A stretch of DNA of 64,000 bases from Burkholderia pyrrocinia. GTDB taxonomy: Bacteria > Pseudomonadota > Gammaproteobacteria > Burkholderiales > Burkholderiaceae. Made by a program: the position numbers and the translations under genes. Positions 1 through 64,000 of this stretch are shown in pieces (position 1 is the first letter of the stretch; every line of letters begins with the position of its first letter). The DNA lies in the NCBI RefSeq assembly GCF_003330765.1, contig NZ_CP024902.1, positions 310,001 to 374,000 of the forward strand. Direction: 5' to 3'. The notes below the pieces were generated by a model that was not told where the DNA came from, searched no databases, and saw only the letters and a list, made by a program, of their open reading frames with translations.

Positions 1-335
<335 letters not shown>

Positions 336-394
336 GAGCTATCTCGCGAAGTTGAGCGCTCACGCTTATCGGCTGTAAATTAGGACAGACTCAG

Positions 395-471
395 GGGTCT
401 GTAGCTCAGTTGGTTAGAGCACCGTCTTGATAAGGCGGGGGTCGTTGGTTCGAATCCAACCAGACCCACCA
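395..471 (+). tRNA. ileT: tRNA-Ile (GAT)
   Basis: A 77-nt cloverleaf with an encoded CCA end. The acceptor GGGTCTG pairs with CAGACCC, the anticodon loop CTTGATAAG carries GAT, and the T-loop is GGTTCGAATCC. It is the first of two tRNAs in the 16S-23S spacer and is released from the rRNA precursor by processing. Confidence 0.97.
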
Positions 472-506
472 ATTGTCTGGAAACACCTGAGGAAGTCTCT
501 GTACAT

Positions 507-582
507 GGGGGCATAGCTCAGCTGGGAGAGCACCTGCTTTGCAAGCAGGGGGTCGTCGGTTCGATCCCGTCTGCCTCCACCA
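507..582 (+). tRNA. alaT: tRNA-Ala (TGC)
   Basis: A 76-nt cloverleaf with an encoded CCA. The acceptor GGGGGCA pairs with TGCCTCC through one G-U pair, and the anticodon loop TTTGCAA carries TGC. It is the second spacer tRNA; the Ile-Ala pair is the usual arrangement in Burkholderia rRNA operons. Confidence 0.97.
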
Positions 583-587
583 ATTGC

Positions 588-620
588 GATGCTCGTTAGC
601 GCTTCAGCGCTTACGAGCAT
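588..620 (+). repeat. Spacer hairpin sharing its core with one after 23S
   Basis: A stem of 15 pairs with one mismatch (588-602 against 606-620) closes a 3-4 nt loop. The core GTTAGCGCTTCAGCGCTTAC recurs in the hairpin at 3841-3880. It lies between tRNA-Ala and the 23S leader, so it is probably a processing or antitermination structure in the rRNA precursor. The function is inferred. Confidence 0.7.
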
Positions 621-740
621 CTCACTCCCGAAGGGGAGCCCCAACGGAGAATATTTGATTGGGTTCGAGAGAACGAATCGAGTATTCCCCATTGGCGATT
701 GAGCCAGTCAGAGCGATATGAGTAACACCATATCGGCTGT

Positions 741-765
741 CGTTCTTTAACAATCTGGAAGAAGT
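741..765 (+). promoter_or_regulatory. boxA-like antitermination site before 23S
   Basis: GTTCTTTAACA at 742-752 matches the E. coli rrn boxA (TGCTCTTTAACA). It lies in the 16S-23S spacer, where the NusB/NusE antitermination complex is known to load. The rest of the 583-945 spacer holds the hairpin at 588-620 and the 5' arm of the 23S processing stem, and I see no gene in it. Confidence 0.75.
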
Positions 766-927
766 AAGTAATTTGGATAGCGGAAGCGTCTTGAGATGGA
801 CGTGGAAACTATCCGGGTTGTGATTGTATCGATGTATCTCAAGATGATTCGAACTTCATGTTCGGCTCAATTGGAATACGGCACAAATGCGAGAACTCAA
901 CCTGTAGCGACTGTAGCGTCGAAAGAT

Positions 928-945
928 GAGACAGACTCGTTATAG

Positions 946-952
<7 letters not shown>
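928..952 (+). other. 5' arm of the 23S processing stem
   Basis: Bases 928-952 are complementary to 3819-3843 over 25 positions, with only two differences from perfect pairing. The two arms bracket the 23S gene, as expected for the long RNase III stem that releases pre-23S rRNA. Confidence 0.85.
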
Positions 953-3826
<2,874 letters not shown>

Positions 3827-3840
3827 TATAACAAGTCTGT

Positions 3841-3903
3841 CTCGATAGCCGTTAGCGCTTCAGCGCTTACGGATATCGAGCGTCGAGTGCAAGGCACTCG
3901 ACG
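3841..3903 (+). repeat. Tandem hairpins in the 23S-5S spacer
   Basis: Two stem-loops lie side by side. The first (3841-3880) has 18-base arms with two mismatches and repeats the core found at 588-620. The second pairs CGTCGAGTGC (3881-3890) perfectly with GCACTCGACG (3894-3903). They sit just downstream of the 23S processing stem and probably guide maturation of 23S and 5S. Confidence 0.7.
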
Positions 3904-4009
3904 TACGACGGTTGAAGTACCGCGTACGTGTGAGATACAACCTCACAACCCCTAAATTACTGCTTCTTCCGAGATTGGTCGCGCTGCGAAGCAACGCGAC
4001 ACCCCTCTT

Positions 4010-4124
4010 TGCCTGATGACCATAGCGAGTCGGCCCCACCCCTTCCCATCCCGAACAGGACCGTGAAACGACTCTACGCCGATGATAGTGCGGGTTCCCG
4101 TGTGAAAGTAGGTAATCGTCAGGC
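4010..4124 (+). rRNA. rrf: 5S ribosomal RNA
   Basis: A 115-nt 5S gene beginning TGCCTGATGACCATAGCGAG, with the conserved CCCATCCCGAACAGG loop. The 3' arm ATCGTCAGGC closes helix I with GCCTGATGA. It is the last gene of the rRNA operon and is followed after 13 bases by an intrinsic terminator. Confidence 0.96.
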
Positions 4125-4137
4125 TCCCTAAGCCAAG

Positions 4138-4165
4138 AACCCCCGCCCGAAAGGCGGGGGTTTTT
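4138..4165 (+). terminator. rRNA operon terminator
   Basis: CCCCCGCC (4140-4147) pairs perfectly with GGCGGGGG (4153-4160) around CGAAA and is followed by five Ts. It is a strong intrinsic terminator. Confidence 0.95.
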
Positions 4166-4866
4166 GCATTTGGGCAGCCAAAATGATAGCGGGGCGGGGA
4201 TCGGCTGCCTGGCTGGAGCTGGAGCACCGATTCAGACCAGGACCGGCCCCCTCTTCCAGCATGTTGGCGCAAGACGCGCTCAGACCGCCCAGATTGGCCA
4301 CGGCACGGGGAACTGACGCTGTCGTGACCGACACCTCCCATCTACTATCAGCAGCGACAGCGATCAAGTCATCAGGTCGGCAACCGAGTCGATCACACAC
4401 CCGGCAACTTCTTCGCGGCAACCTACCGTCACGGATTTTCTCGTCCCTTGGCGCGGCTGCATCGCGTTGTCTGCCTCTCAATGATCGGCCATCATGTCCG
4501 GTTCACTGACGTATTGAGCGTATCCTCTGCCAAAATCGAGATCGCCATTTCACAGCGGCCGGGGTATGCCCGGAGCCCTTCGTCACCAGACTCGCCGTTC
4601 GCGTAAGCCTAGCGCTACGTGTCGCATGCCCGATTTTCAGCGTCCTCCTGTCGCAAGCTCTGAACGATCACTGCCAATTGAAACTGCGCGACTGGATTGC
4701 GCCACGGACGGCATCGCGTCGTTATCAGGCGTTGTTCTCAGTCAAATTCGCCGCATCTTTACTCAAATCGCTTCCTTCGAGGCGAAGGACGCGCGTAGTC
4801 CGCTGCAAAGAAAGACCCGGCTATAGAACCAACCCTGACGTGCGCGGATCCGCCGGCCGGATGCGA
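4166..4866. other. Gene-poor stretch after the rRNA operon
   Basis: I recognise no gene, RNA or repeat here. Open frames of 86-117 codons exist on both strands but overlap each other, lack convincing ribosome sites and show no recognisable motif. The stretch lies beyond the 3' end of the broken minus-strand gene at 4867-5824. Confidence 0.5.
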
Positions 4867-5824
4867 TCAGAAATCCGCGCTGTTGCTTTTGACGAGCACG
4901 GGCTGACCGTCTCGCACCACGTAGATTTTCTCGATGAGCGAATAGGCGGTACGGCCAAAGCAGTCTCGCCCTTCGCCCATTGATGCGAAGTGCGTGCCGC
5001 CTGCGTCGACGCCGGTCGATAGCACCGTGCACGCGGTACTCGGATCGCTGAGCGCGGAGTGCTGGGCCGGCGGAAACCGGCGCGTTGTGTTCCGGCCTTG
5101 ATCTCGGGTCAGCACGAGCATTGCCGGGCAACGAGTAGCGGACGTCAACGACCGTGGGTCGCATATCAGCTTTCCGGCGTCTTCGGACGTCTGGGATGCG
5201 GCGAAAGCGCCCGAGTCGAACCCCCACGCAGATATTCGCGCTCAGCTGAACGAGGCGGGAATCGTACGGGCATGCGGGATGCCGTGCGTGCGCCCCGGAT
5301 TCACTGTGATACGCCGACCAGATGCTGACGTTGGTGGGCTTGCACGACGGGGCGACGCAATGAGAGCCACACTGTGCAGGACATTCGCCGCGATGGCGGC
5401 GCCGAGGCTACGGGGCAACCCCGAGCGTGGGCGCATGTCGTCGCCAAGCAATGGCTGCAACACGTCGACGCAGGCTTGAGCTGCCGGACTCATCTTGCGG
5501 CGCGTCGTCGCCGGCGCTTGCCGCGACGAGGTACGCGGATGCATCGTTGAGCAGCCACGCATACGCGATCGCATCCTGACTCATGGGATGCGCCGCGGGC
5601 GAACCGACGCGTGTCGAGCCACGGCACCCGGCATCGAGCGCCGGCTTCAACCTGTCATACGCAGCGAGCGCAGTGGCTGCTTTCGGGCGTCCCGTCGCGT
5701 GGCTGTCAGTCAGTGCCTGCCGACGGGTCTTCGCGATTGTGCCCGAGCGACACCAGGTGTCTGCCGGGCCGGCGGCATGTGCGGCCAACGCCATGAAGGT
5801 CATCGCAAGAGCAAGCAGGCGCAC
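4867..5824 (-). pseudogene. Degraded exported protein gene
   Basis: Read from 5824 leftwards, the frame opens with a convincing signal peptide (MRLLALAMTFMALAAHAAG) and runs about 110 codons. It then makes sense only after frame changes near 5490, near 5374 (a cysteine-rich piece beginning CGSHCVAPSCKP) and near 5225. The last piece ends IEKIYVVRDGQPVLVKSNSADF, trimmed here to its tail VRDGQPVLVKSNSADF, and stops at 4867. No single frame spans it: at least three shifts are needed, and the frame used at both ends of the cysteine-rich piece carries a TGA at 5242-5244. I do not recognise the family. The likeliest reading is a decayed secreted or periplasmic protein, but the joins were made by eye and sequencing errors cannot be excluded. 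Confidence 0.5.
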
Positions 5825-6326
5825 GAGGATTTGTACCGGGAGCGGCGACCCGGGATGGTATCGCGCTGGCCGCCGAAGTCGTCAAAGACAGGGGCGGGTG
5901 ACCACGATTCCGTGCGGAAGCCTTGGCCCAATGTCCGGTGCGACTGCCCGACTGCGCGCGAAAGCCCTGTCACGTGCACCGCCTGCAGATCGCGACCAGG
6001 CAACCCCGCGTGCCGGGTGCGACATCCCAGCTTCCCTCCAGTGGCGGGGCTGAAGCCCTCCCGAATACCGGGAGCGGGATCGACGAAGCTGCCCGGCACG
6101 AAATTTGCGGAAATTTTGCGTCCACCCGCTTGGCATTGTGCACAGGAGGTCGTATGATGGCGATCTTTCGTTTTTAGCGTAGATCGAGATCGACGCTGAA
6201 GGCGGAGTCTGACGATGATGTGGCGCCGATCGGCAACATCTCGTGCTTGCCTCAGCCAGGCGAGGGCGGGAGATCGGTGGTAGAGCAAGTGTTAGGAAGA
6301 GAGTGAAAATAATCTTCCGGATGTGC
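5825..6326. other. Gap upstream of the tRNA-tuf operon
   Basis: I see no supported gene. Overlapping frames on both strands have no recognisable motif. The right end leads into the promoter at 6327-6355. Confidence 0.5.
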
Positions 6327-6355
6327 TTGACAGGAGTGCGATGCACCCCCATAAT
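6327..6355 (+). promoter_or_regulatory. Sigma70 promoter of the tRNA-tufB operon
   Basis: TTGACA (6327-6332), a 17-base spacer and CATAAT (6350-6355) match consensus at 11 of 12 positions. Transcription should begin near 6362, about eight bases before tRNA-Tyr. Confidence 0.88.
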
Positions 6356-6369
6356 CGTCAGTTCTCTAC

Positions 6370-6455
6370 GGAGGGGTGCCCGAGTGGCTAAAGGGGGCAG
6401 ACTGTAAATCTGTTGGCTTACGCCTACGTTGGTTCGAATCCAACCTCCTCCACCA
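6370..6455 (+). tRNA. tyrT: tRNA-Tyr (GTA)
   Basis: An 86-nt class II tRNA with a long variable arm and an encoded CCA. The acceptor GGAGGGG pairs with CTCCTCC through one G-U pair. The anticodon loop CTGTAAA carries GTA. It is the first gene after the promoter. Confidence 0.97.
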
Positions 6456-6499
6456 AGAACATCAGCTGAAAGAGCGGTAGGGAATCGTTAGTAGCCCGT

Positions 6500-6573
6500 G
6501 CGGGTGTAGCTCAATGGTAGAGCAGAAGCCTTCCAAGCTTATGACGAGGGTTCGATTCCCTTCACCCGCTCCA
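6500..6573 (+). tRNA. glyT: tRNA-Gly (TCC)
   Basis: A 74-nt cloverleaf. The acceptor GCGGGTG pairs with CACCCGC, the anticodon is TCC and CCA is encoded. It is the second tRNA of the Tyr-Gly-Thr-tufB transcript. Confidence 0.97.
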
Positions 6574-6601
6574 GACCGTGAAGTTGAAGCGTAAAAACAA
6601 C

Positions 6602-6676
<75 letters not shown>

Positions 6677-6742
6677 GCAGTTAAAAGTCAGTGTCTTGTT
6701 TGCGCGCGGCGCAACCTGTGAAATTCCTTTTGGGAGTCGAAA

Positions 6743-7933
6743 ATGGCCAAGGGTAAATTTGAGCGGACCAAGCCGCACGTGAACGTTGGTACGATTGGTC
6801 ACGTTGACCACGGCAAGACGACGCTGACGGCAGCGATCACGACGGTTCTGACGAAGAAGTTCGGCGGCGAAGCGAAGGCCTACGACCAGATCGACGCGGC
6901 ACCGGAAGAAAAGGCGCGCGGCATCACGATCAACACGGCACACGTCGAGTACGAAACGGCTAACCGCCACTACGCACACGTCGACTGCCCGGGCCACGCT
7001 GACTACGTGAAGAACATGATCACGGGCGCGGCACAGATGGACGGCGCGATCCTGGTTTGCTCGGCAGCAGACGGCCCGATGCCGCAAACGCGTGAGCACA
7101 TCCTGCTGGCGCGTCAGGTTGGCGTTCCGTACATCATCGTGTTCCTGAACAAGTGCGACATGGTGGACGACGCTGAACTGCTCGAGCTGGTCGAGATGGA
7201 AGTTCGCGAGCTCCTGTCGAAGTACGACTTCCCGGGCGACGACACGCCGATCGTGAAGGGTTCGGCGAAGCTGGCGCTGGAAGGCGACCAGGGTGAACTG
7301 GGCGAAGTGGCGATCATGAGCCTGGCCGACGCGCTGGACACGTACATCCCGACGCCGGAGCGTGCAGTTGACGGCGCGTTCCTGATGCCGGTGGAAGACG
7401 TGTTCTCGATCTCGGGCCGTGGTACGGTGGTGACGGGTCGTATCGAGCGCGGCATCGTGAAGGTCGGCGAAGAAATCGAAATCGTCGGTATCAAGCCGAC
7501 GGTGAAGACGACCTGCACGGGCGTTGAAATGTTCCGCAAGCTGCTGGACCAAGGTCAGGCAGGCGACAACGTCGGTATCCTGCTGCGCGGCACGAAGCGT
7601 GAAGACGTGGAGCGTGGCCAGGTTCTGGCGAAGCCGGGTTCGATCACGCCGCACACGCACTTCACGGCTGAAGTGTACGTGCTGAGCAAGGATGAAGGCG
7701 GTCGTCACACGCCGTTCTTCAACAACTACCGTCCGCAGTTCTACTTCCGTACGACGGACGTGACGGGCTCGATCGAGCTGCCGAAGGACAAGGAAATGGT
7801 GATGCCGGGCGACAATGTGTCGATCACGGTGAAGCTGATTGCACCGATCGCGATGGAAGAAGGTCTGCGCTTCGCAATCCGCGAAGGCGGCCGTACGGTC
7901 GGCGCCGGCGTCGTCGCCAAGGTCATCGAGTAA
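6743..7933 (+). CDS. tufB: Elongation factor Tu, copy 1
   Basis: EF-Tu carries aminoacyl-tRNA to the ribosomal A site as a GTP complex in the cytoplasm. The 396 residues are the normal length. G-domain motifs are visible: GHVDHGKT (19-26), the switch I GITINT (60-65), DCPGH (81-85) and NKCD (136-139). Domains 2 and 3 follow to the C-terminus. The start is set by GGGAG nine bases upstream. The protein is identical to the copy at 25869, and the DNA appears identical from codon 4 to the stop, which points to gene conversion. It is cotranscribed with the preceding tRNAs. Confidence 0.98.
6752..7933 (+). repeat. Long direct repeat formed by tufB
   Basis: From codon 4 to the stop, this 1182-base segment appears identical to 25878-27059. 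It lies 19.1 kb upstream of the second copy in the same orientation. Homologous recombination between them could delete or duplicate the rif-str interval, while gene conversion keeps them alike. Confidence 0.9.
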
Positions 7934-7958
7934 GCCAGTTATTCGTTGATCGACAGTT

Positions 7959-7984
7959 TTGGGGCTGGCAGCAGCCGGCCCCAA
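7959..7984 (+). other. Hairpin after tufB
   Basis: Eleven pairs (7959-7969 with 7974-7984, one G-U) close the loop AGCA. There is no T-tract, so it may be a processing or stabilising stem between tufB and tRNA-Trp rather than a terminator. Confidence 0.55.
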
Positions 7985-7992
7985 CATGGTTT

Positions 7993-8068
7993 AGGGGTAT
8001 AGCTCAACTGGCAGAGCGTCGGTCTCCAAAACCGAAGGTTGGGGGTTCGATTCCCTCTGCCCCTGCCA
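7993..8068 (+). tRNA. trpT: tRNA-Trp (CCA)
   Basis: A 76-nt cloverleaf. The acceptor AGGGGTA pairs with TGCCCCT through one U-G pair. The anticodon loop CTCCAAA carries CCA, and a 3' CCA is encoded. It lies between tufB and secE, as in many proteobacteria. Confidence 0.97.
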
Positions 8069-8075
8069 AAAAATA

Positions 8076-8104
8076 GCCACGTGTCCTACGTGGCATTTGT
8101 TTTA
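8076..8104 (+). terminator. Hairpin with T-rich tail between tRNA-Trp and secE
   Basis: GCCACGT (8076-8082) pairs with ACGTGGC (8088-8094), followed by ATTTGTTTT. The tail is imperfect, so it is probably a partial terminator or attenuator that lets some transcription into secE-nusG. Confidence 0.55.
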
Positions 8105-8111
8105 AGGTGTT

Positions 8112-8492
8112 ATGGCGAATCCATCCGTCGAAACTGTAAATACCTCCGGCGATAAGCTGATGCTGGCCCTGGGCGTATTGCTGGTGTTGGCCGGATTCGT
8201 GGGCTTCTTCTGGCTGGCCAATCAGCAGTGGTATGTCCGCGGTGCCGCGTTGGCGGTAGGTATCATCGCCGGCGTGGCCGCCGGGCTGATGTCCGCACCT
8301 GGCAAGGGCCTGATCGCTTTTGCCAAGGATTCGTACAAGGAAGTCCGGAAGGTCGTTTGGCCCACCCGCAAGGAGGCAACGCAAACCACACTCGTCGTGT
8401 TCGGTTTCGTGCTCGTGATGGCGATTTTCCTCTGGTTGAGTGACAAATCGATCGAATGGGTAATTTTCTCGGCGATTCTGGGTTGGAAATGA
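8112..8492 (+). CDS. secE: Preprotein translocase subunit SecE
   Basis: SecE clamps SecY in the inner-membrane protein-conducting channel. The 126 residues have three membrane segments (about 17-36, 43-60 and 92-110), the long E. coli-type form rather than the one-segment form. The conserved amphipathic stretch [10 protein letters not shown] lies at 76-85, just before the essential third segment. AAGGTG precedes the ATG. nusG begins one base after its stop, so the two are translated together. Confidence 0.96.
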
Positions 8493-8493
8493 T

Positions 8494-9051
8494 ATGAGCG
8501 ATACTCCGGCATCCCCGAGCGGAAAGCGATGGTACGTCGTGCACGCCTACTCCGGCATGGAGAAGAGCGTGCAACGTGCGCTTCAGGAGCGCATCGAACG
8601 TGCTGGCATGCAGGACAAATTCGGTCAGATCCTGGTCCCGACCGAAGAAGTGGTCGAAGTCAAAGGCGGCCACAAGGCTGTGACCGAGCGCCGTTTCTTC
8701 CCCGGCTACGTGCTGGTGGAAATGGAAATGACGGACGAAACGTGGCACCTCGTGAAGAACACCGCGAAGGTCACCGGTTTCGTCGGCGGTGCGCGTAACC
8801 GCCCGACCCCGATTTCCCCGAAGGAAGTCGAGAAGATCATGTCGCAGATGCAGGAAGGCGTCGAAAAACCGCGCCCGAAGACCCTGTTCGAAGTCGGCGA
8901 GATGGTGCGTGTCAAGGAAGGCCCCTTCACGGACTTCAACGGCACCGTCGAAGAAGTCAACTACGAAAAATCGCGCGTGCGTGTGTCGGTCACCATCTTT
9001 GGCCGCTCAACCCCGGTCGAACTCGAGTTCGGTCAGGTCGAAAAAGTTTGA
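8494..9051 (+). CDS. nusG: Transcription elongation and antitermination factor NusG
   Basis: NusG binds RNA polymerase, suppresses pausing, and links it to Rho or the ribosome. The 185 residues show the N-terminal NGN domain (from [13 protein letters not shown] near residue 10 to about 115) and the C-terminal KOW domain ([20 protein letters not shown], about 133-152). The ribosome site GGAA lies inside the secE end. This is ordinary housekeeping NusG, not a RfaH-type paralogue. Confidence 0.97.
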
Positions 9052-9060
9052 TCCCGACTC

Positions 9061-9084
9061 GGTGGGCAGCCTAGGCTGCCCACC
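9061..9084 (+). other. Perfect palindrome between nusG and rplK
   Basis: GGTGGGCAGC (9061-9070) pairs perfectly with GCTGCCCACC (9075-9084) around CTAG. There is no T-tract. It may end or stabilise the secE-nusG message or be the first structure of the L11 leader. A second short hairpin, GAACGCC/GGCGTTC around GCTT (9159-9176), lies just before the rplK ribosome site. Confidence 0.6.
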
Positions 9085-9191
9085 TTCGCGCTTGCGGCCC
9101 GCGTTATGGCCGTTGAGGAGCGTCAGTAGCCAGCGGCGAAAGCGCGTTATCACTCACCGAACGCCGCTTGGCGTTCCAACGAGGTTTTCAA

Positions 9192-9623
9192 ATGGCAAAG
9201 AAGATTATCGGCTTTATCAAGCTGCAGATCCCTGCAGGTAAAGCCAACCCGTCGCCGCCGGTCGGTCCGGCACTGGGCCAGCGCGGCCTGAACATCATGG
9301 AGTTCTGCAAGGCGTTCAACGCGCAGACTCAAGGCATGGAGCCGGGTCTGCCGGTGCCGGTGGTCATCACGGCATTCGCTGACAAGAGCTTCACGTTCGT
9401 GATGAAGACGCCGCCGGCGACCGTCCTGATCAAGAAGGCGGCGAAGGTGGACAAGGGCTCGAGCAAGCCGCACACCGACAAGGTCGGTTCGATCACGCGC
9501 GCTCAAGCTGAAGAAATCGCGAAGACCAAGATGCCGGACCTTACGGCCGCTGATCTGGACGCAGCTGTTCGCACCATCGCTGGTAGCGCACGCTCGATGG
9601 GCATCACTGTGGAGGGTGTGTAA
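9192..9623 (+). CDS. rplK: 50S ribosomal protein L11
   Basis: L11 binds 23S rRNA in the GTPase-associated centre and is needed for factor binding and RelA activation. The 143 residues match the family length. The start [18 protein letters not shown] is the conserved N-terminus, preceded by GAGG; an in-frame ATG 24 bases upstream is not used by homologues. The proline-rich [13 protein letters not shown] loop follows near residue 20. It forms the L11-L1 operon with rplA. In E. coli L1 represses this mRNA at its leader; a short hairpin stands just upstream here. Confidence 0.97.
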
Positions 9624-10319
9624 ATGGCTAAGATCTCCAAGCGCCGTCAGGCATTTGCCGCCAAGGTTGATCGTCAGAAGCTGTACGCGATCGAAGACGC
9701 ACTGGGCCTCGTGAAGGAATGCGCGAGCGCGAAGTTCGACGAGTCGATCGACGTCGCAGTCCAGCTCGGCATCGATGCGAAGAAGTCGGACCAGGTCGTT
9801 CGTGGTTCGGTCGTTCTGCCGGCCGGTACGGGCAAGTCGGTTCGCGTTGCCGTGTTCGCGCAAGGCGAGAAGGCCGAGCAGGCTCGTGCAGCAGGCGCGG
9901 AAATCGTCGGTATGGAAGACCTGGCTGAGCAGATCAAGGCTGGCCAGATGGACTTCGACATCGTGATCGCTTCGCCGGACACGATGCGTATCGTCGGTAC
10001 GCTCGGTCAGATCCTCGGCCCGCGCGGCCTGATGCCGAACCCGAAGGTCGGTACGGTCACGCCGGACGTCGCAACCGCCGTCAAGAATGCGAAGGCTGGT
10101 CAGGTGCAATTCCGTGTCGACAAGGCCGGTATCATCCACGCGACCATCGGCCGTGCATCGTTCGAGCCGACCGCGCTGCGTTCGAACCTGTCGGCGCTGA
10201 TCGAAGCGCTGCAGAAGGCGAAGCCGGCAACGAGCAAGGGCGTGTACCTGCGCAAGATCGCACTGTCGAGCACGATGGGCGTCGGCGTGCGTGTCGACCA
10301 GGCTACGCTGGCAGCGTAA
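9624..10319 (+). CDS. rplA: 50S ribosomal protein L1
   Basis: L1 forms the mobile L1 stalk that handles E-site tRNA, and it represses its own operon. The 231 residues are the usual length. The conserved signature around [19 protein letters not shown] (about 128-146) is intact. The ATG directly follows the rplK stop, with its GGAGGG inside the rplK end, so the two are translationally coupled. Confidence 0.97.
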
Positions 10320-10614
10320 GTAAGTATTCGGGCCGCTTCGTTCGCGAAGCGGCCTTCATGGGCTTTGGGCGGTTGTTCGTGCAGCAAGGCGGGCAACCGG
10401 TTATCAAAGACCGTTGGTGGGGCGCAGCAGTCAGGTGATCCCTTAATTCAAGCCAACGCAGATGGCGAACCCGAAAAAGTTTTGCAGTGGTGAAGCCGCA
10501 GGCCGTGAAGCGATTCGCGGCGTGAGGTGGAAATACTCCTAACGAGGTCGGACGCCGTTGTTGAACGAGGTACGTGAGGTTTCGTGCCGAACGTATCGTT
10601 TCTGGAGGCTAACC
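10320..10614 (+). promoter_or_regulatory. rplA-rplJ spacer and L10 leader
   Basis: About 295 bases without a gene. It opens with a hairpin of ten perfect pairs (10331-10340 with 10345-10354, loop TTCG) that has no real T-tract. The remainder should hold the rplJ promoter and the leader that the L10-L7/L12 complex binds to repress rplJL, as known in E. coli. I could not identify the kink-turn with confidence. Confidence 0.5.
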
Positions 10615-11112
10615 GTGCCGCTTAATAGAGAAGACAAGCAAGCCGTCGTCGCTGAGGTTTCCGCGCAAGTCGCGAAGGCCCAGACCGTTGTGCTGGCTGA
10701 GTATCGTGGAATTGCGGTTGGCGATCTGACCAAGCTGCGCGCGAAAGCGCGTGAGCAACAGGTTTACCTGCGCGTGTTGAAGAACACGCTGGCGCGTCGC
10801 GCTGTTGAAGGTACGCCGTTTGCTCCGCTGGCAGAGCAGATGACTGGTCCGTTGATCTACGGCATCTCGGAAGATGCAATTGCTGCTGCTAAGGTCGTCA
10901 ACGACTTCAGCAAGAGCAATGACAAGTTGGTCATCAAGGCTGGTTCGTTCGATGGCAAGGTGATGGACAAGGCTGGCGTGCAAGCGCTGGCAAGCATCCC
11001 GAGCCGCGAAGAACTGCTCTCGAAGCTGCTGTTCGTTATGCAATCGCCTGTTTCGGGCTTCGCGCGTGCTCTCGCCGCGCTGGCCGAGAAGAAGCAAGCG
11101 GAAGCTGCGTAA
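10615..11112 (+). CDS. rplJ: 50S ribosomal protein L10
   Basis: L10 anchors the L7/L12 dimers to the ribosome and is the translational repressor of its operon. From the GTG at 10615 the protein is 165 residues and starts [20 protein letters not shown], as in homologues. TCTGGAGG ends eight bases before this GTG. A TTG at 10558 would add 19 atypical residues and is rejected. rplL follows after 63 bases. Confidence 0.96.
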
Positions 11113-11175
11113 GCGGACGTGCATCAGCGTCATTGATCGCTGGCTGTATCCGAATTCAATTTAGGAGTATTTCAA

Positions 11176-11550
11176 ATGGCAATCGCAAAAGAAGACATCC
11201 TGGCAGCAGTCGAAGGGATGACCGTTCTGGAACTGAACGAACTGGTCAAGGCGTTCGAAGAGAAGTTTGGCGTGTCGGCAGCTGCTGTTGCAGTCGCTGG
11301 CCCGGCAGGCGGCGGCGCTGCTGCTGCTGCTGAAGAGCAGACCGAGTTCACGGTCGTTCTGGCTGAAACGGGCGCCAACAAGGTGTCGGTCATCAAGGCC
11401 GTTCGCGAACTGACGGGCCTGGGCCTGAAGGAAGCGAAGGATCTGGTTGACGGTGCACCGAAGCCCGTCAAGGAAGGCGTCGACAAGGCTGCTGCTGAAG
11501 AAGCCAAGAAGAAGCTGGAAGAAGCAGGCGCGAAGGCCGAAATCAAGTAA
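11176..11550 (+). CDS. rplL: 50S ribosomal protein L7/L12
   Basis: The multicopy stalk protein recruits translation GTPases. Its 124 residues have the N-terminal dimerisation domain ([20 protein letters not shown]), an alanine/glycine hinge near 36-54, and the compact C-terminal factor-binding domain (about 57-124) that ends in [19 protein letters not shown] precedes the ATG. High expression relative to L10 is expected, and an attenuator follows the gene. Confidence 0.97.
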
Positions 11551-11570
11551 GTTTCGGCGCGCTGTGCGAA

Positions 11571-11601
11571 GGCTGGCGGTATTTTCACCGCCGGCCTTTT
11601 T
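11571..11601 (+). terminator. rplL-rpoB attenuator
   Basis: GGCTGGCGGT (11571-11580) pairs with ACCGCCGGCC (11587-11596) with one G-U, followed by five Ts. It sits where E. coli has the attenuator that lowers rpoBC transcription relative to rplJL. The rest of the 11551-11927 spacer holds no gene that I can recognise. Confidence 0.85.
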
Positions 11602-11927
11602 GTGCTTTGTGGGGACGTTATTCTGGCACTCATTCGGGAGCCCGAATAATCGGCCCCAGAAGCCAAAGAAAACCGCCTGATCGTTGTCATTGGTCACGAT
11701 GGGCGTTTCTCTTTGTCTTCTGAAGCGACTGCAGAAGGCAAGTTTGGTCGGGTAGCGGGCAACACAGGCATCCGCTGCCGTCAGCCAGCGGTTGGTAGCG
11801 GCCAACCACCAAGCTTCTCGGCTCGTTCAAGCCGTCGGACGGCCATCGGGTCTCAGTCGGTGAACACTCGGGTTTGAAACGTCCAGGTATTCCGCCTCGA
11901 TAGCACCCGCCGTGATTCGGAGATCGT

Positions 11928-16034
<4,107 letters not shown>

Positions 16035-16055
16035 TCGGACTACGGAGAGAAAGCA

Positions 16056-19000
16056 ATGAAAGCTCTGCTCGATCTATTCAAGCAAGTCCAACAGGAAGAA
16101 GTTTTCGACGCGATCAAGATCGGTCTGGCCTCGCCGGACAAGATCCGTTCGTGGTCGTTCGGTGAAGTGAAGAAGCCGGAGACCATCAACTACCGTACAT
16201 TCAAGCCGGAACGCGATGGTCTCTTCTGCGCGAAGATCTTCGGGCCGATCAAGGACTACGAGTGCCTGTGCGGCAAGTACAAGCGCCTGAAGCACCGCGG
16301 CGTGATCTGCGAGAAGTGCGGCGTCGAAGTGACGCTGGCGAAGGTGCGTCGTGAGCGGATGGGCCACATCGAACTGGCCTCGCCGGTCGCGCACATCTGG
16401 TTCCTGAAGTCGCTGCCGTCGCGTCTGGGCATGGTGCTCGACATGACGCTGCGCGACATCGAACGCGTGCTGTACTTCGAAGCGTACGTCGTGATCGAAC
16501 CGGGCATGACGCCGCTGAAGGCGCGGCAGATCATGACCGAAGAGGATTACTACAACAAGGTCGAGGAATACGGCGACGAATTCCGTGCCGAGATGGGCGC
16601 GGAAGGCGTGCGCGAACTGCTGCGCGCGATCAACATCGACGAGCAGGTCGAGACGCTGCGCACCGAGCTGAAGAACACCGGCTCGGAAGCGAAGATCAAG
16701 AAGTACGCGAAGCGCCTGAAGGTCCTCGAGGCATTCCAGCGTTCGGGCATCAAGCCCGAGTGGATGATTCTCGAAGTGCTGCCGGTGCTGCCGCCGGAAC
16801 TGCGTCCGCTCGTGCCGCTGGACGGCGGCCGTTTCGCGACGTCGGACCTGAACGACCTGTACCGCCGCGTGATCAACCGTAACAACCGGTTGAAGCGTCT
16901 GCTCGAGCTGAAGGCGCCTGAAATCATCGTCCGCAACGAAAAGCGGATGCTGCAGGAAGCCGTCGACTCGCTGCTCGACAACGGTCGTCGCGGCAAGGCG
17001 ATGACGGGCGCGAACAAGCGCCCGCTGAAGTCGCTCGCCGACATGATCAAGGGCAAGGGCGGTCGTTTCCGTCAGAACTTGCTGGGCAAGCGCGTCGACT
17101 ACTCGGGCCGTTCGGTCATCGTGGTCGGCCCGACGCTGAAGCTGCACCAGTGCGGTCTGCCGAAGCTGATGGCGCTCGAGCTGTTCAAGCCGTTCATCTT
17201 CAACAAGCTGGAAGTGATGGGCGTCGCGACGACCATCAAGGCTGCGAAGAAGGAAGTCGAGAACCAGACGCCGGTGGTGTGGGACATCCTCGAAGAGGTG
17301 ATCCGCGAGCACCCGGTGATGCTGAACCGTGCGCCGACGCTGCACCGTCTCGGTATCCAGGCGTTCGAGCCCGTGCTGATCGAAGGCAAGGCGATCCAGC
17401 TGCACCCGCTCGTCTGCGCGGCGTTCAACGCCGACTTCGACGGTGACCAGATGGCCGTTCACGTGCCGCTGTCGCTCGAAGCGCAGATGGAAGCGCGCAC
17501 GCTGATGCTCGCGTCGAACAACGTGCTGTTCCCGGCCAACGGCGATCCGTCGATCGTGCCGTCGCAGGATATCGTGCTGGGTCTGTACTACGCGACCCGC
17601 GAAGCGATCAACGGCAAGGGCGAAGGCCTGACGTTCACGGGCGTGTCGGAAGCGATCCGCGCGTACGAGAACAAGGAAGTCGAGCTGGCATCGCGCGTCA
17701 ACGTGCGGATCACCGAAATGGTCCACAACGAAGACACGTCGGAAGGCGCGCCGGCATTCGTGCCGAAGATCTCGCTGTACGCGACGACCGTCGGTCGCGC
17801 GATCCTGTCGGAGATCCTGCCGCACGGCCTGCCGTTCTCGGTGCTGAACAAGCCGTTGAAGAAGAAGGAAATCTCGCGCCTGATCAACACGGCGTTCCGC
17901 AAGTGCGGTCTGCGCGCGACGGTGGTGTTCGCCGACCAGCTGATGCAGTCGGGTTTCCGTCTCGCGACGCGCGCCGGCATTTCGATCTGCGTGGACGACA
18001 TGCTCGTGCCGCCGCAGAAGGAAACGATCGTCGGCGACGCCGCGAAGAAGGTGAAGGAGTACGACCGCCAGTACATGTCGGGTCTCGTCACCGCGCAGGA
18101 ACGCTACAACAACGTGGTCGACATCTGGTCGGCGACGTCGGAAGCGGTCGGCAAGGCGATGATGGAGCAGCTGTCGACGGAGCCGGTGACGGACCGCGAC
18201 GGCAAGGAAACGCGCCAGGAGTCGTTCAACTCGATCTACATGATGGCCGACTCGGGCGCCCGGGGTTCGGCGGTGCAGATTCGTCAGCTGGCCGGTATGC
18301 GAGGCCTGATGGCGAAGCCGGACGGCTCGATTATCGAGACGCCGATTACCGCGAACTTCCGCGAAGGTCTGAACGTGTTGCAGTACTTCATCTCGACCCA
18401 CGGTGCACGTAAGGGTCTGGCTGATACGGCACTGAAGACCGCGAACTCGGGTTACCTGACGCGTCGTCTCGTCGACGTCACGCAGGATCTGGTCGTGGTC
18501 GAGGACGATTGCGGCACGTCGAACGGCGTCGCGATGAAGGCGCTGGTCGAAGGCGGTGAAGTCGTCGAAGCGCTGCGCGACCGTATCCTCGGCCGCGTCG
18601 CGGTCGCGGACGTCGTGAACCCGGAAACGCAGGAAACGCTGTACGAATCGGGCACGCTGCTCGACGAAACGGCGGTCGAGGAAATCGAACGCCTCGGCAT
18701 CGACGAAGTGCGCGTGCGCACGCCGCTGACCTGCGAAACGCGTTACGGCCTGTGCGCAGCTTGCTACGGCCGTGACCTCGGCCGCGGCTCGCTCGTGAAC
18801 GTCGGCGAAGCAGTCGGCGTGATCGCGGCACAGTCGATCGGCGAACCGGGCACGCAGCTGACGATGCGTACGTTCCACATCGGTGGTGCGGCATCGCGTG
18901 CGGCAGTGGCTTCGTCGGTCGAAGCGAAGAGCAACGGTATCGTGCGCTTCACGGCCACGATGCGCTACGTCACGAACGCGAAGGGCGAGCAGATCGTCAT

Positions 19001-20303
19001 TTCCCGTTCGGGCGAAGCGATGATCACCGACGACTTCGGTCGCGAGCGCGAGCGTCACAAAGTGCCGTACGGTGCGACGCTGCTGCAGCTCGACGGCGTA
19101 ACCATCAAGGCCGGCACGCAGCTCGCCACGTGGGATCCGCTGACGCGTCCGATCATCACCGAGTACGGTGGTACGGTGAAGTTCGAGAACGTCGAGGAAG
19201 GCGTGACCGTCGCGAAGCAGATCGACGACGTGACCGGCCTGTCGACGCTGGTCGTGATCGACGTGAAGCGTCGCGGTTCGCAGGCTTCGAAGAGCGTGCG
19301 TCCGCAGGTGAAGCTGCTCGACGCGAACGGCGAAGAAGTGAAGATTCCGGGCACGGAGCACGCAGTGCAGATCGGCTTCCAGGTCGGCGCACTGATTACC
19401 GTGAAGGATGGCCAGCAGGTGCAGGTCGGTGAAGTGCTCGCACGTATCCCGACCGAAGCGCAGAAGACGCGTGACATTACCGGCGGTCTGCCGCGGGTGG
19501 CGGAACTGTTCGAAGCGCGTTCGCCGAAGGATGCCGGCATTCTCGCGGAAGTCACCGGTACGACGTCGTTCGGTAAGGACACGAAGGGCAAGCAGCGTCT
19601 CGTCATCACGGATCTCGAGGGCAACCAGCACGAGTTCCTGATCGCGAAGGAAAAGCAGGTGCTGGTCCACGATGCTCAGGTCGTCAACAAGGGCGAAATG
19701 ATCGTGGACGGTCCGGCCGATCCGCACGACATCCTGCGTCTGCAGGGTATCGAGGCGCTGTCGCGCTACATTGTCGACGAAGTGCAGGACGTGTATCGTC
19801 TGCAGGGCGTGAAGATCAACGACAAGCACATCGAGGTGATCGTTCGCCAGATGCTGCGTCGCGTGCAGATCACCGACAACGGCGATACGCGCTTCATCCC
19901 GGGCGAACAGGTCGAGCGTTCCGACATGCTGGACGAGAACGATCGCATGACCGCCGATGACAAGCGTCCGGCTTCGTACGACAACGTGCTGCTCGGTATC
20001 ACGAAGGCGTCGCTGTCGACCGACTCGTTCATCTCCGCGGCATCGTTCCAGGAAACGACCCGCGTGCTGACCGAAGCGGCGATCATGGGCAAGCGTGACG
20101 ATCTGCGCGGTCTGAAGGAAAACGTGATCGTCGGCCGTCTGATTCCGGCTGGTACGGGTCTCGCGTTCCACAAGGCACGCAAGGCGAAGGAATCGTCGGA
20201 TCGCGAGCGTTTCGACCAGATCGCAGCGGAAGAGTCATTCGACTTCGGCACGCCGAGCGCGCCTGCCGCGGAAGAGCCGCAACAGCATCCGGCAGCCGAG
20301 TAA
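16056..20303 (+). CDS. rpoC: RNA polymerase beta' subunit
   Basis: The beta' subunit carries the catalytic magnesium in NADFDGDQM (458-466). The N-terminal zinc site C70, C72, C85, C88 and the second zinc site (CGTS, then [14 protein letters not shown]) are complete. The protein is 1415 residues, slightly longer than E. coli because of an acidic, alanine/proline-rich tail ([10 protein letters not shown]). GGAGAG precedes the ATG. It is cotranscribed with rpoB, and a strong terminator follows after about 40 bases. Confidence 0.99.
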
Positions 20304-20341
20304 GCGTGGGCGGCGCGAGCCGCCTCGCCTCGCTGTCATCG

Positions 20342-20373
20342 AAACCGCCCGGTTCCGCCGGGCGGTTTTTTTT
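20342..20373 (+). terminator. Terminator of the rpoBC operon
   Basis: Eleven pairs (20342-20352 with 20358-20368) are rich in GC and run into eight Ts. It is a strong intrinsic terminator between rpoC and recQ. Confidence 0.95.
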
Positions 20374-20504
20374 ATCCGTCGTTCACGCGCGTCATGCGCG
20401 CGAACGAACCCTGTCCGATCGGCCAACATTGCACGATTCGCCGCGCGTCGCGCGAGTGGGTTGTTAAAATTGCGGTCATCGTTCTGCCGTCCTCGTTCTC
20501 ACTC

Positions 20505-22352
20505 ATGTCCCGCGCCCTCGAAATCCTCGACGAAGTCTTTGGTTATTCCGCATTTCGCGGCCAGCAGGGCGAGATCGTCGAACACGTCGCCGGCGGCGGC
20601 GATTGTCTCGTGCTGATGCCGACCGGCGGCGGCAAGTCGCTGTGCTACCAGATTCCGGCACTGCTGCGCCGCGAGGCCGGGCAGGGCGCTGGCATTGTCG
20701 TGTCGCCGCTGATCGCGCTGATGCACGATCAGGTCGCCGCGCTGAGCGAAGTCGGCGTGCGCGCGGCCTACCTGAATTCGACGCTGTCGGGCGCCGAGGC
20801 CGCGGCGACCGAGCGCGCGCTGCGCGAAGGCGAAATCGACCTGCTGTACGTCGCGCCTGAACGACTGATGACGGGGCGCTTCCTCGAACTGCTCGAGCGC
20901 GCGAAGATCGGCCTGTTCGCGATCGACGAAGCGCATTGCGTGTCGCAATGGGGGCACGATTTCCGCCCGGAATACATCAAGCTGTCGGTGCTGCACGAGC
21001 GGTTCCCGTCGGTGCCGCGCATCGCGCTGACTGCCACGGCCGACGCGATCACGCGCGACGAGATCATCGATCGTCTCGCGCTCGACGACGCGCGCGTGTT
21101 CGTGTCGAGCTTCGACCGCCCGAACATCCGCTACCGGATCGTCGAAAAGGACAACGCGCGTTCGCAGCTGCTCGACTTCATTCGCGCCGAACACACGAAC
21201 GCCGACGGCACGACGGACGCGGGCGTCGTCTATTGCCTGTCGCGCCGCAAGGTCGAGGAAACGGCCGAGTGGCTGAAGGCGCAGGGCGTGCGCGCGCTGC
21301 CGTATCACGCGGGGATGGAGTTCGAGGTGCGGCAGAAGCACCAGGAAATGTTTCAGCGCGAAGAGGGCGTCGTGATGTGCGCGACGATCGCGTTCGGCAT
21401 GGGTATCGACAAGCCCGACGTGCGCTTCGTCGCGCACCTGGACCTGCCGAAGAGCGTCGAAGGCTACTACCAGGAAACGGGGCGCGCAGGCCGCGACGGG
21501 ATGCCCGCGAATGCGTGGATGGCGTACGGTCTCGGCGACGTCGTCCAGCAGCGCAAGATGATCGATGAATCCGATGCGGACGACGCACACAAGCGCGTCC
21601 AGACGTCGAAGCTCGACGCGCTGCTCGGGCTGTGCGAGACGATCTCGTGCCGTCGCGTGCGGCTGCTGAACTACTTCGGCGAGGCGAGCCAGCCGTGCGG
21701 CAACTGCGACACGTGCATCGAGCCGCCCGATTCGTGGGACGCGACGCGCGAGGCGCAGATGGCGCTGTCGTGCGTATTCCGCGCGCAGCGTGCGAGCGGC
21801 TTCAATTTCGGCGCGAGCCATCTGATCGAGATCCTGCGCGGCGGGCGCACCGAGAAGGTGCTGCAGCGCGGCCACGACCAACTCAGCACATTCGGGATCG
21901 GCGCGTCGCTGTCCGAGCCCGAGTGGCGTGCGATCTTCAGGCAACTCGTCGCGTACGGCTACCTGGCCGTCGATCATGGCGGCTTCGGCGCACTCGTGCT
22001 GACCGAGGCCGCGAAGCCCGTGCTGAAGAACGACGAGAAGGTCACGCTGCGCCGCTACGTGAAGCCGCAGCGCACGCGCCAGTCGTCGAGCCGCAGCGGC
22101 ACGCGGGTCGATCCGACGGCAGGCATGGACGCGCGTGAGCGCGCTCGGTGGGATGCGCTGCGTGCGTGGCGCGCGGAAACCGCGAAGACGGACGGCGTGC
22201 CGGCCTACGTGATCTTCCATGACGCGACGCTCGCCGAAATCGCGCGCAACGCGCCGGAGTCGATCGACGACCTGCGCCATATCCCCGGCATGGGCGTGCG
22301 CAAGCTCGAGCGCTTCGGCGACGAGATCATCGACGTCGTCGAATCGGCCTGA
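20505..22352 (+). CDS. recQ: ATP-dependent DNA helicase RecQ
   Basis: A 3'-5' DNA helicase for recombination and fork repair. From the ATG at 20505 it has 615 residues. The SF2 motifs are clear: PTGGGKS with K44, DEAH at 141-144, and [10 protein letters not shown] (motif VI). The RQC domain has its zinc cysteines (CETISC and CGNCDTC), and an HRDC domain closes the protein (about 535-612). An upstream TTG/ATG extension is rejected because homologues begin [14 protein letters not shown]. It stands alone between the rpoBC terminator and the str operon promoter. Confidence 0.97.
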
Positions 22353-22411
22353 CACAGGTGTTCAGACCCTTCCGGTAAACCGCTCGGCCGGCCGGCGAAT
22401 CACGCAAGCCG

Positions 22412-22441
22412 TTGACTTAGTTGGTATTTCCGGAATATGAT
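22412..22441 (+). promoter_or_regulatory. Promoter candidate of the str operon
   Basis: TTGACT (22412-22417), an 18-base spacer and TATGAT (22436-22441) match consensus at 10 of 12 positions. It lies 139 bases before rpsL, just after recQ. Confidence 0.75.
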
Positions 22442-22579
22442 GTTGGGTTCCGGTATTCGGCGGGCCGAGTCGCGTTCGAAGGTTCGCGTCTGTTTCGCCG
22501 GTTCGGAAGTCAACTGTGCGCCGATTCTCGCTTTGCCCGAAATCGATGTGCAGATTTTGTTCAATTTCAGGAATAAACA

Positions 22580-22960
22580 ATGCCAACCATCAACCAACTG
22601 GTTCGCAAAGGCCGTCAGTCGGAAACGACGAAGAGCAAGAGCCCGGCCCTGCAGGACTGCCCCCAGCGTCGCGGCGTGTGCACCCGTGTGTACACGACGA
22701 CGCCGAAGAAGCCTAACTCGGCACTCCGTAAGGTTGCCAAGGTTCGTCTGACGAACGGCTTCGAAGTGATTTCGTACATCGGTGGTGAAGGCCACAACCT
22801 GCAGGAGCACTCGGTTGTGCTGATCCGCGGCGGCCGTGTGAAGGACTTGCCGGGTGTGCGTTACCACATGGTTCGCGGCTCGCTGGATACCCAGGGCGTC
22901 AAGGACCGTAAGCAAGCGCGCTCGAAGTACGGCGCGAAGCGTGCAAAGGCTGCCAAGTAA
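22580..22960 (+). CDS. rpsL: 30S ribosomal protein S12
   Basis: S12 monitors codon-anticodon pairing in the decoding centre. The 126 residues begin [12 protein letters not shown]. The streptomycin-contact segments TTPKKPNS (K43) and [13 protein letters not shown] (K88) are wild type, so the sequence predicts no classic streptomycin resistance or dependence. It is the first gene of the str operon, preceded by a promoter candidate and AGGAATAAACA. Confidence 0.98.
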
Positions 22961-23132
22961 GCAGTTTTTGATCAGGGATCGCCTCTGGGCGGTCAAGGCG
23001 GGAGTGCCGGATTGCCGGTGCTGTCGAGTAAGTGGTCACCCGGCCAAGCTGGTTAGTCGTGAAGATGTGATCGGGTTAGTTGGTGGCCGAGGGGCTGGAT
23101 ACAGCTCCAACTGAACAGGTAAAGGAAGAATC

Positions 23133-23603
23133 ATGCCGCGTCGTCGCGAAGTCCCCAAGCGGGAAGTGTTGCCGGATCCGAAGTTCGGCAACGTTGATGT
23201 AGCCAAGTTCATGAACATGCTGATGCTGTCCGGCAAGAAGTCGGTCGCTGAACGCATCGTTTATGGCGCATTCGAACAGATCCAGACCAAGGGTGGCAAG
23301 GACCCGCTGGAAGTGTTCACGGTTGCGCTCAACAACGTGAAGCCGGTGGTCGAAGTGAAGAGCCGTCGCGTTGGTGGTGCCAACTATCAAGTTCCGGTCG
23401 AAGTGCGCCCGTCGCGTCGTATGGCATTGGCGATGCGCTGGCTGCGTGAGGCTGCGAAGAAGCGTAGCGAGAAGTCGATGGCTCTGCGCCTGGCAGGTGA
23501 ACTCTCCGAAGCGGCCGAAGGCCGTGGCGGCGCGATGAAGAAGCGCGACGAAGTTCACCGCATGGCAGAAGCCAACCGCGCGTTCTCGCATTTCCGTTTC
23601 TAA
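23133..23603 (+). CDS. rpsG: 30S ribosomal protein S7
   Basis: S7 nucleates assembly of the 30S head and contacts E-site tRNA. The 156 residues begin [19 protein letters not shown]. The 172-base gap after rpsL is the place where S7 binds to repress the operon in E. coli; similar control is likely but the structure was not resolved here. GGAAG precedes the ATG. Confidence 0.97.
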
Positions 23604-23726
23604 GCGCCTGGCTGGGCTGTTAGCGGAAATAAATTCCGGGCGGGTGCGCTTTTCAGGCGCCTCGCCCGTTTGTGTTGAAGCGTGATGCAGCAGGGCTGCC
23701 TCACGTCATCCCAGTAGAGGATCAAA

Positions 23727-25829
23727 GTGGCTCGCAAGACTCCTATCGAGCGCTACCGCAATATCGGTATTAGCGCTCACATCGACGCCGGCAAAACGAC
23801 GACGACCGAGCGCATTCTGTTTTACACCGGTGTGAACCACAAGATCGGTGAAGTCCACGACGGCGCAGCCACGATGGACTGGATGGAGCAGGAGCAGGAG
23901 CGTGGCATCACGATCACGTCCGCTGCTACCACCGCCTTCTGGAAGGGCATGGGCGGCAACTATCCGGAACACCGCATCAACATCATCGACACCCCGGGCC
24001 ACGTCGACTTCACGATCGAAGTGGAGCGTTCGATGCGCGTGCTCGACGGCGCATGCATGGTGTACTGCGCAGTGGGCGGCGTGCAGCCGCAGTCGGAAAC
24101 GGTGTGGCGCCAGGCTAACAAGTACAAGGTGCCGCGTCTCGCGTTCGTCAACAAGATGGACCGTACCGGCGCGAACTTCTTCAAGGTCTACGACCAGCTC
24201 CGCCTGCGCCTGAAGGCGAACCCGGTTCCGGTCGTGGTGCCGATCGGCGCGGAAGAAAGCTTCAAGGGCGTCGTCGACCTGATCAAGATGAAGGCGATCG
24301 TTTGGGACGAGGCGTCGCAAGGCACCAAGTTCGACTACGTCGACATCCCGGCGGAACTCGTCGACACGTGCAACGAGTGGCGCGAAAAGATGGTCGAGGC
24401 GGCTGCCGAGTCGAACGAAGACCTGATGAACAAGTACCTGGAAGCGGGTTCGCTGTCCGAAGACGAGATCGTGAAGGGTCTGCGTGACCGTACGATCGCG
24501 TGCGAAATCCAGCCGATGCTGTGCGGTACCGCGTTCAAGAACAAGGGCGTGCAGCGTATGCTCGACGCCGTGATCGACTTCCTGCCGTCGCCGGTCGACA
24601 TTCCGCCGGTTACGGGCGAACTCGAAAACGGCGAGAAGACGGAGCGTCGTGCTGCCGATGACGAGAAGTTCTCGGCACTCGCGTTCAAGATCATGACCGA
24701 CCCGTTCGTCGGCCAGCTGATCTTCTTCCGCGTTTACTCGGGCGTCGTCAATTCGGGCGACACGCTGCTCAATGCGACCAAGGACAAGAAGGAACGTCTC
24801 GGCCGTATTCTGCAGATGCACGCGAACCAGCGTGAAGAAATCAAGGAAGTTCGCGCGGGCGACATCGCTGCTGCGGTCGGCCTGAAGGAAGCGACCACCG
24901 GCGACACGCTGTGCGATCCGGCGCACCCGATCGTGCTCGAACGCATGATTTTCCCGGAGCCGGTGATTTCGCAGGCCGTCGAGCCGAAGACGAAGGCCGA
25001 CCAGGAAAAGATGGGCCTGGCGCTCAACCGTCTGGCTCAGGAAGATCCGTCGTTCCGCGTGCAAACTGACGAAGAATCGGGTCAAACGATCATTTCGGGC
25101 ATGGGCGAGCTCCACCTCGAAATTCTGGTCGACCGGATGAAGCGTGAATTCGGCGTGGAAGCGACCGTCGGCAAGCCGCAGGTGGCATACCGCGAAACCA
25201 TTCGCAAGTCGGCCGCGGACGTCGAAGGCAAGTTCGTCAAGCAGTCGGGTGGTCGCGGTCAGTACGGCCATGCGGTCATCACGCTTGAGCGCAGCGAATT
25301 GGGCAAGGGCTACGAGTTCATCGACGCGATCAAGGGCGGCGTGATTCCGCGCGAATACATTCCGTCGGTTGACAAGGGTATCCAGGAAACGCTGAAGAGC
25401 GGCGTGCTGGCAGGCTTCCCGGTCGTCGATGTGAAGGTTACGCTGACGTTCGGTTCGTACCACGACGTCGACTCGAACGAAAATGCGTTCCGCATGGCTG
25501 GTTCGATGGCGTTCAAGGAAGCGATGCGCCGCGCGGATCCGGTTCTGCTCGAGCCGATGATGGCCGTGGAAGTGGAAACGCCGGAAGACTTCATGGGCAA
25601 CGTGATGGGCGACCTGTCGGGTCGTCGCGGCATCATCCAGGGCATGGATGACATGGTCGGCGGCGGCAAGATCGTGCGCGCTGAAGTGCCGCTGTCGGAA
25701 ATGTTCGGCTACTCCACGTCGCTGCGCTCGCTGACGCAGGGTCGCGCAACGTACACGATGGAATTCAAGCACTACGCTGAAGCTCCGAAGAACGTTGCAG
25801 AAGCGATCATCAGCGCCAAGTCGAAGTAA
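23727..25829 (+). CDS. fusA: Elongation factor G
   Basis: The translocation GTPase, also used with RRF in ribosome recycling. It has 700 residues and a GTG start preceded by AGAGGA. The motifs AHIDAGKT (17-24), ERGITI switch I (58-63), DTPGH (88-92) and NKMD (142-145) are intact, and domains II-V follow to the C-terminus. It is in the str operon between rpsG and tufA. Confidence 0.98.
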
Positions 25830-25868
25830 TTCGCGACCACAACCAATTATTTTTGAAAGAAGAGAATC

Positions 25869-27059
25869 ATGGCAAAAGGTAAATTTGAGCGGACCAAGCC
25901 GCACGTGAACGTTGGTACGATTGGTCACGTTGACCACGGCAAGACGACGCTGACGGCAGCGATCACGACGGTTCTGACGAAGAAGTTCGGCGGCGAAGCG
26001 AAGGCCTACGACCAGATCGACGCGGCACCGGAAGAAAAGGCGCGCGGCATCACGATCAACACGGCACACGTCGAGTACGAAACGGCTAACCGCCACTACG
26101 CACACGTCGACTGCCCGGGCCACGCTGACTACGTGAAGAACATGATCACGGGCGCGGCACAGATGGACGGCGCGATCCTGGTTTGCTCGGCAGCAGACGG
26201 CCCGATGCCGCAAACGCGTGAGCACATCCTGCTGGCGCGTCAGGTTGGCGTTCCGTACATCATCGTGTTCCTGAACAAGTGCGACATGGTGGACGACGCT
26301 GAACTGCTCGAGCTGGTCGAGATGGAAGTTCGCGAGCTCCTGTCGAAGTACGACTTCCCGGGCGACGACACGCCGATCGTGAAGGGTTCGGCGAAGCTGG
26401 CGCTGGAAGGCGACCAGGGTGAACTGGGCGAAGTGGCGATCATGAGCCTGGCCGACGCGCTGGACACGTACATCCCGACGCCGGAGCGTGCAGTTGACGG
26501 CGCGTTCCTGATGCCGGTGGAAGACGTGTTCTCGATCTCGGGCCGTGGTACGGTGGTGACGGGTCGTATCGAGCGCGGCATCGTGAAGGTCGGCGAAGAA
26601 ATCGAAATCGTCGGTATCAAGCCGACGGTGAAGACGACCTGCACGGGCGTTGAAATGTTCCGCAAGCTGCTGGACCAAGGTCAGGCAGGCGACAACGTCG
26701 GTATCCTGCTGCGCGGCACGAAGCGTGAAGACGTGGAGCGTGGCCAGGTTCTGGCGAAGCCGGGTTCGATCACGCCGCACACGCACTTCACGGCTGAAGT
26801 GTACGTGCTGAGCAAGGATGAAGGCGGTCGTCACACGCCGTTCTTCAACAACTACCGTCCGCAGTTCTACTTCCGTACGACGGACGTGACGGGCTCGATC
26901 GAGCTGCCGAAGGACAAGGAAATGGTGATGCCGGGCGACAATGTGTCGATCACGGTGAAGCTGATTGCACCGATCGCGATGGAAGAAGGTCTGCGCTTCG
27001 CAATCCGCGAAGGCGGCCGTACGGTCGGCGCCGGCGTCGTCGCCAAGGTCATCGAGTAA
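25869..27059 (+). CDS. tufA: Elongation factor Tu, copy 2
   Basis: A second EF-Tu gene, 39 bases after fusA, preceded by AAAGAAGAGA. The 396-residue protein is identical to the product at 6743. The DNA differs only at codons 2-3 (GCA AAA here, GCC AAG there), and identity stops right after the stop codon. The two genes were assigned A and B from operon context: A in the str operon, B after the tRNAs. A terminator follows. Confidence 0.98.
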
Positions 27060-27120
27060 TATCGACGATCCGCGGGTCCCGACGGGGTCCGCGATTCCAC
27101 GGTGTGCAGTTGTACCGTCG

Positions 27121-27162
27121 AAACCGGGTGTCCAGTTGTGCTGGCACCCGGTTTTGTTTTTT
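27121..27162 (+). terminator. Terminator of the str operon
   Basis: The arms at 27121-27135 and 27141-27154 pair with one bulged base, closing TTGTG, and are followed by GTTTTTT. It separates tufA from the S10 operon. Confidence 0.88.
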
Positions 27163-27349
27163 GCGGCGGGCGCCCTGTTGCACGGGGCGATAAACCTGCA
27201 CCATCGCTTCACAATTTCGTGTAGAATCGCGGGCTTAGCAGTGGAAGTACCGTTCGGAACCTGGCGCCTCGCTCCCCGCAGGCTTCATGTTTCACGTTCT
27301 TTTGGTGTTCGGCGATGCAACATCGCCTCGCTCTTTTCAAGGAATCGTC

Positions 27350-27661
27350 ATGCAGCAACAGAAAATCCGCATTCGCCTGAAGGCTTTCGACTATCGTCTG
27401 ATCGATCAATCGGCTGCCGAGATCGTCGATACCGCGAAGCGGACTGGCGCAATCGTCCGTGGCCCGGTGCCGCTGCCGACGCGCATTCAGCGTTTTGACA
27501 TCCTGCGTTCGCCGCACGTCAACAAGACGTCGCGCGATCAGCTCGAAATCCGCACCCACCAGCGCCTGATGGACATCGTCGATCCGACCGACAAGACGGT
27601 TGACGCGCTGATGAAGCTCGATCTGCCGGCTGGCGTCGACGTGGAAATCAAGCTGCAGTAA
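27350..27661 (+). CDS. rpsJ: 30S ribosomal protein S10
   Basis: S10 is a 30S head protein and, as NusE, part of the rRNA and lambda antitermination complex with NusB. The 103 residues begin [19 protein letters not shown]. The ATG at 27350 follows AAGGA; an upstream in-frame ATG at 27287 would add 21 unconserved residues. A weak -10-like TAGAAT (27222-27227) lies upstream. The next gene, rplC, is 177 bases away. Confidence 0.97.
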
Positions 27662-27710
27662 GGCTTCCAGCGCCGATCGGCTCGCCGGGCGGTGCTAAGT
27701 CTTTGATTGC

Positions 27711-27739
27711 TTGCGGAAATCGAAGGGTCGGGCTATAAT
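27711..27739 (+). promoter_or_regulatory. Promoter candidate between rpsJ and rplC
   Basis: TTGCGG (27711-27716), a 17-base spacer and a perfect TATAAT (27734-27739) lie 100 bases before rplC. It would give L3 to S17 their own start, apart from S10. Confidence 0.78.
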
Positions 27740-27838
27740 GCTTGGCTTTTCGCGTATTCGCGTAAAAAAGTTGGGCCTTGCGTGCCCGGCATTTTGTAAA
27801 TCAGCCCCGACCAATCGCAGTCGGGAATGGAGAAAATG

Positions 27839-28489
27839 ATGAGCCTTGGACTCGTAGGTCGCAAGGTTGGCATGACCCGTATCTTCACGGCTGAAGGGGA
27901 TTCGATTCCCGTCACCGTGCTGGACGTGTCGGACAACCGCGTGACGCAGATCAAGACTGTTGAAACCGACGGCTATACGGCCGTGCAGGTTGCATTCGGC
28001 TCCCGCCGCGCATCGCGCGTGACGAAGCCGCTGGCAGGTCATCTCGCCAAAGCCGGTGTCGAAGCCGGTGAAATCCTCAAGGAATTCCGCATTGATGCGG
28101 CCAAGGCAGCCGAGCTGTCGAATGGCGCCGTGGTCGGTGCAGATCTTTTCGAAGTGGGCCAGAAAGTCGACGTGCAAGGCGTGTCGATCGGTAAGGGCTA
28201 CGCCGGTACGATCAAGCGTTACAACTTCTCCTCCGGCCGTGCCACGCACGGTAACTCGCGCTCGCACAACGTGCCGGGCTCGATCGGTATGGCGCAGGAT
28301 CCGGGTCGTGTGTTCCCGGGTAAACGCATGACGGGTCACATGGGTGATGTGACGGTGACGGTGCAGAACCTCGAAATCGCTCGTATCGACGCAGAGCGCA
28401 AGCTGCTGCTCGTCAAGGGCGCGATTCCGGGCGCGAAGGGCGGCAAGGTTTTTGTGACGCCGGCCGTCAAGACCAAGGGGGCGAAATAA
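27839..28489 (+). CDS. rplC: 50S ribosomal protein L3
   Basis: L3 is an early 23S-binding protein that reaches toward the peptidyl-transferase centre. The 216 residues begin [16 protein letters not shown]. Two ATGs are adjacent; the second, six bases after GGAG, matches homologues. The conserved [16 protein letters not shown] segment contains the methylated-glutamine region of the family. The TAA shares its last base with the rplD ATG. Confidence 0.96.
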
Positions 28490-29109
28490 TGGAACTCAAG
28501 CTCCTGAACGAAAATGGTCAGGAAGGTGCAGTGGTCAACGCATCGGACGTCGTGTTCGGTCGTGACTACAACGAAGCGCTGATCCACCAGGTCGTCGTCG
28601 CTTACCAGGCGAATGCTCGCCAGGGTAACCGCGCGCAGAAGGACCGTGAGCAGGTCAAGCACACGACCAAGAAGCCGTGGCGCCAGAAGGGTACGGGCCG
28701 TGCTCGTGCCGGTATGTCGTCGAGCCCGCTGTGGCGTGGCGGTGGTCGTATCTTCCCGAATTCGCCGGAAGAAAACTTCTCGCACAAGGTCAACAAGAAG
28801 ATGCATCGCGCAGGTCTCTGCTCGATCTTCTCGCAGCTGGCCCGTGAAGGCCGTCTGTCGGTCGTCGAGGACATCATCCTCGAAGCGCCGAAGACCAAGC
28901 TGCTGGCCGAAAAATTCAAGACCATGGGTCTCGACTCCGTGCTGATCATCACCGACACGGTTGACGAAAACCTGTACCTGGCTTCGCGCAACCTGCCGCA
29001 CGTGGCAATTGTCGAGCCGCGCTACGCCGACCCGCTGTCGCTGATCTACTTCAAGAAAGTGCTGGTCACGAAGGCTGCGGTCGCCCAGATCGAGGAGTTG
29101 CTGTCATGA
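28489..29109 (+). CDS. rplD: 50S ribosomal protein L4
   Basis: L4 lines the exit tunnel; in E. coli it also represses the S10 operon at transcription and translation. The 206 residues carry the conserved tunnel loop [14 protein letters not shown] (about 63-76). It overlaps rplC by one base and rplW by four, so L3, L4 and L23 are tightly coupled. Whether L4 controls this operon is not shown, since an internal promoter precedes rplC. Confidence 0.97.
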
Positions 29110-29420
29110 GCGAGATTCGCAAGAACGATCATCGTTTGATGCAGGTCCTGCTCGCACCGGTGATCTCGGAAAAGGCGACGCTGGTTGCCGACAAGAACGA
29201 GCAAGTCGTGTTCGAAGTCGCACCGGATGCCACGAAGCAGGAAGTGAAGGCGGCTGTCGAGCTGCTGTTCAAGGTCGAAGTTGATTCCGTCAACGTGCTG
29301 GTTCAGAAGGGCAAGCAGAAACGCTTTGGCCGTTCGATGGGCCGTCGCAAGGACGTGAAGAAGGCGTACGTTTGCCTGAAACCCGGCCAGGAAATCAACT
29401 TTGAAGCGGAGGCCAAGTAA
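29106..29420 (+). CDS. rplW: 50S ribosomal protein L23
   Basis: L23 sits at the tunnel exit and docks trigger factor and SRP. It has 104 residues, including the conserved APVISEKAT near residue 18 and the tunnel-side segment [20 protein letters not shown]. The ATGA overlap with rplD couples translation, and rplB starts two bases after its stop. Confidence 0.97.
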
Positions 29421-29422
29421 TC

Positions 29423-30250
29423 ATGGCAATCGTGAAAGTTAAACCGACTTCGCCGGGTCGCCGCGCGATGGTCAAGGTGGTCAACAAGAACCTGCACCAG
29501 GGCAAGCCGTTCGCGGCACTGCTCGACTCGCAGAGCTCGACCGCCGGCCGTAACAACAACGGCCGCATCACCACGCGCCACAAGGGCGGTGGTCACAAGC
29601 AGCAGTATCGTATCGTCGATTTCCGTCGCACGAAGGATGGCATCCCGGCAAAGGTCGAGCGTCTCGAGTACGACCCGAACCGCAGCGCGAACATCGCGCT
29701 GGTGCTCTACGCAGACGGCGAGCGTCGCTACATCATCGCCCCGAAGGGCCTGACCATCGGCCAACAGCTGATGTCGGGTTCGGAAGCGCCGATCCGTGCA
29801 GGCAACACGCTGCCGATCCGCAACATTCCGGTCGGTACGACGATCCACTGCATCGAGATGCTGCCGGGCAAGGGCGCGCAAATGGCGCGTTCGGCTGGCA
29901 CGTCGGCCATGCTGCTGGCGCGCGAAGGCGTCTACGCGCAGGTTCGTCTGCGTTCGGGCGAAATCCGTCGCGTGCACATCGAGTGCCGTGCAACGATCGG
30001 TGAAGTCGGCAACGAAGAGCATAGCCTGCGCCAGATCGGCAAGGCTGGCGCGAACCGCTGGCGCGGTATCCGCCCGACGGTGCGTGGCGTTGCGATGAAC
30101 CCGGTCGATCACCCGCACGGTGGTGGTGAGGGCAAGACGGCTGCAGGTCGCGACCCGGTTAGCCCGTGGGGTACGCCGGCTAAGGGTTATCGCACCCGCA
30201 GCAACAAGCGCACGACGACGATGATCGTCCAGCGCCGTCACAAGCGTTAA
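29423..30250 (+). CDS. rplB: 50S ribosomal protein L2
   Basis: L2 is needed for subunit association and peptidyl-transferase activity. The 275 residues include the conserved [13 protein letters not shown] segment near residue 225, whose histidine is required for activity in E. coli. It follows rplW by two bases and precedes rpsS by ten. Confidence 0.98.
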
Positions 30251-30260
30251 GGAGTAGGCA

Positions 30261-30536
30261 ATGGCACGTTCTGTTAAAAAAGGTCCGTTCTGCGACGCCC
30301 ATTTGCTGAAGAAAGTTGAGGCGGCTGCAGCTTCGCGCGACAAAAAGCCGATCAAGACCTGGTCGCGTCGCTCGACGATTCTGCCGGATTTCATCGGCCT
30401 GACGATCGCTGTTCACAACGGCCGTCAACACGTTCCGGTGTACATCTCGGAAAACATGGTCGGCCACAAGCTTGGCGAGTTCGCACTGACCCGTACGTTC
30501 AAGGGTCACGCAGCCGACAAGAAGGCCAAGAAATAA
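30261..30536 (+). CDS. rpsS: 30S ribosomal protein S19
   Basis: S19 is in the 30S head next to S13 and contacts the A-site finger bridge. The 91 residues begin [15 protein letters not shown] and hold the conserved [23 protein letters not shown] core, noted here by its ends HNGRQHVP and [20 protein letters not shown] precedes the ATG. Confidence 0.97.
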
Positions 30537-30548
30537 GGGGCAATCAAG

Positions 30549-30878
30549 ATGGAAGTGAAAGCAATTCATCGCGGTGCCCGCATCTCGGCGCAAAAAACGC
30601 GCCTTGTGGCTGACCAGATCCGCGGTTTGCCGGTCGACAAGGCGCTGAACGTTCTGACGTTCTCGCCGAAGAAGGCGGCTGGCATCGTGAAGAAGGTTGT
30701 GCTGTCGGCAATCGCGAATGCGGAGCACAACGAAGGCGCCGATATCGACGAGCTCAAGATCAAGAGCATCTTCGTCGACAAGGCTGCATCGCTCAAGCGT
30801 TTCACCGCGCGCGCCAAGGGCCGCGGTAACCGCATCGAGAAGCAATCCTGCCACATCACTGTGACGGTCGGGAATTAA
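30549..30878 (+). CDS. rplV: 50S ribosomal protein L22
   Basis: L22 extends a beta-hairpin into the exit tunnel, where macrolide-resistance changes arise. It has 109 residues, and the hairpin region (about 80-100, [15 protein letters not shown]) is intact. AAGGGGCAATCAAG precedes the ATG, and rpsC follows after 11 bases. Confidence 0.97.
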
Positions 30879-30889
30879 GGAGCCATACG

Positions 30890-31690
30890 ATGGGACAGAA
30901 AATTCATCCGACTGGCTTCCGCCTGGCTGTCAGCCGGAATTGGGCTTCGCGTTGGTACGCGAACAACAACAATTTCGCGGCGATGCTGCAGGAAGACATC
31001 GGTGTTCGTGAATACCTGAAGAAGAAGCTGAAGAACGCTTCGGTCGGTCGGGTTGTCATCGAGCGTCCGGCCAAGAACGCGCGCATCACGATTTACAGCT
31101 CGCGTCCGGGTGTGGTCATCGGCAAGAAGGGCGAGGATATCGAACAGCTGAAGACTGAACTGCAACGCCGCATGGGCGTGCCGGTTCACGTCAACATCGA
31201 AGAGATCCGCAAGCCGGAAACCGATGCTCAACTGATCGCTGACTCGATCACGCAACAGCTCGAGCGCCGGATCATGTTCCGTCGCGCGATGAAGCGTGCG
31301 ATGCAGAACGCGATGCGCCTGGGTGCCCAGGGCATCAAGATCATGAGCGCAGGCCGTCTGAACGGTATCGAAATCGCTCGTACGGAATGGTATCGCGAAG
31401 GTCGCGTGCCCCTTCACACGCTGCGTGCCGATATCGACTACGCGACTTCGGAAGCGAAGACGACCTACGGGATCATCGGCGTCAAGGTGTGGGTGTACAA
31501 GGGCGACACGCTCGGCCGCAACGACGCGCCGGTGGTGGAAGAAGCAGCCGAAGACAAGCGTCCGCGTCGCAATGCGCGTCCGGGCGATCGTCGTCCGCGC
31601 CGTGACGGCGAAGGCGGCGCTCCGGGTGCTCGTCGTGGCGCACCGCGCCGTGGCGCCGGCAAGCCGGAAGACGGCAAGACTGGAGAATAA
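30890..31690 (+). CDS. rpsC: 30S ribosomal protein S3
   Basis: S3 lines the mRNA entry path and helps unwind mRNA. The 266 residues carry a KH domain with [12 protein letters not shown] (about 77-88). The C-terminal 45-50 residues are a basic arginine- and glycine-rich tail (from about 215), longer than the E. coli protein of 233 residues; such tails are usual in Burkholderia. It is in the S10 operon, two bases before rplP. Confidence 0.97.
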
Positions 31691-31692
31691 CG

Positions 31693-32109
31693 ATGCTGCA
31701 ACCGAAACGCAGGAAGTATCGCAAAGAGCAGAAGGGTCGTAACACCGGCAAGGCGACGCGCGGCAACGCAGTGTCGTTCGGTGAATTCGGCCTGAAGGCG
31801 ATCGGTCGCGGCCGTTTGACCGCGCGTCAAATTGAAGCGGCGCGTCGTGCAATGACGCGTCACATCAAGCGTGGCGGCCGCATCTGGATCCGGATTTTCC
31901 CGGACAAGCCGATTTCGCAGAAGCCGGCCGAAGTGCGTATGGGTAACGGTAAGGGTAACCCGGAGTACTACGTCGCGGAGATTCAGCCGGGCAAGATGCT
32001 CTATGAAATGGACGGCGTAACCGAAGAACTGGCACGCGAAGCGTTCCGTCTGGCTGCAGCCAAGCTGCCGCTCAAGACGGCATTCATCGTGCGCCAGCTC
32101 GGCGCCTAA
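31693..32109 (+). CDS. rplP: 50S ribosomal protein L16
   Basis: L16 supports the A site and the central protuberance. The 138 residues begin [17 protein letters not shown]. The conserved [20 protein letters not shown] region is intact, and its arginine corresponds to the site of ribosomal hydroxylation in E. coli. rpmC follows after nine bases. Confidence 0.97.
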
Positions 32110-32118
32110 GGAGAAAAC

Positions 32119-32313
32119 ATGAAGGCTTCCGAACTTCTCCAGAAAGACCAGGCCGCGCTCAACAAGGAGCTGGCGGACCTGCTGAAGGCGCAATTCGGCC
32201 TGCGCATGCAACTCGCGACCCAGCAGCTCACGAACACGAGCCAGCTGAAGAAGGTTCGTCGCGACATCGCACGTGTGCGGACCGTCATGACTCAGAAGGC
32301 GAACCAGAAATGA
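32119..32313 (+). CDS. rpmC: 50S ribosomal protein L29
   Basis: A small helical protein at the tunnel exit next to L23. The 64 residues begin [18 protein letters not shown] and hold the conserved [13 protein letters not shown] segment near the end. AAGGAGAAAAC precedes the ATG. Its stop overlaps the rpsQ ATG by four bases. Confidence 0.96.
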
Positions 32314-32582
32314 ACGATAGCGTGAAAACCTCGCTGAAGCGGACGCTGGTCGGTCGGGTCGTCAGCAACAAGATGGACAAGACCGTCACCGTGCTGATCG
32401 AGCACCGCGTCAAGCACCCGATCTACGGCAAGTATGTCGTGCGCTCGAAGAAGTACCACGCGCACGATGAAGCGAACACCTGCAACGAAGGCGATCTCGT
32501 CGAAATCCAGGAAACTCGTCCTGTTTCGAAGACGAAGGCCTGGGCAGTGTCGCGCCTCGTCGAAGCAGCTCGCGTCATCTAA
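32310..32582 (+). CDS. rpsQ: 30S ribosomal protein S17
   Basis: S17 is a primary 16S-binding protein with an OB fold. The 90 residues include the family signature around [17 protein letters not shown] (about 15-31). It is the last gene of the S10 operon; a 309-base spacer with a palindrome and promoter follows. Confidence 0.97.
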
Positions 32583-32891
32583 GCGGGCAGTGCAGTAGGC
32601 AGTAACAGGCACTTCTCCACGAAGTGCTTGAAATCGCAAAGTTTTTGCTTGCGGGACCAGGATTATTTGTTATAATCCTGGTCTTCCCTCTTTATGGGAG
32701 CCCCGTCGCGGGCGAAGTTGGTGGGGGAAGCGGACTGGCGCCAGCCTGTCCGAAAGATTCACCGAATTGCGATGGCGGGTTTCGTTTGCCGTCGCTGCTG
32801 TTCCAACCCAAGCAGCCGATTGGCTGACGGGACCAAGACTGACCGAGTGCATCATGGTGGTGCATCCGGATTAAGTTGGGAAAGACAAACC
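32583..32891 (+). promoter_or_regulatory. S10-spc spacer: palindrome, promoter and structured leader
   Basis: No gene here. A hairpin (GCACTTC 32609-32615 with GAAGTGC 32621-32627) follows rpsQ. Then a perfect 12-pair palindrome (32655-32666 with 32672-32683) overlaps TTGCGG (32649-32654), a 16-base spacer and TATAAT (32671-32676). The resulting leader of about 210 bases contains another hairpin (CGGAC-T-GGC with GCC-T-GTCCG, near 32732-32753) before the rplN ribosome site. This is probably the spc operon promoter and a regulatory leader. Confidence 0.7.
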
Positions 32892-33260
32892 ATGATCCAG
32901 ACCGAATCTCGGCTCGAAGTAGCCGACAACACGGGTGCACGTGAAGTTCTGTGCATCAAGGTGCTCGGCGGCTCGAAGCGTCGTTATGCCGGCATTGGCG
33001 ACATCATCAAGGTGAGCGTCAAAGAGGCAACGCCGCGCGGGCGCGTGAAGAAAGGCGAAATTTACAACGCCGTGGTGGTCCGTACCGCCAAGGGCGTGCG
33101 CCGTCAAGACGGCTCGCTGATCAAGTTCGACGGCAACGCCGCTGTGCTTTTGAATAACAAGCTTGAGCCGATCGGCACCCGTATCTTCGGGCCGGTGACG
33201 CGTGAGCTGCGTAGCGAACGATTCATGAAGATCGTTTCGCTGGCGCCGGAAGTGCTGTAA
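32892..33260 (+). CDS. rplN: 50S ribosomal protein L14
   Basis: L14 binds 23S at the subunit interface and the docking site of the silencing factor RsfS. The 122 residues begin [19 protein letters not shown]. The ATG at 32892 is preceded by GGGAAAGACAAACC; an upstream in-frame ATG at 32694 would add 66 residues absent from the family and is rejected. It is the first gene of the spc operon. Confidence 0.97.
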
Positions 33261-33269
33261 GGAGTCGCG

Positions 33270-33578
33270 ATGAACAAGATTCGCAAGGGTGACGAAGTGA
33301 TCGTCGTCACCGGCAAGGACAAGGGCAAGCGCGGCGTCGTGCTGGCCGTCGGTGCTGAGCATGTGACGGTCGAGGGTATCAACCTCGTCAAGAAGCATGT
33401 GAAGCCGAACCCGATGAAGGGTACGACGGGTGGCGTGGAAGCGAAGACGATGCCCCTGCATATTTCGAACGTCGCACTGGTCGACGCGAATGGCAAGGCG
33501 TCGCGTGTTGGCATCAAGGTCGAGGAAGGCAAGAAGGTTCGCTTCCTGAAGACGACCGGTGCCGTACTGAGCGCCTGA
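33270..33578 (+). CDS. rplX: 50S ribosomal protein L24
   Basis: An assembly initiator with an N-terminal KOW motif ([18 protein letters not shown], about 7-24). The length is 102 residues. AAGGAGTCGCG precedes the ATG, nine bases after rplN. Confidence 0.97.
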
Positions 33579-33594
33579 CGCAGCGGAGTAAAAA

Positions 33595-34134
33595 ATGGCT
33601 CGTTTTCAAGAGTTTTACAAAGAAAAGGTTGTGCCCGGCCTGATCGAGAAGTTCGGTTACAAGTCGGTCATGGAAGTGCCGCGCATCACCAAGATCACGC
33701 TGAACATGGGTCTTGGTGAAGCGATCGCTGACAAGAAGATCATCGAGAACGCCGTTGGCGACCTCACGAAGATCGCTGGTCAGAAGCCGGTCGTGACGAA
33801 GGCACGCAAGGCAATCGCAGGCTTCAAGATCCGCCAGGGTTACCCGATCGGCGCGATGGTGACGCTGCGCGGCCAGGCGATGTACGAATTCCTCGATCGT
33901 TTCGTGACCGTCGCGCTGCCCCGCGTGCGCGACTTCCGTGGCGTGTCGGGTCGTGCTTTCGATGGCCGTGGCAACTACAACATCGGTGTGAAAGAGCAGA
34001 TCATTTTCCCCGAAATCGATTACGACAAGATCGACGCGCTGCGTGGGCTGAACATCAGCATCACGACGACTGCGAAGACCGACGACGAAGCAAAGGCTCT
34101 GCTCGCCAGCTTCAAGTTCCCGTTCAGAAACTGA
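33595..34134 (+). CDS. rplE: 50S ribosomal protein L5
   Basis: L5 binds 5S rRNA and forms the B1b bridge with S13. The 179 residues hold the conserved [15 protein letters not shown] segment (about 79-93) and a C-terminal [11 protein letters not shown]. In E. coli, S8 represses the spc operon by binding mRNA at the start of rplE; the equivalent site was not resolved here. Confidence 0.97.
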
Positions 34135-34141
34135 GGTTACC

Positions 34142-34447
34142 GTGGCTAAACTGGCACTGATCGAACGTGAAAAGAAGCGCGCCCGCCTGGTCGCGAAGTT
34201 CGCAGCAAAGCGCGAAGCGCTGAAGGCGACCATCGAAGACCAAAGCAAGTCGGACGAAGAGCGCTACGAAGCACGCCTTGAGCTGCAGCAACTGCCCCGC
34301 AACGCAAACCCGACCCGCCAGCGTAACCGCTGCGCGATCACGGGCCGTCCGCGTGGCACGTTCCGTAAATTCGGCCTCGCGCGCAGCAAGATTCGTGAAA
34401 TCGCATTCCGTGGCGAGATTCCTGGCCTGACCAAGGCGAGCTGGTAA
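34142..34447 (+). CDS. rpsN: 30S ribosomal protein S14, zinc-independent form
   Basis: S14 is a late head protein. The 101 residues are the long form without a CxxC zinc ribbon; only one cysteine ([12 protein letters not shown]) is present. The start is GTG, seven bases after rplE. The C-terminal [19 protein letters not shown] is conserved. Confidence 0.97.
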
Positions 34448-34461
34448 TAGGAGAAACGTAA

Positions 34462-34857
34462 ATGAGCATGAGTGATCCTATCGCCGATATGCTGACTCGC
34501 ATCCGCAACGCGCAGATGGTCGAGAAGGTATCGGTGGCGATGCCCTCGTCGAAGGTCAAGGTTGCAATCGCACAAGTCCTGAAGGACGAAGGTTATATCG
34601 ACGATTTCGCGGTGAAGAGCGAAGGCGCGAAGGCAGAGCTGAACATCGCGCTGAAGTACTACGCTGGCCGTCCGGTCATCGAACGCCTCGAGCGCGTGTC
34701 GAAGCCTGGTCTGCGCGTCTACCGCGGCCGTAACGACATTCCGCAGGTCATGAACGGCCTCGGCGTGGCAATCGTGTCGACGCCGAAGGGCGTGATGACT
34801 GACCGCAAGGCGCGCGCTACCGGCGTCGGCGGCGAAGTCATCTGCTACGTCGCTTAA
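34462..34857 (+). CDS. rpsH: 30S ribosomal protein S8
   Basis: S8 binds 16S helix 21 and, in E. coli, represses the spc operon. The 131 residues include the conserved C-terminal segment [25 protein letters not shown] precedes the ATG. It is in the usual position between rpsN and rplF. Confidence 0.97.
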
Positions 34858-34875
34858 AGCCGAGGAGAGAGAAAC

Positions 34876-35406
34876 ATGTCTCGAGTAGGTAAGAGCCCGA
34901 TCGCGCTGCAAGGCGCGGAAGTCAAGCTGGCCGACGGTTCGATTACCGTCAAGGGCCCGCTGGGCACGATCACGCAAGCGGTCAATCCGCTCGTGAACGT
35001 GGCGAACAACGACGGCACGCTGAATCTGTCGCCGGTGGACGAAAGCCGTGAAGCAAATGCACTGTCGGGCACGATGCGCGCGATTATCGCGAACATGGTG
35101 CACGGCGTGACCAAGGGTTTCGAGCGCAAGCTGACGCTGGTTGGCGTCGGTTATCGTGCACAAGCGCAAGGCGACAAGCTGAACCTGTCGCTGGGTTTCT
35201 CGCACCCGGTGGTGCACCAGATGCCGGAAGGCATCAAGGCTGAAACCCCGACGCAAACCGAAATCGTGATCAAGGGGATCAACAAGCAACAAGTCGGTCA
35301 AGTGGCTGCGGAAGTCCGCGGTTACCGTCCGCCGGAGCCCTACAAGGGCAAGGGCGTGCGCTATTCCGACGAGGTTGTGATCCTCAAAGAAACGAAGAAG
35401 AAGTAA
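34876..35406 (+). CDS. rplF: 50S ribosomal protein L6
   Basis: L6 lies near the sarcin-ricin loop and factor-binding site. The 176 residues are a duplicated fold, ending with the signature [18 protein letters not shown] (about 150-167). GAGGAGAG precedes the ATG. Confidence 0.97.
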
Positions 35407-35418
35407 GGGTGCGCAATC

Positions 35419-35784
35419 ATGGATAAGACTCAATCTCGCCTGCGCCGCGCTCGCCAGACGCGTATCAAGATCGCTGAGCTGCAGGTCGCGCGTCTCGCCG
35501 TGCATCGCACGAACACGCACATCTACGCTCAAGTGTTCTCGCCCTGCGGCACCAAGGTGCTGGCCAGTGCGTCGACGCTCGAAGCTGAAGTGCGCGCAGA
35601 GCTCGCCGACAAGTCGGGCAAGGGTGGCAACGTTGCTGCTGCGACGCTGATCGGCAAGCGTATTGCCGAGAAGGCCAAGGCCGCCGGCATCGAATCCGTC
35701 GCCTTCGACCGCTCGGGCTTCCGCTACCATGGCCGCGTCAAGGCGCTGGCTGAGGCAGCTCGTGAAGCTGGGCTCAAGTTCTAA
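35419..35784 (+). CDS. rplR: 50S ribosomal protein L18
   Basis: A 5S rRNA-binding protein of the central protuberance, 121 residues. The C-terminal [22 protein letters not shown] is conserved (shown here by [15 protein letters not shown]). It follows rplF by 12 bases and precedes rpsE by 14. Confidence 0.97.
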
Positions 35785-35798
35785 GGAAGGAATTCGTC

Positions 35799-36317
35799 AT
35801 GGCAAAGATGCAAGCGAAAGTTCAGGCTGACGAGCGCGACGACGGCCTTCGTGAAAAGATGATTTCGGTCAACCGCGTGACCAAGGTCGTGAAGGGTGGC
35901 CGTATTCTCGGCTTCGCCGCACTGACCGTGGTTGGCGACGGCGATGGCCGCATCGGTATGGGCAAGGGCAAGGCGAAGGAAGTGCCGGTCGCTGTCCAGA
36001 AGGCAATGGAGCAAGCTCGTCGCAACATGTTCAAGGTGCCGCTCAAGAACGGCACGCTGCAACACGAAGTGCACGGCAAGCATGGTGCATCGGCCGTCCT
36101 CCTCGCTCCGGCGAAGGCAGGTACGGGCGTGATCGCCGGCGGCCCGATGCGCGCAGTGTTCGACGTGATGGGCGTTCAGAACGTCGTGGCGAAGAGCCAC
36201 GGTTCGACGAACCCGTACAACCTCGTTCGCGCCACGCTGGACGGCCTGCGCAAGCAGTCCACCCCGGCAGACATCGCGGCGAAGCGAGGCAAGTCCGTCG
36301 AAGAAATTTTGGGCTAA
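35799..36317 (+). CDS. rpsE: 30S ribosomal protein S5
   Basis: S5 is at the mRNA entry channel and affects accuracy. The 172 residues have the S5 N-terminal double-stranded RNA-binding fold (about 16-80), with the [12 protein letters not shown] stretch, the region of E. coli spectinomycin and ram changes. The C-terminal domain carries [34 protein letters not shown] precedes the ATG. Confidence 0.97.
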
Positions 36318-36332
36318 GCCCGGGTGGTCACC

Positions 36333-36515
36333 ATGTCTGAAAAAACTGTCAAGGTTCAGCTCGTCAAGAGCCTGATCGGGACCCGCGAAACGCACCGCGC
36401 GACCGTGCGTGGCCTGGGCCTGCGCCGACTCAACTCGGTCAGCGAGCTGCAGGACACGCCGGCGGTTCGCGGCATGATCAACAAGGTCTCGTACCTCGTT
36501 AAGGTCATCGCGTAA
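36333..36515 (+). CDS. rpmD: 50S ribosomal protein L30
   Basis: A small 23S-binding protein, 60 residues, starting [16 protein letters not shown]. The ATG at 36333 is chosen over an in-frame GTG nine bases upstream by homology. The conserved [13 protein letters not shown] segment is intact. Confidence 0.96.
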
Positions 36516-36541
36516 GCGGCCCTACGGATCAAGGAGTTGAT

Positions 36542-36976
36542 ATGGAATTGAATAACCTGAAGCCGGCCGCTGGTGCCAAGCACGCCAAGCGTCGCGTCGG
36601 TCGTGGCATCGGTTCGGGCCTCGGCAAGACGGCTGGCCGTGGTCACAAGGGTCAGAAATCGCGTTCGGGCGGCTTCCACAAAGTCGGTTTCGAAGGCGGT
36701 CAGATGCCGCTGCAACGTCGTCTGCCGAAGCGCGGCTTCACGTCGCTGACGAAGGAATTCGTCGGTGAAGTGCGTCTGAGCGACCTCGAGAAGCTGCCGG
36801 TCGATGAGATCGATCTGCTCGCACTGAAGCAAGCCGGCCTGGTCGGCGAGTTGACGAAGAGCGCAAAGATCATCGCGACGGGCGAACTGAAGCGCAAGAT
36901 CGTCGTGAAGGGTCTCGGCGCCACCAAGGGTGCGCGTGCCGCGATCGAAGCGGCTGGCGGTTCGTTCGCCGAGTGA
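36542..36976 (+). CDS. rplO: 50S ribosomal protein L15
   Basis: L15 is a late 50S assembly protein with a long glycine- and arginine-rich N-terminal extension that threads into 23S (about 15-50, [20 protein letters not shown]). The length is 144 residues. AAGGAG precedes the ATG. secY follows after 42 bases. Confidence 0.97.
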
Positions 36977-37018
36977 CACGCGTAGCGCGTCGTCACTTGC
37001 ATTCATCGGAGAAGGTAC

Positions 37019-38368
37019 TTGGCTAACAGCCCGAGTCTTGCAAAACCCGGTCGAAGCACGGCGAAATTCGGCGATCTGCGTCGGCGAGCGATGTTCCTGC
37101 TCCTGGCGCTGATCGTCTATCGCATCGGCGCGCACATCCCCGTGCCGGGCATCGATCCGGATCAACTGGCTAAGCTGTTCCAGAGCCAGGCGGGCGGCAT
37201 CCTGGGCATGTTCAACATGTTCTCGGGTGGCGCGCTATCCCGCTTCACGATCTTTGCGCTGGGGATCATGCCGTACATCTCGGCGTCGATCATCATGCAG
37301 TTGCTGGCGATCGTTTCGCCGCAACTCGAAGCGCTGAAGAAGGAAGGGCAGGCAGGGCAACGGAAGATCACGCAGTACACGCGGTATTTCACCGTGGTGC
37401 TCGCGACCTTCCAGGCGTTCGGTATCGCGGCTGCGCTGGAAAACCAGCCCGGCCTCGTCATCGATCCCGGCATGCTGTTCCGTCTGACGACGGTCGTGAC
37501 GCTGGTTACCGGCACGATGTTCCTGATGTGGCTCGGCGAGCAGATTACCGAGCGTGGTCTGGGCAACGGTATCTCGATCATCATCTTCGGCGGGATCGCA
37601 GCAGGGTTCCCGAATGCCGTCGGTGGGCTGCTCGAGCTGGTGAAGACGGGTTCGATGGGGCCGTTCTCGGCGATCATCATTGTCGTCCTGATCGCTGCGG
37701 TGACTTACCTGGTCGTGTTCATCGAACGCGGTCAGCGCAAGATCCTCGTGAACTACGCGAAGCGCCAGGTCGGCAACAAGATCTACGGTGGGCAGTCGTC
37801 GCACCTGCCGCTGAAGCTGAACATGTCAGGCGTGATTCCGCCGATCTTCGCATCGTCGATCATCCTGTTCCCGGCAACGATTCTCGGCTGGTTCAGTACC
37901 GGTCAGCCGACGGGAAGCTGGATTTCCAATACGTTGCATAACGTAGCGGAGGCGCTTAAGCCGGGCCAGCCGGTCTATGTGCTGCTGTACACGCTGGCAA
38001 TCGTGTTTTTCTGCTTCTTTTACACCGCGCTGGTGTTCAACAGCAGGGAAACCGCGGACAACCTGAAGAAGAGCGGTGCGTTCGTACCGGGCATCCGTCC
38101 GGGCGATCAAACTGCACGATATATCGACCGTATCCTCACGCGTCTGACGCTGGCTGGTGCGATCTACATCGTCTTCGTGTGTCTGCTGCCGGAATTCCTG
38201 GTGCTGCGCTGGAACGTGCCGTTTTATTTTGGTGGAACGTCGCTGCTGATCATTGTCGTCGTCACGATGGACTTTATGGCGCAGGTGCAGTCGTACGTTA
38301 TGTCGCAACAGTATGAGTCACTGCTCAAGAAGGCTAACTTCAAGGGCGGAAACATCCCAATGCGTTAA
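37019..38368 (+). CDS. secY: Protein translocase subunit SecY, TTG start
   Basis: The pore-forming subunit of the Sec channel in the inner membrane. The 449 residues have ten hydrophobic segments. The conserved [15 protein letters not shown] loop precedes the segment ending near residue 240, and the C-terminal cytoplasmic loop includes [13 protein letters not shown]. The start codon is TTG, eight bases after CGGAGAAGG. No ATG or GTG lies close by in frame that keeps the conserved N-terminus, so the TTG is preferred. It pairs with secE at 8112 and lies in the spc operon as in E. coli. Confidence 0.96.
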
Positions 38369-38376
38369 TCAGGACT

Positions 38377-38595
38377 ATGGCCAAAGACGATGTAATCCAG
38401 ATGCAAGGTGAGGTGATCGAAAACCTCCCGAATGCGACCTTCCGTGTGAAGCTGGAAAACGGCCATGTCGTATTGGGGCATATTTCCGGAAAGATGCGGA
38501 TGCACTACATCCGCATTCTTCCCGGCGACAAGGTGACGGTTGAGTTGACGCCTTACGATCTGTCGCGTGCGCGGATCGTGTTCCGGGCGAAGTGA
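38377..38595 (+). CDS. infA: Translation initiation factor IF-1
   Basis: An OB-fold factor that occupies the 30S A site during initiation. The 72 residues hold [20 protein letters not shown] (about 22-41) and [18 protein letters not shown]. It lies between secY and rpmJ, unlike E. coli, where infA is remote; this position is common in beta-proteobacteria. Confidence 0.97.
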
Positions 38596-38615
38596 TTTGA
38601 AAAAAGGGTATTATC

Positions 38616-38732
38616 ATGAAAGTGATGGCATCGGTTAAGCGCATTTGCCGCAATTGCAAGATCATCAAGCGCAAGGGCGTCGTTCGCGTGATCTGCAGCT
38701 CGGATCCGCGCCACAAGCAGCGCCAAGGCTGA
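38616..38732 (+). CDS. rpmJ: 50S ribosomal protein L36
   Basis: A 38-residue protein: [14 protein letters not shown], then [20 protein letters not shown] and QRQG. C11, C14, C27 and H33 form the zinc ribbon, so this is the zinc-binding form. The ATG lies after AAAAAAGGGTATTATC, 20 bases past infA. It closes the spc operon. Confidence 0.96.
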
Positions 38733-38770
38733 CCGCGCGTTTGTTTGCGCTTTTTGTTTGAGGAAAAACA

Positions 38771-39136
38771 ATGGCTCGTATCGCAGGGGTTAACATCCCG
38801 AATCACCAGCATACCGAGATTGGCCTGACGGCAATCTTCGGTGTCGGCCGCACGCGCTCGCGCAGCATCTGCGCGGCAGCTGGCGTGGAATTCTCGAAGA
38901 AGGTCAAGGACCTGACCGACGCAGATCTCGAAAAGCTGCGTGAAGAAGTGGGCAAGTTTGTCGTCGAAGGCGATCTGCGCCGTGAAGTGACGATGAACAT
39001 CAAGCGCCTGATGGACCTCGGTTGCTACCGTGGCGTCCGTCATCGCAAGGGCCTGCCGATGCGCGGTCAGCGTACGCGTACGAACGCACGCACCCGCAAG
39101 GGCCCGCGTCGTGCAGCGCAAGCGCTGAAGAAGTAA
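38771..39136 (+). CDS. rpsM: 30S ribosomal protein S13
   Basis: S13 forms head-to-50S bridges and contacts P-site tRNA. The 121 residues begin [19 protein letters not shown]. The basic C-terminal tail [16 protein letters not shown] is intact. GAGGAAAAACA precedes the ATG. It is the first gene of the alpha operon. Confidence 0.97.
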
Positions 39137-39164
39137 GCGGAACTGACAGTTACAGGAAAACGTA

Positions 39165-39566
39165 ATGGCTAAGGCTTCGAATACCGCGGCGCAACGCGTT
39201 CGCAAGAAGGTTAAGAAGAACGTCGCTGAAGGCGTGGTTCACGTTCACGCGTCGTTCAACAACACGATCATCACGATCACCGATCGCCAAGGCAACGCAC
39301 TGGCATGGGCGACGTCGGGCGGCCAGGGCTTCAAGGGCTCGCGCAAATCGACGCCGTTCGCTGCCCAGGTCGCAGCCGAGTCGGCTGGCCGCGTCGCGAT
39401 GGAATACGGCGTGAAGAATCTGGAAGTGCGGATCAAGGGCCCGGGCCCGGGTCGCGAGTCGGCAGTGCGCGCACTGCACGGCCTCGGCATCAAGATCACC
39501 GCGATTTCGGACGTCACCCCGATTCCGCACAACGGCTGCCGCCCGCCGAAGCGTCGTCGTATCTAA
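39165..39566 (+). CDS. rpsK: 30S ribosomal protein S11
   Basis: S11 is a platform protein near the mRNA exit. The 133 residues hold the conserved [18 protein letters not shown]-terminus. It follows rpsM by 28 bases. A gap of 154 bases with a hairpin separates it from rpsD. Confidence 0.97.
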
Positions 39567-39597
39567 AGATGTGCTGGCACGTTCGTGCTAGCGCATT

Positions 39598-39635
39598 GCC
39601 TGTCGCCGCGTAGCGTCGACGGGCGTTGTTTTTTT
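39598..39635 (+). terminator. Hairpin with T-tract between rpsK and rpsD
   Basis: GCCTGTCG (39598-39605) pairs with CGACGGGC (39617-39624) with one wobble pair, followed by GTTGTTTTTTT. It looks like a partial terminator inside the alpha operon. Confidence 0.65.
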
Positions 39636-39720
39636 GATTGACTAAGCCCACCGTTCGCCCCAAAGGGAGCGGACTAGCGCGGATTTCGATTCGCGTGACT
39701 GATTGATAAAGGAATGCAAA

Positions 39721-40344
39721 GTGGCACGTTATATCGGCCCCAAAGCCAAGCTGTCCCGCCGTGAAGGCACCGACCTGTTCCTGAAGAGCGCACGCCGCTC
39801 GCTCGCCGACAAGTGCAAGCTCGACAGCAAGCCGGGTCAGCACGGCCGTACCTCGGGCGCACGTACGTCCGACTACGGTACGCAGCTGCGCGAAAAGCAG
39901 AAGGTCAAGCGCATTTACGGCGTGCTGGAGCGTCAGTTCCGCCGCTACTTCGCTGAAGCCGACCGCCGCAAGGGCAACACGGGTGAAAACCTGCTGCAAC
40001 TGCTCGAGTCGCGCCTCGACAACGTCGTGTATCGCATGGGCTTCGGCTCGACCCGCGCTGAAGCGCGTCAGCTCGTGAGCCACAAGTCGATCTCCGTGAA
40101 CGGCGTCGTCGCGAACGTCCCGTCGCAGCAAGTGAAGGCGGGTGACGTCGTCTCGATCCGCGAAAAGGCGAAGAAGCAGGCGCGTATCGTCGAAGCGCTG
40201 TCGCTGGCCGAGCAAGGCGGCATGCCGAGCTGGGTTGCAGTCGATGCGAAGAAGTTCGAAGGCACGTTCAAGCAAATGCCGGAACGCGTTGACATCGCAG
40301 GCGACATCAACGAAAGCCTGATCGTCGAATTGTATTCGCGTTAA
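39721..40344 (+). CDS. rpsD: 30S ribosomal protein S4
   Basis: S4 initiates 30S assembly and, in E. coli, represses the alpha operon through a pseudoknot near rpsM. The 207 residues begin with GTG after AAAGGAATGCAAA, reading [20 protein letters not shown]. The S4 RNA-binding domain (about 97-160, [20 protein letters not shown]) is intact. An in-frame upstream ATT/ATG-like start would add six unconserved residues. Confidence 0.97.
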
Positions 40345-40355
40345 TCCGATTGACG

Positions 40356-40408
40356 GCCGAGGTACCCCGATTGCGTTGCGCAAGGAGGGGCCTCGGCTGT
40401 TTATTTTC
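40356..40408 (+). terminator. Composite stem-loop between rpsD and rpoA
   Basis: GCCGAGG (40356-40362) and CCCC (40365-40368) pair with GGGG (40387-40390) and CCTCGGC (40391-40397). Inside is a smaller hairpin, TTGCG-TTG-CGCAA (40371-40383). TGTTTATTTT follows. It is a likely attenuator that adjusts rpoA relative to the ribosomal proteins. Confidence 0.7.
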
Positions 40409-40468
40409 TGGTTGTTACCGGTCAGCCTTATCGGTGTAACGAGCCGAGGGTATTGAAAAGGAAAGCCC

Positions 40469-41446
40469 ATGCAAACCAGTTTGCTGAAACCCAAGATCAT
40501 CGCCGTGGAATCGCTGGGCGAGAACCACGCGAGGGTGGTCATGGAACCGTTCGAACGCGGTTACGGCCATACCTTGGGCAATGCGCTTCGCCGCGTGCTG
40601 CTGTCGTCGATGGTTGGCTACGCGCCGACCGAAGTCACGATCGCGGGCGTGGTGCACGAGTACTCGACGCTTGATGGCGTGCAAGAGGACGTCGTCAACC
40701 TGCTGCTGAACCTGAAGGGCGTGGTGTTCAAGCTGCATAACCGCGACGAAGTGACGGTTACGCTGCGCAAGGAAGGTGAAGGTCTCGTCACGGCCGGCGA
40801 TATCGAGCTGGCTCACGATTGCGAAGTCATCAACCCGAATCACGTGATTGCGCACCTGTCGAAGGGCGGCAAGCTCGACGTTCAGATCAAGATCGAAAAG
40901 GGTCGCGGCTATGTGCCCGGCAACGTCCGTCGCTACGGTGAAGACACGGCCAAGATCATCGGCCGCATCGTCCTCGACGCATCGTTCTCGCCGGTTCGCC
41001 GCGTGAGCTACGCTGTCGAAAGCGCACGTGTCGAGCAGCGTACCGACCTCGACAAGCTCGTGATGAACATCGAGACGAGCGGCGTGATCACGCCGGAAGA
41101 AGCGATCCGTCAATCGGCTCGCATTCTGGTCGACCAGCTGTCCGTGTTCGCGGCGCTGGAAGGCACGGAAACGGCTGCCGAGGCTCCGTCGCGTGCACCG
41201 CAGATCGACCCGATCCTGCTGCGTCCGGTGGACGATCTCGAGCTGACGGTTCGTTCCGCGAACTGCCTGAAGGCCGAGAACATCTACTACATCGGCGACC
41301 TGATCCAGCGCACGGAAAACGAGCTGCTGAAGACGCCGAACCTCGGTCGCAAGTCGCTCAACGAGATCAAGGAAGTGCTCGCTTCGCGCGGTCTCACGCT
41401 GGGCATGAAGCTCGAGAACTGGCCGCCGGCTGGTCTCGACAAGTAA
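40469..41446 (+). CDS. rpoA: RNA polymerase alpha subunit
   Basis: Alpha dimerises to start polymerase assembly, and its C-terminal domain contacts UP elements and activators. The 325 residues divide into the N-terminal domain (1 to about 235), a linker, and the C-terminal domain (about 250-315) with [19 protein letters not shown] and [14 protein letters not shown]; the DNA-contacting arginine of the family is preserved in this region. AAAGGAAAGCCC precedes the ATG. It lies in the alpha operon between two hairpins. Confidence 0.98.
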
Positions 41447-41464
41447 GCCCGGTTGTTGCTGTAG

Positions 41465-41494
41465 TTGGCAAAGATGCGGATTTTCCTTTAAAAT
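41465..41494 (+). promoter_or_regulatory. Promoter-like elements within the rpoA-rplQ terminator
   Basis: TTGGCA (41465-41470), an 18-base spacer and TAAAAT (41489-41494) match consensus at 9 of 12 positions. The -10 falls in the right arm of the palindrome at 41471-41503. Confidence 0.5.
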
Positions 41495-41511
41495 CCGCAT
41501 CTTGCTTTTTT
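41471..41511 (+). terminator. Strong terminator between rpoA and rplQ
   Basis: A perfect 14-pair stem (41471-41484 with 41490-41503) has the loop CCTTT and is followed by GC and six Ts. It should stop much of the transcription before rplQ unless antitermination occurs or transcription restarts. Confidence 0.88.
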
Positions 41512-41583
41512 CGTTACCGGCCCGTGCACCCTTCGAGGTGCGATAGAAGAGCTGGATCAAAACTTTGAATCAAGGAAACTGAA

Positions 41584-41979
41584 ATGCGCCATCGTCATGG
41601 TCTGCGGAAACTGAACCGCACGAGCAGCCACCGTCTGGCTATGCTCCGTAACATGTCCAACTCGCTGATCGAGCACGAAGTCATCAAGACGACGCTGCCG
41701 AAGGCGAAGGAACTCCGTAAAGTCGTCGAGCCGCTGATCACGCTCGGCAAGAAGCCGTCGCTGGCAAACCGTCGCCTGGCGTTCAACCGCCTGCGCGATC
41801 GTGACTCGGTGGCGAAGCTGTTCGACGTGCTCGGTCCGCGTTTCGCGAACCGTCCGGGCGGCTACCTGCGCGTGCTGAAGTTCGGCTTCCGCGTGGGCGA
41901 CAACGCACCGATGGCACTGGTCGAGCTGCTCGATCGTCCGGAAGTCGACGAAACGGAAAACGTGCAAGAAGCTGAATAA
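41584..41979 (+). CDS. rplQ: 50S ribosomal protein L17
   Basis: L17 lies near the tunnel exit. The 131 residues begin [20 protein letters not shown], the family signature. AAGGAAACTGAA precedes the ATG. Placed last in the alpha operon, it is cut off from rpoA by a strong terminator-like palindrome, so it may need its own promoter. Confidence 0.97.
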
Positions 41980-42007
41980 GCTTCCGGTACGCAGTAGTAT
42001 CTGAAAG

Positions 42008-42034
42008 GGGCCGAGCGATTGCTTGGCCCTTTTT
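42008..42034 (+). terminator. Terminator after rplQ
   Basis: GGGCCGAGC (42008-42016) pairs with GCTTGGCCC (42021-42029) with one wobble, followed by five Ts. It ends the alpha operon. Confidence 0.9.
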
Positions 42035-42181
42035 GTTTTTGAGACATCGGCTGCGCTCGATTGTCGCAGGCCGGCGCCGGCAGCGTTGCGCGGGCTGCGC
42101 TACGATACAGGGCAGCCGGCGGGGTCCCGAGGTGGGCAACCCGCGTCGGCAGGAGCCGGTAGACCAGCCAGGAGGGCGCGG

Positions 42182-42508
42182 ATGATAGTGGTGCTGATGC
42201 TGACGACGGTGCCCGATGCGGCGACGGCTACGGCGCTTTCCGACGGCGCGCTCGACGCGCGGCTTGCCGCATGCGTGTCGGAGCTCGGTGCGATCAAGTC
42301 GCGCTATCACTGGCAGGGCAAGGTCGAAACGGCCGACGAGATCCAGTTGCTGTTCAAGACGAGCCCCGTGCGGGCGCTCGAACTGGAGCGATTTATTCTC
42401 GCGCATCATCCTTACGAGACGCCCGAAATCGTCTCATGGCAGTCGACGGCGTCGGCCGCGTACGGTCAGTGGGTGACCAGCGAAACTCAACGTCTATTTC
42501 ATGTTTAA
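42182..42508 (+). CDS. cutA: Divalent-ion tolerance protein CutA
   Basis: A trimeric CutA1 protein related in fold to PII; copper tolerance is described in E. coli, but its molecular role is unsettled. The 108 residues show GAIKSRYHWQGKVE (about 38-51) and the signature HHPYETPEIV. The ATG at 42182 follows AGGAGGGCGCGG. An in-frame start 159 bases upstream overlaps the rplQ terminator and is rejected. It overlaps dsbD by eight bases, as in the E. coli cutA-dsbD pair. Confidence 0.93.
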   Translation: MIVVLMLTTVPDAATATALSDGALDARLAACVSELGAIKSRYHWQGKVETADEIQLLFKTSPVRALELERFILAHHPYETPEIVSWQSTASAAYGQWVTSETQRLFHV

Positions 42509-44342
42509 CGGTATGGCGCTTCCCGTGCGCGTGCGCGCGCTGCGGTTCCTTGCAGTCCTGTTGTCGTTCGTGCTCGTGCTGGGCGGCCTGTCGGCTGCGC
42601 GCGCGGCCGACGATTTCCTCGATCCGTCGGTTGCGTTCAAGTTCAGTGCGAGCGAATCGCCGGGACAGGTGGACGTCCGCTTCAAGGTCGCCAACGGCTA
42701 TTACCTGTACCGCGAGCGGTTCGCGTTCGCGGTGAAGAACGGGCAGGCGACGCTCGGCGAGCCGCAATTCCCGGCCGGCCACGTGAAGTTCGACCAGACG
42801 TTCCAGAAGGACGTCGAGACCTATCGTGACGAAGTCGTCGTTCACGTGCCGGTCAAGCAGGCGTCGGGGCCGTTCGAGCTCGCGGTGACGTCGCAGGGGT
42901 GCGCGGACGAGGGAATCTGCTATCCGCCGGCCGAGCACGTCGTGAAGGTCGACGGCGCCGCGCTGGGCGCCGCCGCATCGTCGTCCGGCGAAGCGGCTGC
43001 CGCGGGCAGCTGGTTCGACAAGGTCACGAGTGCCGATTTCGCGCAGTCGCTGCTCGAAGGACACGGCTTCTTCACGATCGTCGCACTGTATTTCGTCGCG
43101 GGCGTCGTGCTGAGCCTCCTGCCCTGTTCGTACCCGATGATCCCGATCGTGTCCGCGATCATCATCGGCCAGGGCACGCGCGCGACGCATGCACGCGGCT
43201 TAGCGCTGTCGCTGACCTATGTGGTCGGCATGGCGTTGGTCTACACGGTCCTCGGCATCGCCGCGGCGCTGGTCGGCCAGAGCCTTGGCGCGTGGCTGCA
43301 GAACCCGTGGGTGCTCGGCGCGTTCGGCGTGCTGCTGACCGCGTTCGCGGTGTCGCTGATTTCGGGCAAGGACATTGCGCTGCCCGCGCGCTGGCAGAGC
43401 GGCGCGGCCGAGGCATCGGGCGCGCGCCAGGGCGGCCACTTCGTCGCGGTCGCGGCGATGGGCGCATTGTCGGCGCTGGTCGTCGGTGCATGCATGACGG
43501 CGCCGCTGTTCGCAGTGCTCGCCTTTATCGCGCACACCGGCAACGCGCTGCTCGGCGGTGCGGCGCTGTTCGCGATGGGGCTGGGGCTCGGCGTGCCGCT
43601 GCTCGTCGTCGGCGTCGGTGCCGGGACGGTGCTGCCGCGCGCGGGCGCGTGGATGGACGGCGTGAAGGTGTTCTTCGGCATCGTGCTGCTCGCGGCCGCG
43701 CTGTGGATCGTGTGGCCCGTGCTTGCGGGCGGGCTGAAGATGGTGCTCACCGCGTTGTGGCTGCTCATCGCGGCCGCGGCGCTTGGCCTGTTCACGCCGA
43801 ATGCCGGCGCCGCGTCGATCTGGCGTCGCCTGGGCCGGGGCGTGGGCGCCGCGCTCGCGATCTGGGCGGCGACGCTGCTCGTCGGCCTGGCCGCGGGATC
43901 GACCGATCCCGTCAAGCCGCTGGCCGTGCTTGCGGCGCGCACGGTTGCATCGGGCGGCGCTGCGGCGGCCGGCGCGCAGGACGGGGCGGCATTCGCATCG
44001 GTGCGCTCCAGTGGCGAACTCGACGCGCTGCTGAAGACGTCAGGCCAGCCCGTGATGCTCGACTTCTATGCCGACTGGTGCGTCAGCTGCAAGGAGATGG
44101 AGCATCTGACGTTTACCGACGCGCGCGTGCAGGCGCGGCTCGCACAGCTTCACCTCGTGCGCGCGGACGTCACTGCGAACAACCCGGACGACCAGGCGCT
44201 GCTCAAGCGCTTCAACCTGTTCGGGCCGCCAGGCATCATCTTCTTCGATCGCAGCGGCAACGAGATCGGGCGCGTGGTCGGCTATCAGGCGGCTGAGACG
44301 TTCCTGCGGAGCCTCGATCGGGCTGCGGTCCCGACGGTATGA
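42501..44342 (+). CDS. dsbD: Thiol:disulfide interchange protein DsbD
   Basis: DsbD moves electrons from cytoplasmic thioredoxin across the inner membrane to periplasmic DsbC and cytochrome c assembly thiols. The 613 residues have a signal peptide (to about A35), the periplasmic alpha domain with C134 and C140, a membrane domain with eight hydrophobic segments and the redox pair C209 (LLPCSYP) and C331 (GACMTAP), and a C-terminal thioredoxin domain with DWCVSCKEM (C527, C530). All three cysteine pairs are present. The start overlaps the cutA end. Confidence 0.96.
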   Translation: MFNGMALPVRVRALRFLAVLLSFVLVLGGLSAARAADDFLDPSVAFKFSASESPGQVDVRFKVANGYYLYRERFAFAVKNGQATLGEPQFPAGHVKFDQTFQKDVETYRDEVVVHVPVKQASGPFELAVTSQGCADEGICYPPAEHVVKVDGAALGAAASSSGEAAAAGSWFDKVTSADFAQSLLEGHGFFTIVALYFVAGVVLSLLPCSYPMIPIVSAIIIGQGTRATHARGLALSLTYVVGMALVYTVLGIAAALVGQSLGAWLQNPWVLGAFGVLLTAFAVSLISGKDIALPARWQSGAAEASGARQGGHFVAVAAMGALSALVVGACMTAPLFAVLAFIAHTGNALLGGAALFAMGLGLGVPLLVVGVGAGTVLPRAGAWMDGVKVFFGIVLLAAALWIVWPVLAGGLKMVLTALWLLIAAAALGLFTPNAGAASIWRRLGRGVGAALAIWAATLLVGLAAGSTDPVKPLAVLAARTVASGGAAAAGAQDGAAFASVRSSGELDALLKTSGQPVMLDFYADWCVSCKEMEHLTFTDARVQARLAQLHLVRADVTANNPDDQALLKRFNLFGPPGIIFFDRSGNEIGRVVGYQAAETFLRSLDRAAVPTV

Positions 44343-44440
44343 CGGTTGCGTGTCGGGCGCGTGCCGGTGGCGAACCGGGGCGCTCGCGCGGCATGAGCTG
44401 ACGCTTGGCGCCGACAGACGGCCTCGGTCGACGGCAAACA

Positions 44441-44477
44441 AAAAACGGCGGAACACCGAGGTGTCCCGCCGTTTTTC
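44441..44477. terminator. Bidirectional terminator between dsbD and hemB
   Basis: About 15 pairs with one mismatch (44441-44456 with 44461-44476) have A-runs on the left and T-runs on the right. It can serve both converging genes. Confidence 0.9.
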
Positions 44478-44498
44478 TTTCCGCCTGCCGGCGCGCGA

Positions 44499-45530
<1,032 letters not shown>

Positions 45531-45544
45531 TTACGGAACCCTTA

Positions 45545-45573
45545 GGTCATTTTTGGGAGCGTTGGTATATGAT
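45545..45573 (+). promoter_or_regulatory. Promoter candidate for the small RNA
   Basis: The -10 TATGAT (45568-45573) is good, while a -35 is weak (GGTCAT at 45545-45550 with 17 bases). The near-palindrome TATATGATA could also give a leftward start for hemB. Confidence 0.45.
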
Positions 45574-45579
45574 AGCGAT

Positions 45580-45684
45580 CGAGCGGCACGCGTCGCGTGC
45601 TGCTCCCCGCTTCTCCTCCCTGAGCGGGTGCCTGTCGTTTTTCGATTAGGCTGTTTGACCCGCCGTTAAACGGCGGGTTTTTTT
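45580..45684 (+). ncRNA. Candidate small RNA with an anti-Shine-Dalgarno loop
   Basis: An intergenic transcript of about 105 nt is predicted from structure alone. Hairpin 1 pairs GAGCGGCACG (45581-45590) with CGTGCTGCTC (45596-45605), one wobble. Hairpin 2 pairs CCCGCT (45606-45611) with AGCGGG (45623-45628) and displays the loop TCTCCTCCCTG, which contains CUCCU complementary to Shine-Dalgarno sequences. Hairpin 3 (ACCCGCCG with CGGCGGGT, 45658-45678) ends in seven Ts and is an intrinsic terminator on the plus strand. The flanking genes hemB and engB are on the minus strand, so this terminator serves neither. Its targets are unknown. Confidence 0.6.
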
Positions 45685-45750
45685 ATGAGCCGGCCGAATC
45701 CGCAGGCGCCGTCAGGTGCGCGCCGCCGATCCCGGCCGCGCGTTGCCCGA

Positions 45751-46410
45751 TCATTGTGCTACAGGCTCGCTTTTTTCGTCGGCGACGGACGGCCGCAGCC
45801 AGCTCTCGATCAGCTCATGCGCCTCGTCGAGCCCCGTGCGCTTCAGCGCGGAGAACAACTGGACCGTCAGTTTGCCCTGGACGCCCTGGTCGCGATACGC
45901 ATCGAGCCCCTTTTGCGCGGTCCGCAGCGCATTGATGCTTTCCTGCCGCGTCAATTTGTCGCACTTCGTCAGCAGCGTGTGGATCGGCTTGCCGGTCGGC
46001 GTGAACCACTCGATCATGCGGCGATCGAGGTCGGTCAGCGGACGGCGCGAATCCATCATCAGGATCAGGCCGCAAAGCTGCGAGCGGGTCGCGAGGTAGG
46101 ACGACAGCAGCATTTCCCAGTGCGCCTTTGCGGCACCGGGCACTTCTGCGTAGCCGTAGCCGGGCAGGTCGACGAGATTCGCGACGGGCTCGGCGGCCGG
46201 GCCGACGGAGAAGTAGTTGATATGCTGCGTGCGGCCGGGCGTCTTCGATGCGAAGGCCAGCCGTTTCTGGTTGCACAGCACGTTGATCGCCGTCGACTTG
46301 CCGGCATTCGAGCGGCCCGCGAACGCGATTTCCGGCTGTACCGTCGGCGGCAGGTCGCGCAGATGGTTGACGGTCGTGTAGAAGCGGGCTTGATGGAGCA
46401 GAAAGGCCAT
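45751..46410 (-). CDS. engB: Ribosome biogenesis GTP-binding protein EngB (YihA/YsxC)
   Basis: An essential GTPase of 50S assembly. The 219 residues have the G1 motif [10 protein letters not shown] (31-40), [12 protein letters not shown] (G2), [10 protein letters not shown] (G3) and TKCD (G4). The C-terminal 15 residues are variable. It is transcribed toward hemB, but 253 bases separate them. The upstream spacer shared with cytochrome c4 carries the palindrome ATTGTACAAT (46491-46500). Confidence 0.96.
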
Positions 46411-46624
46411 GGGAACCGGAAGGACGGGCGGCGCGAGCCGCTTGGTGGAGGCGGGGTAGCCCCGATAGGCGCGGGGGCTTTCAACGCGATATTGTACAAT
46501 ACGGCGGTTTTACCGAAGGCCTCCGGGCGCCTGCCTCGCGCTTTTATGCGGCTTCTGCGGTAGACTGATTGCCGTCGTTTTTTGCAGAACCTCAAATTCC
46601 CACAAGACGAAACAGGGTGTGCGA

Positions 46625-47278
46625 ATGAATCGACTGTGCAAGTCTCTGATGGTGCTTCAGGTTGCAGCAGGGTTCGTAGGTTTCGTAGCGGAGGCAAACG
46701 CGGCGGATGCGGCAAAGCCGGATCTCGACCGCGGCAAGGCGATTGCCGGGCAGGTCTGCGCGTCGTGTCACGGCGCCGACGGCAATAGCGCGTCGGGCAG
46801 TTTCCCGAAGCTTGCCGGCCAGCATCCCGAATATCTGGTCAAGCAGTTGAACGACTTCAAGACGCAGCCGGGCGCGAAGGGGCCGGTGCGTACCAACGCG
46901 GTAATGGTCGGATTCGCGAGTGCGCTGAGCGCGGACGACATGCGCAACGTCGCCGCGTACTACGGGTCGCAGACGACAAAGCTCGGCACCGCACGCGATG
47001 CGGCGACCGTGCCGATCGGCCAGAAGATCTATCGCGGCGGCATCGCGGAGAAGGGCGTACCGGCCTGCGCGAGCTGCCACGGGCCGACAGGGCAAGGGAT
47101 CCCGGTCCAGTACCCGCGCCTGTCGGGGCAATGGGCCGATTACACGGTCGCGCAGTTGGCCGCGTTCCAGCAGGGTGCCGGCGCGCGCAACAACAACGAG
47201 GCGATGCACCAGATCTCGACGCGTCTGTCGGACAACGAGATCAAGGCCGTCGCAGATTACATCGCGGGCCTGCGTTGA
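46625..47278 (+). CDS. Dihaem cytochrome c4 family protein
   Basis: A periplasmic or membrane-attached electron carrier to terminal oxidases. The 217 residues have a signal peptide (to about A27) and two cytochrome c domains with CASCH haem sites (C45-H49 and C148-H152), each followed by a downstream methionine as likely axial ligand. ATG at 46625 is preferred to a GTG six bases earlier because AGGG then lies at normal spacing. resB and ccsB follow, and their products probably attach its haem. Confidence 0.93.
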   Translation: MNRLCKSLMVLQVAAGFVGFVAEANAADAAKPDLDRGKAIAGQVCASCHGADGNSASGSFPKLAGQHPEYLVKQLNDFKTQPGAKGPVRTNAVMVGFASALSADDMRNVAAYYGSQTTKLGTARDAATVPIGQKIYRGGIAEKGVPACASCHGPTGQGIPVQYPRLSGQWADYTVAQLAAFQQGAGARNNNEAMHQISTRLSDNEIKAVADYIAGLR

Positions 47279-47400
47279 TCGGTCAGCCGCGAATGGAATG
47301 ACCGGCCGCTCGAAGGGCGGCCGGAGTCAGAACAAGAAAAGGGTGGGGCGCCGCGCCGTCGCGGCCGCCTTGCCCTTTTTTGTTGTCAGTCGGAGTTTGA

Positions 47401-49617
47401 ATGAGCGTTACCACGTCGGGGTTGCAGTCGAAGTCGGGTCAGGGTGCGTCGAAGCGCGCGGTCGAGCTGCTGAGCTCGATGCGTTTCGCGATTGCGCTGC
47501 TGGTGGTGCTGTCGATTGCGAGCATCATCGGCACGGTCCTGACCCAGGACGATCCGTATCCGAACTACGTGAACCAGTTCGGGCCGTTCTGGGCGGACAT
47601 CTTCCGCTCGCTCGGCCTGTACAACGTGTACAGCGCGTGGTGGTTCATGCTGATCCTGATCTTTCTCGTCACGTCGGTCTCGCTGTGCGTGATCCGCAAC
47701 GCGCCGAAGATGCTCGCCGATGCGAAGAGCTGGAAGGACAAGGTCCGCGAAGGCAGCCTGCGCGCGTTCCACCACAAGGCCGAGTACACGACCTCCGGCA
47801 CGCGCGCGACCGTCGCGGCGACGCTCGCCACGTTCGTCACCAAGGCCGGCTACAAGCACGTCGTGCGCGAAACCGACGGCGCGACGCTGATCTCCGCGAA
47901 GTGCGGCGCGATGACCAAGTGGGGCTACATCTCCGCTCACCTCGCGATCGTCGTGATCTGTATCGGCGGCCTGCTCGACAGCAACCTGCCGATCAAATTC
48001 CAGATGTGGATGTTCGGCAAGAGCCCGGTCAACACGAGCGCGACGATCAGCGATATCTCGCCCGACCATCGCCTGTCCGCATCGAACCCGACGTTCCGCG
48101 GCTATGCGTGGGTGCCCGAGGGCCAGTTCGTGTCGACCGCGATCCTGAACCAGCCGAGCGGCTCGCTGATCCAGGACCTGCCGTTCTCGATCCAGCTCAA
48201 CAAGTTCATCGTCGACTACTACACGACGGGCATGCCGAAGCTGTTCGCGAGCGACATCGTCGTGATCGATCGCGAGACCGGCCAGAAGATCCCGGCGCGC
48301 GTCGAGGTCAACAAGCCGTTCACGTACAAGGGCGTGTCGATCTACCAGTCGAGCTTCCAGGACGGCGGCTCGCAAATGCAGATGACGGCCTACCCGATGA
48401 CGGGCGGCAACGCGAAGACCTTCCCGGTGCAGGGCACGATCGGCAGTTCGGCGCCGCTGCAGATGCCGGGCGCCGGCGGCGACACGATCGAGTTCGCCGA
48501 TTTCCGCGCGATCAACGTCGAGAACATGGCCGACGCGAACGGCAAGCTGGACGTGCGCGGTGTCGCGAAGACGGCGTCGCTGAAGGAGGCGTTCGACGAA
48601 CGCCTCGGCTCCGGCGCGAAGACGTCGAAGCCGACACAACTCCATAACATCGGCCCGTCCGTGCAGTACAAGATCCGCGGCAAGGACGGCCAGGCGCGCG
48701 AATTCAACAACTACATGCTGCCCGTCGACATGAACGGCGAGCGCGTGTTCCTCGCCGGCGTGCGCGCGAGCCCGAACGATCCGTTCCGCTACATGCGGAT
48801 CCCGGCCGACAGCCAGGATTCGATCGGAGAATGGATGCGCCTGCGCGCCGCGCTCGAGGATCCGGCCGTGCGCGCCGAAGCCGCCGCGCGCTTCGCGCAG
48901 CGCTCGCTGCCGGGCACCGACGCATCGCTGCGCGGCCGCCTGCAGGATAGCGCCTCGAAGGTGCTGACCCTTTTTGCGGCGAGTGATGACAGCGTCGGCC
49001 GCGGGGCCGACGGCCAGCCGATCGGCGGCTTCCAGGCCGTGGCGACGTTCATCGACCGCTCGGTGCCGAAGGCCGAGCAGGAGAAGGCCGCGAGCCTGCT
49101 GCTGCGGATGCTCGAGGGCTCGATGTGGGAGGTGTGGCAAATCGCGCGTGAGCGTGCCGGCGAGCCGGCCGCCCAACAGGGCACCGACACGATCCGCTTC
49201 GTGCAGAACGCGATCAATGCGCTATCCGACAGCTTTCTGTATGGATCGCCCGTCTATCTGCAGCTTGACTCATTCAAGCAGGTGCAAGCTTCGGTATTTC
49301 AGTTGACGCGCGCACCCGGCAAGAATCTGGTGTATCTTGGCAGCCTGCTGCTGGTCGCCGGCATCTTCTCGATGTTCTACGTGCGCGAGCGGCGCCTCTG
49401 GTTTTGGCTCAAGGACGCCGGTTCGGGCGTCGATGTGGTGATGGCGATGTCCTCGGCCCGCAAGACCTTCGATTTCGAGAAAGAATTCGTGCAGACGCGC
49501 GACGCGGCCGGCATCGCCTTGCGCGCCGCACCTCGCGACGCCGCGCCCGCTGGCGCGGCATCGACGGCCCGCCCGCCTGCCGGCGGCGGTTCCGATTCCG
49601 AGAATTCCACCCGGTAA
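47401..49617 (+). CDS. resB: Cytochrome c biogenesis protein ResB (Ccs1)
   Basis: ResB is the partner of CcsA/CcsB in system II cytochrome c maturation, which delivers haem and apocytochrome at the outer face of the membrane. The 738 residues show membrane segments near 24-44, 78-98 and 180-200, a large periplasmic domain (about 200-630), and a final segment near 638-657 (YLGSLLLVAGIFSMFYV). The C-terminal tail is alanine- and glycine-rich. It is four bases before ccsB, so the two form a unit. Confidence 0.94.
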   Translation: MSVTTSGLQSKSGQGASKRAVELLSSMRFAIALLVVLSIASIIGTVLTQDDPYPNYVNQFGPFWADIFRSLGLYNVYSAWWFMLILIFLVTSVSLCVIRNAPKMLADAKSWKDKVREGSLRAFHHKAEYTTSGTRATVAATLATFVTKAGYKHVVRETDGATLISAKCGAMTKWGYISAHLAIVVICIGGLLDSNLPIKFQMWMFGKSPVNTSATISDISPDHRLSASNPTFRGYAWVPEGQFVSTAILNQPSGSLIQDLPFSIQLNKFIVDYYTTGMPKLFASDIVVIDRETGQKIPARVEVNKPFTYKGVSIYQSSFQDGGSQMQMTAYPMTGGNAKTFPVQGTIGSSAPLQMPGAGGDTIEFADFRAINVENMADANGKLDVRGVAKTASLKEAFDERLGSGAKTSKPTQLHNIGPSVQYKIRGKDGQAREFNNYMLPVDMNGERVFLAGVRASPNDPFRYMRIPADSQDSIGEWMRLRAALEDPAVRAEAAARFAQRSLPGTDASLRGRLQDSASKVLTLFAASDDSVGRGADGQPIGGFQAVATFIDRSVPKAEQEKAASLLLRMLEGSMWEVWQIARERAGEPAAQQGTDTIRFVQNAINALSDSFLYGSPVYLQLDSFKQVQASVFQLTRAPGKNLVYLGSLLLVAGIFSMFYVRERRLWFWLKDAGSGVDVVMAMSSARKTFDFEKEFVQTRDAAGIALRAAPRDAAPAGAASTARPPAGGGSDSENSTR

Positions 49618-49621
49618 CATC

Positions 49622-50812
49622 ATGGATCTCACGCAAGTCTCCTCTTCCCATCGGGCGTCGGCCCAGGCTCCGATTTCGGCACCGCTGTTCGACGAGCGTC
49701 CGTTCCTCGCGCGCCTGTCGCTGTTCGACTGGCTGTTCGCACTGGCGCTCGTGGCGGGCGCGGGCTATGCGTTCGTGCACTACAACGCGCACATGGATTA
49801 CTACGACAAGGCGGTGATGGTCGGCGCCGTGCCGGCGCTCGTCACGCTCGGCTGGCGCTGGAAGCCCGCTCGGCTGATGATGGCGTCGATCGCCGTGATG
49901 TCGCTGCTGTCGATCCAGATCTACCAGGGCGATCTCGCCCGCGCCGATTCGGCGTTCTTCCTCAAGTACTTCCTGTCGAGCCAGTCGGCGATCCTGTGGA
50001 TGAGTGCGCTGTTCGTGCTCGCGACGATCTTCTACTGGATCGGCCTGCTCGCGCGCTCGGAATCGGGCTCCGCGATCGGCCAGAAGCTCACGTGGTTCGC
50101 GGTGCTGATGGGCTTCACGGGGCTGATGGTGCGCTGGTACGAGTCCTACCTGATCGGCGCCGACGTCGGGCATATCCCCGTGTCGAACCTCTACGAAGTG
50201 TTCGTGCTGTTCAGCCTGATCACCGCACTGCTGTACCTGTATTACGAAGGCCATTACGGCACGCGTGCGCTGGGCGCGTTCGTGCTGCTGGTCATCAGTG
50301 CGGCGGTCGGCTTCCTGATGTGGTACTCGGTCGCGCGCGATGCGCAGCAGATCCAGCCGCTCGTGCCGGCACTGCAAAGCTGGTGGATGAAGATCCACGT
50401 GCCGGCGAACTTCATCGGCTACGGCAGCTTCGCGCTGTCGGCTATGGTGTCGGTCGCGTACCTGATGAAGGAGCGCGGCGTGCTCGCCGATCGCCTGCCG
50501 ACGCTCGAGGTGCTCGACGACGTGATGTACAAGTCGATCGCGGTCGGTTTCGCGTTCTTCACGATCGCGACGATCCTCGGCGCGCTGTGGGCGGCCGAGG
50601 CATGGGGCGGCTACTGGAGCTGGGACCCGAAGGAAACCTGGGCGCTGATCGTGTGGCTCAACTACGCGGCGTGGCTGCACATGCGGTTGATGAAGGGCCT
50701 GCGCGGCGCAGTTGCCGCATGGTGGGCACTCACGGGCCTGCTCGTGACGACGTTCGCGTTCCTCGGCGTCAACATGTTCCTGTCCGGGCTGCACAGCTAC
50801 GGCAAGCTGTAA
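49622..50812 (+). CDS. ccsB: Cytochrome c biogenesis protein CcsB (CcsA family)
   Basis: The haem-handling subunit of system II. The 396 residues are mostly membrane segments. The tryptophan-rich WWD motif reads AWGGYWSWDPKETWALIVW (about 328-346), and histidines lie in the segments around it. It follows resB by four bases. Burkholderia uses this system; no ccmA-H genes are seen in the window. A terminator follows. Confidence 0.95.
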   Translation: MDLTQVSSSHRASAQAPISAPLFDERPFLARLSLFDWLFALALVAGAGYAFVHYNAHMDYYDKAVMVGAVPALVTLGWRWKPARLMMASIAVMSLLSIQIYQGDLARADSAFFLKYFLSSQSAILWMSALFVLATIFYWIGLLARSESGSAIGQKLTWFAVLMGFTGLMVRWYESYLIGADVGHIPVSNLYEVFVLFSLITALLYLYYEGHYGTRALGAFVLLVISAAVGFLMWYSVARDAQQIQPLVPALQSWWMKIHVPANFIGYGSFALSAMVSVAYLMKERGVLADRLPTLEVLDDVMYKSIAVGFAFFTIATILGALWAAEAWGGYWSWDPKETWALIVWLNYAAWLHMRLMKGLRGAVAAWWALTGLLVTTFAFLGVNMFLSGLHSYGKL

Positions 50813-50839
50813 GATTTCCGCCGCTCGTCCGACTACAAG

Positions 50840-50870
50840 ACCGCCGGTGCACTGCGTGCCCGGCGGTTTT
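50840..50870 (+). terminator. Terminator after ccsB
   Basis: ACCGCCGG-T-GCAC pairs with GTGC-CCGGCGGT around TGC, followed by TTTTGCTTTG. It ends the c4-resB-ccsB unit. Confidence 0.85.
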
Positions 50871-50971
50871 GCTTTGTAACGGGCGGGCGATCCGGGCGTC
50901 GAACGGCGCATGACGGGTCGGGTCGAACGCTCATGAAGCATGCGCGCGGCGCGTGCAGGAGGAGCAGCACG

Positions 50972-51967
50972 ATGTGGATCAAACGCCCTTTGCGTAATGT
51001 ACTGACCGGCGGCGATATTGCGCCCAGCGAGATCACGCCGCGCGCGGTATTCGAGAACCGGCGGCGCGTCCTGCAGGCGGCCGGCCTCGCGGCGGCGGGC
51101 GGGCTGCTCGGCGGCAGTGGCCCGGCATTCGCCGCGTACGCGTCGCCCGACGCGCGGGCGGCGAAGCTCGCGGCAAAAACGAACCCGAAGTTCGTCGCGG
51201 CCGACAAGGTGACGCCGTTCAAGGACATCACGTCCTACAACAACTTCTACGAATTCGGCACCGACAAGAGCGACCCGGCGCAGAACGCCGGCACGCTGCG
51301 GCCGCGCCCGTGGCGCGTGAGCGTCGAGGGCGAGGTGCAGCATCCGAAGGTGTTCGATCTCGATGAGCTGCTGAAGCTCGCGCCGCTCGAGGAGCGCGTG
51401 TACCGGCTGCGCTGCGTCGAGGGATGGTCGATGGTGATTCCGTGGATCGGCGTGCCGCTGTCCGAGCTGATCAAGCGCGTGCAGCCGACCGGCAACGCGA
51501 AATACGTGCAGTTCATCACGCTGGCCGATCCGTCGCAGATGCCGGGCCTCTCGACGCCCGTGCTCGACTGGCCGTATTCGGAAGGGCTGCGGATGGACGA
51601 GGCGATGAATCCGCTGACGCTGCTGACGATGGGCGTCTACGGGCAGGTGCTGCCGAACCAGAACGGTGCGCCGGTGCGGATCGTCGTGCCGTGGAAGTAC
51701 GGCTTCAAGAGCGCGAAGTCGCTCGTGAAGATCCGGTTCGTCGACAAGCAGCCGAAGACGAGCTGGAACACGTACGCGTCGAACGAGTACGGCTTTTATT
51801 CGAACGTGAACCCGAACGTCGATCATCCGCGCTGGAGCCAGGCGACCGAGCGGCGCATCGGTGAGGACGGCTTCTTCACGCCGAAGCGCAAGACGCTGAT
51901 GTTCAACGGCTACGGCGATCTGGTCGCGTCGATGTATCAGGGCATGGACCTGAAAAAGAACTTTTGA
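50972..51967 (+). CDS. msrP: Periplasmic methionine sulfoxide reductase, molybdenum subunit MsrP
   Basis: MsrP reduces methionine sulfoxide in envelope proteins using a molybdopterin cofactor. The 331 residues start at the ATG after AGGAGGAGCAGCACG; an in-frame ATG 39 bases upstream is less likely. A Tat signal is visible: [10 protein letters not shown] (29-38), hydrophobic core, then AFA (52-54). C148 in [10 protein letters not shown] is the molybdenum ligand. Its stop codon overlaps a possible TTG start of msrQ, so the two are coupled. Confidence 0.96.
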
Positions 51968-51987
51968 GCGCGACGGTGAGAAACGAC

Positions 51988-52674
51988 ATGCCTCCTTCGA
52001 CGCTGACGCCCGCGCGCGCAGCCGGCGCCGGACCGGCTGCACGCGCGGCGCGGGCCGGTGCGATCCGTACCGCCGCGCCACGCTGGCTCGTGCCGGCCAA
52101 GGCGCTGGTTTTCGCGGCCGGCCTCTATCCGCTCGCGCGTCTCGTGCTGTTCGGGCTGACCGACCGGCTTGGCGCGAACCCGATCGAATTCATCACGCGC
52201 TCGACCGGCCTGTGGACGCTCGTGATGCTGTGTGTCACGCTTGCCGTCACGCCGCTTCGGCGCATGACGGGCTTCGCGGCGCTGCTGCGCTTTCGCCGGA
52301 TGATCGGGCTGTTCGCGTTCTTTTACGCGGCGCTGCACTTTACGACCTACCTGTGGTTCGACAAGTGGTTCGACGTCGCCGCGATCCTGAAGGACGTCGG
52401 CAAGCGCCCGTTCATTACGGTCGGCTTTGCCGCGTTCGTGCTGCTGATCCCGCTTGCCGCGACGTCGCCGCGCGCGATGGTGCGCCGGCTCGGCCGCCAC
52501 TGGGCGACGCTGCACAGCGCGATCTATGCGATCGCGCTGTTCGGCGTGCTGCACTTCTGGTGGATGAGGGCCGGCAAGCACAATCTCGCGCAGCCGAAGC
52601 TTTACGCCGCGATCGTTGCTGCGCTGCTCGGCTGGCGGCTGGTCGCATGGGGATGGCGGCGCGTGCGCGCATGA
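51988..52674 (+). CDS. msrQ: Haem-binding membrane subunit MsrQ
   Basis: MsrQ passes electrons from the quinone pool or flavin reductase to MsrP. The 228 residues have about six membrane segments and conserved haem-ligand histidines (YAALHFTTYL, the HWATLHSAIY segment and FGVLHFWW). I chose the ATG at 51988 after GGTGAG; a GTG at 51976 or TTG at 51964 are alternatives. A bidirectional terminator follows. Confidence 0.93.
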   Translation: MPPSTLTPARAAGAGPAARAARAGAIRTAAPRWLVPAKALVFAAGLYPLARLVLFGLTDRLGANPIEFITRSTGLWTLVMLCVTLAVTPLRRMTGFAALLRFRRMIGLFAFFYAALHFTTYLWFDKWFDVAAILKDVGKRPFITVGFAAFVLLIPLAATSPRAMVRRLGRHWATLHSAIYAIALFGVLHFWWMRAGKHNLAQPKLYAAIVAALLGWRLVAWGWRRVRA

Positions 52675-52696
52675 CGGCGCGGCCTGAAAAAAACAA

Positions 52697-52724
52697 AAGG
52701 CGATGACCGGGAAGTCATCGCCTT
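52697..52724. terminator. Bidirectional terminator between msrQ and lptM
   Basis: AAGGCGATGAC (52697-52707) pairs with GTCATCGCCTT (52714-52724). The left side is A-rich, which gives a T-tract on the minus strand, so it acts best for lptM. Confidence 0.8.
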
Positions 52725-52756
52725 GCTTCGCGAGCCGCGCGGGCGGCGTCGCGTCG

Positions 52757-53035
52757 TTACTGCGCGACGGCCGGGCTCGATGCCGGCGCGGGCATTTTCG
52801 ATGCACCGCTCGACAGCTCGGGCGACAGCGTGAGCGGCGTGCCGGACGAATCGGGCACACTGTCGGACGACGCGTTTTCATCGGTCGGTTTCACGTCCGA
52901 CGGCGGCGTATCCTGTTGCTGGATCGGCTTGGGCAGCGGAGGCACGGTGGGCAGATAGAGCGCGCCGCTTTGACCGCAGCCGGCAAGAATCGCCAAAGCC
53001 GCTACAATCGCGCTCATCCGGAAAACGACTCGCAT
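52757..53035 (-). CDS. lptM: LPS assembly lipoprotein LptM (YifL-like)
   Basis: A small lipoprotein; in E. coli LptM promotes assembly of the LptDE translocon. The 92 residues have a lipoprotein signal with the lipobox LAGC (C20), followed by GQSGALYLP, the conserved LptM motif G-x-G-P/A-LYxP. The remainder is a proline- and serine-rich tail. It is divergent from cyaY with only 36 bases between start codons, the same pairing as cyaY/yifL in E. coli. No dapF or lysA follows here. Confidence 0.88.
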   Translation of the reverse strand: MRVVFRMSAIVAALAILAGCGQSGALYLPTVPPLPKPIQQQDTPPSDVKPTDENASSDSVPDSSGTPLTLSPELSSGASKMPAPASSPAVAQ

Positions 53036-53047
53036 GATCGTCCCTGA

Positions 53048-53398
<351 letters not shown>

Positions 53399-53436
53399 CG
53401 GCCGGGGCGCCGGGCCCCGAACGTCGTATTCAAAGA

Positions 53437-53462
53437 AAAAGCGCCCCGCGGGGCGCTTTTTT
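53437..53462. terminator. Bidirectional terminator between cyaY and mrcA
   Basis: AAAAGCGCCCC and GGGGCGCTTTT pair perfectly around GC, with A-runs and T-runs on both sides. It serves both converging genes. Confidence 0.93.
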
Positions 53463-53479
53463 CATGTCCGGGCCGCGTG

Positions 53480-55873
53480 TCAGTGGCCGCGGAACAGGTT
53501 CATGATGTCCTGCTTTTCCTGCTCGTCGACGTGCGGCGCCACCTCGTCGACGTTCTGCGCGGCCGGCGCCTGCGGCACACCGACCGTCGACACGAAGCCG
53601 TGCCCCGGTGTGAACTCGGTGAAGTACAGCTCGCTGCCGAGCGATTCGACGCCGTCCGGGGCCGTCGGCTTGAATTCGGGCACCCCCTTCAGCGCCGCGC
53701 CCATGTAGTCGATCCAGACGGGCAGCGACAGGCCGCCGCCCGTCTCGCGATCGCCGAGGCTGCGCGGATTGTCGTAGCCGATCCACGCGATCGCGGCGAG
53801 CGTGTGCTGATAGCCGGCGAACCACGCGTCGTGCGAGTCGTTCGTCGTGCCGGTCTTGCCGGCGAGGTCGGTGCGCTTCAGCACATTGGTCCGCGCGCCC
53901 GTGCCGCGCTGCGCGACGCTCTGCAGCAGGCTGTTCATCACGTACGCGTTGCGCGCGTCGATCGCGCGCGGCGCGTTCTGCTCGGCGATGAGCGGCTGCG
54001 CGCGCGCGACGATCGCGCCGTTCGGATCGGTGACTTCGGCGATCAGGTACGGATTGACGCGGTAGCCGCCGTTCGCGAACACCGAGTACGCACCGGCCAT
54101 CTGCAGCGCCGTGACCTGGCCCGCGCCGAGCGCCATCGGCAGGTAGGCCGGATGGCGGTCGGCGTCGAAGCCGAAGCGCGTGATGTACTGCTGCGCGTAC
54201 TTCGTGCCGATGTGGTTCAGGATCCGGATCGACACGAGGTTGCGCGAGCGCTGCAGCGCGGTGCGCATCGACATCGGGCCTTCGAAGCCGCCGCCGTAGT
54301 TCTTCGGCTCCCACGGCTGGCCGCCCGTTTCGGCGGCGCTGAAATACAGCGGGCCGTCGTTGATCACGGTTGCCGGCCCGAGGCCCTTGTCGAGCGACGC
54401 CGAGTAGATGAACGGCTTGAACGACGAACCCGGCTGCCGCCACGCCTGCGTGACGTGGTTGAACTTGTTCTTGTTGTAGTCGAAGCCGCCGACGAGCGAG
54501 CGGATCGCGCCGTCCTGCGGGATGATCGACAGGAACGCGCCTTCGACCTGCGGCAACTGCGTGATCGACCATTTTCCGGCGTCGTTCTTCACGACGCGGA
54601 CGATCGCACCGGGGCGGATGCGGCGGTTCGGCTGTGCATTGGCCGACAGCGCGCCCGACGCGAACCGCAGGTTGTCGCCTTCGATCGTCGCATTGCTGCC
54701 GTCGATGAACGCAACCGTGATCTGGCGCGGGCTCGCGGCCGTGACGACGGCGGCAATCAGTTCGCCGTTGTCGGGGTGCTCGAGCAGGGCGTCGTCGATC
54801 GCCTGTTCGCGGTCGTCGGCGCCGGCCGGCAGCTCGATGAAGCCTTCCGGCCCGCGATAGCCGTGCCGGCGCTCGTAATCCATGATGCCCTTGCGCAGCG
54901 CGGTGTACGCGACCTGCTGGTCGGCGGAATCGATCGTCGTGACGACGTTGAAACCGCGCGTGTAGGTTTCCTCGCGGTACTGCGCGTACATCATTTGTCG
55001 GACCATTTCCGCGACGTACTCGGCGTGCACGCTGAAGTCGCGGCCCGGGCCCTTGACGACGAGCGGTTGCGCGACGGCTTCGTCGTACTGCTCGCGCGTG
55101 ATGAAGTTCAGCTCGAGCATCCGCTGCAGGATGTATTCCTGGCGCACCTTCGCGCGCTTCGGGTTCACGACCGGGTTGTACGCGGACGGCGCCTTTGGCA
55201 GCCCCGCGAGCATCGCCGCTTCCGCGAGCGTGATGTCCTTCAGGTCCTTGCCGAAATAGACCCGTGCGGCGCTCGCGAAGCCGTACGCGCGCTGGCCGAG
55301 ATAGATCTGATTCATGTAGACCTCGAGAATCTGATCCTTCGTCAGCGCACGCTCGATCCGGTACGCGAGCAGCATCTCGTAGATCTTGCGCGTGTAGGTC
55401 TTTTCGCTCGACAGGAAGAAGTTGCGCGCGACCTGCATCGTGATCGTGCTCGCGCCCTGCGACGCGTGGCCGTTCGTCAGCGCGACGAAGCCGGCGCGGA
55501 TGATGCCGGTGAGGTCGACGCCGCCGTGATCGTAGAACCGCGCGTCCTCGATCGCTAGGATCGCCTTCTTGAGCGAGTCGGGCACGTCCTTGAAATGGAC
55601 GACGTCGCGGCGTTCTTCGCCGAATTCGCCGATCAGCACGTGATCGGACGTATAGATGCGCAGCGGCACCTTCGGGCGATAGTCGGTCAGTGCGTCGAGC
55701 GACGGCATGTTCGGCCAGGCGACGACGAGCGCGTAGCCGAGCACGAGGCCGCCGGCCACGACAAGGGCCACGCACATCGCGGCGAAGCCGAGCAGGACTT
55801 TTTGCCACCAGGGCCGCTTCTTCGGCTCCGGGGCAGGAGGCGGGGACGTAGGAGTCGTGGATTGCATAGGCAT
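53480..55873 (-). CDS. mrcA: Class A penicillin-binding protein 1A
   Basis: A bifunctional peptidoglycan glycosyltransferase/transpeptidase. From the ATG at 55873 it has 797 residues: a cytoplasmic proline-rich tail, a membrane anchor (about 26-50), and a GT51 domain with catalytic E109 in EDARFYDHGG, followed by ASTITMQVARNF and ILEVYMNQIYLG. An OB-like insert precedes the transpeptidase domain, with S483 in SSFKPF, SRN, and KTGTT. The farther upstream start is rejected because it lies in the spacer before pilM. mrcA divergent from pilM is the conserved proteobacterial order. Confidence 0.96.
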   Translation of the reverse strand: MPMQSTTPTSPPPAPEPKKRPWWQKVLLGFAAMCVALVVAGGLVLGYALVVAWPNMPSLDALTDYRPKVPLRIYTSDHVLIGEFGEERRDVVHFKDVPDSLKKAILAIEDARFYDHGGVDLTGIIRAGFVALTNGHASQGASTITMQVARNFFLSSEKTYTRKIYEMLLAYRIERALTKDQILEVYMNQIYLGQRAYGFASAARVYFGKDLKDITLAEAAMLAGLPKAPSAYNPVVNPKRAKVRQEYILQRMLELNFITREQYDEAVAQPLVVKGPGRDFSVHAEYVAEMVRQMMYAQYREETYTRGFNVVTTIDSADQQVAYTALRKGIMDYERRHGYRGPEGFIELPAGADDREQAIDDALLEHPDNGELIAAVVTAASPRQITVAFIDGSNATIEGDNLRFASGALSANAQPNRRIRPGAIVRVVKNDAGKWSITQLPQVEGAFLSIIPQDGAIRSLVGGFDYNKNKFNHVTQAWRQPGSSFKPFIYSASLDKGLGPATVINDGPLYFSAAETGGQPWEPKNYGGGFEGPMSMRTALQRSRNLVSIRILNHIGTKYAQQYITRFGFDADRHPAYLPMALGAGQVTALQMAGAYSVFANGGYRVNPYLIAEVTDPNGAIVARAQPLIAEQNAPRAIDARNAYVMNSLLQSVAQRGTGARTNVLKRTDLAGKTGTTNDSHDAWFAGYQHTLAAIAWIGYDNPRSLGDRETGGGLSLPVWIDYMGAALKGVPEFKPTAPDGVESLGSELYFTEFTPGHGFVSTVGVPQAPAAQNVDEVAPHVDEQEKQDIMNLFRGH

Positions 55874-56094
55874 ACCGGAAAACAGTCCCGCGATTATAGC
55901 TGCCCGGTAAGACCGGTCCTGACGCGGGGGGCCGCCCGCCGGAACGCCGCGGGTTGGCATGCCGCCAGCATAGCCCGCGCGCGGCCTCCGCGAACCGATG
56001 CTGGCCGTTTGGCCGACTGTCGGCCGCGCACGCCGCTTTGCAGAATCAGGCCTCGGAGACGCGGCGTGGGCCGCGACGATCGCGGGAGGCTGGG

Positions 56095-57018
56095 ATGGCG
56101 GGACGATGGGTGACGCGGTATGCGCAGGGCAGGCACCGGTCGACGGGAATCGACGTCGGTGCGGACGAGGTGAGGGTGGTCGTGCTGAGCCGGCGCGGCC
56201 GTGTCGCGGAGGTGTGCATCGAGGGGCTCGAGCGGGAGCCGGTCGGGTTGGCGGGCGGGCCGGAAGATGCGCGCTGGGCCGCGGTCGCGCGTGCGCTGGC
56301 GGCAGCCGTGTCGCGGCTGTCGGCGGCGGACGTGCGGTGCGAGGCGCGCGGCGTGATGGCGCTGCACGATGACGAGATGCGCACCGCGACGCTCGACCTG
56401 GCCGGGCGCGACGACATCCCGGACGCCGCGCGGCAGGCGGCCGAGCGCATCTCGGGGCTGGCGCCGGACAGTCTCGCGTTCGACTGGCGGCAGGACGGCG
56501 GCGCGCGATCCGGCGAGATCGCGGTTGCCGTGGCCCCGCTGGCGCTGCTCGAACGGCGGATCGACGTGGCCGCCCAGGCCGGTGTCGACCTGACGGTGGT
56601 CGACGGCGAGTCGGCCGCCGCGCTGCGCGCGTTGCGCTATGCCGCGCAGTTCGAACTCGATGCGCAGGGCCCCTACGCCGCGCTCTGGTTCTGCGACTCG
56701 GGCGTGCACGGCTGGCGAATCGACGGCCCGGTGGCCGTACCGGTGCTCACGCTGTCCGGCGCCGTGCCGGAGGCGTTCTCCGATGCATTGCGCCGGCGTG
56801 CGCTCGGGGCCGTGCGTTGTGTACTCGTGGCCGGGGACGAGCGGTGCATCGCCCGCTTCGGTACGTCCGTCGCCGAGATTGGCGACGTGCTCGGCGCGGT
56901 TGCGGTGCCGTTCGACTGCGCGGGCTGGGATGGGCAGCCGTGCCCGCCCGCCGGCATGCCGGGGGGGCCGGCATTCGCCGTCGCGTTCGGGCTGGCGTTG
57001 CGCGGGGTGTGGGAATGA
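56095..57018 (+). CDS. pilM: PilM/HofM/ComA-like actin-fold protein
   Basis: PilM proteins are cytoplasmic FtsA-like ATPases that bind the N-terminus of PilN in the type IV pilus or DNA-uptake alignment complex. The 307 residues start after GGGAGG at ATG 56095. The first phosphate motif GIDVGADEVRVVVL lies at 18-31. The sequence is diverged, but the place next to divergent mrcA and before pilN/O/Q-aroKB supports the call. The TGA overlaps the pilN ATG. Confidence 0.8.
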   Translation: MAGRWVTRYAQGRHRSTGIDVGADEVRVVVLSRRGRVAEVCIEGLEREPVGLAGGPEDARWAAVARALAAAVSRLSAADVRCEARGVMALHDDEMRTATLDLAGRDDIPDAARQAAERISGLAPDSLAFDWRQDGGARSGEIAVAVAPLALLERRIDVAAQAGVDLTVVDGESAAALRALRYAAQFELDAQGPYAALWFCDSGVHGWRIDGPVAVPVLTLSGAVPEAFSDALRRRALGAVRCVLVAGDERCIARFGTSVAEIGDVLGAVAVPFDCAGWDGQPCPPAGMPGGPAFAVAFGLALRGVWE

Positions 57019-57662
57019 TGGCCGGGCGTGTGCCGGCAAGCGTATCCGGAGCGGCTCCGGCCGATCGTGCGGGGCTCGGCGGGTTCAACCTGCTGCCGTA
57101 CCGCGAGCGGCTGGCGCAGGCGTTGCGACGTCGCCGGGCCGCGCAGTGCGGTACGGCGATCCTGCTTGGCGTGCTCGGCGCCGGCCTGTGGACGGGCGCC
57201 GCCACCTGGTCGCGGTGGCGCGCGGATGCCGAGCGCGTAAGCGTGGAGGCGCGGCTGAGGCAGTTGCAACCGCAGGTGGATGCCGTGACGCGCGCCGTTG
57301 ATACAGCCGCCGTCATCGCGCAGCGCGACGCGCAGGCAGCCGCGCTTGCCGCGCCTTACCGGCGCGTCGCAGGGCTGCTGGCGACACTGGCGCAGGTGCG
57401 CGACGACAGCGTCCGGCTCGACGCGCTGCGCACGACGTCGACCGGTGCCGTGCTCGCCGCGCGCGCCACGAGTTACCGGGCGGCCGCACGATGGCTCGCC
57501 GGGATGGCACGCGAGCAGCGTGACTGGCGGATCGATATAGATGCGTTGAAGCCTGCTTCGGATGCTCGGGCCACCGCGGCCGGGATGCCGTTCCGGTTCT
57601 CGGTCCAACTGCATTGGCACGACACGATGCCGTCGCGGGAAGCGTCGGGAGGTCGCCCATGA
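57015..57662 (+). CDS. pilN: PilN/HofN/ComB-like inner-membrane protein
   Basis: PilN binds PilM in the cytoplasm and pairs with PilO in the periplasm. The 215 residues contain the N-terminal PilM-binding motif FNLLPYRE (about 27-34), a single membrane segment (about 49-69), a coiled stretch, and a small C-terminal ferredoxin-like domain. It overlaps pilM by four bases and pilO by four bases. Confidence 0.82.
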   Translation: MMAGRVPASVSGAAPADRAGLGGFNLLPYRERLAQALRRRRAAQCGTAILLGVLGAGLWTGAATWSRWRADAERVSVEARLRQLQPQVDAVTRAVDTAAVIAQRDAQAAALAAPYRRVAGLLATLAQVRDDSVRLDALRTTSTGAVLAARATSYRAAARWLAGMAREQRDWRIDIDALKPASDARATAAGMPFRFSVQLHWHDTMPSREASGGRP

Positions 57663-58528
57663 CGGCGATCGCGCATCGGGCCGCGCCGCGCGGCGCCGCA
57701 TGGCCGGGCGGCATGCGGCGCGTGTCGCCGGCGGCTGCGCATGCCGTCGGCTGCGTGCTCGCGTTCGCGGTGGTGCTGGCGGGCGGCATTCATCTGGCGA
57801 ATGCCGCCGACTGGAGCGGGCTCGCGCACAGTCGCACGTTACTGGCAGCGGCGCAGGCGCGTGCGGCCGACGCGCAGCGCGTCCTCGCGGCCGCTGGACA
57901 GCAGCGCGACGCACATCCGGCGCCAGCGCGCGACGATCGCTTGTCGCGTGCGCCGGAATGGGCCGCACTGATGCTGGAACTGGCCGATCTCGCTGCGTCG
58001 AGCGGGCTGCGTGGCGTATCGATCGAACCACAGCTGGCGGACGGTGCGGCGCCGGGCGGTCGGCGTACGGTGCGTATCGTCGCGGACGGCGACTTTCGCG
58101 CGCTGTTGCACGTGATCGGCAGGCTGGCGGGCTTCCCGGTTCTGGCGGTGCCGTCGGCGCTGCGTGTCGAGCGTGGAGTGCAGTCGGCGCGGGTGGAAAT
58201 GTCGGTCGACGTGTTTCCGGGGCTGTCGCCGGCAACGTCCGCAGGTGGCACGGCGCTGGCTCAGGCCGCTGCGCTCCTCGACGCCGATCCATTCGGCGGG
58301 GCTGGCCCGTCTGAAGCGGATGGCGAGGGCGCCCGCCTGTCCGGCACGATTCGCGACGCGCGTGCCGGTCTCGCACTGTTCGACGACGGCGACGGCGCGT
58401 TCATGACCGTGGCGCCGGGCGAGGCGCTCGGCGCCGCGCGTGTGGTGCGTGTCGATCCGGAGGCCGTGACGCTCGCGACGGCGGACGGGGCGCACCGGCT
58501 CGTCCTGGGCGACGGGGAGCGGCCATGA
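57659..58528 (+). CDS. pilO: PilO-like protein with a C-terminal PilP-like domain
   Basis: The 289 residues appear to join two alignment-complex parts. Residues 1-190 look like PilO: a cytoplasmic tail, a membrane segment (29-48), a helical stretch (50-110) and a ferredoxin-like fold (about 115-186). A linker then leads into DADPFGG (208-214) and a beta-rich tail with LSGTIRDARAGLALFDDG, VAPGEALGAARVVRVD and VTLATADGAHRL, the pattern of the PilP homology domain that contacts PilQ. No separate pilP lies before pilQ, whose ATG overlaps this stop. A diverged PilO with an unrelated tail is the alternative. Confidence 0.72.
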   Translation: MTAIAHRAAPRGAAWPGGMRRVSPAAAHAVGCVLAFAVVLAGGIHLANAADWSGLAHSRTLLAAAQARAADAQRVLAAAGQQRDAHPAPARDDRLSRAPEWAALMLELADLAASSGLRGVSIEPQLADGAAPGGRRTVRIVADGDFRALLHVIGRLAGFPVLAVPSALRVERGVQSARVEMSVDVFPGLSPATSAGGTALAQAAALLDADPFGGAGPSEADGEGARLSGTIRDARAGLALFDDGDGAFMTVAPGEALGAARVVRVDPEAVTLATADGAHRLVLGDGERP

Positions 58529-60168
58529 CGAAGTGCGGATCGAAGTACGGAGGTCGGGCGCTCGCCGTCTGGGCCGGATTGACGGCGGCCGGTGCAAGCG
58601 CGTCGTTACCGCCGCTGCCGGCCGTCTGGCCTGCCGCGTCGATGGCTGCGCAGGTGTCGGGCCTGCCGCCGCCCCAAGGGCTGGTCGATGGCGTGGACGG
58701 CGCCGTATCGGCGGAGGCCGGCCCGCCGCCGTTCGATCGGGCGGCTCACGCGGCGCTTCAGGCGGAAACCGCCGCTCCTGCTCCCCAGTTGGAGGGGCCG
58801 CCGATCCCGTTGGCGCCGCCGGCTCGCATGAGCGACGCCGCGGCACGGCAACCCGGCGATGCGGACGACGCGCGGCGGATCTCGCTGAATCTGCAGGGCG
58901 CCGGGCTCGCGGCTGCATTCGACGCGTTCGCGCGGTTCACGGGGCTCAATATCGTCGTCGGCGGGCAGGTGCGCGGCACCGTCACGTTACGTCTGAACAA
59001 TGTCCGCTGGCGCGATGCCTTCGACACGCTGCTCGACACGCACGGGCTCGCGATGTCCCGGCGCGGCAACGTGATATGGGTCACGCCGGCGGCCGAACTG
59101 GCCGTGCGCGAACGCGAGCGTTTCGAAATGCACGCGCGGGCCGCTGATCTGGAGCCGCTCGCGAGCCGTACGTTCGCGCTGCACTACCCGCGTGCGCAGG
59201 ACGTGCAACGGCTGCTGGCCGGCGCGACCGGCCAGCGCCTGCTGTCGAAGCGCGGCGCCGCGGCCGCCGATCCGCGCACGAATCTGCTGTTCGTCACCGA
59301 TCTCGCGCCGCGTATCGTGCAGATCGCGAGCCTGATCGATGCGATCGACCGGCCGTCGCGGCAGGTCCGGATCGAGGCCCGCATCGTCGAGGGGGAGCAG
59401 GGCTTCTCGCGCAATCTCGGCGCACGCGTCGCGCTGCGTGCGCAAGGGCGGCCGTCGTCGGGCGAGAGCGCCACCTTCACGACGGACACGCGCAACGCGC
59501 TCGACCTTGCCGCGCGGCCGCTCGGCGGCTTCGAAGCGGCGACCGCCGGCTTCACGCTGTTCGCCGCGCCGCTCAGCCGCGTACTCGACGTCGAATTGAG
59601 CGCGCTCGAGGCGCAGGGGCGGGGCCAGATCGTTTCGCGTCCGCGCGTGGTGACCGCCGATCGCGTCAAGGCCATCGTCGAGCAGGGCTCGGAACTGCCG
59701 TATCAGGCCAAGGTCGGCAACGGCGTGAGCGGCGTGCAGTTCCGCCGCGCGACGCTCAAGCTCGAGGTCGAGCCGCAGATCACGCCGGACGGGCGCGTCG
59801 TGCTCGACCTGGACGTGACGAAGGACAGCGTCGGCGAGCCGACGGCGGCCGGCCCCGCGATCCATACGAAGCACGTGCAGACGCGCGTCGAGGTCGAGGA
59901 TGGCGGGACGGTCGCGATCGGGGGGATCTACGAGCAGCTGCACCGGAACGATGTGACGCGCGTGCCGCTCTTGGGCAAAATACCGTTTCTGGGCGCGCTT
60001 TTCCGGCACCGCGCGCAGCGCGACCAGCGCAACGAACTGGTCGTCTTCATCACACCGACCGTCGTCGATGCGCGCTGCGATGCGCGCGGCGCGGGCGGCG
60101 CGGATGCCGAGAAAACGGGGCCGGAAGCCGCCGGCGCAGGCTCGACAAGGCAGCCGCTTTGCCAGTAA
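58525..60168 (+). CDS. pilQ: Short secretin PilQ/HofQ/ComE-like
   Basis: An outer-membrane secretin for pilus or DNA passage. The 547 residues hold a signal region (to about 27), a proline- and alanine-rich linker (28-115), an N0/STN domain (119-188), an N1 domain (about 214-275) and the secretin core (281-525), with [19 protein letters not shown] and [14 protein letters not shown]. The AMIN domains of long PilQ proteins are absent, so it resembles HofQ/ComE. It overlaps pilO by four bases. aroK follows, as in other proteobacteria. Confidence 0.88.
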
Positions 60169-60208
60169 GCTGCGCCACACACCAGCAAGATTGAAGCAGA
60201 GGAAGCCG

Positions 60209-60763
60209 TTGCAAGCGCGGGACCCACATGCAAACGTATTTTTCGTCGGCCTTATGGGAGCGGGTAAGACCACCGTGGGCCGTGCGGTCGCGCGTCGTCT
60301 CGACAGGACGTTCTTCGACTCCGACCACGAAATCGAGGCCCGCACGGGCGCGCGCATTCCGGTGATCTTCGAGCTGGAGGGCGAGGCCGGGTTTCGCGAT
60401 CGCGAAACGCAGGTGATCGCCGACCTCACGCAGCGCGAGAACATCGTGCTCGCGACGGGCGGCGGCGCGGTGCTGCGCCCGGAAAATCGCGACTGCCTGA
60501 GAAGCGGCGGCATCGTCATCTATCTGCGTGCCAATCCGCACGATCTGTGGCTGCGCACGCGCAAGGACAAGAACCGCCCGCTGCTGCAGACCGAAGATCC
60601 GAAGGGGCGTCTCGAAGCGCTTTACGAAGTGCGCGACCCGCTGTACCGCGAATGCGCGGATTTCGTCATCGAGACCGGCCGCCCGTCGGTCAACGGTCTC
60701 GTCAACATGGTGCTGATGCAACTCGAACTGGCCGGCGTCATCGCCAAGCCGCTACAAGCATGA
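60209..60763 (+). CDS. aroK: Shikimate kinase, TTG start
   Basis: AroK phosphorylates shikimate at the 3-hydroxyl in aromatic amino-acid synthesis. From TTG 60209 the protein has 184 residues, reading [20 protein letters not shown]. The P-loop is GLMGAGKT (14-21), with the shikimate-binding DSDHEIE, FRDRE and GGGAV downstream. TTG is chosen because AGAGGAAG lies just upstream and longer in-frame starts would run into pilQ. The stop overlaps the aroB ATG. Confidence 0.94.
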
Positions 60764-61839
60764 TTACTGTCAACGTCGATCTGGGCGACCGCGCCTATCC
60801 GATTCACATTGGCGCCGGCCTGATCGGCCGCGCCGAGCTGTTCGCACCTCACATCAAGGGTTCGTCCGTTACGATCGTCACGAACACGACGGTCGATCCG
60901 CTCTACGGCGACGCGCTGCGCGCGGCGCTCGCGCCGCTCGGCAAGCGCGTGTCGACGGTCGTGCTGCCGGACGGCGAGGCCTACAAGAACTGGGAAACGC
61001 TGAACCTGATCTTCGACGGCCTGCTCACCGACCGCGCGGACCGCAAGACGACGCTCGTCGCGCTCGGCGGCGGCGTGGTCGGTGACATGACGGGCTTTGC
61101 CGCCGCGTGCTACATGCGCGGCGTGCCGTTCATCCAGGTGCCGACGACGCTGCTGTCGCAGGTCGATTCGTCGGTCGGCGGCAAGACGGGCATCAACCAC
61201 CCGCTCGGCAAGAACATGATCGGCGCGTTCTACCAGCCGCAGGCCGTGATCGCGGACATCGGCGCGCTGACGACGCTGCCCGATCGCGAACTGGCGGCCG
61301 GCGTCGCCGAGGTCATCAAGACCGGCGCGATCGCCGATGCGGAATTCTTCGACTGGATCGAGGCGAACATCGACGCGCTGAACCGTCGCGAGCCGGCTGC
61401 GCTCGCGCACGCCGTGAAGCGCTCGTGCGAGATCAAGGCGGGTGTGGTCGCGGCCGACGAGCGCGAAGGCGGCCTGCGCGCGATCCTGAACTTCGGCCAC
61501 ACGTTCGGCCATGCGATCGAGGCCGGGCTGGGCTACGGCGAGTGGCTGCACGGCGAGGCGGTCGGCTGCGGCATGGTGATGGCGGGTGACCTGTCGGTGC
61601 GGCTCGGCCTGCTCGACGAAGCGTCGCGGCAGCGTCTCGACGCGGTGATCGCGGCCGCGCATCTGCCGACTCGCGGGCCCGCGCTCGGCGATGCGCGCTA
61701 TATGGACCTGATGCGCGTCGACAAGAAGGCCGAGGCCGGCGCGATCAAGTTCATCCTGCTGAAGCGATTCGGCGATACGCTGATCACGCAGGCGCCGGAC
61801 GAAGCCGTGTTCGCTACACTGGCGCAGACGACCTGCTAA
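60760..61839 (+). CDS. aroB: 3-dehydroquinate synthase
   Basis: AroB turns DAHP into 3-dehydroquinate using NAD and a divalent metal. The 359 residues show the NAD-binding segment [27 protein letters not shown], and metal-ligand motifs [11 protein letters not shown] (near 244-254) and HGEAVGCGM. It overlaps aroK by four bases, the conserved aroK-aroB pair. Confidence 0.97.
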
Positions 61840-61880
61840 CGGCGACCCGGATGCCCCGGCGCCCCTGACATGGAGGAGAC

Positions 61881-63089
61881 GTGAGCGAGACATCCAGCAG
61901 CAAACTGCCCGAGGCCAGCCGCGCATCCGCTACGCCGGTGGCCGAGCCGCCGACGCTGGCGGCGCTGGAAGCCCACCTCGCTCCGTATGCCGCACACGCG
62001 TTGCAGTCACGCGGCCGCCGCCATCCGGAAACGCCGCCGGCGGCGCGCACCGAATTCCAGCGCGACCGCGACCGCATCGTCCATTCGACCGCGTTTCGCC
62101 GGCTCGAATACAAGACGCAGGTCTTCGTCAATCACGAAGGCGACCTGTTCCGCACGCGCCTCACGCACAGCCTCGAAGTCGCGCAGATCGCGCGTTCGGT
62201 CGCACGTAACCTGCGCCTGAACGAGGATCTCGTCGAAGCGATCTCGCTCGCGCACGATCTCGGCCATACGCCGTTCGGCCATGCCGGGCAGGACGCGCTG
62301 AATGCGTGCATGCGCGAGCACGGTGGCTTCGAGCACAACCTGCAGAGTCTCGCGGTCGTCGACGAGCTCGAGGAGCACTACGGTGCGTTCAACGGGCTGA
62401 ACCTGTGCTTCGAGACGCGCGAAGGCATTCTGAAGCACTGCTCGCGCGAGAATGCGCGCAAGCTCGGCGCGCTCGGCGAGCGCTTCCTGCAGGGCCGCCA
62501 GCCGTCGCTCGAAGCGCAGCTCGCGAACATCGCGGACGAGATCGCCTACAACAACCATGACGTCGACGACGGCCTGCGTTCCGGCCTGATCACGATCGAG
62601 CAGCTCGCGGAAGTCGAGCTGTGGCAGCGCCACTACGAGGCGGCGCTCGCCGAATTCCCGCACCTCGAAGGCCGCCGTCTCGTGCACGAGACGGTGCGCC
62701 GCATCATCAATACGCTGATCGTCGACCTGATCGACGAGACGACGCGCAATCTTGCGCGCGTTGCGCCGGCGTCGCTCGACGACGTGCGTGCCGCGCCGCC
62801 GCTCGTGTCGCACAGCGAAGCGGTCGCCGCGCAGGCGGCCGCGCTCAAGCGCTTCCTCTTCAAGAACCTGTATCGCCACTACAAGGTGATGCGCATGGCG
62901 AGCAAGGCGCAGCGCGTCGTTACCGGCTTGTTCGACGCATTCATCGACGACCCGCGCCTGCTGCCGCCGCCGTACCAGTCCGACGACCCCGCGCAGCAGC
63001 CGCGGCTCGTCGCGCACTACATTGCCGGGATGACCGACCGTTTCGCGCTGAAGGAGTATCAGCGCCTGTTCGTCATCAACGACAACTGA
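61881..63089 (+). CDS. dgt: Deoxyguanosinetriphosphate triphosphohydrolase-like HD protein
   Basis: A dNTP triphosphohydrolase of the HD superfamily; it acts on dGTP or other dNTPs and affects nucleotide pools. From the GTG after TGGAGGAGAC it has 402 residues. The metal ligands are H96 ([10 protein letters not shown]) and H125-D126 ([11 protein letters not shown]), with a further aspartate downstream ([14 protein letters not shown]). It follows aroB by 41 bases. The exact substrate cannot be told from sequence. Confidence 0.94.
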
Positions 63090-63179
63090 CTGTCACAAAC
63101 GATCACTAGACTTCGCCGGTTCAATGGCGACGGGAATGTTGCACACGCTGTTGGTAACGTTTTCATAGGAGAGAGGTCG

Positions 63180-64000
63180 ATGAAGAAGAAGCCTGCGGGG
63201 ACCCTGGTTCGTTCGATCGCGCTCGGCGGCGCGCTGATGTTCGGTGTGCAGCACGCGGCGTTCGCCGCAACGGAGATCCAGTTCTGGCATGCGATGGAGG
63301 CCGCGCTCGGCGAGCGGGTCAACGCGATCGCCGAGCAGTTCAACGCGTCGCAGAGCGATTACAAGATCGTGCCGGTCTTCAAGGGCACCTACGACCAGGC
63401 GCTCGCGGCCGGCATCGCCGCTTATCGCAGCGGCAACGCGCCGGCGATCGTCCAGGTCTATGAAGTCGGCACGGCCACGATGATGCAGGCGAAGAAGGCC
63501 GTCGTGCCCGTCTACGACGTGTTCAAGCAGGCCGGCGTGCCGCTCGACGAAAAGGCGTTCGTGCCGACCATCTCGAGCTACTACAGCGATGCGAAGACGG
63601 GCCATCTCGTGTCGATGCCGTTCAACAGCTCGACGCCGGTGCTGTACTACAACAAGGACGCGTTCAAGAAGGCCGGGCTCGACCCGAACCAGCCGCCGAA
63701 GACGTGGGCCGACGTGAAGGCCGATGCCGAGAAGCTGCGCAAGTCGGGGATGGCGTGCGGCTTCACGACCGGCTGGCAGGGCTGGATCCAGCTCGAGAAC
63801 TACAGCGCATGGCACGGGCTGCCGTTCGCGAGCCGCAACAACGGCTTCGACGGCGCCGACGCCGTGCTCGAATTCAACAAGCCGCAACAGATCGCGCATG
63901 TCGCGTTCCTGCAGCAGATGGCGAAGGACGGCACGTTCACGTACGCGGGTCGCAAGGATGAGGCATCGGCGAAGTTCTATAGCGGCGACTGCGGGATCAT
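63180..64000 (+). CDS. ugpB: Glycerol-3-phosphate ABC transporter substrate-binding protein UgpB, 5' part
   Basis: This periplasmic binding protein brings sn-glycerol 3-phosphate or glycerophosphodiesters to the UgpAEC importer. The 273 visible codons start at ATG 63180, after AGGAGAGAGG. The signal peptide ends near AAFA (26-29). The mature protein shows [30 protein letters not shown], and [20 protein letters not shown], all typical of UgpB. The frame is open to the window edge, so the C-terminal third or more is missing. Confidence 0.93.

Follow-up and report, generated by a model that had tools for sequence, protein, structure and literature searches.

Anti-hemB of Burkholderia pyrrocinia, a probable member of a polA-engB-linked small RNA family that includes Xanthomonas sX13

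The window considered here (the whole stretch of 64,000 nucleotides analysed, positions 310,001 to 374,000 of the Burkholderia pyrrocinia contig NZ_CP024902.1) contains on its plus strand a copy of anti-hemB (RF02837), the small RNA (sRNA) called ncS04 in Burkholderia cenocepacia. The family to which this RNA belongs reaches far beyond the scope of its Rfam name and is not specific to Burkholderia. We consider it probable, at roughly 0.65, that anti-hemB is a trans-acting sRNA of an old family that is linked to polA and engB and includes sX13, and that its CU-rich loop covers ribosome-binding sites. According to this explanation, taken as a whole, the RNA would be transcribed from its own promoter and stopped at its own terminator; the CU-rich loop, held out on a GC hairpin, would pair in many mRNAs with purine-rich AGGGAGGAG-type sites that coincide with the ribosome-binding site or lie close to it; such pairing would lower the translation of those mRNAs; and Hfq would probably help in Burkholderia.

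A catalogued RNA between hemB and engB

The Rfam model RF02837 matches positions 45604-45686 of the plus strand over model positions 1-81 of 81 and scores 85.1 bits there (cut-off 49.5). The preliminary description of this DNA had proposed an undescribed sRNA, and on that point it was mistaken, because RF02837 and the published ncS04 already name the RNA. In B. cenocepacia J2315, ncS04 is given as anti-hemB, with a length of 105 nt, a z-score of -5.5, and evidence from dRNA-seq, a 3' end by RACE and a Northern blot, with Hfq binding cited (PMC5688073); its gene lies between BCAL0264 and BCAL0265, and the RNA co-purifies with Hfq (PMC4603805). The transcript, its ends and its co-purification with Hfq are therefore established in print for that species. 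Another paper lists Anti-hemB as trans-acting among homologues of known RNAs (PMC3521395). The window copy agrees with anti-hemB/ncS04 in sequence, structure, strand, length and neighbours, and nothing notable differs; gene order and orientation are as for ncS04, with hemB and engB flanking the RNA on the opposite strand, and the window sequence predicts the 105-nt length of ncS04.

The upstream neighbour is hemB (porphobilinogen synthase, PF00490; 44499-45497, minus strand), and the convergent neighbour is engB, also called yihA (ribosome-biogenesis GTPase, TIGR03598; 45751-46410, minus strand). A protein with two cytochrome c domains, which we take to be cytochrome c4-like, is encoded at 46619-47278 on the plus strand, and is also a neighbour at loci of other orders. 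The RNA itself, of about 105 nt, was placed at 45580-45684 (plus strand, 5' end inferred) from the RF02837 match, the fold, and the length and gene order of ncS04. It is preceded by a -10 box, TATGAT, at 45568-45573 (plus strand), which was recognized from its sequence and lies in a block conserved in the genus; the -10 consensus of B. cenocepacia is given as TAnAAT (PMC4603805). For the -35 element, no sigma-70 site passed the consensus scan at the locus.

The stretch 45580-45684 (105 nt) folds with -58.5 kcal/mol (z-score -7.4), and none of 200 shuffled sequences was equally stable. The fold consists of three hairpins and a terminator hairpin, all on the plus strand. The 5' hairpin (45581-45605) is variable in sequence, while its structure is kept. 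The central hairpin (45606-45628), with the stem CCCGC..GCGGG, is invariant in the genus, shows two-sided changes beyond it, and carries the loop UCUCCUCCCUG (45612-45622), which according to the Rfam structure is unpaired and which is complementary to AGGGAGGAG-type ribosome-binding sites; in the single-sequence fold, unlike in the Rfam structure, a few bases of this loop are paired. The third hairpin (45630-45651) was assigned from the fold, and the intrinsic terminator with its seven Ts (45657-45684) from a terminator scan, which found terminator-like sites at the locus on the plus strand only; neither of these two has a C-rich loop in the window copy. The preliminary description had depicted a plus-strand unit of about 105 nt between two minus-strand genes, with a good -10, a weak -35, three hairpins and a seven-T terminator, and in all of these respects it holds.

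Conservation follows the same outline. Among 38 loci of the genus, own genome included, the -10 block (45561-45580) is invariant at 19 of 20 positions, the central hairpin at 23 of 23, the third hairpin at 21 of 23 and the terminator at 33 of 36. Fewer positions are invariant in the 5' hairpin (11/24) and in the stretch where a -35 would be expected (45541-45560; 11/20), and fewest in the outer flanks (5/40 and 7/40).

Compensated stems and a constant loop

Two alignments were used to judge the stems. Alignment A1 contains 50 copies from within the order; alignment A2 contains 93 copies from 83 of 84 loci, which were fitted to the model and are partly its building blocks, so that A2 leans to the model. 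In A1, 95.9% of the pair cells hold a standard pair, against 88.8% in shuffles, and two-sided changes occupy 67 cells, where shuffles give 22.7 and slid versions never exceed 25. In A2, two-sided changes are seen in 14 of 15 pairs and fill 245 cells; the corresponding number is 56 for shuffles and no higher than 34 for slid versions. All four consensus pairs of the 5' hairpin show such changes in both alignments. The central hairpin shows them at six of its seven pairs in A2, and within the order (A1) four of the seven pairs never vary. Across the class, the central stem thus varies with compensation and the loop stays unchanged: CCCU is present in 93/93 copies and CUCCCU in 90/93, all of them located by a model that itself contains that loop. 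The preliminary description had suggested that compensatory stem changes, a constant loop and an Rfam match be looked for, and each of the three turned up; its anti-Shine-Dalgarno-type loop on the middle hairpin gains support from the Rfam structure and from this constancy. At two loci behind polA (L298 and L302), the stem reads UCCGC/GCGGA and the loop UUUUCCUCCCUGA is kept.

RNAalifold missed the terminator on A1 because the length of its loop varies, and single folds were used for it instead. By this means, and for copies with no more than 5 substitutions in the 23 positions of the central hairpin, 38/38 loci of the genus, 18/18 from other genera of the family, 69/75 from other families of the order and 41/46 from other orders of the class could be judged. 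The terminator loop is C-rich in 0/38, 0/18, 60/69 and 38/41 of these copies, respectively, and the loop of the third hairpin in 0/38, 2/18, 18/69 and 11/41. By these single-fold counts, Burkholderia displays a single C-rich loop, whereas two or three are seen in most relatives from outside the family. In four loci (L153, L174, L186 and L207) the third hairpin contains a common inner motif, GUGUGACAGCAAA, which was not seen in the Burkholderia copies; named carriers of this motif are Pseudacidovorax, Ramlibacter and Hydrogenophaga.

Spread beyond Burkholderia

RF02837 was found over its cut-off in 65/65 genomes of the genus, 200/249 of the family and 190/300 of the order. At E 0.001 it matches 232/249 family genomes and 232/300 order genomes (112 of the 134 genera in the order sample), a level at which three of the 14 control genomes, including that of E. 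coli, are matched as well, all below the cut-off. The samples of genus, family, order and class share genomes, and the loci used came mostly from the top-scoring matches of each search. R1, a covariance model derived from A1, matches 118 of 370 genomes of the class at E 0.001 and leaves 252 unmatched; three of the 118 are the own genome or belong to the order, and the control genomes refer to RF02837 only. At 20 chosen loci outside the order, RF02837 itself is over its cut-off in 12 and below it in the other eight. A scan of titled genomes with the central hairpin gave at least 120 stretches; the titles of the best 80 are either beta-proteobacterial, as we take them to be (for example Variovorax, Azoarcus, Nitrosospira, Methylovorus and Vogesella, among the matches listed), or read only "Proteobacteria bacterium".

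Several genomes hold more than one copy. Multiple copies were seen at L134 (1443, 14992 and 15176), L129, L314, L317, L320 and L164; four copies stand in a row between polA and engB at L358 (1498-2264), and genome G510 has six RF02837 matches.

Gene neighbourhood

Neighbours were counted for copies with at most 5 substitutions in 23 positions relative to the central hairpin, a core that 6/88 loci of the order and 5/46 of the class did not have. Within the order (88 loci, 13 of them from the own family), 54 copies lie between hemB and engB, and at 15 the RNA is preceded by engB on its own strand; of the rest, eight have one or two of the genes, five have none, and six are those without a located core. 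The layout with the RNA directly downstream of engB on the same strand was seen in several families of the order (L133, L136, L140, L141, L142, L145, L146, L151, L157, L166, L171 and L172). Outside the order, polA is commonly upstream, engB faces the RNA, and cytochrome c4 lies beyond. Among the 46 best-scoring loci there, 41 with a located core, polA adjoins the RNA at 29, and hemB is the nearest gene at none of the 46. Of the 41 located copies, 38 have at least one of polA, engB and cytochrome c4 no more than 1.2 kb away (three have none of them), and polA and engB flank the RNA on its two sides in 12 of the 41. Of the best 80 of at least 120 titled loci, 32 have hemB and engB, 28 hemB only, two engB only, one engB on the same strand and one (L219) polA and engB; 16 show no query gene within 1.2 kb, many of them ending near the match.

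Both parts of the name anti-hemB mislead. The neighbourhoods also bear on the haem- or redox-linked control that the preliminary description had left as a possibility. A haem or iron link is not supported: beyond the order it is polA, engB or cytochrome c4, and never hemB, that lies nearest to the RNA, and ncS04 is reported to show no significant change in low iron or in six other conditions (low pH, osmotic stress, glucose medium, starvation, stationary phase and biofilm) (PMC5688073).

Relation to sX13

Anti-hemB and sX13 of Xanthomonas look like one family of common descent, judged from where their models match. The reason is that, in one order, 10 of 10 sX13 matches fall on matches of the anti-hemB model. 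This is the order of genome G644 (57 genomes), in which R1 matches 53 genomes and sX13 matches 10, the latter from four genera (seven of the ten from one genus), on the same strand as R1, none over the cut-off and the best with E 1.2e-6; the other 43 R1-matched genomes have no sX13 match. The locus L322 is matched by both the anti-hemB and the sX13 (Xanthomonadaceae) models.

In the class sample, the sX13 model matches 15 of 370 genomes, three of them over its cut-off. With default filters, five of the 12 matches below the cut-off (in G644, G692, G725, G778 and G818) fall on R1 matches, and seven fall elsewhere, two in genomes with an R1 match at another place (G630 and G678) and five in genomes with no R1 match. 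With the same filters, R1 matches none of the three genomes in which sX13 is over the cut-off. With filters off, R1 matches one of these last five, L365, at the sX13 place with E 6e-5 (neither polA nor engB is beside it there), and at the sX13 place of the three over-cut-off loci and of L357 it gives 11.9-14.5 bits, or E 0.02-0.11 in 34 kb. L357, whose sX13 score of 49.5 bits falls just short of the cut-off (50), has CCCCUCCCUGA in its central hairpin and lies downstream of polA. The three clear sX13 copies are the weakest link of the kinship, and the anti-hemB model alone would not convince there. On the window copy, sX13 (RF02232) is not among the 11 Rfam matches up to E 5.

Like the family outside the order, sX13 lies downstream of polA and has stem-loops with C-rich apical loops (PMC3771888), and in intermediate copies the matches of the two models coincide. 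It is called constitutive, and the same paper also carries the section heading 'sX13 accumulates under stress conditions' (PMC3771888). Two differences stand out: sX13 has three C-rich loops and the window copy one, and sX13 works without Hfq (PMC3771888), whereas ncS04 co-purifies with it. Repression by sX13 needs the C-rich loops and G-rich mRNA motifs near start codons, and compensatory loop mutants failed to restore the effect (PMC3771888). The sX13 authors likened the locus to that of Spot 42 and asked whether the polA locus of other bacteria encodes similar RNAs (PMC3771888). In the open-licence literature, we did not find anti-hemB, sX13 and the polA-engB slot joined.

Mode of action and candidate targets

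From the sX13 loop and motif data, together with the prediction that unpaired, CU-rich segments in sRNAs of B. cenocepacia cover ribosome-binding sites (PMC5688073, in passages that do not name ncS04), we infer that anti-hemB may damp mRNAs that carry AGGGAGGAG-type sites; by this analogy it would pair with such targets in Burkholderia and repress them. The 65 genomes of the genus contain the pattern GGGAGGAGA-N2-11-ATG 219 times and its backward form 36 times. This ratio attests the presence of such sites rather than their regulation, and it is partly expected for any Shine-Dalgarno-like motif. In the own genome there are four exact sites and none for the control. The sites GGGAGGAGA at C1:2545449 (L080) and C2:1053598 (L081) precede genes for a 3-hydroxybutyrate dehydrogenase and for a protein with PF10118; among the matches listed, such sites recur across the genus, and they are candidates only. 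No target is claimed from the matches listed, because the backward-pattern control does not separate them from a general ribosome-binding-site effect.

Several points count against the reading of anti-hemB as a trans-acting relative of sX13. sX13 works without Hfq, whereas ncS04 binds it; Burkholderia lacks the C-rich terminator loop; the window copy falls below the sX13 model; many genomes matched by R1 have no sX13 match, and seven of the 12 weak sX13 matches in the class sample lie away from R1 matches; at E 0.001 RF02837 also matches some control genomes; the excess of GGGAGGAGA sites is partly expected; and the constancy of the loop was measured on copies that models with this loop had located.

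Alternative explanations

The name itself implies a cis-antisense RNA that is divergent from hemB and pairs or interferes with its leader. hemB does adjoin the RNA on the other strand at 42/42 loci of the genus and family and at 59/88 loci of the order (54 of these with engB on the far side), but the RNA begins (at about 45580) roughly 82 nt upstream of the start codon of hemB and is directed away from that gene, beyond the order polA adjoins 29 of the 46 loci and hemB is nearest at none, what is conserved is one loop rather than complementarity along hemB, and ncS04 is unchanged in low iron. We therefore consider this explanation very improbable. Even less credible is a mere terminator or spacer between convergent genes with no regulatory role. 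The strong terminator, and the fact that the RNA faces engB in the window and at most of the placed loci of the order, would suit it; against it stand the RNA's own promoter, the product of about 105 nt detected by Northern blot in B. cenocepacia (PMC5688073), and a constant loop and compensated stems that extend beyond the terminator.

A more serious rival is a decoy or sponge, in which the loop would mimic the 3' end of 16S rRNA, or bind a protein or another RNA, and so titrate a factor. CCUCC is a match to the anti-Shine-Dalgarno core, and the central hairpin, stem included, is nearly constant in the order (the four unvarying pairs of A1), which is more than the need for varied targets would explain. 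Across the class, however, compensated changes alter the stem and leave the loop as it is, and the effect of sX13 required G-rich motifs in mRNAs, although its compensatory loop mutants gave no rescue (PMC3771888). On balance we regard a decoy as unlikely, with perhaps a modest chance of being right, and prefer a trans-acting RNA whose loop would cover ribosome-binding sites.

Wider reading

More tentatively, and at somewhat less than even odds, anti-hemB and sX13 may form a single polA-engB-linked family across the class (by inference Gammaproteobacteria in the GTDB sense, Beta included), with Spot 42 and ErsA as later occupants of the slot or far-diverged descendants. The ancestor would have damped translation through as many as three C-rich anti-Shine-Dalgarno loops, of which the Burkholderiaceae kept only the central one. 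If this is true, the RNA would rank among the most widely kept non-housekeeping sRNAs, and the question raised in the sX13 paper on RNAs at the polA locus of other bacteria (PMC3771888) would be answered. What we did not meet in the open-licence papers searched is the join of two separately named families through one conserved slot and a common central loop. The sX13 side brings to this join experiments on repression of mRNAs through the loops, and the B. cenocepacia RNA would gain from it a concrete, testable mode of action; the label anti-hemB is a poor guide for experiments.

Other RNAs compared

In E. coli K-12, polA, spf (the Spot 42 gene) and yihA/engB stand in the same order and orientation as at the loci outside the order; the published arrangement is polA > spf > < yihA/engB (PMC3295665). 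Spot 42 (RF00021) resembles the family outside the order by this slot, and the window copy itself sits between hemB and engB. No RF00021 match was found in the window, and in the class sample RF00021 is over its cut-off in 0/370 genomes and reaches E 0.001 in one. The weak match of RF02837 in the E. coli control genome is below its cut-off, and over spf the anti-hemB model gives at best 9.6 bits (E 0.1), from letters of the terminator and 5' end only. Direct homology with Spot 42 was rejected on these scores and on the negative RF00021 search, so that the link to Spot 42 is one of position alone.

The gene for ErsA of P. aeruginosa is likewise in the polA-engB interval (PMC8575079), and an sRNA at engB in that species has been called a putative Spot42 (PMC3349714). 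ErsA is inducible, and its activation of anr needed Hfq (PMC8575079); the comparison with the anti-hemB family concerns gene position.

The double-hairpin or toxic sRNAs of RF02278 (ncS03, ncS05, ncS27 and ncS62), which have been likened to Bordetella S17, also have CU-rich loops proposed to cover ribosome-binding sites (PMC11722255). Unlike the window copy, they are separate genes with a different structure, and on the window copy RF02278 scores 16.3 bits against a cut-off of 50. The own genome has four RF02278 copies over the cut-off (C1:283820, C1:3604199, C1:698155 and C2:939067; L073-L076). The copy at C1:283820 is weakly matched by the RF02837 model, and that at C1:698155 lies about 0.8 kb from an RNase P RNA gene.
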